This document shows positions 1 through 64,000 of a stretch of 64,000 nucleotides of DNA, one piece after another. The stretch comes from Kocuria tytonis (GTDB taxonomy: Bacteria; Actinomycetota; Actinomycetes; Actinomycetales; Micrococcaceae): the NCBI RefSeq assembly GCF_003226895.2, contig NZ_PNJG02000002.1:434001-498000 (forward strand). Reading direction: 5' to 3'. Every line of letters begins with the position of its first letter. Position 1 is the first letter of the stretch. The notes beneath the pieces are model-generated. The model had not been told where the DNA came from and searched no databases. It worked only from the letters and a program-made list of their open reading frames with translations. The translations under genes were made by a program, and so were the position numbers.

Positions 1-137
1 CCGTGACTCCGGAGCGCATCCAGGAGAACTGGGACGCCCAGGACGTCACCCTCTCCCCGGAGGAGATCGAGCAGATCACCGGGCTGACCCGGGACGACGG
101 TCGCATCGGCCCGGATCCCGCGGACTTCAACGACTGA
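1..137 (+). CDS. Aldo/keto reductase, C-terminal end (partial)
   Basis: Only the last 44 codons are in the window; the gene starts upstream. The reading frame (codons from base 3) ends with TGA at 135-137. The peptide begins VTPERIQENWDAQDVTLS and ends DGRIGPDPADFND, which matches the usual C-terminal tail of aldo/keto reductases (PxRIxEN...FD-x-LS-x-EEixxI...DGR-x-G-x-P). These are cytosolic NADPH-dependent carbonyl reductases. The catalytic Tyr/Lys/His residues are outside the window, so activity cannot be judged. A strong hairpin follows at 171-210. Confidence 0.75.
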   Translation, partial: VTPERIQENWDAQDVTLSPEEIEQITGLTRDDGRIGPDPADFND

Positions 138-170
138 TCACGCCCGGAACCGCCTGACCGGATCCGCGGC

Positions 171-210
171 AACGCCCCCGGGCGCCTCGCACCAGGTGCC
201 CGGGGGCGTT
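171..210 (+). terminator. Hairpin terminator after aldo/keto reductase
   Basis: A near-perfect inverted repeat with arms of about 16 bp (AACGCCCCCGGGCGCC / GGTGCCCGGGGGCGTT) separated by an 8-nt loop. It lies 33 bases after the stop codon and is followed by only a short pyrimidine stretch, as is common in high-GC actinobacteria. Confidence 0.7.
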
Positions 211-265
211 CCCATGGCGAGTCGAAGATCAGTTCGCCGGCCGTCCGGGTGCATCATGGTGAGTT

Positions 266-1777
266 ATGAGTCACAACACCCCGGGTGACGGCCCCATCAG
301 CGGCGCGCCGGTCAGCCCCAACACGAACGTGGACCCGCACAACCCCGCGGGCAGGAAAACCTTCTTCGGCCAGCCAGGCATGCTGGCCAACCTCTTCTCC
401 GTGGAGATGTGGGAGCGCTTCTCCTTCTACGGCATGCAGGCCCTGGTCCTGTTCTACATGTACTACTCGGTCTCGGACGGCGGCCTCGGCATTGATGAGG
501 GCGTGGCGGCGGGCATCGTGGGCGCCTACGGCGGCACCGTGTACCTGTGCTCCATCCTGGGCGGCTGGGTCGCGGACCGGTTGCTCGGTTCCGAGCGCAC
601 CATGCTCGCCTCGGCCGTGCTCATCATGCTCGGCCACATCGCCCTGGCGCTGATCCCCGGGGTTGCCGGCCTGACCGTCGGTCTACTGTGCATCGCCGTG
701 GGCTCCGGCGGCCTCAAGACCACGTGCGTGAGCCTCGTGGGCACCCTCTACGAGCGTGAGGACCCCCGCCGCGACGCCGGTTTCTCCATCTACTACATGG
801 GCGTGAACATCGGCGCCTTCTTCGGCCCGCTGCTCACCGGCTTCGCATGGGGCACGTGGGGCTTCCACTTCGGATTCGGCATCGCGGCCATCTTCATGGC
901 CTTCGGCCTGGTCCAGTACCTCCTCACCCGCAAGGGCCTGCCCGACAGCGTGCACACGGTGGCCAACCGACTCCCCCGCTCGCAGTACGGCAAGTGGATC
1001 GGGATCGCCGTGGCCTTCATCGCGGTCGTCCTGGTCCTGCTGTTCACGGGCATCCTGAACCCGGGCAACCTGTCCGACGCGGTGATCCTGGTGGTCGTGG
1101 TGGCCGCCATCCTGCTGTTCACCATCATGCTGCGGGACAAGGGCCTCTCGGCGGACGAGCACTCCCGTGTGGTGGCGTTCATCCCGCTGTTCATCGCCAC
1201 CGCGGCATTCTTCGCGCTCTTCCAGCAGCAGTTCACCGTCCTGGCCATCTACGCGGACACCCGCCTGAAGCTCGACATCCTCGGTTTCGCCTTCAAACCG
1301 TCCGTCGTGCAGTCCATCAACCCCGTGTTCATCATCCTGCTGGGCATGGTCTTCGCGGCCGCATGGACCAAGCTGGGCACCCGGCAGCCGAGCACACCCG
1401 TGAAGTTCGGCATCGCGCTGCTGCTGATCGGCGTGGCGTTCCTGCTGTTCATCACCCAGGCCCAGACGGCGTCCGTGTTCATCGGCTGGATCGTGCTCGT
1501 GCTGTTCTTCGCCACCCTGGGCGAGCTGTTCCTGTCCCCCGTGGGCCTGTCGCTGGCCACCAAGCTCGCCCCGCGCAAGTTCCCGGTGCAGATGGTCGCC
1601 CTGTACAACCTGTCCGTCGCCCTGGGCACCGCCCTGTCCGGCTCCCTCGCCGAGTTCTACTCCCGCGAGAACGAGGTCGGCTACTTCGGCACGATGGGCG
1701 CCATCACCATCGTGCTCGGCATCGTCATGCTCCTCGTCGCCAAGCCCATCCTCAAGCTCATGCGCGGCATTCGCTGA
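266..1777 (+). CDS. Proton-dependent oligopeptide transporter (POT/PTR2 family MFS)
   Basis: A 503-residue polytopic membrane protein that imports di- or tripeptides with protons. The family ExxER motif is seen as EMWERFSFYG (residues 47-56), followed by the first transmembrane helix. The second PTR2 signature, FSIYYMGVNIGAFFGPLL, is at residues 173-190. About 12-14 hydrophobic segments are spread over the whole length, which is normal for bacterial DtpT/DtpA proteins (around 500 residues). ATG at 266 is chosen because it opens directly before the hydrophilic N-terminus that precedes the POT motif. The gene stands alone between the terminator at 171-210 and the hairpins after 1797. Confidence 0.92.
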   Translation: MSHNTPGDGPISGAPVSPNTNVDPHNPAGRKTFFGQPGMLANLFSVEMWERFSFYGMQALVLFYMYYSVSDGGLGIDEGVAAGIVGAYGGTVYLCSILGGWVADRLLGSERTMLASAVLIMLGHIALALIPGVAGLTVGLLCIAVGSGGLKTTCVSLVGTLYEREDPRRDAGFSIYYMGVNIGAFFGPLLTGFAWGTWGFHFGFGIAAIFMAFGLVQYLLTRKGLPDSVHTVANRLPRSQYGKWIGIAVAFIAVVLVLLFTGILNPGNLSDAVILVVVVAAILLFTIMLRDKGLSADEHSRVVAFIPLFIATAAFFALFQQQFTVLAIYADTRLKLDILGFAFKPSVVQSINPVFIILLGMVFAAAWTKLGTRQPSTPVKFGIALLLIGVAFLLFITQAQTASVFIGWIVLVLFFATLGELFLSPVGLSLATKLAPRKFPVQMVALYNLSVALGTALSGSLAEFYSRENEVGYFGTMGAITIVLGIVMLLVAKPILKLMRGIR

Positions 1778-1796
1778 GGCCATCCGCTCATGGGCG

Positions 1797-1829
1797 CGCG
1801 CCCCGTACCCGCCCCGGGTGCGGGGCGCG
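1797..1829 (+). terminator. Hairpin terminator after POT transporter
   Basis: Inverted repeat CGCGCCCCG / CGGGGCGCG with a GC-rich loop, starting 20 bases after the stop. A second, overlapping repeat (GCGTCGTCG at 1826-1834 with CGACGACGC at 1851-1859) belongs to a motif that recurs at other gene ends in this window. Confidence 0.6.
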
Positions 1830-2002
1830 TCGTCGTTCGGACGGGCGCGGCGACGACGCCGCGGCGCCCCGAGCGGCATTGGCCACCGCACCTACCCCGC
1901 ATCCCTTAGGGTTGCCTGTACGAATGAGCCGCGAGTCACAGTTCATGTCCGAGGACCGGAGGACAGTGCGCGGCCGCACGAGGTCGACACCCGGAGGACG
2001 AG

Positions 2003-3514
2003 ATGAGCGATTCAACGACATCGCACGGTGCCACAGCGGCATCGGCGGCGAAGGGCGGGGGCACCGCCCCCGCGGACCCGAGCGCCGGGGGCAACGACTC
2101 CTCCGGACAGAGCCATGAACTCAAGCGCGTGATGGGCCCGGGACTGCTCCTGCTGTTCATCGTGGGCGACATCCTGGGCACCGGCGTGTACGCCCTGACC
2201 GGCAACATCGCCGGTGAGATCGGCGGCGCGGCGTGGGCTCCCATCCTCGTGGCGTTCGTGGTGGCCACCATCACCGCGTTCTCCTACCTGGAGCTCGTGA
2301 CCAAGTACCCCGGGGCCTCCGGTGCGGCGCTCTACACCCACAAGGCCTTCGGCATCCACTTCCTGACCTTCCTGGTGACCTTCGCCGTGCTGTGCTCCGG
2401 TTTGACCTCCGCGGCCACCGCCTCCAGCACCGTGGCGGCGAACTTCGCCAAGGGGTTCCACCTGGACATGAGCCCCCTGGGGATCACCGTGGTGGCCGTG
2501 ACCTTCATGGCCCTGCTGGCCCTGATCAACCTGCGCGGGGTGTCCGAGTCCGTGAAGCTCAACGTGGTCCTCACGATCATCGAGCTCACCGGCCTGCTGA
2601 TCGTGATCCTCGTGGGGTTCTGGGCCGCGGCCCAGGGCAATGCGGACTTCAGCCGCACCGTGGTGTTCGAGACCTCCGACGACAAGGGCATGTTCATGGC
2701 CCTGACCGCCGTGACCTCTCTGGCGTTCTTCTCCTTCGTGGGCTTCGAGGACTCCGTGAACATGGTGGAGGAGACCAAGGACCCCACCCGAAACTTCCCC
2801 CGCGTGATGCTGATCGGGCTGTGCATCACGGGTGTCATCTACGTCCTGGTGTCCCTGTTCACCGTGGCGATCGTGCCGATCGGTGAACTGGGCGAGTCCA
2901 CCACGCCGCTGCTGGACGTGGTGAAGATCGGTGCGCCGGGCGTGCCCATCGACACCATCTACCCGTTCCTCACCATCTTCGCCGTGGCCAACACCGCGCT
3001 GATCAACATGCTCATGGCCTCCCGCCTGCTGTACGGCATGGCGAAGCAGGGTGTGATCCCCGGCGTGCTGGGCAAGGTCCTCCCCGGCCGGCGCACCCCG
3101 TGGGCCGCCATCATCTCCACCACCCTGCTGGGCATGGTGCTGATCGTGCTGGTGAACAACGCCATGGGCAAGAGCACCGCGTCCGCCCTCGGCGGCACCA
3201 CCGCGCTGCTGCTGCTCGGGGTGTTCACCGTGGTCAACGTGGCCGCCATCATCCTGCGCCGTGACCGCTCGCAGGAGGACCACAAGTACTTCCACGCCCC
3301 GCGCGTGCTGCCCTACCTGGGCGCCCTCACGTGCGCGTTCCTGCTGGGTCCGTGGGCCCAGGACACCATCGAGTACCAGATCGCCCTGGTCCTGATCGCC
3401 CTGGGCGTGGTGCTGTGGCTCGTGAACTTCCTCTACGCCCGCCTGTTCACCGGGCGCCGGACCCGCTTCCAGCACCCCGAGGACATCGCCCACCTCGAGG
3501 ACGTGGACCGCTGA
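2003..3514 (+). CDS. APC-superfamily amino acid permease
   Basis: A 503-residue membrane protein with about 12 hydrophobic segments. The first helix carries GDILGTGVYALTGNIAG, the glycine-rich substrate-binding signature of APC/cationic amino acid transporters. The loop SFVGFEDSVNMVEETKDP with its conserved acidic residues marks helices 6-7. It probably imports amino acids by proton symport; substrate specificity cannot be read. The N-terminus (about 35 residues) is Ser/Thr/Gly-rich and cytosolic. Start ATG 2003 lies 5 bases after an ACCCGGAGGACGAG Shine-Dalgarno stretch. A universal stress protein gene follows 49 bases downstream, and the two are probably co-transcribed. Confidence 0.9.
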   Translation: MSDSTTSHGATAASAAKGGGTAPADPSAGGNDSSGQSHELKRVMGPGLLLLFIVGDILGTGVYALTGNIAGEIGGAAWAPILVAFVVATITAFSYLELVTKYPGASGAALYTHKAFGIHFLTFLVTFAVLCSGLTSAATASSTVAANFAKGFHLDMSPLGITVVAVTFMALLALINLRGVSESVKLNVVLTIIELTGLLIVILVGFWAAAQGNADFSRTVVFETSDDKGMFMALTAVTSLAFFSFVGFEDSVNMVEETKDPTRNFPRVMLIGLCITGVIYVLVSLFTVAIVPIGELGESTTPLLDVVKIGAPGVPIDTIYPFLTIFAVANTALINMLMASRLLYGMAKQGVIPGVLGKVLPGRRTPWAAIISTTLLGMVLIVLVNNAMGKSTASALGGTTALLLLGVFTVVNVAAIILRRDRSQEDHKYFHAPRVLPYLGALTCAFLLGPWAQDTIEYQIALVLIALGVVLWLVNFLYARLFTGRRTRFQHPEDIAHLEDVDR

Positions 3515-3563
3515 GGTCCCCCTCCCACCCCCACATCCACTGCCACACGGACCCGGAGACCCC

Positions 3564-3974
3564 ATGAACATCGTTGTCGGATACCTGCCCACACCCGCCG
3601 GCCGCGCCGCCCTGCGCGCCGCCATGGCAGAGGCCTCCCTGCGCTCGGCAGGCCTCACCGTGGTCCAGGGGCACCAGAACAAGCGCTGGGGCCGCCACAC
3701 CGACTCCGAGGAGACCGACGCCGCAATCCAGGAGGACCGTGCGGCCCTCGACGCCAGCGGCCTGTCCTACGAGCTGGTCCCCGTGGCCGACGACGCCGAT
3801 CCCGCGGACATCATCCTGGACGTCACCGACCGTGAGCACACCCAGCTGCTGGTCATCGGCACCCGCAAGCGCACGCCGGTGGGCAAGCTGATCATGGCCC
3901 CCACCACGCAGCGCCTGCTGCTCGAGGCCGGGTGTCCGGTGCTGTGCGTCAAGGCGGGGTACGGCGTCGACTGA
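3564..3974 (+). CDS. Universal stress protein (UspA) family
   Basis: A small cytosolic protein of 136 residues with one Usp domain. The N-terminal strand MNIVVGYLPTPAGRAAL and the C-terminal segment LLVIGTRKRTPVGKLIM are typical. The usual ATP-binding pattern G-2x-G-9x-G-(S/T) is altered: the segment after KLIM reads APTTQ where GS-x-AQ is expected, so nucleotide binding is doubtful. It lies 49 bases behind the amino-acid permease; Usp genes are often coupled to transporters and may modulate them. It ends before a strong bidirectional hairpin shared with the convergent PAP2 gene. Confidence 0.85.
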   Translation: MNIVVGYLPTPAGRAALRAAMAEASLRSAGLTVVQGHQNKRWGRHTDSEETDAAIQEDRAALDASGLSYELVPVADDADPADIILDVTDREHTQLLVIGTRKRTPVGKLIMAPTTQRLLLEAGCPVLCVKAGYGVD

Positions 3975-4034
3975 TCCGGCGACGTCGCCCGCCGCAGGTG
4001 CACCCGCGGGCATCTCTGCATGAACCCGAGCACG

Positions 4035-4070
4035 ACGACGGGCCGGACCTCTCGAGGTCCGGCCCGTCGT
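4035..4070. terminator. Bidirectional terminator between usp and PAP2 genes
   Basis: A perfect 16-bp inverted repeat (ACGACGGGCCGGACCT and its complement) around a CTCG loop. It sits between two convergent genes, 60 bases after the usp stop and 35 bases beyond the PAP2 stop. Confidence 0.8.
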
Positions 4071-4105
4071 TCGTGTTCGGGGGGTCGTGTTGGGGAGGGA
4101 TGGGG

Positions 4106-4957
4106 TCAGGCCGCGCGGTCCGAGTGCTGGTCGTGCCGAGCCGTTCCCCTAAGCGGCGCCTCGCGAGCGACGGAGGACCCGGAGCCCTCGGCGCGTGCGG
4201 CAGCGGTGGGCCCCGTCGCCCCACGGGGTGCAGGGGCTCTGAGCGTCACACCGGCCTGGCGCCACGAGAAACCGAATGCCAGTGCCGGCACCACCGTGTT
4301 GGCCACGCTGGCACCCGCCATGACGCCGGCCCAGGCCACGGGCAGCGCGGCGAGGACGTCCAGGGGGTAGTGCGCCCCGGAGTACATCCGGGCGGCTCCC
4401 ACGGCCACCACACCGAGGGTGCCCCAGAGCAGGACGGAACGACGGGTCCGGGCGCCGGAGGCCACGAGGCTCAGTCCCAGGACGATCGCGACCAGGGCGC
4501 CGGTGTGCGAGGACGGGAAGGACATGGACCCGGTGACCGCGCCCAGGGGATCCCCCGAGACCGTGGGTCGGGGGCGTTCCACGGCCAGTTTCACGATCCC
4601 CACGGCAGCCCATCCGGACAGCGCGGTGATGCCGAAGCCGGCCGCGTCCAGGGGGCGGCGTCGGATCACGGCCAGCCAGCCGATGACGGCGGCAATGATC
4701 AGGACGGCCGCGCCGTTGGACAGTGCGATCTGCACCACCGTGGCGAGAACGTCCAGGAGGGCATTGCGGTGCTGGGAGAGCCCCTCGAGCAACGCGGTCT
4801 CCCCGTCGGTGATCCGCGGTGACAACACCAGCAGACGACCGATTGTCGCCGTCACGAGCACCGCGACCAGAGGAACGGCCACGCGGTGACGCAACTGCGG
4901 CAAGTGCCACGGGGACCCGCCCGGCGAGGGGGAAGTGTACTGCGCCGGATTGGTCAT
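4106..4957 (-). CDS. PAP2-superfamily membrane phosphatase
   Basis: A 283-residue integral membrane protein with about six transmembrane helices. The three phosphatase motifs are visible: KLAVERPRP (KxxxxxxRP), PSSHTG (PSGH-type) and SGAHYPLDVLAAL (SRxxxxxHxxxD-type, here with SGAHYPLD). Such enzymes dephosphorylate lipid phosphates such as undecaprenyl or phosphatidylglycerol phosphate at the outer face of the membrane. The frame stays open upstream to 5059, but ATG 4957 (MTNPAQYTSP) gives a normal family length and leaves the parS-like site at 5034 outside the gene. Divergent from the ROK regulator at 5250. Confidence 0.85.
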   Translation of the reverse strand: MTNPAQYTSPSPGGSPWHLPQLRHRVAVPLVAVLVTATIGRLLVLSPRITDGETALLEGLSQHRNALLDVLATVVQIALSNGAAVLIIAAVIGWLAVIRRRPLDAAGFGITALSGWAAVGIVKLAVERPRPTVSGDPLGAVTGSMSFPSSHTGALVAIVLGLSLVASGARTRRSVLLWGTLGVVAVGAARMYSGAHYPLDVLAALPVAWAGVMAGASVANTVVPALAFGFSWRQAGVTLRAPAPRGATGPTAAARAEGSGSSVAREAPLRGTARHDQHSDRAA

Positions 4958-5033
4958 GTCCCAATGGTGACACGAGACACCGAACGAATCCTGAAACGGG
5001 CGTGTCGTGGGGGAGGTGGCGCGCGTAAGCGTG

Positions 5034-5049
5034 CGTTTCACGTGAAACA
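5034..5049. other. parS: parS site (one mismatch), outlying
   Basis: CGTTTCACGTGAAACA matches the actinobacterial ParB-binding consensus TGTTTCACGTGAAACA in 15 of 16 positions, including the whole 12-bp palindromic core. It lies between divergent PAP2 and ROK genes, about 26 kb from oriC and 32 kb from the parAB cluster of sites. Confidence 0.8.
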
Positions 5050-5249
5050 GTAACTGCAATTACAACGTAAAACGGATGCATAGCTGCACAGCTATATGTT
5101 TAATCATACGAATGGACAGGGATGCACCGCGATTCGCCTCCGCCCTGCGCACCGCGCCGCGCAGCGTGCCCGGATTCAGCCCCTTCCGTACGTCACTCGA
5201 ACGATGACTACACTCGGGCTCCAACAAGCATTCGAGAAGGGAAGAGACA
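5048..5249. promoter_or_regulatory. AT-rich divergent intergenic region with an inverted repeat
   Basis: Bases 5048-5112 are clearly AT-richer than anything nearby and contain the inverted repeat ATAGCTG-CA-CAGCTAT (5080-5095). The region separates the PAP2 gene (leftward) from the ROK regulator (rightward), so it probably holds both promoters and perhaps an autoregulatory operator. No confident -35/-10 pair was found. Confidence 0.4.
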
Positions 5250-6470
5250 ATGACGTCCTCGCCCCCCGCCCCGGACTCCGACCTCCAGTCCCCCTCGGGC
5301 GGCGGCCACCTCCCCGACACCGCGGCCCCGGGGTCACAGGCGGCGCTGCGACGGGCCAACCGTCGTCGTGTCGTGGACACCGTGCGCTCCCAGGGAGCCG
5401 TGACCCAGGCGCGAATCGCCCGGGAGACGGCCCTGGCGCCGTCGACGGTCTCCTCGATCGTCAAGGAGCTCACGGCCTGCGACCTGCTCGCCGTGGAGCC
5501 CGATCACGGGGGGCGGCGCGGTCAGCGAGTGCGGTTCAGTGCGAGCGCGGGCTACCTGGTGGGCGTGGACGTGGGCCATCGTCACGTGGAGGTGGCGCTG
5601 GCGGACCTGAACCTGGAGATCCGCGCTCGGCGCCGTTCCGAGCTGCCCGCGGGCCACCGGGCCCAGGACGTGCTGGCCGAGGTGCGTGAGACCTGCTCGG
5701 ATCTGCGGGCCTCCCTGGGCATCGCGCCCGACCGCGTCCTGCACGCCGGCCTGACGCTGCCCGCGCCGGTGGACGCGCAGCGTCGGGCACTGGACTCGGA
5801 TGCGATCCTCCCGCGCTGGGCGGGCACCGACGTCCGGGCCCTGGCGGCACGGCTGCTCGACTGTCCCGTGGTGGTGGAGAACGACGCCAATGCGGGTGCC
5901 GTGAGCGAGCACGCCCTCGGGGCGGGCCGCGGGGTCGCGGACATGGCCTACCTGAAGGTCGCCCACGGGGTGGGCGCCGGTCTGATCCTGGGTGGCCGGC
6001 TGTACCGCGGGGCGAGCGGGTCGGCCGGCGAGATCGGGCACATCACGCTCGACGAGGGCGCGGGACTGTGCCGCTGCGGCAACCGGGGGTGCCTGGAGAC
6101 CTTCGTCTGCGCACCGGCGGTGCTGGATCTGGTGCGGACCTCGGGGCAGCACGCGGGCACGGTGGCCGACGTGGTGGCCACGGCCCTGCAGGGGGACCCC
6201 GGGTGCCGCAGGGTCGTCGCGGACACCGGGCGGGTGCTCGGCAGCGCCGTGGCCCAGCTGTGCAACCTGCTCAACCCGGAACTCGTGGTGCTGGGTGGTG
6301 AGCTGGGGCAGGCCGGGGACCTCGTGCTCGATCCCATGATGGAGGCCGTGGACCGGTACTCCCTGCACGGCGACACACGGCTGCGGATCGTCCCGTCCGA
6401 ACTGGGCGCCGGCGCGCACCTCATGGGCGCACTGATTTTGGCCCGGAGCGAGAGCTCGCTGCCGGTGTGA
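5250..6470 (+). CDS. ROK-family transcriptional regulator
   Basis: A 406-residue protein combining an N-terminal winged helix-turn-helix (about residues 30-90, ANRRRVVDTVRSQGAVTQAR) with a ROK sugar-kinase-like domain. The ROK zinc motif is seen as GLCRCGNRGCLETF (CxCGxxGC), and the DVGH stretch corresponds to the phosphate-binding region. Members such as NagC, XylR and Mlc bind operators and release them when a sugar or sugar phosphate binds. No kinase operon surrounds it. The next gene on the same strand is a sugar porter 421 bases downstream with a 20-bp palindrome in its promoter, which makes that gene a plausible target (inference). ATG 5250 follows GAAGGGAAGAGACA. Confidence 0.9.
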   Translation: MTSSPPAPDSDLQSPSGGGHLPDTAAPGSQAALRRANRRRVVDTVRSQGAVTQARIARETALAPSTVSSIVKELTACDLLAVEPDHGGRRGQRVRFSASAGYLVGVDVGHRHVEVALADLNLEIRARRRSELPAGHRAQDVLAEVRETCSDLRASLGIAPDRVLHAGLTLPAPVDAQRRALDSDAILPRWAGTDVRALAARLLDCPVVVENDANAGAVSEHALGAGRGVADMAYLKVAHGVGAGLILGGRLYRGASGSAGEIGHITLDEGAGLCRCGNRGCLETFVCAPAVLDLVRTSGQHAGTVADVVATALQGDPGCRRVVADTGRVLGSAVAQLCNLLNPELVVLGGELGQAGDLVLDPMMEAVDRYSLHGDTRLRIVPSELGAGAHLMGALILARSESSLPV

Positions 6471-6661
6471 GGGGCGCCCGCGTCGGTGCCCGTCCTCACC
6501 CGCCTCCCAGCGCCGCGGAACTCCGCTCACGTGAACCGGCCGGACCGCTCCCCCCATGCCCGGTGTCGGATCACGCGCAGCGGGCTGCAGCGTGGAGTTC
6601 TGTCAGCACGCAACACCGGATCCCGGGGTGAAGCGTCCGGGTCTGTCGGACACGCGAACCC

Positions 6662-6681
6662 CGGCATGTCATGACATGCCG
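6662..6681. promoter_or_regulatory. Perfect 20-bp palindromic operator candidate upstream of sugar porter
   Basis: CGGCATGTCATGACATGCCG is a perfect dyad with no loop. It ends 19 bases before a -35 hexamer, where activators or repressors commonly bind. The neighbouring ROK regulator is the obvious candidate ligand, but this is inferred from position only. Confidence 0.55.
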
Positions 6682-6700
6682 AGGTGTTGTGTTCAACTCA

Positions 6701-6729
6701 TGGACATTTTGTGACGCGAGTCCTAGTCT
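6701..6729 (+). promoter_or_regulatory. Promoter of the sugar porter gene
   Basis: TGGACA (6701-6706) and TAGTCT (6724-6729) are separated by exactly 17 bases, a good housekeeping-sigma arrangement. The implied transcript has an untranslated leader of about 155 bases before ATG 6892. The rest of the 421-base gap after the ROK gene shows no other recognisable gene. Confidence 0.55.
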
Positions 6730-6891
6730 TGGGTCACTGTCCTTCCCCGGCAGCCCGCCAGACCTGCCCCCGGCAGTTCTCCCACCCCGCCGCGGCGGGC
6801 GTTTTCCGGTCCTGAATCCCGGAACAGCGGCGCGTTCTCGGGCGCGGGACCGTCCGAGCGTTGAATTTCTGTACAGCAAGGGAGCTGCGGG

Positions 6892-8322
6892 ATGAGCCAT
6901 CCGGCGCAAGCAGACTCACCGGAGCGTCACCAGACGAACACCGGTGCAGTCGTTCGAATCACCACCGTGGCCGCGTTCGGCGGCCTCCTCTTCGGCTACG
7001 ACTCCGCCGTGATCAACGGCGCGGTCTCCTCCATCCAGTCCACGTTCGACGTGGGCCCGGGGCCCCTCGGCTTCGCGGTTGCGGCCGCCCTGCTGGGTGC
7101 CGCGGTGGGTGCGTTCTTCGGCTCCCGGATCGCGGACCGCGCGGGACGCATCCCCATCATGAAGATCGCGGCCGTGCTGTTCCTGGTCTCCGCGATCGGC
7201 TGCGGACTCACGCAGTCCATCGAGTGGCTCATCGTCTGGCGCGTGGTGGGTGGCATCGGCGTGGGCGTGGCCTCCGTGATCGCCCCCGCCTACATCGCAG
7301 AGGTCTCTCCCGCGCACCTGCGTGGCCGCCTGGGGTCGCTGCAGCAGATGGGCATCGTGCTCGGCATCTTCCTGTCCCTGCTGGTGGACGCCCTGTTGGC
7401 CAACTGGGCCGGCGGTGCCGCCAATGAGCTCTGGTTCGGCCTGGCCGCCTGGCGCTGGATGTTCCTGATCATGGCCCTGCCGGCCGTGCTGTACGGCATC
7501 GGCTCGTTCCTGATCCCCGAGTCCCCCCGCTTCCTGGTCTCCGCGGGCCGCGAGGACGAGGCTCGCGCGGTCCTCTCCCGCATCCACGGCGATGCGGCCG
7601 TGGATGGTCGTGTGGACAGGATCCGCACCACGGTCAACAACGAGCGCAAGCCCCGTTTCTCCGATCTGCGCGGTTCCATGGCGGGCCTCAAGCCCGTGAT
7701 GTGGGTGGGCATCGGCCTGGCCGCCCTGCAGCAGTTCGTGGGCATCAACGTGATCTTCTACTACTCCAACGTCCTGTGGGAGTCCGTGGGCTTCAAGGAG
7801 TCCGATTCCTTCGCCATCTCCGTGGCCACCTCCGTGGTCAACGTGGCGGTGACCGTCGTGGCCATCTTCCTGGTGGACAGGATCGGGCGCCGTCCGCTGC
7901 TGCTCGTGGGTTCCGCGGGCATGGCCCTGTCCCTGGGCGTCATGGCCGTGGTGTTCGCCACCGCCAGCAAGGTCATGGTGGACGGGCAGCTCACCCCGGA
8001 CCTCGGCCCCGTGGCCGGCCCCGTGGCCCTGATCGCCGCCAACCTGTTCGTGGTGTTCTTCGGCGTCTCCTGGGGCCCGCTCATGTGGGTGCTGCTCGGC
8101 GAGATGTTCCCCAACCACATCCGCGGTGCCGCCCTGGCCGTTGCCGGCGCGGTGCAGTGGATCGCCAACTGGGCCGTGACCGTCACGTTCCCGTCCCTGT
8201 CCAACTACTCGCTGGGTCTGACCTACGGCATCTACGCGTTCTTCGCCCTGGTGTCCCTGATCTTCACCGTCAAGATGGTGCGGGAGACCAACAACGTGGA
8301 GCTCGAGGACATGCACGACTGA
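6892..8322 (+). CDS. Sugar porter (MFS, glucose/xylose/inositol type)
   Basis: A 476-residue transporter with 12 predicted helices. Sugar porter signatures are in order: GGLLFGYDSAVINGA in helix 1, the loop SRIADRAGRIP (GxxxDRxGRR type) after helix 2, PESPRFL before the central loop, QQFVGINVIFYYS in helix 7, and DRIGRRPLLL between helices 8 and 9. It likely carries out proton-coupled uptake of a monosaccharide or inositol; the substrate is not deducible. ATG 6892 follows AGGGAGCTGCGGG. Its promoter region carries a long palindrome and the upstream gene is a ROK regulator. Confidence 0.92.
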   Translation: MSHPAQADSPERHQTNTGAVVRITTVAAFGGLLFGYDSAVINGAVSSIQSTFDVGPGPLGFAVAAALLGAAVGAFFGSRIADRAGRIPIMKIAAVLFLVSAIGCGLTQSIEWLIVWRVVGGIGVGVASVIAPAYIAEVSPAHLRGRLGSLQQMGIVLGIFLSLLVDALLANWAGGAANELWFGLAAWRWMFLIMALPAVLYGIGSFLIPESPRFLVSAGREDEARAVLSRIHGDAAVDGRVDRIRTTVNNERKPRFSDLRGSMAGLKPVMWVGIGLAALQQFVGINVIFYYSNVLWESVGFKESDSFAISVATSVVNVAVTVVAIFLVDRIGRRPLLLVGSAGMALSLGVMAVVFATASKVMVDGQLTPDLGPVAGPVALIAANLFVVFFGVSWGPLMWVLLGEMFPNHIRGAALAVAGAVQWIANWAVTVTFPSLSNYSLGLTYGIYAFFALVSLIFTVKMVRETNNVELEDMHD

Positions 8323-8338
8323 GCACCCGCACGTCACT

Positions 8339-8374
8339 GCGCCCCGGCTCGCGGCCCACACCGCGCCGGGGCGC
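8339..8374 (+). terminator. Hairpin terminator after sugar porter
   Basis: GCGCCCCGG and CCGGGGCGC arms start 17 bases after the stop codon. No T-run follows, as usual here. The 285-base gap to the next gene contains nothing else I can name. Confidence 0.6.
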
Positions 8375-8607
8375 CGTCGTGCGCGGGGTCCCGTCCGCGA
8401 TCGGGCACCCCGGGCTCCGGGCGTCCCCTGCTTCGGAGCCGGGGTGGTGGGATGACGCGGTGGCGTCCCCGTGACCCGTGCGTCCCGGATGCTGGACGCA
8501 TTGCGGGGGCGGGACCTACGGTCGGGTATTTTCGAGACACCTGTGCAGGCATCCGGGTGCCGGGGCCCGGATCGACCCCCTGTTTTCGACGGCGAAAAGA
8601 GACTCCC

Positions 8608-10269
8608 ATGACCCAGCAGACCGCCACCACAGCTCCGGGACGCAAGTCCGCGGGCCACGTGATCGTCGACTCCCTCGCGGCCCACGGCGTGGAGCGCGCC
8701 TACGTGGTCCCCGGGGAGAGCTACCTGGACGTCCTGGACGGGCTCCACGGCTCCCCCATCGACACCGTGGTGTGCCGCCAGGAGGGCGGCGCCGCCTACA
8801 TGGCGGAGGCGGACGGGAAGATGAACGAGGTCCCGGGTGTGGCCATGGTGACCCGCGGACCGGGTGCCGCGAACGCCCACGTGGGTCTGCACACCGCGTG
8901 GCAGGACTCCACACCGATGGTGCTGTTCGTGGGACTGATCCCCTTCGAGCACCGGGAGAAGGAGGCCTTCCAGGAATTCGACCCGCACCAGTGGTTCGCC
9001 TCGGGCGCCAAGCGGGTGATGGTGCTCGACCACGCGGAACGGGCCTCCGAGTATGTCGCCGAGGCCATGTTCGCGGCACGTTCGGGGCGCCCCGGGCCGG
9101 TGGTGGTGGGACTGCCCGAGGACGTCATCACCCGCGAGATCGAGGCCACCCTCCACCCGGTGATCCCCGTGGCCGGCGGCGGCATGACCATGGACGACCG
9201 ACAGGCCCTCGAGGCCGCGCTGCGGCAGTCCCGCAAGCCGCTGTTCGTCTTCGGCGGCAACGACTGGACCGTGGTGGGCGCCGAGCGCTTCACCCAGTGG
9301 CTCGAGGAGCACCACATCCCGGCCGCGGCGGAGTGGCGGTGCGAGGGCACGGTGCCTTTCGGTTCGCCGTCCTACGTGGGGCCGATCGGCTACGGGCGCC
9401 CCAAGCCCACCGTGGACCTGCTGGACGAGACCGACCTGCTGGTGTTCGTGGGAACGGTTCCCGGGGACGTGATCACCAACGGCTTCCTGGTGCGCCAGGA
9501 CTGGTCCAAGAAGAACTTCATCGTGACCATGGATCCCTCCATGCGGGGACGTTCCGGCGCGGTCACCTACCAGATCGTGGCCAAGCCGGACATCTTCGTG
9601 CGGGACCTGGTGCAGCTGGACCTGCCGGTCAAGGACAGCTGGAAGGACTGGTGCCACCGGATGCGGCGGCAGCAGGAGGAGTTCTCCGCCCCTCAGCCGC
9701 TGCCCGAGCAGGACGGTCCGGCCACCATGGACACCATGATGGCGGCCCTGGTCGATTCTCTGCCGGACGACGCCATGGTCACGTTCGGCGCGGGCGAGCA
9801 CACCAACTGGGCGCACCGGTACTTCCCCACGAACGGCTACGCCTCCATGATCTCCGCGCGCAACGGATCCATGGGATATTCGATCCCCTCCGCCGTGGCC
9901 GCGTCCCTGAACTTCCCCGACCGCAGGATCGTCTCCATCGCCGGGGACGGCGAGTTCCTCATGAACGGCCAGGAGCTGGCCACCGCCGCGCAGTACGGCG
10001 CCACGCCGCTGGCGATCGTGATGGACAACCAGGAGTACGGCACCATCCGCACCCACCAGGAGCACCAGTACCCGGGGCACGTGTCCGGGACACAGCTGAG
10101 AAACCCTGATTTCGCGGCCATGGCGGCGGCCTTCCACGGTTTCGGGGTGCGCGTGGAGCGGGAGTCGCAGATCCCCGACGCCCTGGAGCAGGCCTGCGCG
10201 GCCATCGACCGGGATCACACGTTCGCGCTCATCCACCTGATCGTGGAGCAGCGCAGAAAAGCATACTGA
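8608..10269 (+). CDS. Thiamine pyrophosphate-dependent enzyme (acetolactate synthase/benzoylformate decarboxylase-like)
   Basis: A 553-residue cytosolic enzyme with the three-domain TPP fold. The cofactor-activating glutamate lies in VVPGESYLDVLD (E37). The pyrophosphate/Mg motif GDG...N is at about residues 446-474 (GDGEFLMNGQELATAA ... VMDNQEYG). The central domain is a degenerate Rossmann-like domain. It resembles the acetolactate synthase large-subunit family, but no regulatory (ilvN-like) subunit or branched-chain genes adjoin it, so it may be a decarboxylase or ligase with another substrate. ATG 8608 is preferred over upstream in-frame starts because it follows AAAAGAGACTCCC and begins just before the conserved N-terminal domain. 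Confidence 0.85.
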   Translation: MTQQTATTAPGRKSAGHVIVDSLAAHGVERAYVVPGESYLDVLDGLHGSPIDTVVCRQEGGAAYMAEADGKMNEVPGVAMVTRGPGAANAHVGLHTAWQDSTPMVLFVGLIPFEHREKEAFQEFDPHQWFASGAKRVMVLDHAERASEYVAEAMFAARSGRPGPVVVGLPEDVITREIEATLHPVIPVAGGGMTMDDRQALEAALRQSRKPLFVFGGNDWTVVGAERFTQWLEEHHIPAAAEWRCEGTVPFGSPSYVGPIGYGRPKPTVDLLDETDLLVFVGTVPGDVITNGFLVRQDWSKKNFIVTMDPSMRGRSGAVTYQIVAKPDIFVRDLVQLDLPVKDSWKDWCHRMRRQQEEFSAPQPLPEQDGPATMDTMMAALVDSLPDDAMVTFGAGEHTNWAHRYFPTNGYASMISARNGSMGYSIPSAVAASLNFPDRRIVSIAGDGEFLMNGQELATAAQYGATPLAIVMDNQEYGTIRTHQEHQYPGHVSGTQLRNPDFAAMAAAFHGFGVRVERESQIPDALEQACAAIDRDHTFALIHLIVEQRRKAY

Positions 10270-10300
10270 GCAGAACATACTCACTGGCCGGAAGGCGGTA

Positions 10301-10347
10301 CGACGACGCCGCGGCGCCCTCCCCGGGGAGGCACCGCGGCGTCGTCG
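10301..10347. terminator. Terminator hairpin, CGACGACGCCGCGG type
   Basis: A perfect 14-bp inverted repeat (CGACGACGCCGCGG at 10301-10314, complement at 10334-10347) between convergent genes. The same arm sequence forms hairpins at 1826-1859 and 19956-19997. Confidence 0.75.
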
Positions 10348-10390
10348 GCCACTGCCGCCGCCGTGCGGTGCCCCGCCTCTCCCGGTGCCG

Positions 10391-11653
10391 TCAGCGCAGG
10401 GGGTGCTCGGCCTGGTCCCGGTGCATGCGGCCGAGGAGCACGGCGAGGACCCCGAGCGAGGGGGTCAGCACCGCGACCGTCCAGAAGATGACGGCGGGCG
10501 GCAGCAGCTGCGAGACGGGGCCGGCCACCGCCATGGAGACGGGCATGAGCAGCAGCGACACGAAGAAGTCCAGGGACGAGATGCGGCCCAGCATGTGCCC
10601 GGGGACCCGGCGCTGCAGCAGTGTTCCCCAGATCACCTGACCCGCCCCGCCCGTGGCACCGAAGATGCACAGGGCCAGGGCCATGACCCACCACGAGTGG
10701 GTCATGCCCACCAGCCCGAAGGGCAGGGTGCCGAACCCCCACAGCCAGACCATGGTGGTGAGGTACTTCCTGGGCAGCTGGAAGGACGCCATGATGCTGG
10801 AGCCCACGGCCGTGGAGATGCCGTAGAGGCCCAGCATGGCGCCGTAGCCGGCCACCGTGCCCCCCAGCCGCTCCACCAGGAGGAACGGCACGAGCACCTC
10901 GAGGGGTCCGATGAACAGGAAGATCGCGCTCATGGCCCACAGCAGGGTCCACAGCAGCCAGGGAGTGCGCAGGCAGTAGCGGAACCCCTCGAGCATGTCG
11001 CGGAGCATGGTCGGGCGGGGGGCGGCGTCGTCCGTGGCTCCCCGGGGGTCCTCCCGTTCGGGAAGCCGCAGCCGCAGCATGAATGCGAGGGCCACGGCAT
11101 GGCACACCGCGATGGCGAGCACGGAGGCCCCCGGAAACGTCAGACCGGCCAGGATGCCGCCCACGGCGGGGCCGGCCGCCAGCTGGAGCAGCGGCCGCGC
11201 CGTGCCCTCCACACCGTTGGCGGCCAGCAGCTGGCCGGGAGGCAGGATCCTGGGCAGCGCCGCGGAGTACGCGGGATAGAAGAAGCCCACGGCGCCGGAG
11301 AACACGAACGCGGCGGCGCCCAGGTGCCAGAGCGCGAGGGTGCCCGTCACGGTGAGGGCCACGATGCTCAGCGCGGTGACCAGGTTGGCCACCTCCACAC
11401 ACCGCAGGATCACGTTCAACCGGAACCGGTCCGCCGCCACCCCGCCGAGCAGCACGAAGATGACCATGCCCACGGCGCCGACCGCCGTGACCAGGGAGAG
11501 GTCCACCGCGGAGCCACCCAGGGCCATGACCCGTGCCACCAGCGCCACGGCCCACAGCCCGGAACCGAACACGCTCACGCACATGGCCAGCGCGAGCACG
11601 GTGTACGCGCGCGAGGCGAACGGCATGAGGGCCCGGGGGAGTTTCACCGTCAC
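10391..11653 (-). CDS. MFS exporter (EntS/MFS_3-like)
   Basis: A 420-residue membrane protein with about 12 hydrophobic helices and short termini. The layout and the segment GGVAADRFRLNVILRCVEVANL resemble the MFS_3/enterobactin-exporter group (ADRxxRrxvl after helix 2). Such proteins export siderophores, drugs or other small hydrophobic compounds by proton antiport; the substrate is unknown. ATG 11653 gives a short basic N-terminus directly before helix 1. The gene stands alone, converging on the TPP enzyme across a strong hairpin. Confidence 0.85.
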   Translation of the reverse strand: MTVKLPRALMPFASRAYTVLALAMCVSVFGSGLWAVALVARVMALGGSAVDLSLVTAVGAVGMVIFVLLGGVAADRFRLNVILRCVEVANLVTALSIVALTVTGTLALWHLGAAAFVFSGAVGFFYPAYSAALPRILPPGQLLAANGVEGTARPLLQLAAGPAVGGILAGLTFPGASVLAIAVCHAVALAFMLRLRLPEREDPRGATDDAAPRPTMLRDMLEGFRYCLRTPWLLWTLLWAMSAIFLFIGPLEVLVPFLLVERLGGTVAGYGAMLGLYGISTAVGSSIMASFQLPRKYLTTMVWLWGFGTLPFGLVGMTHSWWVMALALCIFGATGGAGQVIWGTLLQRRVPGHMLGRISSLDFFVSLLLMPVSMAVAGPVSQLLPPAVIFWTVAVLTPSLGVLAVLLGRMHRDQAEHPLR

Positions 11654-11740
11654 AGGCTATCGGCCGCCCGCGCCACCGCGAGCGCGGGGTCCGCCGCGGA
11701 TCGTGCCGGCCCGCGCGCCGTCGGTCGGGACGTGCGCGCG

Positions 11741-11824
11741 CACCACCCCCGCGCGGCGGCCCCTCGGGCACGTGTGTTCAGCAAGGTGTCGCTCCGGTGC
11801 ACACCACCCGCGCGCGGCGGCCCC
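11741..11824. repeat. Two 23-bp near-identical direct repeats
   Basis: Bases 11741-11763 and 11802-11824 are the same 23-mer with one mismatch (position 9), 61 bases apart. They sit in the 367-base gap between the divergent MFS exporter (start 11653) and the dehydrogenase (start 12021). The gap is otherwise without any gene I can support. They may be tandem regulator sites or a remnant of a duplication. Confidence 0.6.
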
Positions 11825-12020
11825 GAACCGCGTGATCCGCGGTCGGCCGGGGGCTGCACACCGGCCACCCGCACGCGAGGGACGCACAGTCCGTGATCCA
11901 CGTCTCCTCGTGACGTACCGTGGGAACCCGGGAGGCTGCGGCCCTCCCTGTCCCCGGCCTCCGCTCCCCTGCCCCGGAGTCCGTGGCCCGCACGAAGAAG
12001 TCCAGCACGAAGGAGTGCCC

Positions 12021-13022
12021 ATGCGCGCAACCCATGTCCCCGAAACCGGAACCGTGCTCGTCAAGCAGTGGCCGGATCCCCGGGCCACCAGGGAGGGGGA
12101 GTTCGTGGTCAAGCTGGTCGCCGCCTCCGTGTGCGGTTCGGACCTGCACTCGGCGCTGCACGGCACCATGAACGAACGCGGTCCCCAGCTCGCGGGATAC
12201 CCGGGCCACGAGGGCGTGGGCGTGGTGACCGAGTCCCGGTCGCAGAAGTTCCCGGAGGGCACGGCGGTGCTGTGCGTTCCCCCGGGACAGATCGGCGGGA
12301 CGTTCGCGGAGTACATGCTCCTCGACGACCTCCATGCCGTGGCCCTGCCGCCCGAGGTGGATCCCGGGGACCTCACCCAGATGCGCCGCTACATGATGGC
12401 GCAGCAGATGGGCACCTGCATCTACGCGATGAACCTCTACTGGCCCACCGAGGTGCCCGCCCGCACGGCCGGGACGTGCGTGATCATAGGAGCGGGTTCC
12501 GCCGGACTCTTCTTCCTGCAGGACGCCCTGCGCCGCGGGTTCGAGCAGGTGATCGTCTCGGACAAGGAGGAGTCCCGGCTCCGGATCGCCCGTGAGCTGG
12601 GTGCCCGCACGGTGCACGTCCCGGACGAGAGCCTGCCCGCCGTGGTCTCGGAGCTCACGGGCAACGTGGGCGCGGACCTCGTGATCGAGGCGGTGGGATC
12701 GGATGCGCTGCGGGCCGAGGCGGTGGAGATCGTGGCGGACCGCGGCATCGTGGGGTGGTTCGGCCTGTACGAGAGTTTCGACCCCGCACCCATCCCCCTG
12801 TACCAGGTCTTCCGGAAGTCGGTGCGGCTGCAGGCCTCGATCGCGGCCCAGTCCGAACCGGGTCTGGTCTCCTTCCACGAGGCCGTGCGTCGCATCCACG
12901 AGGGAGAGGTGGAGGTGGACTACTGCCTGGGCTCCGTCCACCCGCTCGAGGAGACGCTCGAGGTCCTGCGGCTCGCGGAGCGCGGCGGGGACGGGACCGT
13001 GAAGTTCACGATCGTCCCCTGA
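12021..13022 (+). CDS. Zinc-type medium-chain alcohol dehydrogenase/reductase
   Basis: A 333-residue NAD(P)-dependent oxidoreductase of the MDR superfamily. Catalytic zinc ligands are seen as SVCGSDLH (C38) and GYPGHEGVG (H63, E64). The Rossmann motif is IIGAGSAGLFFLQDAL. The four-cysteine structural-zinc lobe of classical alcohol dehydrogenases is missing, which explains the shorter length and places it with the small zinc-binding MDR branch. Substrate unknown; alcohols, polyols or threonine-type substrates are possible. ATG 12021 follows AAGGAGTGCCC at good spacing, so upstream in-frame codons are not used. Convergent with DedA. Confidence 0.85.
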   Translation: MRATHVPETGTVLVKQWPDPRATREGEFVVKLVAASVCGSDLHSALHGTMNERGPQLAGYPGHEGVGVVTESRSQKFPEGTAVLCVPPGQIGGTFAEYMLLDDLHAVALPPEVDPGDLTQMRRYMMAQQMGTCIYAMNLYWPTEVPARTAGTCVIIGAGSAGLFFLQDALRRGFEQVIVSDKEESRLRIARELGARTVHVPDESLPAVVSELTGNVGADLVIEAVGSDALRAEAVEIVADRGIVGWFGLYESFDPAPIPLYQVFRKSVRLQASIAAQSEPGLVSFHEAVRRIHEGEVEVDYCLGSVHPLEETLEVLRLAERGGDGTVKFTIVP

Positions 13023-13035
13023 GCATCCTGAGCGC

Positions 13036-13713
13036 TCAGTCGCGACCGGTGCTCGGCCCCTCCTGGGGGTCCCTGTTGCGCAGGCTCGTGATGATCTGGA
13101 TCCCCACCGGGATCAGGGACAGCACCACGATGCCGATGGCGATCAGGTCCACGTGATCGCGGATCAGCGGGATCCCGCCCAGGAGGGATCCCGCCACCAC
13201 CATGATGGTGACCCACAGGAAACCGCCCAGGACGTTCCACCCCACGAACTCGCGGTACGGGTGGCGCGCGGCACCGGCCACCAGCGGCACGTAGGTGCGC
13301 ACGATGGGGACGAAGCGGGCCAGCACGATGGACCTGCCGCCGTACTTCCGGAAGAAGTCCTCGGTCTGGTCCAGGTAGGAGGTCTTCAGGAACCGCGCGT
13401 CGTCCTTGAAGAAGCGCCGCCCGAACCGGTGGCCCAGGTAGTACCCCACCTGGTCGCCGGCCACCGCGGCGATGAACGGCACCAGGATCATGAGCCACAG
13501 GGGGACGTGCAACGCCTGGTGCAGCAGACCGCCCGTGAACAGCAGGGAGTCCCCCGGCAGGAACGGGAACAGCAGTCCGGACTCCACGAAGACCATGAGA
13601 GTCATCCCCGCGAGCGCCCACGGGCCGAGTTGTTCGAGCAGCTGGGCGGGATCCCCCAGCGGGAGCAGCTGCGGGGCGAGGAACCCGGCCGTGTGGATCA
13701 CTTCTGGCGTCAT
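13036..13713 (-). CDS. DedA-family membrane protein
   Basis: A 225-residue protein of the DedA/SNARE-associated (VTT) family, which has been linked to undecaprenyl-phosphate or phospholipid flipping at the inner membrane. The family signatures are visible: ESGLLFPFLPGDSLLFTGG in the first half and LARFVPIVRTYVPLVAG after the central loop, with the conserved Arg residues. Four to five hydrophobic segments. ATG 13713 (MTPEVIHTAG) gives the normal family length; the longer open frame upstream lacks any domain. Together with the PAP2 protein at 4.1-4.9 kb it suggests lipid-carrier recycling functions in the neighbourhood. Confidence 0.88.
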   Translation of the reverse strand: MTPEVIHTAGFLAPQLLPLGDPAQLLEQLGPWALAGMTLMVFVESGLLFPFLPGDSLLFTGGLLHQALHVPLWLMILVPFIAAVAGDQVGYYLGHRFGRRFFKDDARFLKTSYLDQTEDFFRKYGGRSIVLARFVPIVRTYVPLVAGAARHPYREFVGWNVLGGFLWVTIMVVAGSLLGGIPLIRDHVDLIAIGIVVLSLIPVGIQIITSLRNRDPQEGPSTGRD

Positions 13714-14028
13714 GGTGTCCCAGTATGCCTTCCGAAGGTCTCCGCCGCGGCATCCCGCCCGCGCCCGACGACGCCCTGTTGCCACGCCACGCCGCGGCGC
13801 CACCCGCACCGGGTGGCCCGGCGAGCGCAAGGCCGTGCGCCGGCTGGGTGTCCCCCGGCAACTGCCCGTTCCCGGCCTGTCGCGCACCGCCCCGGGCTCC
13901 GGACGTCCCTGGGATGTCTCCGTGCAGTGGTCGGCGCGGATTCGGGAACGGGCCGGACCGGGCGCCCTCCACTGCGTTGTGCAGCACCTGACAACCCGGA
14001 CCCGTCGAGTGGAAACGAGCACTGCCCG
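13714..14028. other. Gene-free spacer between divergent DedA and esterase
   Basis: About 315 bases, very GC-rich. Several long open frames cross it, but none shows a ribosome binding site or recognisable protein. I see no clear promoter pair, repeat or structural RNA. Confidence 0.4.
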
Positions 14029-15182
14029 ATGACGTTCTTCGAACTGACGGGATGGCCCGTCTTCATCGCCGTCTCGGTGGTGGCGGTCCTTCTCGTGGTG
14101 GTCACGGTGGGCGTCCTCCCCCGCCACCGACGGCCCGGTGCGGGCAAGTACGTGCTGCAGTTCGTCGCGGTGGTGCTCGTGCTCGTGTTCGCGCTCGCGG
14201 GGATCTTCCTGAAGATGAACATGGACAACCAGTGGTACTCGAGCTGGGGTGACCTGTTCTCGGACGGCGGTGGCGCGGTGACCACCGAGAGCGTGGGCGC
14301 GCTTCCCATGGCGGCGAAGGCCGTCGAGGAACTTCCGCACCGGCCCTTCACGGCGGCGCAGTCCGCACCCGCCAAGAACACGTTCTTCGGTTCCCAGCTG
14401 GACCCGGCCAACACCTCGGGGCAGTGGGTGAGCTTCAAGCTGCCCGGCGCGGAGTCCGGGACCACCCAGGACGCCACCGCCTGGCTGCCCCCCTCCTACA
14501 TGAGCCAGCCGCACCGGGCGTACCCCTGATCACCGCGTTCACCGGGTTCCCGGGAGACGTGCGGACCTACACGAAGGCCATGGACATCGCCCACCACATC
14601 CGCACCGGTGTCTCGGAGGGAACCATGCGGGAGGCCATCGTGGTGATCCCGGACGTCTACCCCGGCAACAACGACACCGAGTGCGTGGACAGCTCCCACG
14701 GCCGGTGGGAGACCTACGTGAGCAGGGACGTGGTCTCGTGGACCCGGCAGAACCTGCGCGTCTCGGACGACCGGCGGGCCTGGGCCACCCTGGGGTACAG
14801 CGCCGGCGGGTGGTGCTCCACCATGTTCACGGTGCGCCATCCGGAGATCTGGGCCAGCAGCGTGAACCTGGCCGGGTACTTCCACCCGATGTACACCCGC
14901 GGGCAGCAGTGGAAGACCGCCGACCCCGCGTCCTACGACCTCGCGGCGCTCGTGCGTCGCAACAGACCGGACGTGGACATGTGGTTCTTCTCCGGCGGCG
15001 AGGACAAGATTTCCCGCGACGCCATCCGGGCGTTCTCGCCGTCCGTGTCCGCTCCCACCGGTCTGGTCTCCAACATCTCCCAGAGCGGCGGGCACCGGGT
15101 GGCCCTGTGGGAGGCGCAGCTGGATCCGGCCCTGACGTGGCTGGGTCGCACGTCACCCGCCTTCGCCGCCGTTCCCGCCTGA
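14029..15182 (+). pseudogene. Membrane-anchored esterase (PF00756-type), disrupted by a frameshift near 14525
   Basis: Two adjacent frames together make one alpha/beta-hydrolase. The first (ATG 14029 to TGA 14529, 166 codons) has two N-terminal hydrophobic segments, then a linker and the start of the hydrolase domain ending AWLPPSYMSQPHRAYP. The second frame, one base back, continues LITAFTGFPGDVRTYTKAM without a gap and holds the nucleophile elbow LGYSAGGWCS, the acidic loop FFSGGEDKIS and the catalytic-histidine region SGGHRVALW, ending at 15182. A single missing C in the CCCC run at about 14523-14526 would restore the frame. The family comprises esterase D/antigen 85-like secreted enzymes. 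It may be a true pseudogene, a sequencing error or, less likely, slippage. Confidence 0.8.
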
Positions 15183-15197
15183 TCCCGGAGAGACTCC

Positions 15198-15890
15198 ATG
15201 AACGCACTGCAGTACGCCGGCACCGTGTTCGCCACGGCCCTGGGTGGTTTCGATCCCGTCCCGATGATCATCATGGCCGCGGCGCTGGGGGCCGGGGTGC
15301 GCCGGCGGCACATCCTGAGATCCTCCACCCTTCTCCTGGCCGGCACCGCGGCATGGGGGTTGGCGCTCACCCTCCTGGCGGGGCCCGTTCTGCGCAGCGT
15401 GGACTGGTGGGCGCTGGTCCGCCACGGCGACGTCGCGGCCTGGGTGGAGCTCGGGCTCGCCGTGGTCATCGGGGGATATGCCCTGTGGCGTCTCGTCTCA
15501 CGCCGCCGTTCCGCGACGCAGGAGACCCCCGAGAAGCCGGCCGCCACGAACCCCTGGGCCCTGTACGTCACCGCAGTGGTCTTCGTGGGGATCGTGATCT
15601 TCGATCCCCCCTTCGACATCCACGTGGCCGTCGCGGCGTCCCAGCCGCTGCCGCGAGTGGTCCTCGGCTGGGTCGTGTGGGCGCTGGTGAGTCAGCTGGC
15701 CCTGACCCTGCTGGTGATCCTGACCCTGGTGGGCAGGCAGGAGCGCTTCTCACGCGTCATGCGCCGCGCGTGGACCGCGGTGGCGCCGTGGGTCAACCTC
15801 CTGGTCACCGCCCTGCTGGGGCTCGCCGCGGTGCTCATGGTCCTCGACGCGGCGATGTACCTGGTGATGGGGCGCTTCCTGATCGGGTGA
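15198..15890 (+). CDS. Hypothetical six-helix membrane protein (LysE/GAP-like)
   Basis: A 230-residue protein with about six hydrophobic helices in two groups separated by a charged loop (RRRSATQETPEKPAATNP, about residues 100-117). The arrangement resembles small exporter families such as GAP or LysE/CadD, but I recognise no diagnostic motif. ATG 15198 follows CCGGAGAGACTCC, 15 bases after the esterase stop, so it is probably co-transcribed with that gene. It converges with the MFS exporter, only 7 bases between the two stops. Confidence 0.65.
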   Translation: MNALQYAGTVFATALGGFDPVPMIIMAAALGAGVRRRHILRSSTLLLAGTAAWGLALTLLAGPVLRSVDWWALVRHGDVAAWVELGLAVVIGGYALWRLVSRRRSATQETPEKPAATNPWALYVTAVVFVGIVIFDPPFDIHVAVAASQPLPRVVLGWVVWALVSQLALTLLVILTLVGRQERFSRVMRRAWTAVAPWVNLLVTALLGLAAVLMVLDAAMYLVMGRFLIG

Positions 15891-15897
15891 CCGGACC

Positions 15898-17154
15898 TCA
15901 GACCGCGGTCTGGGAGGCGGTGACGGGATGCCCGGCCGCCAGGCGGCGTCGTCGGTCCGCCCGCTGCCGCCGAACCCCGGCGAACGCCAGCAACGCTCCC
16001 GCGACGGAGAGTCCGCAGGCGACGACGGCGGGTGAGCGGTACCCGAAGCCGGCGGAGATCACCGCACCGCCCAGCAGGGCACCGATCGAGTTGGCCACGT
16101 TGAACGCCGCGTGGTTGAGGGAGGCCCCCATGAGCTCGGCGGGCCCGGCCGCGGTGATGAGCCAGCTCTGGATGCTCGGCATGATGTACGAGTTGACCAG
16201 GGACATCACGAAACCGGCCACGAAGATGCCCACGGGAGAACCCGCGAGCGCCCCCATCAGCAGCAGAGCCGCGGCCAGGGCGGGAAATCCCACGGCCATG
16301 GTCCGCCTGGCGCTGCGGTCGGCGCTGATGCCGCCCACCACGTTGCCGATGGTCATTCCCACGCCCACCACCGCGAGCAGCCACGGGATCCCCTCGGCCG
16401 GCAGGCCGGCGAGCTCACGGCCCATCTGGGACAGGTAGGTGTAGATCGCGAAGAACCCGCCGAAGCCCACTGCGGCGACCCCCATGACGATCCACACCTG
16501 GGGGCGCGCGAAGGCCAGCAGCTCACCCCGCCGGCTCGCTCCCAGCATCGGCTCCTGATGGGGCACCGTGAGCCAGAGCCCGATCACGGTGAGCACGAAG
16601 ACCGCGGCCACGGCGCCGTACGCCATGCGCCAGCCGTACGCCTGGCCGATGGCCGTCATCACCGGCACACCCACCACGTTGGCCACCGTGAGACCCGAGA
16701 GCGCCAGCGCCACCCCCTTGGCCTGGTTGCCCGGGCCCATGACGGTGGCCGCCACCAGGGACGCGAGACCGAAGTAGGCGCCGTGCGGAAGACCGGCCAG
16801 GAACCGCACCACGATCAGCGCTGCGAAGGACGGCACCGCGGCGGAGGCGAGGTTGCCCGCGAGCAGCGCCGCCGCCATCACCAGCAGCATCACCGTGCGG
16901 GAGGACTTGGCGGCGACGAAGGAGATCACGGGGGCTCCCACCACCACGCCCACGGCGTAGGCGCTCACCAGCCACCCGGCCCGGGCGATGCCGGTCTCCG
17001 GAGAGGACCCGAAGAGACCGGGCATGAGGTCCTGTGCGATCTGGGGCAGCAGGCCCATGGACGCGAATTCGGTGCATCCGATGCCGAACCCTCCGAGGGC
17101 CAGGGCGAGCAGCGCAAGTCGACGGCGTGCGGGAGTCAGCTGGGTCACGACCAC
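15898..17154 (-). CDS. MFS exporter, DHA1 (AraJ/chloramphenicol-efflux-like)
   Basis: A 418-residue drug:proton antiporter-type protein with 12 helices. Helix 1 carries GGFGIGCTEFASMGLLPQIA, close to the G-x-x-x-TEF-x-x-MGLLP signature of the AraJ/CmlR group. The helix-5 antiporter motif region reads LALSGLTVANVVGVPVMTAIGQ. It could export a drug, sugar or arabinose-like compound. GTG 17154 is chosen because GAAAGG lies just upstream; GTG 17148 is also possible. Upstream lies a hairpin (CCCCCGC/GCGGGGG, 17224-17240) and then the DnaA-box cluster. Confidence 0.85.
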   Translation of the reverse strand: MVVTQLTPARRRLALLALALGGFGIGCTEFASMGLLPQIAQDLMPGLFGSSPETGIARAGWLVSAYAVGVVVGAPVISFVAAKSSRTVMLLVMAAALLAGNLASAAVPSFAALIVVRFLAGLPHGAYFGLASLVAATVMGPGNQAKGVALALSGLTVANVVGVPVMTAIGQAYGWRMAYGAVAAVFVLTVIGLWLTVPHQEPMLGASRRGELLAFARPQVWIVMGVAAVGFGGFFAIYTYLSQMGRELAGLPAEGIPWLLAVVGVGMTIGNVVGGISADRSARRTMAVGFPALAAALLLMGALAGSPVGIFVAGFVMSLVNSYIMPSIQSWLITAAGPAELMGASLNHAAFNVANSIGALLGGAVISAGFGYRSPAVVACGLSVAGALLAFAGVRRQRADRRRRLAAGHPVTASQTAV

Positions 17155-17370
17155 ATGGCCTTTCGGGGATCCGACAACGGGACGAGGGGGCGGGCAGGGA
17201 ACACACCACCCGGCGGGTGCCCTCCCCCGCGGAGCGGGGGATGCACGTGCGTGTCGAGCACAGTCGTGACCGGACACGAATCAGTGGAACGCGGCCGGGG
17301 CAGGAATTATTCGCGCACCCGCACCCGTGTGGGTGAGATCACCGGGGCGCTTCTCCCCACCCGGTGCACG

Positions 17371-17529
17371 AAACTTGTCCACAGGTGTGGAGAAGAGTGT
17401 GAATATCTCGGAGAACATGTGTGTGCACTGCCCTCGCTGCCTTGCATCCGACTATCCACAGCACTGTTCACAGCTGTGGAATTACACGCGTGTGAGTTGT
17501 CGACAGGTGTGGACAACCACTGTGGAGAA
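17371..17529. promoter_or_regulatory. Cluster of DnaA-box-like 9-mers outside oriC
   Basis: Two perfect TTGTCCACA boxes (17375-17383 plus; 17508-17516 minus) and several one-mismatch boxes: TTCTCCACA at 17386-17394 and 17521-17529 (minus), CTATCCACA at 17452-17460 (plus) and TTGTCGACA at 17497-17505 (plus). Weaker ones are CTGTTCACA at 17464-17472 (plus) and AATTCCACA at 17475-17483 (minus). They fill the 394-base gap between the MFS exporter start (17154) and the end of the rhomboid gene (17549). No gene is seen in the gap. Confidence 0.7.
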
Positions 17530-17548
17530 CTGCCCCGGCGGGCTGCTC

Positions 17549-18187
17549 TCAGAGCCGCGGGCGAAGGCCCGGAACCATGAGGAGGCCCACGACGGCCCCG
17601 GTCGCCAGTCCACCGAGGTGCGCCTGCCACGCAATGCCGCCCACCAGGAAGCCGAAGGCCAGGTTGATGGCGATCAGCACCGTGATGGGCACGACGCTGT
17701 TCCTGAAGTGCCGCATGAACACGAACATGGCACCGAACAGTCCGAAGATCCCGCCGGAGGCACCGATGACCAGCACCCACGGATCGCCCCACAGGAACAC
17801 CCCCGCCGAACCCCCCAGGACGGAGGCGAGGAACAGCACGGTGAACCGCCATGCCCCGAGCAGCGGTTCGAGCATCCGCCCGAAGAGGTAGAGGGTGTAC
17901 ATGTTGAGCAGCAGGTGCACGGGCGAGGGCATGGCGTGCACGAATCCGCTGGTGAGCACCCGCCACGGCTGGGCCTGCGTCAGGGCGGGGGCGTACCCCA
18001 GGATGGTCGAGAGGTCGTAGGGGGTGAGCACACGCGTGGCCCACTGCAGCCCCCACATGAGCACGCACACGCCGATGAGCACCCACGTGACGGGCCAGCC
18101 GCTGCGACGCCCGCGACCACGCCGCCCGGGATCATGGCGTCCGGGTCCCGAGGTCTCGAGGGGCTGCTCGGGCGGGATCTGGTTCAT
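17549..18187 (-). CDS. Rhomboid-family intramembrane serine protease
   Basis: A 212-residue polytopic membrane protease that cleaves transmembrane substrates within the bilayer. The catalytic serine lies in GASGGIFGLFGA (GxSG), the histidine in WQAHLGGLATGA of the last helices, and the supporting HxxxN motif in SPVHLLLNMYTLYLFG. Six hydrophobic segments are present. The first 30 residues are Pro/Arg-rich and cytosolic. A cyclophilin gene lies upstream on the same strand, separated by a terminator hairpin, so it probably has its own promoter. Downstream lies the DnaA-box cluster. Confidence 0.9.
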   Translation of the reverse strand: MNQIPPEQPLETSGPGRHDPGRRGRGRRSGWPVTWVLIGVCVLMWGLQWATRVLTPYDLSTILGYAPALTQAQPWRVLTSGFVHAMPSPVHLLLNMYTLYLFGRMLEPLLGAWRFTVLFLASVLGGSAGVFLWGDPWVLVIGASGGIFGLFGAMFVFMRHFRNSVVPITVLIAINLAFGFLVGGIAWQAHLGGLATGAVVGLLMVPGLRPRL

Positions 18188-18241
18188 GGGGTCTCCGGCA
18201 TGTCAGGTGGTCGAGAGGGCGAAGGCCCCGAAGACGGGCGA

Positions 18242-18266
18242 AGCCCACCCGGTGACCGGGTGGGCT
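18242..18266 (-). terminator. Terminator of the cyclophilin gene
   Basis: A perfect 11-bp inverted repeat AGCCCACCCGG / CCGGGTGGGCT around a TGA loop, 24 bases beyond the cyclophilin stop on the minus strand. Confidence 0.75.
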
Positions 18267-18290
18267 CCGTTCCGAGAGCGGCAGAGGTGC

Positions 18291-18845
18291 TCAGAGCGCT
18301 TCCACGTCGATGGAGGTGATCACGCAGTCCTCCACGGGACGGTCCTGACCGCCGGTGCGGACCTCGTTGAGCTCGTCCACGACCTTCTTGGAGGCGTCGT
18401 CCGCCACCTCACCGAAGATGGTGTGCTTGCCCTGCAGCCACGTGGTGGGTGCCGTGGTGATGAAGAACTGGGAGCCGTTGGTGCCGCGGCCGTTGCGGGT
18501 CCCGGCGTTGGCCATGGCCAGCATGTACGGGGCGTTGAAGTTCAGCTCCGGGTGGATCTCGTCGTCGAAGTTGTAGCCCGGGCCGCCGATGCCCTGGCCC
18601 AGCGGGTCACCGCCCTGGATCATGAAGTCCTTGATGATGCGGTGGAAGACGACGTCCTTGTAGAGCGGGCCGTCCTGCTTCTCTCCGGTGCGGGGATCCG
18701 CCCAATCCTGGGTCCCGTCCGAGAGACCCACGAAGTTCTTGACGGTCTTGGGCGCGTGGTTGCCGAAGAGCTCCACCACGATGTCCCCGTGGTTCGTGTG
18801 GATGGTGGCCTTGTGCGTCGCATTGGCGGAAGTCATGGGTGTCAT
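18291..18845 (-). CDS. Cyclophilin-type peptidyl-prolyl cis-trans isomerase
   Basis: A cytosolic prolyl isomerase of about 184 residues. Active-site motifs are clear: FHRIIKDFMIQGGDPLGQG with the catalytic arginine, NGSQFFITTAPT, and WLQGKHTIFGEV. There is no signal peptide or lipobox. The frame opens with ATG 18845, and ATG 18836 (MTSANATHK) is an equally plausible start; neither has a strong Shine-Dalgarno sequence. This gene is regularly found near the origin in actinobacteria, next to rhomboid proteases, as here. Confidence 0.93.
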   Translation of the reverse strand: MTPMTSANATHKATIHTNHGDIVVELFGNHAPKTVKNFVGLSDGTQDWADPRTGEKQDGPLYKDVVFHRIIKDFMIQGGDPLGQGIGGPGYNFDDEIHPELNFNAPYMLAMANAGTRNGRGTNGSQFFITTAPTTWLQGKHTIFGEVADDASKKVVDELNEVRTGGQDRPVEDCVITSIDVEAL

Positions 18846-19003
18846 TCTGGCACGGGCGTCCCGGAGGCGTCAGGACGGGTGGAAGTTGTTCAGCGCACAG
18901 TGAAAAGCACGGTGGGTCACGGTGAACCCGGGGGTCACACGGGGTGCAGAACGTATGCTGGGGGTGGAGATCTACACCATCACCACTGTCGGAGGGAGAC
19001 ATC

Positions 19004-19918
19004 ATGAGCTTGTTCAAGAGCAATGCCCAGAAGCAGGCCAAGGCCGCCAACAAGGCCGCTGAGTCCAAGGTCGTCAACGCCGGGGACTGGCTGTCCGCGG
19101 AGATCGGCGAACTCGGCGAGAAGCTGCAGCAGGGTGTGCAGGCGGGTGCTTCCGCGCTCGCGAGCGGCGTGGAGGCCACCGGCCCGTACGTCCAGGACGG
19201 TCTGGGCAAAGCCCAGGGCCTCGGGGACGACGTCAAGCAGCGCGGCGAGAAGGCCAAGGCCGCCGGTGCCGCCGCTGCCGCACCCCTGGCCGCGAAGGCC
19301 GCGAAGAAGACCGCGACCGGTCGTGCCGCCGCCCAGGAGAAGTACTCCGGCGCCGTGGCCGCACTGGCCGGCAAGGTCGCGGACACGGACACCTCGGACC
19401 AGTTCGACGCTCTCGTGGCCAAGCTGACGGGTGACAAGAAGACCGTCAAGCGCATCCAGAAGGCCGCTCGGAACTCGGCCAGGGACTACGCCAAGCAGCA
19501 GAAGAAGGCCCAGGGCGGCCACAAGGGCCTGCTGGTCCTCGGTCTGCTCGCGGCCGGCGGCGTGGCCGGTGTGGCCGCGTGGCGTGCCTCCCGCCCGGTC
19601 CAGGATCCCTGGAAGACCCCCGCCACGGCGTCGCCGCGCGTGTCGGCGTCCCCCGTCAACACCAACTCCACGGTTGCCGCGGGCACCGGCGTGAAGGTGG
19701 ACGACGTCAAGGACCCCACCTCCTCCGCACACAAGGAGGGCACCGCCTCCCAGGCCGCCCACCGCGCCACGGACAGCGTGAAGTCCGTCGCGGAGGACGC
19801 CAAGCAGACCGTCAACGAGGTCAAGGAGCAGATCAAGGGCTCCAAGACCGAGGACGACTCCAAGCTCGGCTCTGCGGACAACAACTCCAAGCACAACCCG
19901 GGCGGCCCCAAGCACTGA
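19004..19918 (+). CDS. Hypothetical Ala/Lys-rich protein with one central membrane helix
   Basis: A 304-residue protein with no family I can name. The N-terminal half (about 1-165) is Ala/Lys-rich and helical in character, with amphipathic repeats resembling YtxH or apolipoprotein-like segments. One hydrophobic helix follows (LLVLGLLAAGGVAGVAAW, about 177-194). The C-terminal part is hydrophilic and low-complexity (Ser/Thr/Lys/Asp). Such composition suggests an envelope-associated structural or stress protein. ATG 19004 follows GGAGGGAGACATC, an unusually strong ribosome binding site, which hints at high expression. A terminator hairpin follows. Confidence 0.75.
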   Translation: MSLFKSNAQKQAKAANKAAESKVVNAGDWLSAEIGELGEKLQQGVQAGASALASGVEATGPYVQDGLGKAQGLGDDVKQRGEKAKAAGAAAAAPLAAKAAKKTATGRAAAQEKYSGAVAALAGKVADTDTSDQFDALVAKLTGDKKTVKRIQKAARNSARDYAKQQKKAQGGHKGLLVLGLLAAGGVAGVAAWRASRPVQDPWKTPATASPRVSASPVNTNSTVAAGTGVKVDDVKDPTSSAHKEGTASQAAHRATDSVKSVAEDAKQTVNEVKEQIKGSKTEDDSKLGSADNNSKHNPGGPKH

Positions 19919-19955
19919 GCCCCCGCCGGATGCCCTGACGGGCAGCCCGCCGTGC

Positions 19956-19997
19956 CGACGACGCCGCGTTCCCCGCGAGGGGGGCGCGGCGTCGTCG
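19956..19997 (+). terminator. Terminator hairpin, CGACGACGCCGCG type
   Basis: A perfect 13-bp inverted repeat (19956-19968 with 19985-19997), 37 bases after the stop, using the same arm sequence as the hairpin at 10301-10347. It also serves the convergent Nramp gene. Confidence 0.75.
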
Positions 19998-20045
19998 TGT
20001 TACGGTCCGGCTCGCGAGCGACGGGGCGGGGCGGCGCGGGGACCG

Positions 20046-21341
20046 TCAGGAGAGGATCCCCGCGACCGTGTCGTAGGCCTGGTACACCCCCAGGATGATG
20101 AAGAGCACGGCGCACACCACCAGAACGGCATTGGTGAACATGCCGTTGCGCCAGCGCTCGGGCGTGCGGGACGTGTTGAGCAGCCCCAGCAGCGTGATCG
20201 CCAGAAACGGCATGAAGAGCGCGCCCAGCACGCCGTAGAGCAGGATCAGGAACACGGGCTTGTCCAGCAGCAGCAGCACCATGGGTGGGAACGTGAGCCA
20301 GAACAGGTAGAACTTGAAGTACCTGCCACCGCTCAGGGTGTCCGGGTGACCACTGTGCTTGTGGCGCACGTTGCCCCAGTAGTCCGCGAACATCAGAGAA
20401 ACCCCGGACCACACGCCCACCACGGACGAGAACGAGGCGGCCCAGAACCCCACGAGGAACGTCACTCCGATCACGTCCCCGTAGCGCTCCCGCAGCACCT
20501 GGTCCAGGTCCAGCAGCCCCTTGTCCCCGGCGCTGACCGCGTATCCCGCGGAGTACAGCACCTCGGCGCCCACCACGAGCATCGCGAGGACGAAGATGCC
20601 GGTGACCGCGTACGCCACGGTGTTGTCCAGCTGCATCACCCGCATCCAGCGTGGCTGGTGCCACCCCTTCTCACGCAGCCAGTAGCCGTACGCCGCGAGG
20701 GTGATGGTGCCGCCCACGCCACCGGCCAGAGCGAGGGTGTAGACCACACCGCCCTGCGGGATCACGGGGATCAGGCCGGTGATCATCCGCGGGACGTCGG
20801 GCAGGGTGATGACCGCGAGACCCACCACGACCAGGAACATCAGCCCCACCATGGCGGCCGTGATCTTCTCGACGACGGCATAGCGCCCCGCCCACACGAT
20901 CGCGAATCCCAGCAGCCCCATGATCACGGCCCACGCCCACAGGGGCAGGAACGGGAACAGCGCCGCGAGCGGCAGCGCGGAGGAGGACATGGCCGTTGCG
21001 CCGTACACGAATCCCCAGATCAGGATGTACGGACCGAAGTACCAGGACGTCCACCGCCCCAGCGAGCGCCAGCCCTCGAAGATGGTCCGCCCGCTCGCGA
21101 GCGAGTAGCGGCCCGCGCCCTCCACGAGCACGATCTTCATGACGGTTCCCGCGATGACCGCCCACAGCAGGGTGTACCCGTAGCGGGAGCCGGCGGTCAG
21201 GGTGGCCACCATGTCCGCCGCGCCCACACCCGTGGCGGCGACCACCAGGCCCGGGCCGATCAGCTTCCACCGCTCGATCTTCTCCAGCGGCTCGTGCGGG
21301 TCCACCGTGGACAGCGGCTGCAGCGGGGTCTCGTGGGGCAT
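20046..21341 (-). CDS. Nramp-family divalent metal transporter
   Basis: A 431-residue membrane protein with about 11 helices. The N-terminal part GPGLVVAATGVGAADMVATL is the helix-1 metal-binding signature, but the canonical DPGN is replaced: the aspartate-asparagine pair reads GVGAAD. The central helix-6 motif (usually MPH) is not evident, so it may belong to the NRAMP-related branch with altered metal selectivity. ATG 21341 (MPHETPLQPL) is chosen over upstream frames because it starts right before the family domain. The 291-base gap up to tRNA-Ala holds a terminator for the tRNAs and no other recognised element. Confidence 0.8.
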   Translation of the reverse strand: MPHETPLQPLSTVDPHEPLEKIERWKLIGPGLVVAATGVGAADMVATLTAGSRYGYTLLWAVIAGTVMKIVLVEGAGRYSLASGRTIFEGWRSLGRWTSWYFGPYILIWGFVYGATAMSSSALPLAALFPFLPLWAWAVIMGLLGFAIVWAGRYAVVEKITAAMVGLMFLVVVGLAVITLPDVPRMITGLIPVIPQGGVVYTLALAGGVGGTITLAAYGYWLREKGWHQPRWMRVMQLDNTVAYAVTGIFVLAMLVVGAEVLYSAGYAVSAGDKGLLDLDQVLRERYGDVIGVTFLVGFWAASFSSVVGVWSGVSLMFADYWGNVRHKHSGHPDTLSGGRYFKFYLFWLTFPPMVLLLLDKPVFLILLYGVLGALFMPFLAITLLGLLNTSRTPERWRNGMFTNAVLVVCAVLFIILGVYQAYDTVAGILS

Positions 21342-21589
21342 TCGGCTTCTCCGCACGTCGGCATGAGGGTGGTCACAGTTCTCGCCCCCAAGTCTGTCAC
21401 GGTGCCCGCACTCACCGGCCCTGCATGGCGGCCCGTGGCACGTGTCCGCGCACCACTGCCCCTCCTGGGTTGCGCCACACCGTGCGGACGACGCCGCGGG
21501 GCCACCACCGCGCCGCCACCCCCCCCCGTGCACGGCCGTGCACGGCCCGCCGGGTCAGGGGGAAGGTGAAACGACCCGGGACGCGAAAG

Positions 21590-21626
21590 ACCTCCGGGCC
21601 CCTGCGCGGTGCAGGGACCCGGAGGT
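21590..21626 (-). terminator. Terminator of tRNA-Ala
   Basis: Inverted repeat with a 16-bp stem broken by one mismatch (ACCTCCGGG-C-CCCTGC with its partner at 21611-21626), starting 7 bases beyond the 3' end of tRNA-Ala. On the minus strand it is followed by TCTTTC. Confidence 0.75.
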
Positions 21627-21632
21627 CGTGTG

Positions 21633-21705
21633 TGGAGCCTAGGAGATTCGAACTCCTGACATCTGCCTTGCAAAGGCAGCGCTCTACCAACTGAGCTAAG
21701 GCCCC
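21633..21705 (-). tRNA. tRNA-Ala (anticodon TGC)
   Basis: A 73-nt cloverleaf: acceptor GGGGCCT pairs with AGGCTCC (one G-T pair), D-arm TAGCTCAGTTGGTAGAGC, anticodon loop TTTGCAA in a CTGCC/GGCAG stem (anticodon at 21670-21672) and T-arm AGTTCGAATCTCCT. CCA is not encoded. It is the last member of the gyrB-gyrA-DUF3566-tRNA-Ile-DLW-39 row, a conserved actinobacterial order. Confidence 0.97.
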
Positions 21706-21756
21706 GTGTTCGGTTGTGGCGCCTTCCCCGCGGGGAGAACGCCGCACCACGGACGG

Positions 21757-21879
21757 TCAGTCCACGGGATCCACTGCCGAATTCCATGCTTCGCGTTTGG
21801 CTTCCGCGTCACGCCAGGACTTGAAGGCGGCCACGGACAGGCCGGTGAGAGCAACCAGGGCCGCAATGCGTGACTTCAC
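21757..21879 (-). CDS. DLW-39 family micro-protein
   Basis: A 40-residue protein between tRNA-Ile and tRNA-Ala. It starts with GTG 21879 after a strong CCGGAGGCTCCC ribosome binding site. The N-terminal half is a short hydrophobic helix (IAALVALTGLSVAAF) and the C-terminal half is charged, reading SWRDAEAKREAWNSAVDPVD. The tryptophan-containing charged helix and the C-terminal DPV-D, with the position next to the tRNAs after gyrA, match the DLW-39 family. Its function is unknown; it is probably a single-span membrane peptide. The family assignment rests on memory of the pattern and synteny. Confidence 0.75.
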   Translation of the reverse strand: MKSRIAALVALTGLSVAAFKSWRDAEAKREAWNSAVDPVD

Positions 21880-21926
21880 GGGAGCCTCCGGACGAGCCGA
21901 ACTCGCGGTGGTGGGAATTCGATGGG

Positions 21927-22000
21927 TGGGCGTACCAGGAATTGAACCTGGGACCTCTTCGTTATCAGCGAAGCGCTCTAACCGTCTGAGCTATACGCCC
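21927..22000 (-). tRNA. tRNA-Ile (anticodon GAT)
   Basis: A 74-nt cloverleaf: acceptor GGGCGTA pairs with TACGCCC, D-arm TAGCTCAGACGGTTAGAGC, anticodon loop CTGATAA (anticodon at 21964-21966 on the plus strand as ATC) and T-arm CAGGTTCAATTCCTG, with discriminator A. Confidence 0.97.
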
Positions 22001-22090
22001 CCAGCATGGCCGAACCGAGCATTCTCTGGCTGGCCACGCCAAGACTTTACCGGATGGTTCGCGCCCGCACCAAATCTGGGCGGCCGCGCG

Positions 22091-22572
22091 TCAGTCGTCG
22101 GTGAGGGTCACGCCGATGCCGCCGATAAGCGACGCCGCGATGTTGTAGAGCAGCGCCCCGAGCACGGAGAGCACCGACAGCAGGATCACGTTGACCACGG
22201 AGATCACCGTGGCAAACAGGGCCACGTTCCCGAGCGAGAGGAACTTCTTGATGTCGGCTCCCCCGGCGCTGCCGCCCAGCATGGACAGCAGCTCGTTGAT
22301 GCCGTCGAACATGCCCGTGAGGCTCAGCACGATCCACAGCACCAGGGACGCCACCACCGTGATGATGCCGAGCGCCACGGAGAGCAGGAACGCCAGCTTC
22401 AGCACCGACCACGTGTCCACCTTGGACACCACCAGACGAGCACGGCGCACCCTGGCACGAGGGGCGGGGCGCACGAGTCCCTTGGCGGATTTCTTCCCGT
22501 TCTGGGGGGACGGCGACTTCTGGGGGGAAGAAGTCTTCACGGGTTGCCCCGTTTTCGAGGCCGAGCTCGCGC

Positions 22573-22576
<4 letters not shown>
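22091..22576 (-). CDS. DUF3566 membrane protein
   Basis: A 161-residue protein found next to gyrA throughout actinobacteria (M. tuberculosis Rv0007-type). It has a Ser/Lys/Pro-rich cytosolic N-terminus (about 1-45), then [21 protein letters not shown] leading into the first transmembrane helix, and a second helix pair near the C-terminus. Its start overlaps the gyrA stop by four bases (ATGA), so the two are translationally coupled. Function unknown; linkage to gyrase suggests a constitutive operon rather than a shared process. Confidence 0.92.
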
Positions 22577-25293
<2,717 letters not shown>

Positions 25294-25370
25294 GCGTTGC
25301 TGTCCGTTCCTTCTGAGCTCTCACGGTCCACTGTTCATGCCGGTGGGGGAATATCCGGCGGGTGACATGC

Positions 25371-27581
<2,211 letters not shown>

Positions 27582-27707
27582 GCGCTCAACGGCCCGTAGC
27601 GGCGACAGGACCCCGTGTCGCAGGGTGGAGCCATTTCCGGGGTGCGGCGCGGCTCGCGCGAATCTGGCGCCTTTTGAGGCCGGTGAGAACTCCCGGGCCC
27701 GTCGATT

Positions 27708-28301
27708 TCAGCCGTAGGTGTCCCGTGGGCCCCTCCCCTGCACCGCCCAGCGGCCGCGTTTCCAGCTGGGTCCCACGGGACCGTGGATCTCCAGGCGCGT
27801 GACGATGCCCTCCCCCAGCCGGTCCGCGAAGTTCCTGAGGATCTCGGACTGGATCAGCCGCAGCTGCGTGGCATAGGCCGTGGAGTCGCAGCGCACCCGC
27901 ACCACCGTGTCCTCGAAGTGCTCGGGCCACGAGTGCTCCGCGTTGCGCGTGCCCACGAGGGAGGGCCAGTCCGCGAGCACGCTGCTCACGTTCACGGGGG
28001 TCTTCCAGCCCCGGTGGGTCATCAGGGTGTCCACCACCGAGGACAGCGGCCGGGGATCCCGCGCGGACCGCCCCGGCCCGGAGAAGCCACCCATCTGCCG
28101 GGGATCCGTGCCCAGCCGGTTCTGGCTGCGCAGCGCCGGGGATCCTCGCCCCTCCTCCATGGCCGTGCCGAACGCCCGCATGTTCTTCGCCGCCGCCGCT
28201 TTGGACAACCGCGTGTCCCCGCGGTCCTGCGCCGCTTTGCGGGCCCGTTGCAGCGCGACGGCCGCGGCGTCCACCACGTCCCGGTGCGCGGGTTCACTCA
28301 T
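27708..28301 (-). CDS. DUF721 family protein (RecF-associated)
   Basis: A 197-residue cytosolic protein of the DUF721 (DciA-like) group. The C-terminal domain runs from about residue 95 (DTLMTHRGWKTPVNVSSVLADW) through SWPEHFEDTVVRVRCDSTAYA to LRNFADRLGEG. DciA proteins interact with the replicative helicase DnaB in bacteria lacking DnaC, so a helicase-loading role is plausible; here dnaB lies 26 kb away in the same window. Start ATG 28301 overlaps the recF stop by 8 bases, indicating coupling. The N-terminal half is Ala/Arg-rich and less conserved. Confidence 0.88.
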   Translation of the reverse strand: MSEPAHRDVVDAAAVALQRARKAAQDRGDTRLSKAAAAKNMRAFGTAMEEGRGSPALRSQNRLGTDPRQMGGFSGPGRSARDPRPLSSVVDTLMTHRGWKTPVNVSSVLADWPSLVGTRNAEHSWPEHFEDTVVRVRCDSTAYATQLRLIQSEILRNFADRLGEGIVTRLEIHGPVGPSWKRGRWAVQGRGPRDTYG

Positions 28302-29649
28302 CGCCCGCGGACTCCTCGGCCTTGCGGGTCCGGTCCTGTGACGGCACCGCGTCGTTCCCTCGTGCCCCGCGGGTGCCCGCCGGATCCGCGACCGCCCCGC
28401 CCGTTCCGGCGTGCGCCGCGTGGGGGACCGCCGGTCCGGGACCCGGCCGGGCCGCGTCGTCCTGCCGCGCGGTGGGCGACGTCGCCGCGTCCCGCACACG
28501 CACCCGTCCCTGCTCCACGTCGACCACCGTGTGCGAGTGCTCGAGCAGCGCGGCGGGCAGGTCCTCGTCCACCGCCGCGGTGACCAGCACCTGCTCCGCC
28601 TGGCGCACCAGTTCGGCCAGACGACGGCGACGGCGCGCGTCCAGTTCCGCGAACACGTCGTCCAGGATGAGGACGGGAGCCGAGCCCTGCCCCGGATCGT
28701 CGGCGAGGTGGACGTACCAGGAGCCCAGGCGCAGGGCGAGCGCGGTGGACCACGTCTCCCCGTGGGAGGCGTATCCCTTGGCGGGCGTGTCCCCCAGGCG
28801 GATCAGGAGGTCGTCGCGGTGCGGACCCACCAGGGTGATGCCGCGCTCCCGCTCCTGGCGCTCCGTGCGCTCGAACGCCTGCATCATGAGCTCGTGGAGG
28901 TCCGCCACGGAGAAGTGCTCGAGGGCCTGCTGGTCCACCCCCGGCGCCACGGACGAGCTCTCGTAGCCGAGCGAAACGTGCTTGGGCCCGTCCGTGAGCT
29001 GCTGGTACGCCCTGTCCACCTCGGGTTCGAGAGCGTTCAGCAGCTGCAGCCGCGCACCCATGACGGCGGCGCCGGCGCGGGCCAGCTGGTCGTTCCACAC
29101 GGCGAGGGTGGCCCGGTCCGAGTCCGAGAAGCCCCGGGAACGGCGGGTGGACTTCAGCAGGGCGTTGCGCTGCTTCAGCGCGCGCTCGTAGTCGGACCGG
29201 GCGGCGGAGAGCACCGGACGCATCGACGTCGCGAGGTCGTCGAGAAAGCGGCGACGGTGCGAGGGATCGCCCTTGACCAGGGTGAGGTCCTCCGGCGAGA
29301 AGAGCACCGTGTGGAGGGTGCCGAGGGCCTCACGGGCCCGCACCGGGGCGGCCCGGTTGATCTGCACCCGGTTGGCACGCGCCGCGTTGAGCTCGTACTC
29401 CAGGACGGTGCGCTGGCCGCCCCGGTTCACCCGGACCCGAATGATCGCGCGGTCCGCTCCCGTGGTGATGAGCGGACCGTTGCCCGAGACCCGGTGCGAT
29501 CCCAGGGTCGCCGCCCAGTCCACGGCCTCCACGATGTTGGTCTTGCCCACCCCGTTGGGACCCACGAAGACCGTGAGCCCCGGGGTCAGCGAGAGGTCCA
29601 GACCGTGGTAGGTCCGGAAATCCAGCAGCGAGAGGTGGTCTACGAACAC
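28294..29649 (-). CDS. recF: DNA replication and repair protein RecF
   Basis: An SMC-like ATPase of 451 residues that loads RecA at gaps. The Walker A motif is GPNGVGKTNIVEA (about residues 29-41), the signature/Walker B region is LILDDVFAELDARRRRRL near residue 330, and the conserved RRFLDDLA follows the coiled region. The last 75 residues are a Pro/Ala/Arg-rich extension absent from most RecF proteins (usual length 360-400). It begins 4 bases beyond the dnaN stop and overlaps DUF721, completing the dnaN-recF-DUF721 operon. Confidence 0.96.
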   Translation of the reverse strand: MFVDHLSLLDFRTYHGLDLSLTPGLTVFVGPNGVGKTNIVEAVDWAATLGSHRVSGNGPLITTGADRAIIRVRVNRGGQRTVLEYELNAARANRVQINRAAPVRAREALGTLHTVLFSPEDLTLVKGDPSHRRRFLDDLATSMRPVLSAARSDYERALKQRNALLKSTRRSRGFSDSDRATLAVWNDQLARAGAAVMGARLQLLNALEPEVDRAYQQLTDGPKHVSLGYESSSVAPGVDQQALEHFSVADLHELMMQAFERTERQERERGITLVGPHRDDLLIRLGDTPAKGYASHGETWSTALALRLGSWYVHLADDPGQGSAPVLILDDVFAELDARRRRRLAELVRQAEQVLVTAAVDEDLPAALLEHSHTVVDVEQGRVRVRDAATSPTARQDDAARPGPGPAVPHAAHAGTGGAVADPAGTRGARGNDAVPSQDRTRKAEESAGDE

Positions 29650-29653
29650 ACGA

Positions 29654-30778
29654 TCACTGGTTGGGCAGTCGAACCGGCATGAGCAGGTACTTGTAGTCCA
29701 CGTCGTCCTCGCCCTCCGGCTCCTTCTGCGCGGACAGCACCGCGGGCTTGGGCGGAGCGGTGAAGGAGAACCGGACGTACGCGGAGTCGAAGGCGTGCAA
29801 CCCCTCGGACAGGTACGTGGGGTTGAAGGCCACGGTGATGTCGTCCCCGTTGAGCTGCGCCTCCAGGACCTCCGAGGCCTGGGCGTCCTCGCCGGTGCCG
29901 GCGTCCAGTGCCACCTGGCCCGCGCTGAACGCCAGCCGCACGGGGGTGTTGCGCTCGGCCACGAGGGACACGCGCCGCACGGCCTCGACGAGTTCCGAGG
30001 TGCGGACCACCGCGGTGATCGGGGTGTGCTCCGGGAACAGCGAGCGGATCTTGGGATACTCGCCGTCGATCAGCAGACTCGTGGTGCGTCGGCCGCCCGA
30101 CTCGAAGCCCACGAGCTCCGTGTTCTCGGCCAGGGCCATGTTCACGTCCCCGGAGGAACCCAGGGTCTTGGCGATGTCGTTGAGGGTCTTGGCCTTGACG
30201 AGTGCCGCGGTGGAGATGGTGGGATCCGTGGGGCGCCACGTCAGTTCCCGCATGGCCAGGCGGTAGCGGTCCGTGGCCAGCAGGGTCATCTTCTCGCCCT
30301 CGATCTCCATGCGGATGCCGGTGAGGATCGGGAGGGTGTCGTCCTTGGACGCGGCGATGTTCACCTGGGCCACGGCGTGGGCGAACTCGTCCCCCGAGAC
30401 CACACCGGAGAGCTCCGGGAGCCCCGGCAGCTGGGGGTAGTCCTCCACCGGCATGGCCGCGAGGTTGAACTTGGAGGACCTGCAGGTGAGTGTCACCTTC
30501 CCGCCGTCGGCCTCCAGCTGGACCGGCGCGGACGGCAGCGAGCGGCAGATGTCCGCGAGCAGCCGCCCGGAGACCAGGGTGGTGCCCTCCTCCACGACGT
30601 CGGCGCTGATCGTGAGGCGAGCGGAGATCTCGTAGTCGAAGCTCGCAATGGACAGCGAACCGTTCTCGGCCCTGATGAGCAGTCCGGAGAGCACGGGCAC
30701 CGGGGGACGCGGGGACAGTGAACGAGCAGTCCATGTGACTGCTTCAGCCAGTACGTCGCGCTCGACCGAAAACTTCAC
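29654..30778 (-). CDS. dnaN: DNA polymerase III beta subunit (sliding clamp)
   Basis: A 374-residue clamp with the three repeated domains (about 1-120, 128-250, 252-374). It starts MKFSVERDVLAEAVTWTARSL and ends YKYLLMPVRLPNQ, the standard end of the hydrophobic partner-binding cleft. It dimerises around DNA and tethers polymerase III and other proteins. The gene opens beside oriC with ATG 30778, and recF follows after 4 bases. Confidence 0.97.
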   Translation of the reverse strand: MKFSVERDVLAEAVTWTARSLSPRPPVPVLSGLLIRAENGSLSIASFDYEISARLTISADVVEEGTTLVSGRLLADICRSLPSAPVQLEADGGKVTLTCRSSKFNLAAMPVEDYPQLPGLPELSGVVSGDEFAHAVAQVNIAASKDDTLPILTGIRMEIEGEKMTLLATDRYRLAMRELTWRPTDPTISTAALVKAKTLNDIAKTLGSSGDVNMALAENTELVGFESGGRRTTSLLIDGEYPKIRSLFPEHTPITAVVRTSELVEAVRRVSLVAERNTPVRLAFSAGQVALDAGTGEDAQASEVLEAQLNGDDITVAFNPTYLSEGLHAFDSAYVRFSFTAPPKPAVLSAQKEPEGEDDVDYKYLLMPVRLPNQ

Positions 30779-31369
30779 GAAGGTGCCCCTCTTCTGGCGG
30801 TGGACGGAAGTGTCTTCCCTGCATCGTATCGGGCCCGGAGGAAGGCGCCCGCATGCCGAGCGAGCGTGTGCTGCGTGAGCTGCATCGGAGCACGCGGCGA
30901 TTCATGTAATTACAGAGATCCTCGAGCTCGGGTCACGGTGTGCGGGGAAGAAATTTTGTTGTTCGGTGGATCTTCTCTTAAGGGTCAGAAGTGTTAATAA
31001 CCCCTGTGGACTCTGTGGATAACTGCCTGCATCCCAGCGTCCGCACCGGTTCGAGGTGTTGACGGGGTGTGGACCACCGAGCGGTGTCCTGTGAGCGGTG
31101 CGTGCGCATCTTCCGCGTGATTCCGGGGCTTCCACAGCTCTGCCCACCGGAGCAGCGGGGTTGTCCACCGCTGGATCCACACTGTCCACAGAATTTTCCA
31201 CAACGGGTCGTTCTGCGCTGTGCACACGGCCTCCACAGGCGCTCCGGAATGTGTGGATGGTGGCATCCCGCCCCAGTGGGTGCACGGGTTGCAGCTGTGG
31301 ACGAATCACAGGAAAAGGTCCCCGGGCACGAGCCCGGGGACCTCGGAGGAGCAGCGTGTCGGCGCGCGG
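30779..31369. other. oriC: Chromosomal replication origin (oriC) between dnaA and dnaN
   Basis: This gene-free stretch of about 590 bases has a perfect TTATCCACA box at 31014-31022 (minus) and near-consensus boxes at 31161-31169 (TTGTCCACC), 31182-31190 (CTGTCCACA), 31194-31202 (TTTTCCACA), 31068-31076 (TGGTCCACA, minus), 31252-31260 (CCATCCACA, minus) and 31296-31304 (TCGTCCACA, minus). The AT-richest part, 30950-31010, with AAATTTTGTTG and TTAATAA, is the probable unwinding element next to dnaN. Position and content match actinobacterial oriC. Confidence 0.92.
31317..31342 (-). terminator. Intrinsic terminator of dnaA
   Basis: A perfect 11-bp stem GGTCCCCGGGC / GCCCGGGGACC with an ACGA loop, followed on the minus strand by TTTTCC. 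It lies 27 bases beyond the dnaA stop and shields oriC from read-through. Confidence 0.85.
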
Positions 31370-33010
31370 TCAGCCCTCGCGCGACTGCTGCTTGATCCGG
31401 TTGGTGAGCTCGGTGACCTGGTCGAAGATTTGCCGTCGTTCGGCCATCAGCGTGCGGATCTTCCGATCGGCGTGCATCACGGTGGTGTGGTCCCGCCCGC
31501 CCAGCTCCTGGCCGATCTTGGGGAGCGACATGTCGGTGAGTTCACGCAGCAGGTACATGGCGATCTGCCGCGCCGTGACCAGGGTGCGGGTGCGGGACTT
31601 GGACTTCAACTCGTCCAGGGTGATGTTGAAGAACGCCGCCGTCTGACCCAGGATCGACGCCGCGGTGATCTCCTGACCGCCGTCGTCGGTGATCAGATCT
31701 TTCAGCACCAGCTCGGCCAGGGGAAGATCCACCGGTTGCTTGTTGAGGGATGCGAACGCGGTGACCCGGATCAGTGCGCCCTCCAGCTCCCGGATGTTGG
31801 TGGAGATGTGGGATGCGATGTACTCCATGACATCGTCCGGGGCGTCCATGCCCTCGCTGATGGCCTTCTTCCGGAGGATGGCGATCCGCGTCTCGAGCTC
31901 GGGCGGCTGGACGTCCGTGATCAGCCCCCACTCGAACCGCGACCTCATGCGCTCCGCGAAACCGGTGAGCTGCTTGGGCGGCATGTCGGAGGTGATCACG
32001 ATCTGCTTCTCGTGGTTGTGCAGCGCGTTGAAGGTGTGGAAGAACTCCTCCTGCGTGTGCTCCTTGCCCGCGAGGAACTGGATGTCGTCGATCAGTAGCA
32101 GGTCCACGTTGCGGTAGATCCCCTTGAACGAGGACCCCTCGTCATCGCGGATGGAGTTGATGAAGTCGTTGGTGAACTCCTCCGAGTTCACGTAGCGCAC
32201 CCGCAGCTTGGGGTAGAGCCGCTTGGCGTAGTGGCCGATCGCGTGCAGCAGGTGGGTCTTCCCCAGCCCGGAGTCCCCGTAGATGAACAGAGGGTTGTAT
32301 GCCTTGGCGGGAGTCTCCGCCACGGCGAAGGCCGCGGCGTGGGCGAAGCGGTTCGACTGGCCGATCACGAACGAGTCGAAAACGTACTTGGGGTTCAGGC
32401 GCGCCGAGCTGTCCCACTCCGAACCCGCCGGGCTCGTGTCCGAACCGCTGCCCGTGCTGAGGACCTCACGGGGTTCGTGCGCGGGGGGCGCGGCCTCGGG
32501 ATCCCGTCTGGGGGGCAGGTCGTCGAGGTCCATCCCGGCCCCGGGCGCACCGGCGGTTCCGGGCACGGGGGTGGACCTGGATTCGGGGCCCGGCGCTGCA
32601 GCATGCTCGACGGTGGCCCCTCCCGTGGGCGGGACGAAGGAGCCGGATGTGCCCTCCGCTGCCACGTCGTGCAACGACGGACCCGCGGCATCCGATGCCC
32701 GGGTGTCCTTGCCGGTTCCACCGGTGTGGGGCTGCAGCTCGAGCTCCGGATCCACCACGAATGCCACGAGGGTCTCGGAGCCGAAGACCTGGCTGACGGT
32801 CTCGTCCAGGACCTCCGACATGGGCCGGTGCTGCAGGAACCCGCGCGTCACCTCGCTCGGCACGGCCACGAGCAGGGTGGTTCCCATCAGACCCCGGGGT
32901 TCGCACACGGCAATGGTGCCGCGGGACCGCCCGTTCACCCGCGGGTTCGCGTTCATGATGCGGACGCACTCTGCCCACTGCTCGAGCAAAGCCTGGTTGT
33001 CCTGCTGCAT
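31370..33010 (-). CDS. dnaA: Chromosomal replication initiator protein DnaA
   Basis: A 546-residue AAA+ initiator. Domain I spans about 1-90, ending near [13 protein letters not shown]. Domain II is a long Pro/Gly/Ser-rich linker (about 91-205), typical of high-GC actinobacteria. Domain III has Walker [16 protein letters not shown] (about 244-258) and Walker [15 protein letters not shown]. Domain IV ends with the DNA-binding signature [15 protein letters not shown] (about 500-515). It initiates replication at the adjacent oriC. Upstream boxes suggest autoregulation. Confidence 0.98.
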
Positions 33011-33227
33011 GAGCGACTCCTGACGTGGTGGACCGGGACGGCCCAGTTTTCCACAGACTTGTGCACAGCAGTGGATAAACCTCGTGGGGGGCGGCCGCGA
33101 GACTCAGCCTAGAACATGTTTCCCGGCTCTTCATAGCCCGTTTCAGCGGGCGTCGATAACTACATTCATGTAGTTCGCACCTGGGGAAAATTGCTCGTGG
33201 GAACCCGGTGACGGGCCGTTTTCCACA
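33011..33227 (-). promoter_or_regulatory. dnaA upstream region with DnaA-box-like sites and an AT-rich dyad
   Basis: Near-consensus boxes lie at 33047-33055 (TTTTCCACA), 33059-33067 (TTGTGCACA), 33070-33078 (TTATCCACT, minus) and 33219-33227 (TTTTCCACA). A TAGGCT -10-like hexamer on the minus strand (33106-33111) would give a short dnaA leader, though no good -35 was found. An 18-bp dyad AACTACATTCATGTAGTT lies at 33158-33175. Together these suggest that DnaA, and perhaps a second regulator, control dnaA. Confidence 0.6.
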
Positions 33228-33384
33228 CCCCTGGGGAATGGGCCGTGCACAGCTGTGCAGAGCGCACCGGAGGTCGTGGGAGGATCGGTCAACCGGTCCG
33301 CACCACGGGGCTGCCCACCACCGCACGGCTGCCGGTCCCGGCCCGGAACGGGATGTCGGGGCGGCCGTTCGCACCCGCGGGGAT

Positions 33385-33413
33385 TTGACCGGCCGCGGGC
33401 CAGTGACTACTGT
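33385..33413 (+). promoter_or_regulatory. rpmH promoter
   Basis: TTGACC (33385-33390) and TACTGT (33408-33413) are separated by exactly 17 bases, about 125 bases upstream of the rpmH start and pointing to it. Divergent from dnaA. Confidence 0.6.
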
Positions 33414-33538
33414 GAATCAGTCTTGTGCGTGTAGGATCGCGATTTCTGCGTGTCCGCATGCCCCCAGAAACCTACCGCGTGCGCCCCCTGCGAGACCTCG
33501 CAGTCGGCACACCGTAGTCCAACCTCATGGAGTGACTA

Positions 33539-33676
33539 ATGCCCAAGCGGACTTTCCAGCCGAACAACCGTCGCCGCGCCCGCAAGCACGGCTTCCGTGC
33601 TCGCATGCGCACCCGCGCCGGCCGCGCCATCATCGGCGCCCGCCGCAGCAAGGGTCGCGCCAGCCTGTCGGCCTGA
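33539..33676 (+). CDS. rpmH: 50S ribosomal protein bL34
   Basis: A 45-residue, extremely basic protein: [20 protein letters not shown] at the N-terminus and the conserved [18 protein letters not shown] region. Length and sequence match bL34 throughout bacteria. It heads the rpmH-rnpA-yidD-yidC-jag-rsmG operon that diverges from dnaA. ATG 33539 is the only start giving the canonical MPKRTFQP. Confidence 0.98.
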
Positions 33677-33704
33677 GCCCTTCCCAACTCGCGAGGTTCG
33701 CATC

Positions 33705-34046
33705 ATGCTGCCCACCCGGCACCGGATGCGGACCTCGGCGCAATTCTCAACCACCGTACGTTCCGGTGCCCGCAGCGGCCGCCGGAACGTCGTCGTATCC
33801 GTGCGCGTAGGAACGGGTGAACCGTCCCGCGTGGGATTCGTGGTGTCCAAGGCCGTGGGCAATGCCGTGATCCGCAACAGGGTCAAGCGACGGCTGCGTG
33901 AGCTCGCCGCGGAAACCGTCCGGCAGCAGCCGCACGGCCGGGACGTGGTGGTCCGGGCGCTTCCACCGGCGGCGTCCGCGTCCTGGGAGGAACTGGGCAG
34001 CGACTACCGGGCCGCGTTCGAGGCCGCCGTGCGCCGGCTCCGATGA
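33705..34046 (+). CDS. rnpA: Ribonuclease P protein component
   Basis: A 113-residue basic protein that assists RNase P RNA in maturing tRNA 5' ends. The signature RNRVKRRLRELA (RNR motif) is at about residues 56-67, preceded by GFVVSKAVGNAVI. ATG 33705 gives MLPTRHRM, the usual N-terminus; the open frame upstream overlaps rpmH and is not used. It lies 28 bases after rpmH. Confidence 0.96.
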   Translation: MLPTRHRMRTSAQFSTTVRSGARSGRRNVVVSVRVGTGEPSRVGFVVSKAVGNAVIRNRVKRRLRELAAETVRQQPHGRDVVVRALPPAASASWEELGSDYRAAFEAAVRRLR

Positions 34047-34115
34047 TCCTCCCAGCACCGTCCGGGACGGATGCCGTAACGTTCCTCGGGAAAGAGTCGA
34101 GAAGGAGGCACGCAC

Positions 34116-34547
34116 GTGACGTCACGGGTGACTCCTGAGCAGCTCCTCGCACGGGCTCCGCACGAGTACAACCTCTCCGGAGGGTTCCTCGGCGTGCTGC
34201 GCGGCATCCCGCAGAATCTCTGCATCGCGTTGCTCAAGCTGTACCGGACCATCGTCTCCCCGCTGTACGGGGACGTGTGCCGCTACTTCCCCTCCTGCTC
34301 CGCCTACGCGCTCGAAGCGGTCACCGTCCACGGCGCGGTGCGAGGGCTGGGCCTGAGCGTGAAGCGTCTGCTGCGCTGCCATCCGTGGGCCGCCGGGGGC
34401 ATCGACAGGGTCCCCGCCGGGGGTCGCGAGTTCACCTCCGCGGCGTCGACCCCGAAGGTCGTCCTGCTCAACCACCCGAATCTCGTGCACCAGTACACGC
34501 ACGACTGCCCGGCCCGCCACGCGGCCCAAGGAGCTAACGCTCGATGA
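34116..34547 (+). CDS. yidD: Membrane protein insertion efficiency factor YidD
   Basis: A 143-residue member of the YidD (DUF37) family. The core runs LLKLYRTIVSPLYGDVCRYFPSC through SAYALEAVTVHGAVRGL and LLRCHPWAAGGIDRVP, with the conserved cysteines C56, C62 and C89 region. The protein is longer than usual (70-110 residues) through N- and C-terminal extensions. GTG 34116 follows GAAGGAGGCACGCAC. The stop overlaps the yidC start by four bases (ATGA), so the two are coupled, in line with a supporting role in membrane insertion. Confidence 0.94.
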   Translation: MTSRVTPEQLLARAPHEYNLSGGFLGVLRGIPQNLCIALLKLYRTIVSPLYGDVCRYFPSCSAYALEAVTVHGAVRGLGLSVKRLLRCHPWAAGGIDRVPAGGREFTSAASTPKVVLLNHPNLVHQYTHDCPARHAAQGANAR

Positions 34548-35527
34548 ACTTCTTCGACATCATCCTCTTCCCCTTCAGATGGATCGTCTCAGCGGTCCTG
34601 TGGGTCTTCCACGAGCTGTTCACGCTCATCGGCATGGATCCCGCCTCGGGCGTCACCTGGGTGCTGAGCATCGTGGGGCTGACCCTCGTGATGCGCACGC
34701 TGACCATCCCGCTGTTCCTCAAGCAGATCAAGTCCATGCGCGGCATGCAGGAGCTGCAGCCGGAGATGGCCAAGCTGCAGGCCAAGTACAAGGGCAAGAA
34801 GGACCAGCTCTCCCGCCAGGCCATGGCGGAGGAGCAGATGGCCCTGTACAAGGAGCACGGCTCCAACCCGTTCGCCGCGTGCCTGCCGATCATCGTGCAG
34901 ATGCCCATCTTCTTCGCGCTGTTCCAGGTGCTGCGCTCGGTGCCCCAGGCCGCCCAGGGCAACGAGTCCATCCACGTGCTGGCACCGCAGCTGGTGCACC
35001 AGTTCAACGCGTCCACCATCTTCGGTGCGCCGCTGTTCTCCACCCTCATGCAGCCGGGCAACGGCAACCACGCGGCTACGATCATCCTCGCGGTGGTGAT
35101 GATCGTGGCGATGAGCGCCACGCAGTTCATCACGCAGAAGCAGCTGACCGCCCGCAACATGAGCGATTCCGCCAAGGAATCGCCCATGTACCGCCAGCAG
35201 CAGATGATGCTCTACATGTTCCCCCTGATCTTCGCGATCGGCGGCATCAACTTCCCGCTGGGCGTGCTCGTCTACTGGACGGTCTCCAACCTGTGGTCCA
35301 TGGGCCAGCAGTGGTGGGTGATCCGCAACAACCCCACCAAGGGCTCCCAGGCGGAGCGTGAGCTCAACGAGCGGCGCGCGGCCAAGGGTCTTCCCCCGGT
35401 GGGCATGAGCAAGAAGGAGCACGAGGAGAAGGTCGAGGAGCAGCGCCAGCGTGCCGCGGCCGGCCAGCGTGCGCAGCCCGTGTCCAAGAAGCGCCAGAAG
35501 CAACAGTCCAAGAAGAACTACGGCTGA
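34544..35527 (+). CDS. yidC: Membrane protein insertase YidC/Oxa1
   Basis: A 327-residue insertase with the short Gram-positive architecture (no large periplasmic domain) and five hydrophobic segments. TM1 reads ILFPFRWIVSAVLWVFHELF, and the substrate-groove arginine lies in GLTLVMRTLTIPLFLKQI. The signature MPIFFALFQVLR is followed by LFSTLMQPG and LGVLVYWTVSNLWSMGQQW. The C-terminal tail is rich in Lys/Arg/Gln (KKRQKQQSKKNYG), which in this class binds ribosomes. No lipobox is seen. Confidence 0.96.
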   Translation: MNFFDIILFPFRWIVSAVLWVFHELFTLIGMDPASGVTWVLSIVGLTLVMRTLTIPLFLKQIKSMRGMQELQPEMAKLQAKYKGKKDQLSRQAMAEEQMALYKEHGSNPFAACLPIIVQMPIFFALFQVLRSVPQAAQGNESIHVLAPQLVHQFNASTIFGAPLFSTLMQPGNGNHAATIILAVVMIVAMSATQFITQKQLTARNMSDSAKESPMYRQQQMMLYMFPLIFAIGGINFPLGVLVYWTVSNLWSMGQQWWVIRNNPTKGSQAERELNERRAAKGLPPVGMSKKEHEEKVEEQRQRAAAGQRAQPVSKKRQKQQSKKNYG

Positions 35528-35540
35528 GAGGTCGCATCCC

Positions 35541-36101
35541 ATGAACGAGTCGGAGAACCCCCAGGCCCCGGACGCCCAGGATTCCGGGGTTGCGGACGCC
35601 GCCGCGCAGGACACCGCGGACGCACCGCTCTCGGCCCTCGAGGAGGAGGGTGAGATCGCCGCGGACTACATCGAGGAGCTCCTCGACACCGCGGACATCG
35701 ACGGGGACATCGACATCGAGGTGCGCGACGGCCGCACGTACGTGTCCGTCGTCGCCGAGGACGCGGACGACGCCGATCTGCAGGCCCTCGTGGGTGAGCA
35801 CGGCGAGGGGGTCGAGGCCCTCCAGGAACTCGCGCGGCTGTCCGTCCTCAGTGCCACGCAGCGGCGCAGTCGCCTGATCCTGGACGTGGCCGGGCACCGG
35901 GAGGCCCGGGCATCCCAGTTGCGCGCCATGGCCGACGACGCCGTGGCCGAGGTCCGGGACCAGGGTGGGCGGGTCCACCTGCCGCCACTGTCCCCCTACG
36001 AGCGCAAGCTCGTGCACGACGCCGTGGCGGAAGCCGGTCTGGTCTCCGAGTCGGAGGGCGACGGCGCCGGCCGTCACATCGTGATCTCGGCGGCGGAATG
36101 A
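35541..36101 (+). CDS. jag: Jag/KhpB R3H-KH RNA-binding protein
   Basis: A 186-residue cytosolic protein. The acidic N-terminal third (about 1-35) is low-complexity, then a KH domain follows with EHGEGVEALQELARL as the KH loop (GxxG is replaced by GEG), and the C-terminal R3H domain contains LPPLSPYERKLVHDAVAE and GRHIVIS. Jag/KhpB binds RNA and influences cell division and elongation in Gram-positive bacteria. Located directly after yidC and overlapping rsmG by four bases, a conserved order. Confidence 0.93.
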   Translation: MNESENPQAPDAQDSGVADAAAQDTADAPLSALEEEGEIAADYIEELLDTADIDGDIDIEVRDGRTYVSVVAEDADDADLQALVGEHGEGVEALQELARLSVLSATQRRSRLILDVAGHREARASQLRAMADDAVAEVRDQGGRVHLPPLSPYERKLVHDAVAEAGLVSESEGDGAGRHIVISAAE

Positions 36102-36835
36102 GCACGTCCCGCTCCACACCGCACGACGACGCCGCGGGACCGGCGGGCGCCTCCCCCGACGGTTCGCAACGCTCCCCCATCCGCGCCGCTCCCGAACCCC
36201 AGGACGCGCCGCCGCTCGGGGAGCTGCGGGACGCGGCGCACGACATCTTCGGGGATCGCCTCCCGCTGGCTGAGCGGTACACCGAGCATCTCGCCTCCTC
36301 CGGCATCGTGCGGGGTCTCATCGGTCCCCGCGAGGCGCCGAAACTGTGGGAACGGCACGTGCTCAACTGCGCCGTGGTCCAGGAGCTGATCGCGCCGGGG
36401 GCGCGGGTGGTGGACGTCGGGTCCGGTGCCGGGCTGCCGGGACTGTGCCTGGCCATTGCGCGTCCGGACCTGGATCTCACCCTGGTGGAACCGCTCGACC
36501 GTCGCGTGACGTGGTTGCAGGAGGTCATCGCGGACCTGGGCCTCGACAACGTCCGGGTTCTCCGGGCACGCGCGGAGCAGGCGAAGCGGGATCTCGGTCC
36601 GGCGGACGTGGTCACGGCGCGTGCGGTTTCCGCCCTGGTGGGCCTTGTGGACATCACGCTCCCCCTGCTGAAGGGTTCCGGCGAGCTGCTGGCGCTCAAG
36701 GGCAGGAGCGCCGAGGAGGAACTGCGCCAGGCCTCCAAGAAACTGGGGCGTTTCGGTGTCCGTTCCTCCGAAGTCCTCACGGTCGGGGACGGCTTGCTGC
36801 GTGAGCCGACCACGGTCGTGCGCCTCGTGGTCTGA
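36098..36835 (+). CDS. rsmG: 16S rRNA (guanine527-N7)-methyltransferase RsmG
   Basis: A 245-residue SAM-dependent methyltransferase modifying G527 of 16S rRNA; loss causes low-level streptomycin resistance in many bacteria. The SAM site is VVDVGSGAGLPGLCLAIARP followed by VEPLDRRVTWLQEV. The RAEQAKR stretch and ARAVSAL follow as in GidB proteins. The first 40 residues are a Pro-rich extension. ATG 36098 overlaps the jag stop. parA follows after 77 bases. Confidence 0.95.
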   Translation: MSTSRSTPHDDAAGPAGASPDGSQRSPIRAAPEPQDAPPLGELRDAAHDIFGDRLPLAERYTEHLASSGIVRGLIGPREAPKLWERHVLNCAVVQELIAPGARVVDVGSGAGLPGLCLAIARPDLDLTLVEPLDRRVTWLQEVIADLGLDNVRVLRARAEQAKRDLGPADVVTARAVSALVGLVDITLPLLKGSGELLALKGRSAEEELRQASKKLGRFGVRSSEVLTVGDGLLREPTTVVRLVV

Positions 36836-36912
36836 GGGTCCTCCGCTCCTGAGGTGGGCAGATGTCGATAAAGTAGGGCGGAGCACCGCTTCCGCCACGA
36901 AAGGGACCGTCC

Positions 36913-37956
36913 ATGACCACCCCGGAGCGCCCCGACACGGCAGTACCGCGAGGACACGACTTCGGCCTGCCGCCGGATCCCGTTTCCCAAACGCAAAAGG
37001 TTGTTCCGGATCGTGGCAAGCATGTTTCACGTGAAACGGACTCCACGATGGGGTCGGCAGCACAAAACGCGGTGGCGGATACCGCCCTGGGGAGGAAACT
37101 GGTGGAAGAGAACAAGCGACGCGCGAAGTTGCGGGACGTGCAGCTGAAGCACCCGAGCGCCACCCGGTACATCACCATCAGCAACCAGAAGGGCGGAGTG
37201 GGCAAGACCAGCACCTCCGTGAATCTGGCCGTCGCGCTCGCCCAACAGGGCCAGAATGTGCTCGTGGTGGACAACGATCCGCAGGGCAACGCATCCACCG
37301 CTCTGGGCATCCCCCACGGGTCCGATGCGGATTCCGTGTACGACATCCTGATCGACGAGGTCCCCGTGGCGGACGTGGTCAAGGAGTCCCCCGAGATGGA
37401 GAATCTGTGGGTGCTCCCGGCCACCATTGATCTGGCCGGTGCCGAGATCGAGCTGGTCTCGGTGGTGGCCCGGGAACAGCGTCTGCAGCGCGCCCTGGCG
37501 GAGTACGCCACGGCTCGTGAGCAGCGGGGTCTGCCCCGTCTCGACTACGTCTTCATCGACTGTCCGCCGAGCCTGGGGCTGCTCACCATCAACGCCTTTG
37601 TTGCAGCCACCGAGGTTCTCATCCCCATCCAGTGTGAGTACTACGCGCTGGAGGGACTGAGTCAGCTGCTCAACAACATCAAAATGATCCAGAAGCACTT
37701 GAACCCGACGTTGCGGGTGTCCTCGATCCTGCTCACGATGTACGACGGTCGCACCAATTTGGCGTCACAGGTGGCGGATGAGGTGCGGCAGCACTTCCCC
37801 GACCAGGTCATGGAGACCGTCATCCCGCGATCGGTGCGGATCTCGGAGGCCCCGAGCTACCAGCAGAGCGTCATCACCTACGACCCGAACTCCACGGGTG
37901 CTCTGTCGTACCTGGAGGCTGCGGCGGAACTGGCAACGCGCGAACCGGGAGCCTAG
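36913..37956 (+). CDS. parA: Chromosome partitioning ATPase ParA
   Basis: A 347-residue deviant-Walker ATPase. After an N-terminal extension of about 90 residues, it has KGGVGKTSTSVNLAVALA (Walker A with the signature lysine), VLVVDNDPQGN (Walker A') and YVFIDCPPSLGLLT (Walker B). It forms nucleoid-bound ATP dimers that are moved by ParB-parS. A parS site (37023-37038) lies inside the extension, read as KHVSRETDS. The extension is unusual in length, and its parS may be one reason it is kept. Confidence 0.96.
   Translation: MTTPERPDTAVPRGHDFGLPPDPVSQTQKVVPDRGKHVSRETDSTMGSAAQNAVADTALGRKLVEENKRRAKLRDVQLKHPSATRYITISNQKGGVGKTSTSVNLAVALAQQGQNVLVVDNDPQGNASTALGIPHGSDADSVYDILIDEVPVADVVKESPEMENLWVLPATIDLAGAEIELVSVVAREQRLQRALAEYATAREQRGLPRLDYVFIDCPPSLGLLTINAFVAATEVLIPIQCEYYALEGLSQLLNNIKMIQKHLNPTLRVSSILLTMYDGRTNLASQVADEVRQHFPDQVMETVIPRSVRISEAPSYQQSVITYDPNSTGALSYLEAAAELATREPGA
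37023..37038. other. parS: parS site within parA
   Basis: TGTTTCACGTGAAACG matches the consensus in 15 of 16 positions and sits in frame in the N-terminal extension of parA, encoding HVSRET. Confidence 0.88.
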
Positions 37957-38041
37957 GCCCGCTGAAAATTCTCCGAACGGGATCGTCTCCGGGCGATCCC
38001 CAAGACGGTTCCCGTGGGTGTTAGCCGGTGACAAGAGTGTG

Positions 38042-38071
38042 GCCCCGATGTTTCACGTGAAACATCGGGGC
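38042..38071. terminator. parS: parS embedded in the parA terminator
   Basis: A perfect 30-bp palindrome with a full-consensus parS (TGTTTCACGTGAAACA, 38049-38064) at its centre, flanked by GCCCCGA / TCGGGGC arms and followed by TTTTCT. It looks like an intrinsic terminator for parA and a ParB loading site at once. The 307-base parA-parB gap holds nothing else clear. Confidence 0.85.
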
Positions 38072-38263
38072 TTTTCTCATGGGTGCGTTTGGGTTCAGGG
38101 GACCCACCAGGATCGCAGTCCCGGACTGCAGCGAGCGGCGCGAGGGACCACCTGTTGCCGCAGGGCGGCGCCGAGTCGACGTCGGGCGGACGGAGGGCAA
38201 CGCGCTTGGTCCACCAGGGACCCGACTACGATGGAGACCACTGTCAGCTTGTGAAAGGACACC

Positions 38264-40246
38264 GTGGTGGTTGAACGTCGTAGAGGTCTTGGACGCGGGC
38301 TGGGAGCCTTGATCCCCAGCGGTGAACCGCAAGCCACTCCGGAGCGTGGCGATCGGGCAGAGGAGCCAAGCGATTCGCGGGCCACCCTTGCTGCCGAGGC
38401 CCGCACTGTGCCTTCTCGCCCGGTTCGTCGTGCGACGGCAGGGGCTGGGACGGTCTCTCCCCGGACGTCTGGCGAGTCCACATCCACGGCGAACGGCAAT
38501 TCCGAGGTGCTGCCGCTGGAGATGCCGGACCGGGCCCCCCAGGACGGCAAGGGCAGGCCGAGGCGGCGGGCCGGGCTTCGCACGGATGATGGTTCGGACC
38601 GTGAACTGGAGAGGCCAATACATGAGGTACGTGGGCCGCGTTCCACGGACACGGCACCGGACGATAGGTCCTCCAGGACGAAGCGCTCGGCATCGCGCAA
38701 GAAATTTGCCGCTGGCGACAGGGGCGGGGACGAGGCATCCCCTGAAGCCCCCATGCGTGATCGTGCGCATGTTTCACGTGAAACATCCTCCAAGCGCGGC
38801 AGTAAGACCCGCAGCACGGGTGCCGGCACGGGACGCGCCCGTCGCGACATGGGGCAAGCCCTTCGCAGCACCACGACGGTGAGCCGACCCGTGGACATGT
38901 TCTTTCTGCCTTCGACGTCTGAAGAGGATGCACCCCATCCCGGCGACGCAACGGGTGCCGTTCGCAACGAAGCGCCAGCGGCGCGTGAAGCGCATGTGGA
39001 GCGGCAAACCCCGGTCGCTCACGAGGTGAACGCCTCCCCCGCGCATGATCGCTCAAAGAAACCTTCCTCCAAAGCAGCCGACGCGTCTGCTGCGGATCAG
39101 GGAGGATCAGCACACCGCCCTGCATCACGATCCGAGAAAGAGCGGCAAGGGCACGGGGCTCCTACACACGGCGCCGACGATACGGGCCACCATGTTTCAC
39201 GTGAAACATTGGCCGATCTCGAGACGCAAAATCCACTGCGCAACGGCGGTGAAGCCCAATTTCGTGCCTCCGAAACCAACGCTTACACTCGTAGCGCCGA
39301 TTCTCACGTGGAGAGCGGGGTGTCTGCACCGGGTTCGCGTCCCGAAGAAAGCCTGCCGTTGGGCACCGAAGAGGATCGGACGCCCACAACGGCCAAGGAC
39401 CAGGACGCCGACCTGCAGGCCGTCCCCGGGGCATCGTTCGCCGAACTGGCCGTGAAGGACATCCACCCCAATCGTAAGCAGCCACGACAGGTCTTTGATG
39501 AAGACGAACTGGCGGAACTGGCTTTCTCAGTGAAAGAGCTGGGTGTGCTTCAGCCGATCGTGGTGCGCCCCAGCCACGGTGACGGGCCCGAGAAGTACGA
39601 ACTGGTCATGGGTGAGCGTCGATGGCGGGCGGTTCAGGAGGCCGGCCTCTCCAGCATTCCCGCCATCATTCGGGACACTGCGGACAACGACCTCCTGCGT
39701 GACGCACTCCTCGAGAACCTCCATCGGGCGCAGCTGAATCCGTTGGAGGAGGCCGCGGCGTACCAGCAGCTCATGGAGGAGTTCGGGGCCACCCAGGAGC
39801 AGCTGTCGGAGCGCATCGGGCGCTCCCGACCCCAGATCTCCAACACCCTCCGGCTGCTGCGTCTTCCGGCGCTGGTGCAGCGCAGGGTAGCCGCCGGTGT
39901 CCTCAGTTCCGGCCACGCCCGGGCCCTGCTGGCCCTCTCCGATCCGGCGGACATGGAACGCCTGGCGCAACGGATCGTGGCGGAGGGCATGAGCGTGCGA
40001 GCCACGGAGGAGGCCGTGGCTCTGTCGGACGGACTCAAGAAAGGGACGACCAAGCGCAAGGCCCCGGCGAGCCGGCACGACGACCGTCTGGGCTACATCG
40101 CCGATGCGTTCTCCGACAAACTGGAAACGAGTGTCAAGATTCAGCTGGGAGCACGGAAGGGCAGAATGACCATCGAGTTCGCCTCGGTGGAGGATCTGAA
40201 CCGCATCATCGATGTTCTGGACCCCAAGCTGGACACCGATTCCTGA
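38264..40246 (+). CDS. parB: Chromosome partitioning protein ParB with long insertion
   Basis: A 660-residue protein, about twice the usual length (300-400). It begins with the ParA-contacting motif RRGLGRGLGALIPSGE. A hydrophilic, low-complexity, Arg/Ser/Glu-rich segment of about 370 residues follows. The conserved ParB domain starts near 391 (FAELAVKDIHPNRKQPRQ), with the CTP-binding GERRWRA at about 450, ENLHRAQLNPLEEA, and the helix-turn-helix QLSERIGRSRPQISNTLRLL. The C-terminal dimerisation domain ends at 660. Two parS sites lie within the linker, each coding HVSRET. GTG 38264 follows GAAAGGAC; GTG 38267 is possible. Confidence 0.95.
   Translation: MVVERRRGLGRGLGALIPSGEPQATPERGDRAEEPSDSRATLAAEARTVPSRPVRRATAGAGTVSPRTSGESTSTANGNSEVLPLEMPDRAPQDGKGRPRRRAGLRTDDGSDRELERPIHEVRGPRSTDTAPDDRSSRTKRSASRKKFAAGDRGGDEASPEAPMRDRAHVSRETSSKRGSKTRSTGAGTGRARRDMGQALRSTTTVSRPVDMFFLPSTSEEDAPHPGDATGAVRNEAPAAREAHVERQTPVAHEVNASPAHDRSKKPSSKAADASAADQGGSAHRPASRSEKERQGHGAPTHGADDTGHHVSRETLADLETQNPLRNGGEAQFRASETNAYTRSADSHVESGVSAPGSRPEESLPLGTEEDRTPTTAKDQDADLQAVPGASFAELAVKDIHPNRKQPRQVFDEDELAELAFSVKELGVLQPIVVRPSHGDGPEKYELVMGERRWRAVQEAGLSSIPAIIRDTADNDLLRDALLENLHRAQLNPLEEAAAYQQLMEEFGATQEQLSERIGRSRPQISNTLRLLRLPALVQRRVAAGVLSSGHARALLALSDPADMERLAQRIVAEGMSVRATEEAVALSDGLKKGTTKRKAPASRHDDRLGYIADAFSDKLETSVKIQLGARKGRMTIEFASVEDLNRIIDVLDPKLDTDS
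38770..38785. other. parS: parS site within parB (1)
   Basis: A perfect TGTTTCACGTGAAACA inside the long ParB linker, in the frame that encodes HVSRET. Confidence 0.92.
39193..39208. other. parS: parS site within parB (2)
   Basis: A second perfect TGTTTCACGTGAAACA in the linker, again encoding HVSRET, 423 bases from the first (a multiple of three, so the same frame). Confidence 0.92.
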
Positions 40247-40250
40247 TCCG

Positions 40251-40310
40251 GCGCATGAGAAGCGGGCCGCGATGTTTCACGTGAAACATCGCGGCCCGCT
40301 TCTCATGCGC
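40251..40310. terminator. parS: 60-bp perfect palindrome containing parS, between parB and cwlM-like gene
   Basis: A loopless perfect inverted repeat of 30+30 bases centred at 40280/40281, with consensus parS (40273-40288) in the middle. It starts 5 bases after the parB stop and ends 30 bases before the stop of the convergent cwlM-like gene, so it can terminate both transcripts and load ParB. The outer arms read GCGCATGAGAAGCGGGCCGC. Confidence 0.9.
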
Positions 40311-40339
40311 TCCCCGGACGTTCTGTCCGACTCCGTGTC

Positions 40340-41617
40340 TCAGGGGTGCTGACGGTAGTACATCTGAATGTCCGCCAAGCTCATGGCCCCGGTGGCCGTG
40401 GACTCCGGAGCGGGTGCCAGCACCCGCTGCAGTCCACAGATGAGGGACTCGGCGAGACGGGCCCGATAGGCGGGGCTACGGAGCCGCACGGCCTCCGCAG
40501 GATTGGACAGGTAGCCGAGGTCCACCCAGGCGGCAGCGGCGCCCGAGCTTCGGAGGGCGCTCCACTGCCGGGCGTGGCTCCCGAGATCCTGGGCACCGGT
40601 CCTGGCGACCAGTTCACGGAGGATCATGGCGGAGGTGAGCTGGCCGATGGGAGCGTACGGCTGTCCCGTCATCGGGGTACCCCAGAAATACGTGGCCACT
40701 CCCTGCGCCTCGGGGGAGCGGTTCCAGTCGCACTGCAGATAGAGCACCACGGCTCCGGGGTGCGCACGCAGGGCCGTTGCGGAATCCGCCATGGACCCCC
40801 GGAGCGCGCCCGAGTGCTCGGGGGCCGGGGCGACGGACGGGGTGCCGCTCTGGTTCCCCGGCGGTTCGGAGACGGGCTGGGTGTTTTGCGGGTCCGCTGC
40901 AGGATCGATCAGCACCGGTGCGGCCCCCACGTTGCGCAGCAGGTCGTACGCGTGCTCGGCCACGTCCATGGTGACGGCGTCCTGCTCGGTGGCGAACGAC
41001 CCCGGGGCGGATGCGGGCTCCAGCTGTGAGTTCCCGCGGGAAGGCACCAGAATCACGGCACGGTCCCGCAGGGCCTCGTGCAGCATCTCGAGCCGGTGGT
41101 AGTCCCGCAGTGAGAAGGCCTTCGAGGTGGTGATCTTCTTGCTGACGCGAGCCAGTCCGGTCAGGGTGTCGAGATCCACCACGCCGTCGTCCGGGAGACC
41201 CAGGCTGCGCTGCAGCTCCTTGATGGCGTACTCGGTCTGCTGATTGAACGTGGCGTTCGGATGTCCGTAGTAGAAACCCAACAGGGAGAGGTTGTTCTGC
41301 AGTTCTTCGACGTCGTCCCCGTGCAGCGGCTGGTCTTGCTGGTAGGACAGCGGCCGATCGCCCAGGGAGTACTGCGCGTCGTTGAGCGCCGCTTCGGTGT
41401 CGGGACCCACCACGCCGTCCACGATCAGACCCTTGTGCTGCTGGAAGCCGCGGACGGCGTGGTCCACGGCGTCGTCGAACAGGGCGGCGTCGGCTGCGGT
41501 GTGCGGGTCCAGTGCGGAGTCCTCGGCGCCCGCTCGGACGAGGCGCTCCCTGAGCCCCACGACTCGTCGATCCGTCATGCCGTGCCGGAGAACAGCTCCG
41601 GGAGGGGGTTGCAGCAC
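40340..41617 (-). CDS. CwlM-like peptidoglycan-binding protein with degenerate amidase domain
   Basis: A 425-residue cytosolic protein with two N-terminal peptidoglycan-binding-type helical domains (about 12-80 and 95-150) and a C-terminal Amidase_3-like domain. Zinc ligands of active amidases look lost: the DPGHGG region reads LVPSRGN, the second His region reads YLQCDWNRSP, and the glutamate near VE-x-GF reads WVDLGYLSN. No signal peptide is present. The gene sits next to trxA/trxB and parB, exactly where mycobacteria keep cwlM, whose product regulates MurA instead of cutting peptidoglycan. A regulator of cell-wall synthesis is therefore likely. Start GTG 41617. Confidence 0.82.
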   Translation of the reverse strand: MLQPPPGAVLRHGMTDRRVVGLRERLVRAGAEDSALDPHTAADAALFDDAVDHAVRGFQQHKGLIVDGVVGPDTEAALNDAQYSLGDRPLSYQQDQPLHGDDVEELQNNLSLLGFYYGHPNATFNQQTEYAIKELQRSLGLPDDGVVDLDTLTGLARVSKKITTSKAFSLRDYHRLEMLHEALRDRAVILVPSRGNSQLEPASAPGSFATEQDAVTMDVAEHAYDLLRNVGAAPVLIDPAADPQNTQPVSEPPGNQSGTPSVAPAPEHSGALRGSMADSATALRAHPGAVVLYLQCDWNRSPEAQGVATYFWGTPMTGQPYAPIGQLTSAMILRELVARTGAQDLGSHARQWSALRSSGAAAAWVDLGYLSNPAEAVRLRSPAYRARLAESLICGLQRVLAPAPESTATGAMSLADIQMYYRQHP

Positions 41618-41686
41618 GTGGGTCTCCCTGCGGGTAGTGGTCCCGCCCCTGCTGGGCGGTGATCAGACTTGCATGGTCTCAGAGAA

Positions 41687-41727
41687 GACCCGGGTCCGCG
41701 TACTGGTGCATCCTGCGGACCCGGGTC
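41687..41727 (-). terminator. Terminator of trxA
   Basis: A perfect 13-bp inverted repeat (GACCCGGGTCCGC at 41687-41699 with 41715-41727), 8 bases beyond the trxA stop on the minus strand and followed by TTCTCT. Confidence 0.8.
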
Positions 41728-41734
41728 GTGTACG

Positions 41735-42070
41735 TCACGCGGAGGGGGTGAGGTACTCCCCGAACTCCTTCTCCAGCGCGGACTTGGGCTTCGCGCCGAT
41801 CGAGGTCTTGGCCACCTCGCCGTTCGCGAAGAGGTAGACGGCCGGGATGGACGTGATGCCGTACTCGGAGGCGATGGCGGGGTTGTCGTCCACGTTCACC
41901 TTCACCACGTCCACCTGCTCCGCGTACTCGGCGGCAATGGCGTCCAGCACGGGGCCGAGCTGGCGGCAGGGACCGCACCACTCCGCCCAGAAGTCCACGA
42001 TGGTGGGCTTGGTGTTCTCCAGAACCTCGGTCCGGAAGTTGGCGTCGGTGACGTCCTTGGCAGAGCTCAT
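41735..42070 (-). CDS. trxA: Thioredoxin
   Basis: A 111-residue cytosolic thiol-disulfide oxidoreductase. The active site is WAEWCGPCRQLGP (WCGPC, about residues 31-35), with the cis-proline loop TSIPAVYLFANGE. It receives electrons from the thioredoxin reductase encoded just upstream (trxB, 79 bases). ATG 42070 (MSSAKDVTDANF) follows AAAGGAAACCGAC. The order trxB-trxA next to cwlM and parB is standard in actinobacteria. Confidence 0.97.
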   Translation of the reverse strand: MSSAKDVTDANFRTEVLENTKPTIVDFWAEWCGPCRQLGPVLDAIAAEYAEQVDVVKVNVDDNPAIASEYGITSIPAVYLFANGEVAKTSIGAKPKSALEKEFGEYLTPSA

Positions 42071-42149
42071 GTCGGTTTCCTTTCGACGGGGGCCGCCCGG
42101 AGGAGTTCTCGGCGGCCGGGGAATCAAGCGGGGGCAGTGGAGGGGCGGG

Positions 42150-43181
42150 TCAGCTGTCCAGGGCGGCCAGGTAGTGCTCCACGTCCACCGCGGCCACGCA
42201 GCCGGAGCCGGCCGCCGTAATGGCCTGCCGGTAGGTGGGATCCACCACGTCCCCCGCCGCGAACACGCCGGGCAGGGACGTGGTGGACGAGCGTCCGTCC
42301 ACCGCGATGGTGTTGTCCACGGTCAGCTCCAGCTGATCCTTCACGAGGCTCACCCGGGGGTCCGAGCCGATGGCCACGAAGACGCCGGCGACGGGCAGTT
42401 CGGAGGCCTCACCGGTGACGGTGTCCTCCAGGGACAGCGCGGTCACCTTGTCCTCGCCCTGGATGGCGGCAACCCTGGTGTTCCACAGGATCTCGATCTT
42501 GGGATCGTCGAAGGCGCGCTGCTTCATGATGTCCGAGGCGCGGAACTGGTCCCGACGGTGGATGAGGGTCACCTTGTCCGCGAACTTGGTGAGGAACGTG
42601 GCCTCCTCGATCGCGGAGTCACCGCCGCCCACCACGGCCACCTCGCGGTCCTTGAAGAAGAACCCGTCGCACGTGGCACACCACGAGACGCCGTGGCCGG
42701 AGAGCCGCTCCTCGTCCGGCAGCCCCAGCTTGCGGTACTCGGAGCCGGTGGAGATGATCACCGCGCGGGCGCGCAGCACGGTTCCGTCCTCCACGGTCAC
42801 GGTCTTGATCTCGCCGTCGAGCTCCACGGAGACCACGTCCTCGTAGCGGATGTCCGCGCCGAAGCGTTCGGCCTGCTGCTGCATGTTCTCCATGAGCTCC
42901 GGGCCCATGATGCCGTCGACGAAGCCGGGATAGTTCTCCACCTCGGTGGTGTTCATGAGCTCCCCGCCGGCGGTCACGGACCCCGCCAGCACCACGGGTG
43001 CGAAGTTGGCGCGCGCCGTGTAGATCGCCGCGGTGTATCCCGCGGGCCCGGAACCCACGATGACGACGTCGTGGACGGCGTCGTCCTGCGAGGCGTCCGC
43101 CGCGTCAGCGGGGGAGGTCTGGGCCGCGCCGGTCACGCTGAGGTTCACGGCATTCGAGAAGATGCCGGACTGATTGCTCAC
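42150..43181 (-). CDS. trxB: Thioredoxin-disulfide reductase
   Basis: A 343-residue FAD/NADPH flavoenzyme. FAD site [19 protein letters not shown] (about residues 38-56), redox motif [10 protein letters not shown] (CATC), NADPH site [17 protein letters not shown] and the C-terminal FAD motif [16 protein letters not shown]. The first 35 residues ([19 protein letters not shown]) form a nonconserved extension. It supplies reduced thioredoxin in the cytosol. Confidence 0.97.
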
Positions 43182-43363
43182 TGGTACAAAGCCTTTCCAC
43201 GAGTCACCGCACGTGCGGATGTCAACTACACCTCAGAACGTGGGGAGCACTCTCAGATATTCCACCCGTGCGGACCGCCTGGGCGCCCCCACGCGCGCGG
43301 GTTCGGACGGTTCCCGAACGACGCCGCACGCTGGGCCCGCGCCCTCGGCCGGCTCCGCTGCGC

Positions 43364-44989
43364 TCAGCGCACCGACACCTCTCCGATCCGCAGCCCGAAG
43401 GGGTACCCGCCGATGGGGCTGGTCAGCTGCGGCAGCTCGGTCCACTTGACCAGCACGTAGCGGTGCGCGGTGGAACGAGCGGCGTCCGAGAGCGGTACGC
43501 GGACCTCGGGTCCGGTGAAGGAGCCCTTGCCCACCTCCTGCGCGCCCTGGAAGGACGGCTGGTCCGAGACGTAGACGGTGAACTGCCCGCCGGACCCGCT
43601 GGCCTGCTGGAGGGTTAGCTCCTGGACGGTGGCGGGTTCCTCGAGCTGCGCCGCCAGCCCCACGGAGTCCGTGAGACTGCCGAACCGCGCGTCCGAGAAG
43701 CCGTAGCTGAGCCAGTAGGTGGCCGGGTTGCCGTCCGTGGCCTGGTTCAGGGTGGCATCGGTGTCGGCCATGAAGGTGGGGTCCGGTGTCACCCGGGTCA
43801 CCGAGGCCACCTCGGGCGTCGCCGCGGAGCGCGGGGAGCCCGACGCCGCACGGGAGCCTTCCGGGTCCCCCGGTGCCGCGTTCTGCTGGCCGGGTCCCTC
43901 GTGGGCGAACTGTCCCGTGAGCGTTCCCAGTCCGCGGAAACCCAGCACGATCGCCGCGATCAGCAGGACGGCCAGCAGCAGGAGCAGCAGCCACCGCAAC
44001 GGGGAACGCCGGGAGTCCCGGGCGGTGCGTGTTGCTCCGGCGCTCGCTCCGGCGCCCCCACCCGCGGTGGCGGCGGCCTCCGGTTCCGTGTTCGGGGGCA
44101 TGGCGGCGGTTGCCGTGCTCTCCGCCACGGCCGCGGCGTCCGATCCCTCGGCGGTCGTGTGGTCGGGCGACGTCGCCTCGTCCACGGCCACGGCCACGGG
44201 ACGGGGCCGGGCGTCGTCGGCGGCCGGGCGGGTGGCCGGGGTGTCGTAACCGGCGGTCCGGGAACCGGCGGAGCGCTCGTCCAGCCGCTCCGGCTTGCCC
44301 TCGGTGCGCTCGTAGCTCTCGTAGCGGTTGTCGCCGTCGTAGGAGGGGTCGAGCGCGCCGGCGGCGGTTGCCCCCGCGGCGCCGTCGCGGGAGACCGCAC
44401 GGTCGAACATCGTGGAACGGACGGATCCCGGGCGGACCCGGCGGGCGACACCCAGCCTGTTGCGCACGGACGGTGCCGCGGGTGCGGAGTCGTAGTCGTC
44501 GTAGTCGGAGGCGTTCCACCGCGTTACGGCGGGCCGCCCGGACGGCGGTTCGGCGTCCGGGGAGGAGACACGCTGCTGTGGCTGCGTGGGCTCCGGCTCC
44601 TGGTAGAGGTAGGAGGACGAGGAGGCCGTGCGCGGGGATCCGAAGATGTCGTCGGACAGGGAGTAGTCGTCCGAGTCGTCGCCGCGGAACAGCAGGGCGT
44701 CCAGCAGGTCCGAGGCGGGGGAGTACGACGTGACCAGGTAGGTAGCGTCCTCGGTCCTCCCCATGTCCAGGACCTGGAACCCGCTGTGCCCGGCGCCGGC
44801 GGCGAGTGCGCGGGCGTTGCCCACCACGGCGGGCTCGTGAGCCGGGGCGGGCACGAGGATCGAGACCCGGCGGCGGAGGATCTGGTCCTCACCCTGGAGC
44901 ACGTGGTCGTCCTCCGCGGTGCTCAGCAGGGACGCGCTGACCTTGTAACGACCCCCCAGGACTGTTCCGAGCGCGATGGGCTGGGACAC
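43364..44989 (-). CDS. Degenerate pseudokinase/discoidin-like membrane protein adjacent to murJ
   Basis: A 541-residue protein. The first 95 residues resemble a kinase N-lobe (GTVLGGRYKVSASLL, then an RRRVSILV strand) but lack a VAIK lysine, HRD or DFG. A long acidic, Tyr/Asp/Ala-rich linker follows (about 110-325), then one transmembrane helix (LLLLLLAVLLIAAIVLGF, about 333-350), then an extracellular discoidin/F5-8C-like domain (NQATDGNPATYWLSYGFSD, about 420-540). In mycobacteria the MurJ homologue MviN carries a pseudokinase, a helix and such a domain in one chain. Here these parts are a separate gene 66 bases after murJ. GTG 44989 follows GAGGGAGCCGCC. Confidence 0.75.
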   Translation of the reverse strand: MSQPIALGTVLGGRYKVSASLLSTAEDDHVLQGEDQILRRRVSILVPAPAHEPAVVGNARALAAGAGHSGFQVLDMGRTEDATYLVTSYSPASDLLDALLFRGDDSDDYSLSDDIFGSPRTASSSSYLYQEPEPTQPQQRVSSPDAEPPSGRPAVTRWNASDYDDYDSAPAAPSVRNRLGVARRVRPGSVRSTMFDRAVSRDGAAGATAAGALDPSYDGDNRYESYERTEGKPERLDERSAGSRTAGYDTPATRPAADDARPRPVAVAVDEATSPDHTTAEGSDAAAVAESTATAAMPPNTEPEAAATAGGGAGASAGATRTARDSRRSPLRWLLLLLLAVLLIAAIVLGFRGLGTLTGQFAHEGPGQQNAAPGDPEGSRAASGSPRSAATPEVASVTRVTPDPTFMADTDATLNQATDGNPATYWLSYGFSDARFGSLTDSVGLAAQLEEPATVQELTLQQASGSGGQFTVYVSDQPSFQGAQEVGKGSFTGPEVRVPLSDAARSTAHRYVLVKWTELPQLTSPIGGYPFGLRIGEVSVR

Positions 44990-45055
44990 GGCGGCTCCCT
45001 CTTGCTTCGGGCGCCGTGACGGTCGCACGGGCGCGAGTACGATCTTTCGGGCAGT

Positions 45056-46711
45056 CTAGCGGCCGAGTTTGGCCCTGAGCGGGGCGAGCAGGCCGGTGAA
45101 CTCCTCGACCTTGAAGAGCCTCAGCGCCACGGCGTAGACCAGGGCCATGGCCACGCCGCCGATGCCGATGCTGATGAGGGCGGGGACCTGTCCATCCCAC
45201 GGGAACCCGTCCGAGCGGTATCCGCCCAGCAGCCACAGCACCACGGCGCCGCCCGCACCGGCGACCAGCGACGCGGCCAGGATGCGGGAATGGGCACCCA
45301 CCACCCGGCTCAGGCCGTAGTCCCCGATGCGCCGCGTGAGCGCGTGGTGGTAGATCACGGTGGCGAGGATGTTCTGCACGGCATAGCAGACGGCCACCGC
45401 GAAGACCATGTGCTCGGGCGGGAAGGCACGGGCGATCACCACGGCGCCGAGCACCGTGAACACGGACACCCCCAGCTGCACCATGAACGGGGTCCGGGCG
45501 TCCTCCTGGGCGTAGAACGCGCGACCCAGCATGAACGCGGTGGACATGAACGGCGCACCGATCGCGATGACCGTGATGACCTGCCCGATCACGGCACCGG
45601 CCGCGGGGACACCACCGGAGAACAGCATGCCCAGCGGACCCGCGTAGACGATCAGCGCGACCATGCAGAACACGGTGGCCACGCCCGTGACCCGCAGGCT
45701 AGAGGAGAGGGACGCCACGAGGGACTCACGGTCCCGCTCGTCCGCAGCCGCGGCCATGCGGTTGAACAGCACCGTGGCGATGGACAGCCCGATCACCCCG
45801 TGGGGCAGCGCGTAGAGCATGGTGGCCTGGTCCAGGACGGCCGTGCCCGCGATGGGCGGGGGCCCGCCCGGGCCGGGCGCGACGTCGGGCCGGGCGCCGG
45901 TGGGAATCGCGGCGGTGCGGTAGAGGGCCATGAAGGCGAGGTTCGCGATCACGCCGGTGGCCAGGGTCCAGCCACCCAGGCGCCCCGCGGTGGACAGGCC
46001 GATGCCCCGCCAGCCGAAACGGGGACGGATGCGCAGCCCCAGGCGTGCGAGCGGCCAGAACAGGATGAACGCCTGCGCGGCGACACCCACGGTGGCCATG
46101 GTCACGAGCCAGAACGTCTGCCCCGCGGTCCAGTTCTCGAGGTCGTGGCGGTGCGTCCGAAACGGGCCGAACTGCTGGATGAACACCAGCAGGGAGGCGA
46201 TGGCCACCACGTTGTTGAGCACCGGCGCCCACATGTACGCGCCGAACGCGCCCTTGGCGTTGAGCACCTGACCCACCACGGTGTAGAGGCCGTAGAAGAA
46301 GATCTGCGGGAAGGTGATCAGGGCGAACGCCGTGCCCATGGCCAGCTGGGCCTCGGACCACCCGGGCCCCATCAGGTTCATGATGGGGCGCACGCACAGC
46401 AGCACCGCACCGGTGATCACGAGCAGCGCGATGACGGCGAGCGTGATCAGCCGTGAGATGTAGTCCGCACCCTCGTCCGCCGCCTTGGACGCCTTGATGA
46501 TCTGCGGCACCAGCACGGCATTGAACACGCCGCCGGCGATCAGCACGTAGATCAGGTTGGGCAGCGTGTTGGCCAGCTGGAAGACGTCCGCCATGGTGGC
46601 CGCGGAGCCGATGGCCACCGTGATGAGGAACGTCTTGACGAAACCCAGGATGCGGGACACCAGCGTCCCGGAGGCCATGACGGCGCTGGCGCGCGCCCCG
46701 GACTTCTGCAT
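45056..46711 (-). CDS. murJ: Lipid II flippase MurJ (MviN)
   Basis: A 551-residue MOP-superfamily flippase with about 14 hydrophobic helices. The N-terminal motif SGTLVSRILGFVKTFLI and PNLIYVLIAGGVFNAVLVPQ are characteristic, and Arg residues in helices 1 and 8 are kept. It moves lipid II across the membrane for peptidoglycan synthesis. Unlike mycobacterial MviN it stops after the transmembrane core; the pseudokinase part is the next gene. ATG 46711 (MQKSGARAS) is chosen because the longer open frame only adds an Arg/Pro-rich stretch. The Nudix gene is 66 bases upstream on the same strand. Confidence 0.93.
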   Translation of the reverse strand: MQKSGARASAVMASGTLVSRILGFVKTFLITVAIGSAATMADVFQLANTLPNLIYVLIAGGVFNAVLVPQIIKASKAADEGADYISRLITLAVIALLVITGAVLLCVRPIMNLMGPGWSEAQLAMGTAFALITFPQIFFYGLYTVVGQVLNAKGAFGAYMWAPVLNNVVAIASLLVFIQQFGPFRTHRHDLENWTAGQTFWLVTMATVGVAAQAFILFWPLARLGLRIRPRFGWRGIGLSTAGRLGGWTLATGVIANLAFMALYRTAAIPTGARPDVAPGPGGPPPIAGTAVLDQATMLYALPHGVIGLSIATVLFNRMAAAADERDRESLVASLSSSLRVTGVATVFCMVALIVYAGPLGMLFSGGVPAAGAVIGQVITVIAIGAPFMSTAFMLGRAFYAQEDARTPFMVQLGVSVFTVLGAVVIARAFPPEHMVFAVAVCYAVQNILATVIYHHALTRRIGDYGLSRVVGAHSRILAASLVAGAGGAVVLWLLGGYRSDGFPWDGQVPALISIGIGGVAMALVYAVALRLFKVEEFTGLLAPLRAKLGR

Positions 46712-46777
46712 GGAACAAGGCCTCCTGCACGAGGGATGGGACCGCCTCCCGAGCGGGGGGCGGTTCGAACGGGACAC

Positions 46778-47278
46778 CTACAACTGGTGGATGATGTATT
46801 CGCGGGCGATGTCGGCGATGCGCCGTTCGTTGGGGAACGAGAGCTTGCGCCCGAGGTCGTCGATTCCGGACCACGCCACGTCCACGGCCTCGTGATCGGG
46901 ATCGTTCTCCGTGGTCAGGTGTCCGCCCGTGGCCTCCAGCAGGAAGTGGTGGACGGTCTTGTGCACGCGGTGCCCGGAGACCGTGAACCAGTAGTCGATG
47001 CTGCCCAGTGGGGAGAGCACACGGCCCATGATTCCGGTTTCCTCCTCGATCTCCCGCACGGCGGCTTCCTGGTTGGTCTCCTCGCCCTCGGGATGACCCT
47101 TGGGCAGGCACCACTCGAGCCGCCCACCGCGGTTGATCCGGGCGATGACGGCCACCGGATGCGTGGGATCGGACAGGTTGACCACGATCCCGCCTGCCGA
47201 GACCTCTTCCACCGTGGGCAGCGCGGAGACCGGTTGGTTCGGTCGCCTCTTGGGCGCGCTGGGTACGGGGAAAGCCAT
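46778..47278 (-). CDS. Nudix hydrolase
   Basis: A 166-residue cytosolic phosphohydrolase. The Nudix box is GHPEGEETNQEAAVREIEEETGI (split here as GHPEGEET, then REIEEETG), with all four metal-binding glutamates present. Homologues occupy this position between murJ and the CCA enzyme in many actinobacteria. Substrate unknown; nucleoside diphosphate derivatives are typical. ATG 47278 (MAFPVPSAPKRR) preceded by GGTAGGTGCC is preferred to ATG 47296. Divergent from the CCA-adding enzyme gene. Confidence 0.9.
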   Translation of the reverse strand: MAFPVPSAPKRRPNQPVSALPTVEEVSAGGIVVNLSDPTHPVAVIARINRGGRLEWCLPKGHPEGEETNQEAAVREIEEETGIMGRVLSPLGSIDYWFTVSGHRVHKTVHHFLLEATGGHLTTENDPDHEAVDVAWSGIDDLGRKLSFPNERRIADIAREYIIHQL

Positions 47279-47365
47279 GGCACCTACCTTAGCCACATTC
47301 CTTCGGCACTCCCTGATGCCCTCCGGGACCCCGCGGGCACGGGGTGAGCGGGCGGTGATGCGATA

Positions 47366-48802
47366 ATGACTCGCATCATGACGCAGCTGCTGGACACCTC
47401 CTCACTCCATCCCGTTTCGCTCGAGCTGGGCCGCCGATTCGAGCGCGCGGGCCACGAGCTGTCCCTCGTGGGCGGCCCGGTGCGGGACCTGCTCCTGGGC
47501 CGCGAGGCCCTGGACCTGGACTTCACCACGGACGCGAGCCCGGACGAGACCCTGGCGGTCATCCGCGACTGGGCGGACGCGCACTGGGAGATCGGGCGGG
47601 ACTTCGGGACCATCGGGATGCGCAGGGCGGGCATGCAGCTGGAGGTCACCACGTACCGCGCCGAGGCGTACGATCCCGACTCCCGCAAGCCCACCGTGGC
47701 CTTCGGGGACGACCTCACCGAGGACCTGCGGCGCCGCGACTTCACGGTCAACGCCATGGCGCTGCGACTGCCGGACCTGCAGCTCGTGGATCCCTTCGGG
47801 GGCATCAAGGACCTGCACGCCGGCATCCTGCGCACGCCCGGAACCCCGGAGGACTCCTTCACGGACGATCCCCTGCGCATGATGCGGGCCGCGCGCTTCA
47901 CCTCCCAGCTGGGGCTGAGCGTGGCCGATCCCGTGCGGGAGGCCATGACCGCCATGGCGCCCCGCATCGAGATCGTCTCCGCGGAGCGGGTGCGCGAGGA
48001 ACTGGTCAAGCTGATCTGCGGCGCACACCCCCGCCGGGGCGTGGAGCTCATGGTGGACACCGGGCTGGCCCGGATCGTGCTGCCCGAGGTGCCCGCGCTG
48101 CAGCTGGAGACCGACGAGGCCCACCACCACAAGGACGTCTACCAGCATTCCCTCACGGTCATGGAACAGGCGGCAGAGAAGGAGACCGGGCCCGACGGCG
48201 CCGTCCCCGCCCCGGACTTCGTGCTCCGGTTCGCAGCACTCATGCACGACGTGGGCAAGCCGGCCACCCGGCGGTTCGAGCCCTCGGGGGCGGTGAGCTT
48301 CCGCCACCACGAGGTGGTGGGCGCCAAGCTCACCCGCAAGCGCATGAAGGCCCTGCGCTTCGACAACGACACCGTCAAGCGCGTCACCCGCCTGGTGGAG
48401 CTGCACATGCGATTCTACGGATATGGAGAGGCGGACTGGACCGACTCCGCCGTGCGCCGCTACGTGCGGGACGCCGGGGACGAGCTCGAGCGGCTGCACC
48501 GCCTCACGCGCTCGGACGTGACCACCCGCGACCGGCGCAAGGCGTCCCGGCTGGCGGGACACTACGACGAGCTCGAGCGGCGCATTGCCCAGCTGGCGGA
48601 GCAGGAGCAGCTCGAGGCGGTGCGTCCGGAGCTGGACGGTCAGCAGATCATGGAGATCCTGGGCGTGTCCCCCGGGCCCGTCGTGGGCCGCGCCTACGCC
48701 TTCCTCCTCGAGCTGCGCCTGGACGAGGGCGCGGTGGGTGAGGAGGCGGCCCGTGAGCGGCTGCTGGCGTGGGCCCGTGAGAAGGGGATCCTCTCCTCCT
48801 GA
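47366..48802 (+). CDS. pcnA: CCA tRNA nucleotidyltransferase
   Basis: A 478-residue class II nucleotidyltransferase that adds or repairs the CCA end of tRNAs, needed here because neither tRNA gene in the window encodes CCA. The catalytic motif is LVGGPVRDLLLGR followed by DLDFTTDA (the DxD). RRRDFTVNAMAL and DPLRMMRAARF follow. The C-terminal half contains an HD domain (HHHKDVYQHSLTVMEQ ... MHDVGKPATR). ATG 47366 and ATG 47378 are both possible. The symbol follows common actinobacterial usage. Confidence 0.95.
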   Translation: MTRIMTQLLDTSSLHPVSLELGRRFERAGHELSLVGGPVRDLLLGREALDLDFTTDASPDETLAVIRDWADAHWEIGRDFGTIGMRRAGMQLEVTTYRAEAYDPDSRKPTVAFGDDLTEDLRRRDFTVNAMALRLPDLQLVDPFGGIKDLHAGILRTPGTPEDSFTDDPLRMMRAARFTSQLGLSVADPVREAMTAMAPRIEIVSAERVREELVKLICGAHPRRGVELMVDTGLARIVLPEVPALQLETDEAHHHKDVYQHSLTVMEQAAEKETGPDGAVPAPDFVLRFAALMHDVGKPATRRFEPSGAVSFRHHEVVGAKLTRKRMKALRFDNDTVKRVTRLVELHMRFYGYGEADWTDSAVRRYVRDAGDELERLHRLTRSDVTTRDRRKASRLAGHYDELERRIAQLAEQEQLEAVRPELDGQQIMEILGVSPGPVVGRAYAFLLELRLDEGAVGEEAARERLLAWAREKGILSS

Positions 48803-48966
48803 ACGGGCGCTGCGGCGTCGTCGCCCCCGCCCGCACCGGTTGTCCGGGGCGGTGCACTCGACGCGACGGTGTGCCGGGGCGCTGCGGTTCCGCGCCGTGC
48901 TGCGGGGAATTCGCGCGGCCGTGGAACACTTGTGACCGACCGCCCCCACGTCCGAGGAGACCCCGC

Positions 48967-50226
48967 ATGAGCCTGGAAGGTGCGCGCAACCGAACCGGAG
49001 GCAGTGCCGGTCTGGTGCTGCTGGGTCTCGGCCTCTACACGGTGATGATGGCCTACCTGCTGCGGATCCCGTGCCGGGTGCCGGAATGGCACATGGCCGA
49101 ACAGGTTCCCCAGCTGTGCGCCACGGTGATCGGCTCCGGGGATCTGGGGGTGCATTCCACGGACGTGGCCGGTGGATTCTTCACGGGAGGTCCCACGGGG
49201 GACCAGCCCGTCCTGGTGGGCATGATCACCACGATCATCGGGTGGTTCGCCTCCAACCTCTCCTCCCTGGTGGGCCTGAACGTGGGCCAGGGCTTCTACC
49301 TGGACCTCTCCCTGGTGCTGCTGGCCCTGGTGTGGCTGGGGATCGTGGCCGTGGTGTCCTCGCTCAGCGGCAGCCGGCGCACGGACGCGCTGGTCATGGC
49401 GCTGGCACCGGTAATCGTCCTGGTCGGCTTCCAGACGTGGGACCTGTGGGCGGTGCTGTTCATGGTGCTCGCCCTGCAGGGCTACGTCCGGGGGAACCCG
49501 GCGGTGGCCGGGATCATGGTGGGGTTCGGGGCGTCCGTGGCGTTCTTCCCCGTGGTGGTGCTGGTGGCCATCCTGATCATCGCGGCCCGCCACCGGTTCC
49601 TGAAGGACATCGTCTCCGCGCTGCTGTGGGCGGTGTTCTCGTGGGCGGTCATCAACGGCACGTACATGATTACCGCGTGGGACCGGTGGTTGAAGCAGTT
49701 CAACGAGATGGTGCGCTCCGACACGGACGAGCCCTCCCTGTGGAAGGTGTGGGGCTCCACCGTGGAGCCGCGCACCGGGGTTTCCCTGGGCAGCGGGGAC
49801 GGCGGGCAGTACGTGCTGCTGAGCATGGTGCTGGCCCTGGTCTTCGTGCTCCTGGTGGCGCTGCTCAGCAAACGGGAGCCCTCCGCCGTGCAGGTGACGT
49901 TCCTGCTGCTGGCCTTCTACATCCTGCTGGCCAAGGAGTACTCCCTCAGCTACGTGGTGTGGCTCGTGCCGCTGGTGATCCTGTGCCGCCGCAACTGGAT
50001 CGAGTTCGCCGTCTGGCAGGTGGTGGAGATGCTGTACTGGGCCACCGCGGTGCTGCCGTCCTCGGCGTGGCCCACCCTGCCGTGGGTCCAGGAGTTCGGC
50101 TGGAGCGCACAGGACCTGCTCGCCGTGGTGCGCTACGTGTTCCTGATCTACCTGGTGGTGGCCGTGGTGGTGGACATGTTCCGGGGCCGCAAGGCCGCGG
50201 CCCTGGGCGCCTCCGCGGTTCAGTAG
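48967..50226 (+). CDS. Polytopic membrane protein, GT-C (DUF2029/GT87)-like
   Basis: A 419-residue protein with about ten hydrophobic helices. After helix 1 an extracytoplasmic loop of about 70 residues contains CRVPEWHMAEQVPQLC. The layout resembles the polyprenyl-phosphate-dependent GT-C transferases of the DUF2029 family and the Rv0051-type protein found before rpsF in mycobacteria. I see no diagnostic DxD-like pair with confidence. It may transfer a mannose-like sugar to an envelope component. ATG 48967 follows GAGGAGACCCCGC; the 164-base gap behind the CCA gene contains a GCGGCGTCGTCG motif. Confidence 0.65.
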   Translation: MSLEGARNRTGGSAGLVLLGLGLYTVMMAYLLRIPCRVPEWHMAEQVPQLCATVIGSGDLGVHSTDVAGGFFTGGPTGDQPVLVGMITTIIGWFASNLSSLVGLNVGQGFYLDLSLVLLALVWLGIVAVVSSLSGSRRTDALVMALAPVIVLVGFQTWDLWAVLFMVLALQGYVRGNPAVAGIMVGFGASVAFFPVVVLVAILIIAARHRFLKDIVSALLWAVFSWAVINGTYMITAWDRWLKQFNEMVRSDTDEPSLWKVWGSTVEPRTGVSLGSGDGGQYVLLSMVLALVFVLLVALLSKREPSAVQVTFLLLAFYILLAKEYSLSYVVWLVPLVILCRRNWIEFAVWQVVEMLYWATAVLPSSAWPTLPWVQEFGWSAQDLLAVVRYVFLIYLVVAVVVDMFRGRKAAALGASAVQ

Positions 50227-50241
50227 GCACCCGTCGCACCC

Positions 50242-51411
50242 ATGGCTCCACGAGACCCCCGTGCCGTCGACCGGTTGAAGCCGCCCCCGTGGCACGTCCT
50301 GCGTGGGCCCATGGCGTTCATCCTGTCGTTCGTGGTCGTTGTGGTGACGGTGTGGGCCACGGCCGCCAACTACTTCATGGTCGCCCGGGACCCGGAAGCA
50401 CCCGTGGACACCTACTTGAACCACCTCGAGGGCGGCAGCGCCCGTCAGGTGCTGGCACCGCTGCTGCTGCGCCAGGAGCACGGTCTGGCCCAGCTGCCCT
50501 CCAACGCGCTGTACCGCGCGGCGGCGAACCGCCCGCGGGGCCACGAGTTCGTGGGGACACGGGTGACGGGGGACACCGCCGTGGTGAGCGCGGACGTCCA
50601 CCTGGGTGACGGCTCCACGGTGCGCCGCGACTACACGGTGCGGCGCGCCGTCTCACGCGGCCCGTTCAACGACGCGTGGCAGCTGCTCGAGCGGGACAAC
50701 GCACCCGTGACGGTTCGGCTCCCCGCGGCGGTGGACGCCCTGGCCGTCAACGGGGTCCCGGTCCGACCCGACGCCGGATCCCTCACCTCCGCGGCGGGGA
50801 CCACGGCGGGCGCCCCCGCGCGGGCGTGGCGTTTCGAGGCCCTCCCAGGGGAGTACGACGTCGCCCTGCCGCAGCACTCGTACTTGCTGGCCAGTGAACA
50901 TGCCACTGCCGTCATGTCTCTGGCCGACCCCCGGCCGACCACCGTGGACCTGCGCTTCGACGCGTCCCCGCGCATGTGGGAGGCGGTGGACCGGGAGATC
51001 CGGGGCACCGTGGCACGGTGCGAGCGGGTGCTGCACTTCGACGCCGCGCACTGCCCGGTGCCGCGAGAACTGGGGCGGGCCGCGTCGTCGACACGGACGG
51101 CCCCGGCGAGCTCCTCCGCGCCCGCAGTGCAGGGCGGGATCCCGGAGGGGGTGTCCAACGTGCGGTGGGAGCTGCGGTCCCGCCCCGCCCTGGTGCTGGA
51201 GCAGGACGAGCGGGAACCGCTGGTGTTCCACGCCGTGCGCTTCCGCCCGGCCACGGCCACCGTGACGTGGCTCGAGAAGGGGGAGCGGAAAAAGGGCACG
51301 GCAGAGTTCGGGATCGAGGTGACGGCCCGGAGCACGGGCGCGGAGCTGGACACCGCCGTGCAGTTGCGCTCCACGCTGACCCAGCGTGAGAAGGCGGCCG
51401 GCCGCTCCTAG
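50242..51411 (+). CDS. Hypothetical membrane-anchored extracellular protein
   Basis: A 389-residue protein with one N-terminal transmembrane helix (MAFILSFVVVVVTVWATAAN, about 24-43) and a large extracytoplasmic part. Two cysteines (CERVLHFDAAHC) may form a disulfide. I cannot name a domain. It lies 15 bases after the GT-C-like gene, so they are probably co-transcribed and could act together in the envelope. Low-complexity Ala/Ser/Thr stretch near residues 280-295. Stop at 51411, 49 bases before the TM2 gene. Confidence 0.7.
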   Translation: MAPRDPRAVDRLKPPPWHVLRGPMAFILSFVVVVVTVWATAANYFMVARDPEAPVDTYLNHLEGGSARQVLAPLLLRQEHGLAQLPSNALYRAAANRPRGHEFVGTRVTGDTAVVSADVHLGDGSTVRRDYTVRRAVSRGPFNDAWQLLERDNAPVTVRLPAAVDALAVNGVPVRPDAGSLTSAAGTTAGAPARAWRFEALPGEYDVALPQHSYLLASEHATAVMSLADPRPTTVDLRFDASPRMWEAVDREIRGTVARCERVLHFDAAHCPVPRELGRAASSTRTAPASSSAPAVQGGIPEGVSNVRWELRSRPALVLEQDEREPLVFHAVRFRPATATVTWLEKGERKKGTAEFGIEVTARSTGAELDTAVQLRSTLTQREKAAGRS

Positions 51412-51460
51412 AATTGCAGGGGCCGCACCACGGCGGCCGGGGAGAGAAGAGGGGTACGGC

Positions 51461-51880
51461 ATGGCCGAGGAGCCGGAGTACTACCGGGCGCAACCGCTGC
51501 CGCCGCGCGAGGAGACGTCCCGCGGCTACGGGCAGGCCCCGCAGTTCGGACCGGTGGGCGGTGCACCCCAGTGGGGTCAGGGCCGTCCCGCGGGAGGGCC
51601 CGTGAACGTCAACGTGGTGGGCGGGCGCTCCGCCCTGCTCGCCTACGTGCTGTGGTTCTTCCTGGGACACCTGGGGGTCCACAAGTTCTACCTCGCGCAG
51701 CCGTTCCAGGGGCTGCTCTACCTGGTCCTGGGGGTGACCGGCTGGCTCACCGTGGGCATCCTCATCGGGTGGTTCTTCCTGATCCCGCTGTGGTTCCTCA
51801 TGCTGATCGACCTCTTCGTGATCCCCCTGCGGGTGGCGGCCCTCAACGCCCGGCTTGCCCGCCGCGTGGGTGGCTACTGA
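51461..51880 (+). CDS. TM2 domain protein
   Basis: A 139-residue protein. The N-terminal 65 residues are cytosolic and Pro/Gly/Gln-rich (YYRAQPLPPREETSRGYG). The C-terminal TM2 domain holds two helices, with the signature LAYVLWFFLGHLGVHKFYLA followed by GLLYLVLGVTGW. TM2 proteins are of unknown function, and the DRF-like motif is replaced by HKFYL. Start ATG 51461 follows GGAGAGAAGAGGGGTACGGC. It is the last gene before the rpsF operon. Confidence 0.88.
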   Translation: MAEEPEYYRAQPLPPREETSRGYGQAPQFGPVGGAPQWGQGRPAGGPVNVNVVGGRSALLAYVLWFFLGHLGVHKFYLAQPFQGLLYLVLGVTGWLTVGILIGWFFLIPLWFLMLIDLFVIPLRVAALNARLARRVGGY

Positions 51881-51950
51881 GGCTGCGCTGTAGTAAAGTA
51901 GGAAAGTCTGTGTGCCGTGCGTCATTCGCTGCCGGCACCGACAAACGCAC

Positions 51951-52005
51951 AGAACCTCCTGCTGCGGAAGGACCGCAGCCGCTTAGCCCGAAGGAGGTGG
52001 GTTCT
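51951..52005 (+). promoter_or_regulatory. rpsF leader structure sequestering the ribosome binding site
   Basis: AGAACCTCCT (51951-51960) can pair with AGGAGGT and GTTCT (51992-52005), hiding the Shine-Dalgarno sequence AAGGAGGT. Inside lies a smaller hairpin GCTGCGG-AAGGA-CCGCAGC (51961-51979). Position and layout fit a ribosomal-protein leader, probably recognised by S6 or the S6:S18 pair for autoregulation. Confidence 0.55.
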
Positions 52006-52009
52006 TTAC

Positions 52010-52315
52010 ATGCGTGAATACGAATTGATGGTCATCCTCAACCCCGAGGTGGAGGAGCGCGCCGTCGAGCCGACCCTCAAGAAGTTCCTCGAGGTCGTCA
52101 CCAAGGAGAACGGCACCGTCGACAAGCTCGACATCTGGGGCCGTCGTCGCCTTGCGTACGAGATCCAGAAGAAGTCCGAGGGCATCTACGCCGTGGTGAA
52201 CTTCACCGCAGAGCCGCAGACCGCCAAGGAGCTGGACCGCGTCCTGAGCCTGAACGAGGCCGTGATGCGCACCAAGATCATCCGTCCGGAAGAGCAGAAG
52301 ATCCACGGCAAGTGA
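52010..52315 (+). CDS. rpsF: 30S ribosomal protein bS6
   Basis: A 101-residue protein starting [17 protein letters not shown] with the conserved [17 protein letters not shown] strand and ending PEEQKIHGK. It pairs with S18 on the 30S platform. ATG 52010 follows the GAAGGAGGTGGG site that the leader can mask. First gene of the rpsF-ssb-rpsR-rplI operon. Confidence 0.97.
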
Positions 52316-52439
52316 GGTGAGTGCGCGGTCCATCCGGACTGCACACGGCATGCTCTCCCCGGGGCCCAGCGGGCGGCGTCGTGAGATGCTTTCACCCCAC
52401 TGAGTCTCGCATCCAGCGTCCACACATCCGGAGGTTCAC

Positions 52440-53078
52440 ATGGCTGGCGACACCGTCATCACAGTGATCGGAAATCTGACCGCAGACCCCGAACTGCGCT
52501 TCACGCCGTCCGGAGCCGCCGTGGCCAACTTCACTGTTGCGTCCACCCCGCGCGCCTTCGACCGGCAGAGCAACGAGTGGAAAGACCAGGAAACCCTTTT
52601 CATGCGCTGCTCGGTGTGGCGTGAGGCCGCCGAGAACGTCGCCGAGTCCCTCACCAAGGGAACCCGCGTGATCGTGCAGGGTCGGCTGAAGGCACGCTCG
52701 TACGAGACCAAGGAGGGGGAGCGCCGCACCAGCACCGAGCTGGAAGTGGACGAGATCGGCCCCTCCATGAAGTACGCGACCGCCAAGATCAACCGGAACT
52801 CGCGCGGCGGAGGAAACTCCTACGGCGGGAACCAGGGCTTCGGCGGCGGTCAGGGAGGCGGCGGTTTCAACCAGGGCGGCGGCCAGGGAGGCTTTAACGA
52901 CTCCCAGGGCGGTGGCTTCGGTGGAAACCAGGGTGGCAACCAGGGCGGCGGGTTCAACGGGAACCAGGCCGGCCGTGGCGGCCAGCAGCAGCGCCAGCAG
53001 GGTGGTGACCCGTGGGGCCAGTCCTCCGGGGGCAACTACGACTGGGGTGCTGACTCCGAGGACGAGCCTCCCTTCTAA
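52440..53078 (+). CDS. ssb: Single-stranded DNA-binding protein
   Basis: A 212-residue SSB. The OB-fold occupies about 1-115 ([20 protein letters not shown] ... [18 protein letters not shown]). A Gly/Asn/Gln-rich linker follows (about 122-195, repeated GGGF/GGNQ units), and the tail ends DEDEPPF-like (SEDEPPF), the peptide that recruits replication and repair partners. It is the housekeeping SSB, as shown by its place in the rpsF-rpsR operon. ATG 52440 after CCGGAGGTTCAC. Confidence 0.97.
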
Positions 53079-53098
53079 ACACAACCATTCCAACCCAT

Positions 53099-53118
53099 CC
53101 CGCAGGTCCGCCTGCGGG
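53099..53118 (+). promoter_or_regulatory. Small hairpin between ssb and rpsR
   Basis: CCCGCAGG-TCCG-CCTGCGGG, a perfect 8-bp stem with no T-run, 21 bases after the ssb stop. It may be an RNA processing or partial-termination site that tunes rpsR relative to ssb. Confidence 0.45.
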
Positions 53119-53144
53119 CTCCGCACCAGAAAAGGAGCACCACG

Positions 53145-53381
53145 ATGGCCAAGGCTGAAATTCGCAAGCCGAAACCGAAGCAGAACCCGCTCAAGGCGGC
53201 CGACATCACCGAGATCGACTACAAGGATGTCGCCCTTCTGCGCAAGTTCATCTCCGATCGCGGCAAGATTCGCGCCCGCCGCGTGACCGGCGTGTCCGTT
53301 CAGGAGCAGCGCAAGATCGCCCAGGCGATCAAGAACGCTCGTGAAGTGGCACTGCTGCCCTACTCCGGCGCCGGCCGCTGA
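53145..53381 (+). CDS. rpsR: 30S ribosomal protein bS18
   Basis: A 78-residue basic protein with the signature [18 protein letters not shown] and [19 protein letters not shown]. No CxxC zinc-binding motif is present, so it is the zinc-independent (C-minus) form. ATG 53145 after AAAAGGAGCACCACG. Confidence 0.97.
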
Positions 53382-53401
53382 TCAGAGAGGACTGAGTACT
53401 C

Positions 53402-53851
53402 ATGGCAAAAATCATCCTGACCCAGGAAGTCTCCGGGCTCGGTTCCGCCGGCGACGTGGTGGACGTGAAGAACGGCTACGCCCGTAACTTCCTGTTCCCC
53501 CGCGGCTTCGCCACTCCGTGGAGCCGTGGCGCCGAGAAGCAGATCGAATCCATCAAGCAGGCTCGTGCGACCCGTGAGCTGTCCTCCCTCGAGGACGCCC
53601 AGGCTCTCGCCGCCAAGCTCACCTCCACCACGCTGACCGTTCCGGTCAAGTCCGGTGCCGAGGGTCGTCTGTTCGGCACGGTTCGCGCCGGCGACATCGC
53701 CTCCGCGGTGGAGAGCGCCGGTCTCGGCTCCATCGACAAGCGTCGTGTGGACCTGACCCAGCGCATCAAGACCACCGGCGTGTACCAGGCCGTGGTCCAC
53801 CTGCACGAGGACGTCAACGCGAACGTCGAGTTCGAGGTCGTCCCCGCCTGA
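53402..53851 (+). CDS. rplI: 50S ribosomal protein bL9
   Basis: A 149-residue two-domain protein. The N-terminal RNA-binding domain includes [20 protein letters not shown], a helix connects it to the C-terminal domain [16 protein letters not shown]. Last gene of the operon, 20 bases behind rpsR, and followed by a terminator. Confidence 0.97.
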
Positions 53852-53959
53852 TCACCGTGCGTCGTTCCCCGCACCCCGGGTGCGGGAACGTGCTTCCACC
53901 GGCACCGCCCGCGCGGCGCACCGGGGAGCACCGACGACGGACCCGTGTGGCGGTTCGCG

Positions 53960-53993
53960 AGAACCCCGTGGATCCTGCGATCCACGGGGTTCT
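53960..53993 (+). terminator. Terminator of the rpsF-rplI operon
   Basis: A perfect 15-bp stem (AGAACCCCGTGGATC and its complement) with a CTGC loop, about 110 bases after rplI. Confidence 0.85.
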
Positions 53994-54044
53994 GCCATGC
54001 CCGTCCCCAGAAACCCCGCAGCACACCGTGGAAGGATTCCCGCC

Positions 54045-54356
54045 ATGATCATGAGCGCACGCCGGTTGAGCACGGGTCGCAGGCTGTTCTGGGTGGGTCT
54101 GGCCAGCGTGGTCCTCACCCTGGTCTTTTTCTTCGGGGGATTCCTGGGCGGGAACTCGCTCGGCGCGGAAACCGCCATGGGCGTGCTGCTGGGCGGGCTG
54201 GTGCTGAGCGTGATCACCTCACTGACGGCGCTGGTGCTGGGCGTCGCCGGCATCGTGGCGTTCCCCTCGCTGCGGGGGCGGTACGTGCTGGTGCTGGTCC
54301 TGGCGGTGGTGTGCTCGCCGCTGCTATGGCTGCTGCTCCTGGCCCTCTTCAGCTGA
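54045..54356 (+). CDS. Hypothetical small membrane protein
   Basis: A 103-residue protein with about three hydrophobic helices (FWVGLASVVLTLVFFFGGFL, then two more) and a short Arg-rich N-terminus MIMSARRLSTGRR. It shows no known motif. ATG 54045 follows GGAAGGATTCCCGCC. It lies between the rplI terminator and the DnaA-box cluster before dnaB. Confidence 0.6.
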   Translation: MIMSARRLSTGRRLFWVGLASVVLTLVFFFGGFLGGNSLGAETAMGVLLGGLVLSVITSLTALVLGVAGIVAFPSLRGRYVLVLVLAVVCSPLLWLLLLALFS

Positions 54357-54357
54357 G

Positions 54358-54454
54358 CCGTCCACAGCACCGGCACGTTGTCCACAGGGTGTTCCACATG
54401 CTGTGCACACGAGCATGCGGCGTGTTCCACACCCTTTCCACACCGTTGTCCACA
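54358..54454. promoter_or_regulatory. DnaA-box cluster upstream of dnaB
   Basis: Two perfect TTGTCCACA boxes (54378-54386 and 54446-54454) and related 9-mers CCGTCCACA (54358-54366), TGTTCCACA (54390-54398 and 54423-54431) and CTTTCCACA (54434-54442), all on the plus strand, fill the 200-base gap before dnaB. This suggests that DnaA controls transcription of the replicative helicase. Confidence 0.65.
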
Positions 54455-54556
54455 GGCCGTGGACAGCCACCGCTCACCGCGTTCCGGGGGTCGGAATGCG
54501 GTGCGACAATGAGGACGCGCCGCGAGCAGCGAGCGCTTTCCCGGTGGAGAAAGTGA

Positions 54557-55915
54557 GTGAGGGTGTCCGAATACACGTCCGGCCCGCGCGAGGACTACGG
54601 CCGCACCATGCCGCACGACAACCAGGCGGAGCAGTCGGTGCTGGGCGGCATGATGCTCTCCAAGGACGCCATCGCGGACGTGGTGGAGGTGCTGCGGGGT
54701 GTGGACTTCTACAAGCCGGCGCACGAGAACATCTACGACGCCGTCGTCTCCCTGTACGGGCGCGGCGAGCCCGCCGACGCCATCACGGTGGGGGACGAGC
54801 TCACCAAGAACGGTGAGATCGAGCGGATCGGCGGCATCGCCTACCTGCACTCGCTGATCGCCTCCGTGCCCACCGCGGCGAACGCCGGGTTCTACGCGGA
54901 GATCGTGCGGGAGCGCGCCGTGCTGCGACGGCTCGTGGAGGCCGGCACGAAGATCGTGCAGCTGGGCTACGCGCACGACGGCGAAGTGGACGACATCGTC
55001 AACGAGGCCCAGGGTGAGATCTACCAGGTGGCGGAACGCCGCACGGCGGAGGACTACGTCCCGCTGAAGGACGTCATGGAAGCCACCGTGGACGAGATCG
55101 AGGCCGCCGGCAGCCGCTCCGGCATGCAGGGCGTGCCCACGGGGTTCCACGAGCTGGACGACCTCACCCACGGCTTCCAGGGCGGTCAGATGATCGTGAT
55201 CGCGGCGCGCCCGGCCATGGGCAAATCCACGCTCGCACTGGACGTGGCGCGTTCGGCGTCCATCAAGCACGGCCTGACGTCGGTGATCTTCTCGCTGGAG
55301 ATGAGTCGCAACGAGATCGCCATGCGCCTGCTCTCCGCGGAGGGCACCCTCAACATGCAGGACCTGCGTGCGGGCACGCTGCAGGACGACCAGTGGGCCA
55401 AGATCGCGCAGATCATGGGCAAGATGAACGAGGCGCCCTTGTTCATCGACGACTCCCCCAACATGTCGCTCATGGAGATCCGCGCCAAGTGCCGCCGGCT
55501 CAAGCAGAAGCACGACCTCAAACTCGTGATCCTGGACTACCTGCAGCTCATGAGCTCCGGCAAGAAGGTGGAGTCCCGCCAGCAGGAGGTCTCCGAGTTC
55601 TCGCGTGCGCTCAAGCTGCTCGCCAAGGAGCTGGACGTGCCCGTGGTGGCGCTGTCCCAGCTGAACCGCGGCTCCGAGCAGCGCCAGGACAAGAAGCCGC
55701 AGGTGAGTGATCTGCGCGAATCGGGCTCGATCGAGCAGGACGCGGACATGGTCATGCTCCTGCACCGCGAGGACGTCTACGACAAGGAGTCCCCGCGCGC
55801 CGGCGAGGCGGACGTGATCGTGGCGAAGCACCGCAACGGCCCCACCAAGACGATCGTGGTGGCGTTCCAGGGTCACTACTCGCGGTTCGCGAACATGGCG
55901 CTGGAGGGGTTCTAG
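54557..55915 (+). CDS. dnaB: Replicative DNA helicase DnaB
   Basis: A 452-residue hexameric helicase. The N-terminal collar domain begins MPHDNQAEQSVLGGMMLSKDAI. The RecA-like motor has Walker A ARPAMGKSTLALD, Walker B LVILDYLQLM and the arginine-rich GSIEQDADMVMLLHRED. No intein is present. It unwinds DNA at the fork; DUF721 (DciA-like) may help load it. GTG 54557 follows GGTGGAGAAAGTGA; GTG 54563 is also possible. The 192 bases to the convergent sortase gene hold no clear element. Confidence 0.96.
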   Translation: MRVSEYTSGPREDYGRTMPHDNQAEQSVLGGMMLSKDAIADVVEVLRGVDFYKPAHENIYDAVVSLYGRGEPADAITVGDELTKNGEIERIGGIAYLHSLIASVPTAANAGFYAEIVRERAVLRRLVEAGTKIVQLGYAHDGEVDDIVNEAQGEIYQVAERRTAEDYVPLKDVMEATVDEIEAAGSRSGMQGVPTGFHELDDLTHGFQGGQMIVIAARPAMGKSTLALDVARSASIKHGLTSVIFSLEMSRNEIAMRLLSAEGTLNMQDLRAGTLQDDQWAKIAQIMGKMNEAPLFIDDSPNMSLMEIRAKCRRLKQKHDLKLVILDYLQLMSSGKKVESRQQEVSEFSRALKLLAKELDVPVVALSQLNRGSEQRQDKKPQVSDLRESGSIEQDADMVMLLHREDVYDKESPRAGEADVIVAKHRNGPTKTIVVAFQGHYSRFANMALEGF

Positions 55916-56107
55916 GTCTGCGGTCGTCCTGACTCGGCCCGGCGCTGCTCACCGTTTCCCGCTTCTGCCCCCGACGAAGGCACGGCGCGCGGCGGGACGA
56001 GTGCCGACCACGCCGGCAGACGTCGTCGCAACCGCGTGTCGTTCCGGGGCTCAGAGGACTGCCGACATGGGGCGGCACAGGACGCGCAGAAACCCGATGC
56101 GCACCAC

Positions 56108-56755
56108 TCAGTGCGCTCGGCGCAGGGTGGCGTAGACCACGTAGTTGTCGGCGAACAACCCTGTTTCCGGGTCATATCCGTCGCAGGTGATGAGACGCAG
56201 CTGCGCGTCGTCGGTGTTGCCGTAGACGGTCTGGCTGGGGAAGTCGTTCTTGGAGTACGACTCTCCCCGCTGCACCACGAAAACCGCTGCGGACGCGTCC
56301 CGCCGAGTGACTTCGATGGTGTCACCGGAGTGCAGACTCTTGATGTCGGCGAAAACCCCCGCACCGCCGTCGGTGGCGTTGACGTGACCCATGAGAACCG
56401 CGGGTCCGCGTTCCCCGGGCGTGGGGGAGCCGTCGTACCAGCCGGCCGGAGCACCGGGGGCCGTGGGCGGCACCTCGAGCGAACCGTCCGGCTTGAGACC
56501 CAGGGACAGCAGCCGCGAGTGCGTGCCCGTGGCAGCGATGTCCAGGGAGACAGGTTCCGAGCGCGCCATGACCTCGGGCTTGCGCAGCGCCTTCGGGGAC
56601 GCGGGAGGCGTCGTCGGGGCAGTGGCGGGGCCTGGGGCCGTGGTGGCCTGTGTGGACGCGGTGTCGGAGGCGCATCCGCTGGTCAGCAAGGCCACCGCGA
56701 CCATTGGGCCGGCCAGCAGCCGCGCCCAATGGTCGCGTCGAGATCTCGTCGTCAT
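56108..56755 (-). CDS. Class F sortase
   Basis: A 215-residue envelope transpeptidase. An N-terminal hydrophobic segment leads to ALLTSGC (C28), a near-lipobox. The sortase beta-barrel carries the catalytic histidine in VLMGHVNATDG and the cysteine in LRLITCDGYDP. The arginine usually following the cysteine (in FDR or RDN contexts of class F) is not obvious: this region reads YDPETGLFADNYVVYA, so the third catalytic residue is uncertain. It follows the CHRD-protein gene by 30 bases in the same operon, and that protein probably is its substrate. ATG 56755 after GTGGAGCTCATC. Confidence 0.85.
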   Translation of the reverse strand: MTTRSRRDHWARLLAGPMVAVALLTSGCASDTASTQATTAPGPATAPTTPPASPKALRKPEVMARSEPVSLDIAATGTHSRLLSLGLKPDGSLEVPPTAPGAPAGWYDGSPTPGERGPAVLMGHVNATDGGAGVFADIKSLHSGDTIEVTRRDASAAVFVVQRGESYSKNDFPSQTVYGNTDDAQLRLITCDGYDPETGLFADNYVVYATLRRAH

Positions 56756-56785
56756 GATGAGCTCCACGATGGCGGACCGCTGATG

Positions 56786-57562
56786 CTACTTCTGGCTCCG
56801 GCGGCGCATCATCACGACACCCGAGCCCACCAGAACTGCGGCCGCGGCGCCGGCGACACCGATTTCAGCCGCGACATCGGAGTGGGAGGACACCGGTGCG
56901 CCGGTGTCCGCACCACCCTTGGGCATGGCGGCCATCTGCGAGGCACCGAGGGTGCCGCAGGCTGCCGGGGCCGTGGCCGCCTGCGGCAGCTTCGGGTCCA
57001 GGTCGGAGGGCTTCATGGCGGATGCGGCCGGCAGCTTGGTGGGATCCACCCCGTGGACGACCACCACGGCGGTGCCGTTCTTGAGCGACTGGGCGGTCTC
57101 CGGGGTCAGCTGGAGGGTCCGCTCGTAGGTGTAGGAGCTGCCACCCGGGAAACGGTCCACGGCAAGGGCCGAGTCCGCACTGGTGTCGCCCTTGGTGGTG
57201 AGCGACGTGCCGATCATGCCGTAGTACGGGTGCCCTTCGGTGGTGCTCATGATGCCGTCCCCGTCAGCATCCGCCGAGGGAGGCGGGCACACGCCCTGTG
57301 CCGCGATGTGGATGTGCTGGGCGTGGGGGAACGGCCCGTCCTTGAACGTCTCCGCGGCGCCGTCCACCTTGACGTCCACCGTGGCCTGGTTGCCGTGCAC
57401 GTTCACGGAGGCGGTGCCGGTGGTGCCCGAGTTGTTCATGGAGTTCAGCGTGGTCTGGGTGGACCACGTGTCGGCGTCGTGGGCCAGGGCGGGCCCGACC
57501 TGCAGGGCGAGGGCGCCCACGGCCAGAGCGGGAACAGCAAGCAAACGCATCTTGGTCTTCAT
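56786..57562 (-). CDS. CHRD-domain surface protein with C-terminal membrane anchor
   Basis: A 258-residue exported protein. Signal peptide (about 1-27, ending GPALA-H). The CHRD (chordin-like) domain covers about 28-200, with the segments FKDGPFPHAQHIHIAAQG, GHPYYGMIGTSLTTKGDTS and AVVVVHGVDPTKLP. The C-terminal end has a spacer with GGADTGAPV, a hydrophobic helix (EIGVAGAAAAVLVGSGVVMM) and an MRRRSQK tail: the plan of a sortase substrate but with a non-LPxTG motif. ATG 57562 has AAGGAA at 7 bases; ATG 57568 is too close. A SigK-type promoter lies upstream. Confidence 0.85.
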   Translation of the reverse strand: MKTKMRLLAVPALAVGALALQVGPALAHDADTWSTQTTLNSMNNSGTTGTASVNVHGNQATVDVKVDGAAETFKDGPFPHAQHIHIAAQGVCPPPSADADGDGIMSTTEGHPYYGMIGTSLTTKGDTSADSALAVDRFPGGSSYTYERTLQLTPETAQSLKNGTAVVVVHGVDPTKLPAASAMKPSDLDPKLPQAATAPAACGTLGASQMAAMPKGGADTGAPVSSHSDVAAEIGVAGAAAAVLVGSGVVMMRRRSQK

Positions 57563-57612
57563 GATCATTTCCTTACGTTGCAGGGGCACACATTGCGTTG
57601 TGTACATGGGGA

Positions 57613-57639
57613 GTTCGGCGCCGGGGCGATGGCGGACGG
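57613..57639 (-). promoter_or_regulatory. SigK-type promoter of the CHRD-sortase operon
   Basis: On the minus strand CCGTCC (57634-57639), 15 bases, CCGAAC (57613-57618). It differs by one base per hexamer from the mycobacterial SigK consensus CCATCC-N15/16-CCGAAT. Leader about 45 bases to the CHRD start. The rest of the 293-base divergent gap shows no convincing promoter for sigK itself. Confidence 0.65.
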
Positions 57640-57855
57640 GTTTCGTCCCGAAAGTTTTTTCGGTGCCCCGGTTCGGGGTGCGGGCCGGCGGCACCGGGAA
57701 CGGAGGTGGGAGGGTCCGCGATCCACCGGCCGGGGTGCTGGAACGGGCACGTGGTCGCCGCGTCCCCGCCGGGCCGTGGCATGATGGATGCAAACCGCTG
57801 CACTTTCCGCGCGGCACGACATGTCGCTTCGAAAGGATCCCGTTGCGGGAGGAAC

Positions 57856-58506
57856 ATGCGGAACTTCGACTCTGATGGTGGCGACGCAGGGACCTCACGG
57901 TCACCGCGACACCGTTCCCACGACGGCGCCGCGCCCCGGGCGGATCCCACCGCACAGCAGGAAGACCACCTGACCGCACTGATGGCGCGCAGCGCCGCGG
58001 GGGACGAGACCGCGTTCGCGGACCTCTACGACGCCACGGCGGCCACCGTCTACGGACTGGTGCGCCGTGTGGTGCGGTCCCCGGAACTCGCGGCCGAGGT
58101 GGCCCAGGAGGTGTACCTGATGGCCTGGCAGCAGGCTCCCCACTTCGATCCCTCGCGCGGCTCGGTGCCGGGATGGCTGTGCACCCTGGCGCACCGGCGT
58201 GCCGTGGACCGGGTGCGCCAGGTGACGCGTGAGCGCAATCGGGAAGACGCGTACGAGAACCGCAGGACGAGTTCGGCCGTGGACGAGACCTGGCACGAGG
58301 TGGAACGTGGGCTCGACGAGGGCGCCGTTAGACAGGGCCTCGGTGCGCTGTCGTCCCTCCAGCGCGAGGCAGTGGTGCTGGCGTACTACGGCGGCTACAC
58401 GTACCAGGACGTGGCCCGCAGACTGAATGTACCGTTGGGAACGGCCAAGGCCAGGATCAGGGACGGCTTGAAGAAGCTGGGCAGTGCACTGGGGGTGCGG
58501 GCATGA
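57856..58506 (+). CDS. sigK: ECF sigma factor SigK
   Basis: A 216-residue group 4 sigma factor. Region 2 (about 45-115) includes ALMARSAAGDETAFADLYD and VAQEVYLMAWQQAP; region 4 (about 150-210) includes LGALSSLQREAVVLAYYGG and YQDVARRLNVPLGTAKARI. This motif set with the RskA partner identifies the SigK group. ATG 57856 follows GCGGGAGGAAC. It is divergent from the CHRD-sortase operon and overlaps rskA by four bases (ATGA), so sigma and anti-sigma are made together. Confidence 0.9.
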   Translation: MRNFDSDGGDAGTSRSPRHRSHDGAAPRADPTAQQEDHLTALMARSAAGDETAFADLYDATAATVYGLVRRVVRSPELAAEVAQEVYLMAWQQAPHFDPSRGSVPGWLCTLAHRRAVDRVRQVTRERNREDAYENRRTSSAVDETWHEVERGLDEGAVRQGLGALSSLQREAVVLAYYGGYTYQDVARRLNVPLGTAKARIRDGLKKLGSALGVRA

Positions 58507-59357
58507 GACATCACGTCAACGGTGGGTCGGCAGCGGCGCACTCGTGGGCTCCGCTCTACGCCGTGGATGCACTGACTCCGGACGAACGCTCGTCGTTCGA
58601 AAGCCACCTGTCGGGCTGCCGGTCCTGCCAGGCGGAGTTGCGGGGGTTGAACGCCACCACGCAGGCCCTGGCGAGCGCATCGGCCGCGGAACCGCCGCCG
58701 CAGCTGCGGGCGAGCGTGCTGGAGGCCGTCCATCGCACGAGCCAGGCAGGACGGGCGGCGGCTGTGCAGGTCACCGAAGCCCCCGTGGCCGATGCCCCCG
58801 CGCAGGAGACCACGGAGGCGGTCGGGGGTGTGCGCAGCACCGGTGCCGCGCCGCGCAACATCGGTGCCGCGCCGAGTGGCGGGGACACCGACACCACCGT
58901 GGAACGGCTTCGACGCCGTTACCGGCGCTGGTTGGCGGCAACAGCCGGTGCCGCTCTCGTGCCGGGAGCGCTGCTGGGCGGATGGGGTGCCACGGTGCAG
59001 GCGCAGAACGCCCAGGACGCGTCCCAGCAGCGCGAGCAGCAGCTGTTGACGGCGTCGGACGTCGTCACCCACCAAGTGACGGTCCGGGGAGAAACGGCCA
59101 CGCTCATTGCCTCCCGCGAGCACAACGCGGCGCTGCTCATCTCCTCCGGACTGCCGGACCCCGGGCAGTCCAAGGAGTACCAGCTGTGGTTGATGCACGA
59201 CGGCTCCCCCGGAGCTGACGCCCACTTCTCCGCGGACCAGCCGCGGACCTGGCTCACCGGCGACGTCGCCAACGCCGACGCGGTGGCCCTCACCGTCGAA
59301 CCGGAGGGCGGTTCCACGGCCCCCACCTCGCCCGTCCTGGACTCGGTGGAGGTGTGA
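58503..59357 (+). CDS. rskA: Anti-sigma-K factor RskA
   Basis: A 284-residue single-pass membrane protein. The cytosolic anti-sigma domain has the zinc-finger-like HSWAPLYAVDALTPDERSS through HLSGCRSCQ (His/Cys pattern, about 13-42). A Pro/Ala linker precedes the membrane helix (WLAATAGAALVPGALLGGWG, about 140-160). The extracytoplasmic RskA domain includes SSGLPDPGQSKEYQLWLMHDG and ends with VEPEGGS. In mycobacteria RskA is cleaved by membrane proteases to free SigK; the same is inferred here. Confidence 0.9.
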   Translation: MRHHVNGGSAAAHSWAPLYAVDALTPDERSSFESHLSGCRSCQAELRGLNATTQALASASAAEPPPQLRASVLEAVHRTSQAGRAAAVQVTEAPVADAPAQETTEAVGGVRSTGAAPRNIGAAPSGGDTDTTVERLRRRYRRWLAATAGAALVPGALLGGWGATVQAQNAQDASQQREQQLLTASDVVTHQVTVRGETATLIASREHNAALLISSGLPDPGQSKEYQLWLMHDGSPGADAHFSADQPRTWLTGDVANADAVALTVEPEGGSTAPTSPVLDSVEV

Positions 59358-59422
59358 CACCACCGGCGGGGCCGTTCGGGCGCCGCCGCTGTGGTCTCCG
59401 GCTGATTGCTGGTCCATGCCAC

Positions 59423-59449
59423 CCATCCGTGGCCGGGCTCGTGCCGAAC
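59423..59449 (+). promoter_or_regulatory. SigK-type promoter of the di-iron protein pair
   Basis: CCATCC (59423-59428), 15 bases, CCGAAC (59444-59449). The -35 is a perfect match to mycobacterial SigK promoters and the -10 differs by one base. It lies 65 bases after the rskA stop and 86 bases before the ATG at 59536. Confidence 0.7.
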
Positions 59450-59535
59450 ATGACCGTGACGGCCCCGCACCGCGGGCCGCGGATGCCCCGCCCCTGGGGG
59501 AGCACCCGGTTGTTCGAGCACAGAGGAGAGCGAAC

Positions 59536-60330
59536 ATGGCCTTCGACATCGACCGCTACACACGCCAGTCGGAACCCGTGAGCTGGGAGGACCTCGACTA
59601 CAGCGTCTTCCGGGAAAATCCACTGCCCCCCGCCACACTGCGCACCCTGCGGTACATGTGCGAGATCGAGTTCCACACCGTGTGCTACCTGCGGGACATG
59701 CTGGTGAGTCCGTCCCGCAAGGACCCGCAGGTGGGCTCGTTCATGAGCACGTGGAACTGGGAGGAGATCTGGCACGGTGAGGCGCTGTCCCACGTGCTGG
59801 AGCTGCACGGGATCACGGTCAAGTTCGACGAGCTCAAGGCCAAACGGGTCAAGCTGGGGTGGCGGGACCGCATCAGCCCCGTGAAGCAGTCGATGCTGTC
59901 CAACATCGTGGGCATCGACTTCGTGGCCGTGCACATGCTGTGGGGTTCCATCAACGAACGCTCCACGGCGGCCGCCTACAAGCGGTTGGCCAGTTTCGAC
60001 GACAGCCCCGTGCTCACCGCGCTGCTGAAGCGCATCGCCGCGCAGGAGACCAAGCACATCGCGTTCTACACCACACAGGCGCAGGCGCGCCTGGAGGACA
60101 ACCCGCGTGCGCAGAAGCTGGCCCGGATGGCGCTGCGAACCGCGTGGCAGCCGGTCGGTTCCGGAGTCTCCCCCGAATCCGAGGTCAACCACGTGATGCA
60201 CCACCTGTTCTCCGGTCCGGAGGGGCGCCGGGAGATCGCGGCTGTGGACCGCTACATCGCCACCCTGCCGGGAATGGCGGGGCTGACCCTCCTCACCAGC
60301 TCCCTGGACGAGCGGGGGGTGCCCGCGTGA
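59536..60330 (+). CDS. Ferritin-like di-iron protein (acyl-ACP desaturase-related), copy 1
   Basis: A 264-residue helical cytosolic protein. Iron-ligand motifs are seen as IEFHTVCYL (E..H), WNWEEIWHGEAL (ExxH), and AAQETKHIAFYTTQAQ (ExxH), the pattern of type 2 stearoyl-ACP desaturases and the ferritin-like superfamily. The desaturase family is usually longer (330 or more). The partner at 60327 is a paralogue, and the two overlap at GTGA. Possible roles are lipid desaturation or oxidative defence. ATG 59536 follows AGGAGAGCGAAC. A SigK-type promoter precedes the pair. Confidence 0.8.
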   Translation: MAFDIDRYTRQSEPVSWEDLDYSVFRENPLPPATLRTLRYMCEIEFHTVCYLRDMLVSPSRKDPQVGSFMSTWNWEEIWHGEALSHVLELHGITVKFDELKAKRVKLGWRDRISPVKQSMLSNIVGIDFVAVHMLWGSINERSTAAAYKRLASFDDSPVLTALLKRIAAQETKHIAFYTTQAQARLEDNPRAQKLARMALRTAWQPVGSGVSPESEVNHVMHHLFSGPEGRREIAAVDRYIATLPGMAGLTLLTSSLDERGVPA

Positions 60331-61193
60331 GCACGGAAACCTTCGACGTGCGCGCGTACATGCGCTCCCCGATCGTGCTGACCACGGACGAGGTCGACGC
60401 CGTGGCCCACGAGGACGTGAGCGAGAGCACGCTGCCCACTCTCACGTACCTGTGGAGCGTTGAGCAGGACACGCTCGCCCGCATGCGGGACCTGCTGGTG
60501 ACGCCCACGCACGCGGAGTCCCGCATCACGGCCTTCCTCTCCACATGGTCTCACGAGCAGCACAGGGTGGCCCGGGGGCTGCAGAAGCTGCTCGAGGCCA
60601 ACGGGTGCACACCCCGGGAGCCACCGGACAGCACCGCGGGACGGGCGCGCCGCGTCTGGGACGACCGGTTCCGCCCGATCGCAACGGCCGTGGGGGCGAA
60701 CTTCCTGGGAAACCACGTGGTGGGGGCGCAGATGGCCGCCGGGTGGCTGGACGCGGCCGTGCTCGCGTCCGGCTACCACCACCTGGGTGCGGCACATGCC
60801 CCGCTCGCCCCACTGGCGCGGACCGTGGTGCGTCAGAAGGAACGCCACATGCAGTTCTTCGCCCAGGAGACCCGGGGCCGGCTGGAGGACGACAGGGTGG
60901 CTCGCGGACTTGCTCGTGTCGCCGTGAGACGGTGGCGGGCCCCCGGCACCCGGTACGCGGACCCCCGTGTGATTGCGGACCAGATCGGACCCCTTCTCAC
61001 CGATTCGAGCGTGCTCGAGGCGCTGGACGCGGCGGACCGCACCGTGCAGACGTGGCCCGGGCTGACCGGGGCGCGCCCGGTCAGAGCGGGCATCGACGAG
61101 CTGCGCAGGGCAGGTGGCGGCGCGGCGCGTCGTCGGTCGTCCAGCGTTGGATCGTGGGGCGCGGTCGGTGGTGATCTTGCTCCGTCCCACTAA
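60327..61193 (+). CDS. Ferritin-like di-iron protein, copy 2 (paralogue)
   Basis: A 288-residue relative of the preceding protein. Ligand motifs: TWSHEQHRVARG (ExxH) and VRQKERHMQFFAQE (ExxH), at the same spacing as in copy 1. The C-terminal 35 residues are Arg/Ser-rich and unmatched in copy 1. GTG 60327 overlaps the stop of copy 1 (GTGA), so they are coupled and probably form a heteromer. Sequence divergence between the copies suggests specialised roles. Confidence 0.8.
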   Translation: MSTETFDVRAYMRSPIVLTTDEVDAVAHEDVSESTLPTLTYLWSVEQDTLARMRDLLVTPTHAESRITAFLSTWSHEQHRVARGLQKLLEANGCTPREPPDSTAGRARRVWDDRFRPIATAVGANFLGNHVVGAQMAAGWLDAAVLASGYHHLGAAHAPLAPLARTVVRQKERHMQFFAQETRGRLEDDRVARGLARVAVRRWRAPGTRYADPRVIADQIGPLLTDSSVLEALDAADRTVQTWPGLTGARPVRAGIDELRRAGGGAARRRSSSVGSWGAVGGDLAPSH

Positions 61194-61202
61194 ACTTGCC
61201 CG

Positions 61203-62552
61203 GTGCTCACCACCGAACAAGCGGCCTACAAGCTCGCCTTCCAGATCGCGGACGCGCTGATCCGCAGCGGAGCCGGGTCCGCCAACACCACCAAGTCCCT
61301 CCTGTCGATCTTCCGCAAGACGGACCTGCGGGACGTGACCGTCAGCGTGAGTTCGGGTCAGGTGACCATCAGTCACCAGGACCGCCCGGACAAGGCGCCC
61401 AGCACCCGGGTGTACGAGTCCGAACCGGGAACGCTGGACATCGGACTGCGCACGGAAACGGGCGAGGTCCTCGAGGACTTCGTCCTGGGGCGGATCAGCG
61501 CCGAAGAGGGCATTGAACGCATGGACAGGATCCTGGCGGAGTCCCGGATCATCGGACACAAACTGACCATGACGGGCTTTGCCATGTTCGGCCTCGGGTT
61601 CAGCCTGATCCTGGGCGGTGGACTGGTCACCACCATCTGCGCCACCGTGGTCTCGGCCGTGGTGTACGGCGTCTACGCCCTCGTGCAGCGGGCGCAGGCA
61701 CCGGGGATCTTCAGCCTCGCGGCCGGAGGGTTGACGGCGGTGCTGGGTGCCACGGTGACCGGGGTGCTCTTCTCCGCCACCCAGACGGCGGTGTGCATCG
61801 TCGCCGCGCTCGCCGCGTGGCTGGCTGGCATCGCCGCCTACGGCGCGGTGCACGACGTCATCACGGGCTGGTACGTCTCCGCCTCCGGTCGCATCCTCGA
61901 GGCGGTCACGAGCACCGCGGGACTGGTGGCCGGCGTGACGGTGGGCATCCACCTGATGCAGCCGCTGGTGGGCGACGCCGTGGACTACATCGAGATCCTG
62001 GAGATGGACGATTCCCGGTGGGCGCTGTCCGTCCTGGGCGCGGCCGCCGTGTCCGCGGGTTTCGCCCTGGCGTCCGGTGGTCGCGGGTGGAAGCTCGCCG
62101 CACTGGGCCTGTTCGGCGGTCTCGTGCAGCTGGGGGTCCTCGGAATCTCGGCCCTGGGCATCAGCTCCTACGGTGCCATCCTGATCGCCTCGGTCGTCGC
62201 CGGGGCTCTGGGCGTGCTGCTCACCCGCACCCTGAACATGGCCTCGAACGCCACCCTCATGATCGTCCTGCTCCCGCTGTTCCCCGGGATGCTCGTCTAC
62301 CAGGGCGTGCTCGGCACGATCTTCGGCATCGAGGACGCGGGCGAGTCCGTGCTCAAGGCGGCCATCACCGCGTTCTGCCTGTGCATGGGCGGCATGCTGG
62401 GGCAGTACCTGGCGTCCGAGATGCTCTGGGCCGGGCGACGCCGCCAGTTCGTGCGCCACCACCCGGGCCAGAAGTTCCGCCGGGAGATGGCGGACGAGGA
62501 GAACTTCAGCGACATCATGGTGCCGATCTTCTCCAAGCCCTTCACGAGCTGA
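61203..62552 (+). CDS. thrE: Threonine/serine exporter (ThrE family)
   Basis: A 449-residue protein with an N-terminal cytosolic domain (about 1-110) and about ten hydrophobic helices. The N-terminal half (ThrE domain) and the C-terminal ThrE_2-like half are fused, as in C. glutamicum ThrE. It exports threonine and serine by proton antiport. Start GTG 61203 lies just 6 bases after TAAACT (61191-61196), a -10-like hexamer overlapping the previous stop codon, so the mRNA may be leaderless. Confidence 0.88.
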   Translation: MLTTEQAAYKLAFQIADALIRSGAGSANTTKSLLSIFRKTDLRDVTVSVSSGQVTISHQDRPDKAPSTRVYESEPGTLDIGLRTETGEVLEDFVLGRISAEEGIERMDRILAESRIIGHKLTMTGFAMFGLGFSLILGGGLVTTICATVVSAVVYGVYALVQRAQAPGIFSLAAGGLTAVLGATVTGVLFSATQTAVCIVAALAAWLAGIAAYGAVHDVITGWYVSASGRILEAVTSTAGLVAGVTVGIHLMQPLVGDAVDYIEILEMDDSRWALSVLGAAAVSAGFALASGGRGWKLAALGLFGGLVQLGVLGISALGISSYGAILIASVVAGALGVLLTRTLNMASNATLMIVLLPLFPGMLVYQGVLGTIFGIEDAGESVLKAAITAFCLCMGGMLGQYLASEMLWAGRRRQFVRHHPGQKFRREMADEENFSDIMVPIFSKPFTS

Positions 62553-62557
62553 GACCG

Positions 62558-63061
62558 TTACTTCCCCATCGCCTCGGCCACGCGCTCCACGAGCCCGCGC
62601 ATGTTGGTGAGCGTGCGCTCGGCGCGCTCTTCCGCGCTCATGGTCTCCTCCATCTGCCGGATGCCCTCGGGCCTCCGGCGCCCCAGCGTGTAGTCGCTGC
62701 ACGCCAGGTTCGAGCACACGTAGGTGCCCACGGAGTTGTAGCGGTCCTTCGCGGTCCTGGAGCGCTGGATCGACACCAGCGAGACGCCGCTGGCCGGGTG
62801 CAGCGTCAGGCAGATCTGGCACATGCGCGCGCCTCCGCTCGCCTTCTGCGCGCTCTTCTCGAGCACCAGCCCGCGCAGTCCGTCCTCGGTCTCGACGACG
62901 ACGTACCCGGCCCGCGGCGACTTCGGGTCGTACCAGCCCAGGAAGATCTGGGATTCCCAGTCCCCGTGGAGCACGTCCTGCGGGATGTTGATGCGCTGCG
63001 CGGCGCCCTTGGAGCAGTTGATGAAGCTCTTGCGGATCTCGGTCTCTGTATGCGTATTCAT
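62558..63061 (-). CDS. FBP-domain protein (EF-G-binding type)
   Basis: A 167-residue cytosolic protein of the FBP family, whose C-terminal treble-clef zinc finger is shared with FusB-type EF-G-binding proteins. Zinc ligands: CQIC (about residues 90-93) and CSNLAC. The central part reads FLGWYDPKSPRAGYVVVET. FusB proteins rescue ribosomes from fusidic acid, but the standalone actinobacterial FBP proteins are uncharacterised, so resistance should not be assumed. ATG 63061 after AAGAAAATG-like purines (GGACCAAAGAAA). Convergent with thrE, five bases apart. Confidence 0.82.
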   Translation of the reverse strand: MNTHTETEIRKSFINCSKGAAQRINIPQDVLHGDWESQIFLGWYDPKSPRAGYVVVETEDGLRGLVLEKSAQKASGGARMCQICLTLHPASGVSLVSIQRSRTAKDRYNSVGTYVCSNLACSDYTLGRRRPEGIRQMEETMSAEERAERTLTNMRGLVERVAEAMGK

Positions 63062-63583
63062 TTTCTTTGGTCCTTCGAGGATGGTCCCTCCCTGCGAGGC
63101 GCGGGTCACGACGGCGCGCGGGCACCAGGGGGCCGAGGGGTGCGGTGGGCGCGGGCGGCGTCGTCGTGCTGGGTGGTGCGGGAGGGCGACGGCGTTCGGC
63201 GCGCTCGTGGAGCACGGTCGCCGCGGGGAGGTGGAAAGGGGTGGGTGAAAGCGCACGACGGGGTGGTCTTCACCCGCCGCGTCCGGTCAGTGCTGTCTAG
63301 TGCCGGCGTTGAAGAAGCCGGCAACCCCCTGACGCACGAAAGCCTCGTTCCTCCACGGCTGTGGATCTCGAAAACGTACGGGGAGATTCTAGATCCACCG
63401 AGGGGCTCCCCACCACCTGGCATCGGGTCGCCCAGAAGGGTATCCCGCTGGAGGTGAGCATCAAGTTCCCATACTCGTGGAAGTCAACAATTTACAAGTG
63501 GGTCTTGCCTCCTTTCCCTGTGTTTCTAAGGGACAGAGGCCCCGATGTTCAAATCCATCTGTTCCTCGGCTAAATTTTGATAC
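63062..63583. other. Gene-free region with local drop in GC towards the Fic gene
   Basis: About 520 bases between the FBP gene and the Fic gene. It holds a GCGGCGTCGTCG motif (about 63155-63165), a short hairpin GCCGGC...GCCGGC (63302-63322) and, from about 63370 onward, sequence that is AT-richer than the rest of the window. A 70-codon open frame (63361-63573) shows no ribosome binding site or known domain. Confidence 0.4.
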
Positions 63584-64000
63584 ATGCAGCCCATGGTGTT
63601 CCCCGAGGTCGATTTCGCGAGTGCGCTCGTGACGGCCCTGTTCGCCTTGGAGCGGGTGCGCGTGGATTTTCGCGCTGAGCACCTTGACGACCCTCTTGGT
63701 TTGGAGCTGCGCAGGCTGTTCCAAGGTCTCACGAGCGTCATGTCGGCACGCATCGAAGGGAACCGGACCACGGTGGCGGACGTCGTGGCCGAAGCCCGGC
63801 GGGCTGCGGCCACGGGGCAGCCAGCAGCAGACGCCGTGCGGGAGATTCTGCAGCTGGAGCAGGCAACTGACTACATGGACGAGTTGGCAGCCCATGGAAG
63901 GCTGTCCCTGACTCATGGGCTGATCCGTGAACTCCACCAGCTCGCCGTGCAGGGACTCGAACGTGAAGGTGACGAGCACCCGGGCAGCTATCGAACGATC
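63584..64000 (+). CDS. Fic-family protein, N-terminal part (partial)
   Basis: The first 139 codons are in the window; the gene runs off the right edge. The segment TSVMSARIEGNRTTVADVV is the conserved N-terminal motif (S-x-x-IEGN-x-x-T) of Fic/DOC proteins, and REGDEHPGSYRTI matches the region just before the catalytic domain (PGxYR). The catalytic HPFxxGNGR motif would lie beyond the window. Fic proteins transfer AMP or other groups to targets and can act as toxins. Codon use (GGT, TTG, CTT) and base composition differ from neighbours, suggesting recent transfer. ATG 63584; no good ribosome site seen. Confidence 0.8.
   Translation, partial: MQPMVFPEVDFASALVTALFALERVRVDFRAEHLDDPLGLELRRLFQGLTSVMSARIEGNRTTVADVVAEARRAAATGQPAADAVREILQLEQATDYMDELAAHGRLSLTHGLIRELHQLAVQGLEREGDEHPGSYRTI

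Follow-up and report, generated by a model that had tools for sequence, protein, structure and literature searches.

Chromosomal ParABS systems use a parS site with the consensus TGTTTCACGTGAAACA, which is ordinarily a bare palindrome of 14-16 bp, often located in coding sequence. In mycobacteria, the same palindrome is reported to lie upstream of parB (PMC2346475). Intrinsic (Rho-independent) bidirectional terminators are GC-rich hairpins found between convergent stop codons, with T-rich tracts on both strands, and compensatory evolution has been described for those of Bacillus cereus (PMC5381666). The nearest precedent for the locus described here is the Neisseria DNA-uptake-sequence (DUS) terminator, in which a short DNA motif with a function of its own, present as an inverted pair, supplies the stem of a Rho-independent terminator (PMC2397512).

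The window, i.e. the whole stretch of 64,000 nucleotides of Kocuria tytonis DNA that was analysed, contains a palindrome that shares features with all of these systems. Its parS is an exact 16-bp match beside parAB with several copies close together, as in other chromosomal ParABS systems, but instead of being bare it sits at the apex of a long hairpin. In the same way, the hairpin lies between convergent stop codons, is GC-rich and carries putative T-rich tracts on both strands, and its arms show the compensatory pattern known from B. cereus. It differs from usual intrinsic terminators in its longer stem (28 bp), in the near-absence of G-U pairs in relatives and in an upper stem and loop whose sequence would be fixed as a predicted protein-binding site. 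While in DUS terminators the motif serves DNA uptake and two copies form the stem, here one copy of a palindromic centromere site makes up the apex, and the rest of the stem comes from extra arms. A terminator of the DUS type proper was rejected, since its motif needs very many genome copies and this genome has six parS sites, four of them exact and two with one mismatch, and all lie within the window. A literature search for parS within terminators, incomplete in coverage and thus unable to settle priority, found no description. It is highly probable that the palindrome is dual-coded, namely a bidirectional intrinsic terminator with a ParB loading site at its apex. In many actinobacterial genera, one short sequence would then be constrained twice, its DNA serving as a centromere and its RNA transcript as a terminator.

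Anatomy of the palindrome and its neighbours

The first-pass annotation had described a perfect, loopless 60-bp palindrome with a central parS between parB and a cwlM-like gene, and sequence, open reading frames and Pfam matches confirmed this description (Table 1). The two 30-bp arms (40251-40280 and 40281-40310) are 100% complementary without any spacer, and parS, which begins 27 bp past the parB stop codon, occupies the exact centre with 22 bp left on each side. The chance expectation for a parS match in the window is 0.02, even allowing up to two mismatches, and by our own arithmetic the chance that a given parS is flanked by 22 further matched pairs is about 1e-12 (0.286^22; local GC 0.69). 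In a 204-kb sample of this genome used as background for inverted-repeat lengths, these arms are the longest perfect inverted repeat, the runner-up having 19 bp per arm. No second copy of the palindrome sequence turned up when the genome collection was searched for an exact 56-bp match, an outcome expected if arm sequences are species-specific, and a plasmid search with the palindrome gave no match. At E<=1, Rfam matched the palindrome only with microRNA-precursor models, all under their gathering scores, as any perfect hairpin would.

Table 1. Features of the par locus, in window coordinates.
Feature	Position	Strand	Basis
parB, 660 aa, long N-terminal low-complexity insert; stop codon ends at 40246	38264..40246	+	ORF; Pfam ParB_N/HTH_ParB/ParB_C
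cwlM-like N-acetylmuramoyl-L-alanine amidase gene, convergent with parB; ORF ends at 40340	40340..41617	-	ORF; Pfam PG_binding_1/Amidase_3
60-bp perfect loopless palindrome, composite of parS and predicted bidirectional intrinsic terminator	40251..40310	.	sequence, RNA fold
parS (TGTTTCACGTGAAACA), hairpin apex	40273..40288	.	exact match
Core hairpin, 20-bp arms, kept in related species through compensatory changes	40261..40300	.	pairing and covariation
GAGAAG, putative T-rich tract (CTTCTC) for cwlM-like gene transcripts	40257..40262	-	sequence; mirrored position in relatives
CTTCTC, putative T-rich tract for parB transcripts	40299..40304	+	sequence; TTC/TTTC/TTTTT here in relatives
Second predicted composite, parA-parB gap: parS 38049-38064 in 30-bp perfect palindrome, then TTTTCTC	38041..38078	+	terminator scan call, fold -31.2 kcal/mol
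parS within parB coding sequence, armless	38770..38785	.	exact-site scan
parS within parB coding sequence, armless	39193..39208	.	exact-site scan

As RNA, the palindrome with its flanks is predicted to fold at -69.4 kcal/mol on the forward strand and -62.8 on the reverse strand (z -12.3 and -10.0), and either transcript would form a 28-bp stem with the four-base loop ACGU. The hairpin is centred 34 nt beyond the parB stop codon, with a GC-rich stem that is stable in the predicted fold. In DNA, identity to the parS consensus suggests that a ParB dimer would load at the double-stranded central 16 bp, independently of termination. In RNA of both directions, the parS half-sites and the ACGU loop would cap the GC-rich inner arms to make an intrinsic terminator hairpin. 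A polymerase exiting parB would transcribe the palindrome, and the RNA hairpin together with the T-rich CTTCTC would promote release; from the opposite side, the same hairpin would end transcription of the amidase gene. Selection would hold the arms complementary for termination and the centre for ParB. As parS is itself a perfect palindrome, it would provide a ready-made hairpin apex, so that little extra non-coding DNA would be needed.

A bidirectional terminator had also been proposed in the first-pass annotation, and this prediction agrees with the convergent genes, the GC-rich stem, the mirrored GAGAAG/CTTCTC and the compensatory arms of relatives. Some features count against the composite. 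The T tract is weak in Kocuria, the only T-rich stretch after this stem being CTTCTC, which lies within the arm, and a pattern-based terminator scanner gave no call here yet called the hairpin of the parA-parB gap. Moreover, the 28-bp stem exceeds what termination needs and the outer 10 bp of each arm are unconserved.

The hairpin in the parA-parB gap has a counterpart in many relatives, and it implies that parB probably has its own promoter or depends on partial read-through past this composite. The ParB of this genome falls in the range of 503-704 aa found in Kocuria, while nearly all those of other genera have 318-503 aa; the length of Kocuria ParB is due to the low-complexity insert, which follows an N-terminal motif. 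This insert carries parS sites that read HVSRET in frame. The codon-based gene caller clips the N-terminus of ParB, and parB was therefore treated separately. A one-mismatch parS was also observed at window positions 5034-5049; it is some 33 kb away from parAB, and the stretch around it looks AT-richer and may be non-coding.

Conservation and covariation of the hairpin in Kocuria

The parB/cwlM-like intergenic region was compared in 26 other Kocuria species, and all 27 genomes, this one included, had a hairpin there. Its apex is an exact parS in 14 of them and a parS variant in 5 (19/27 together). Three of these variants are TGTTCCACGTGGAACA, a symmetric form, one is mixed and one has a single change; TGTTCCACGTGGAACA is the reported Pseudomonas parS and, save one end base, that of Myxococcus (PMC7022226). 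In G001, 2 bp are missing from the parS centre and both arms are intact. The remaining seven genomes carry a hairpin with a different apex, wholly different in G004, G010, G018, G020 and G023. In G004, G018, G021 and G023, parS directly follows the other-apex hairpin, for which its GTTTC would form the T-rich tail (GGCCGTTTCACGTGAAAC). As other apexes occupy the same place, the constant part appears to be the terminator, with parS as a frequent guest.

In the sister species G010 and G011, the apex of the putative parB/cwlM terminator is TGTGA-N6-TCACA, a CRP/GlxR-like palindrome (L122:8345-8360 and L123:9006-9021). Both species have a second TGTGA-N6-TCACA site about 4 kb away, and none was seen in the loci of other genomes examined up to then.

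The covariation set comprised 19 orthologous parS-apex hairpins of Kocuria, whose changes were mapped by parsimony on the ParB-gene tree. Within arm pairs 9-18, one Watson-Crick pair had been replaced by another in 23 cases (two-sided changes), against 3 breaks and 1 change to G-T. Paired cells amounted to 97.1% vs 82.2% in shuffles, a share biased somewhat upward because the hairpins had to pair at no fewer than 14 of 18 positions, i.e. at least 14. Covariation reached 0.437 vs 0.134 in shuffles and two-sided cells 56 vs 15.1, and 0/500 shuffles attained the observed values for any of these measures. Arms that vary in relatives yet stay complementary had been named beforehand as the pattern to look for, and it was the one obtained. 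Compensatory changes also keep the stem complementary across genera, in sequences that were picked for long arms and hence are biased.

The same comparison bears on the origin of the palindrome. By chance or as an assembly artefact, such a structure is vanishingly improbable: an ordinary sequencing read spans more than 60 bp, hairpins with different arm sequences stand at the same place in 26 other independent assemblies, and the relatives already refute this explanation. The artefact for which the first-pass annotation had advised resequencing is thus very unlikely.

Pairing was found in 16-19 of the 19 species up to arm position 20 and in 9-13 of 19 past it. This drop to roughly half points to a conserved unit of about 40 bp, the outer 10 bp per arm here being a lineage-specific extension; perfect arms of 24-28 bp also occur in G005, G014, G015 and G022. 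It had been argued that retention of an unstable palindrome suggests selection, which is a weak argument at 60 bp, and relatives keep only about 40 bp.

The near-absence of G-U intermediates is unusual under selection on RNA only and counts against the composite, since in B. cereus terminators 89.5% of AU-GC switches pass via GU (PMC5381666). This scarcity is expected if both strands are used, because a G-U pair becomes A-C in the other transcript. It is equally expected under mutational growth, in which a palindromic parS would seed hairpin-templated (quasipalindrome template-switch) synthesis with one arm as template for the other, so that the arms would become perfect and change on both sides with no selection on RNA structure. 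Arm homogenisation of this kind is documented (PMC8604942; PMC7202029), the arms show more two-sided than one-sided changes with G-T pairs nearly absent, and arms longer and more perfect than termination requires would be accounted for. Template switching is therefore a plausible contributor to arm perfection and surplus length, and homogenisation by it may lie behind the near-absent G-U pairs. As the sole cause it is nevertheless unlikely, since it does not predict that a hairpin should stand at this place when its apex is wholly different, as in the five genomes named above.

Placement, composition and use of the arms

The arms of 470 exact parS sites in 97 loci were compared, long arms being defined by an arm score of at least 14. 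Long-armed sites made up 3/89 of those within parB, 33/60 just after parB, 12/35 just before it and 16/286 elsewhere. For non-coding sites, a gene 3' end was no more than 150 bp away in 55 of the 59 with long arms, compared with 47 of the 271 plain ones, with genes taken from a simple codon-bias caller. The difference held in Kocuria (26/26 long-armed vs 14/42 plain, p 6e-9) and in the others (29/33 vs 33/229, p 3e-17). In Kocuria, arm GC is 0.88-1.00 at positions 10-15 and then 0.34-0.50 at positions 17-19, for a locus GC of 0.67, and across the group T is enriched in the tails after parS hairpins (p 3e-12). Template switching predicts neither the 3'-end placement nor the GC-rich inner stem and the A/T tract after it, nor the T-rich tails, and neutral palindrome growth as the sole cause was rejected because of placement and composition. 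Together with stems that outlive parS and coding parS sites that lack arms, these features suggest that the arms belong to the terminator and not to ParB.

The arms could still serve ParB if a longer palindrome, or a cruciform or hairpin parS extruded from it, improved clamp loading or spreading. The exactly central, loopless position of parS would fit this, as would the location of the two longest-armed parS sites of this genome beside par genes. On the contrary, arm sequence is unconserved, stems survive destruction of the ParB site, and long arms are missing from most parS sites, those within parB of the same genomes included (86/89), so ParB would need no terminator features. This explanation is consequently very improbable. 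Of the ParB loading put forward in the first-pass annotation, the part that stands is loading at the central parS, as its sequence suggests; that the arms aid loading found no support, given the armless sites and the hairpins that outlive parS. Selection for cruciform extrusion, also put forward there, found no support, hairpins being kept where parS has decayed or is absent. The positive supercoiling expected between convergent genes and the GC-rich arms both disfavour extrusion. A functional cruciform was rejected, as pairing falls to about half past arm position 20 and long arms occur chiefly near gene 3' ends.

Under the dual-coded reading, ParB bound at the terminator apex might also alter termination, making it a ParB-responsive terminator or attenuator, which seems rather unlikely. 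If so, the parS hairpins after parA and parB would link ParB dose to expression of parA, parB and the amidase gene in a feedback, and transcription across parS would displace ParB or help to load it. Such loci are natural sites for asking how transcription and ParB loading interact. The composite also offers a reason why parS sites occur between convergent genes, and it calls for caution, since experimental editing of such parS sites may delete a terminator too.

Recurrence beyond Kocuria and other palindromes

Hairpins with a parS apex were also found after parB in Rothia, several Arthrobacter-group genera, Glutamicibacter, Sinomonas, Paeniglutamicibacter, Psychromicrobium, Isoptericola and Xylanimicrobium. 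In lower-GC relatives they take the textbook form of a terminator, for instance in Rothia (L035, AAAAACCCTCGG...CCGAGGGTTTTT), in Arthrobacter MYb229 (L044, stem then ATTTTTTTT) and in Psychromicrobium (L057). In four loci (L053, L054, L073, L104), the stem is unbroken and the parS core is altered at the central bases that would form the RNA loop. Of 197 genomes sampled across the class, 31 had such hairpins by a covariance-model search. Several large-genome relatives have two parS hairpins in a convergent intergenic gap, and the centre of each lies about 22-47 bp from one stop codon. Judged by these hairpins, the predicted combination of parS and terminator recurs across many actinobacteria, large-genome actinomycetes included. 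At L149, L150, L154, L157, L159 and L161 of large-genome relatives, paired long-armed parS palindromes 41-84 bp apart were observed between convergent genes, each close to a different stop codon.

Elsewhere in the genome under study, a further loopless perfect palindrome, GACGCCCCGGTTCACCATGGTGAACCGGGGCGTC, was found without parS (L140:18517-18550), and it is possibly another binding site serving as a terminator apex. Finally, an AT-rich inverted repeat, CATGACATACAAT-GTGCTAT-ATTGTATGTCATG, was observed at L144:10164-10196, whereas the terminators of this genome are GC-rich.
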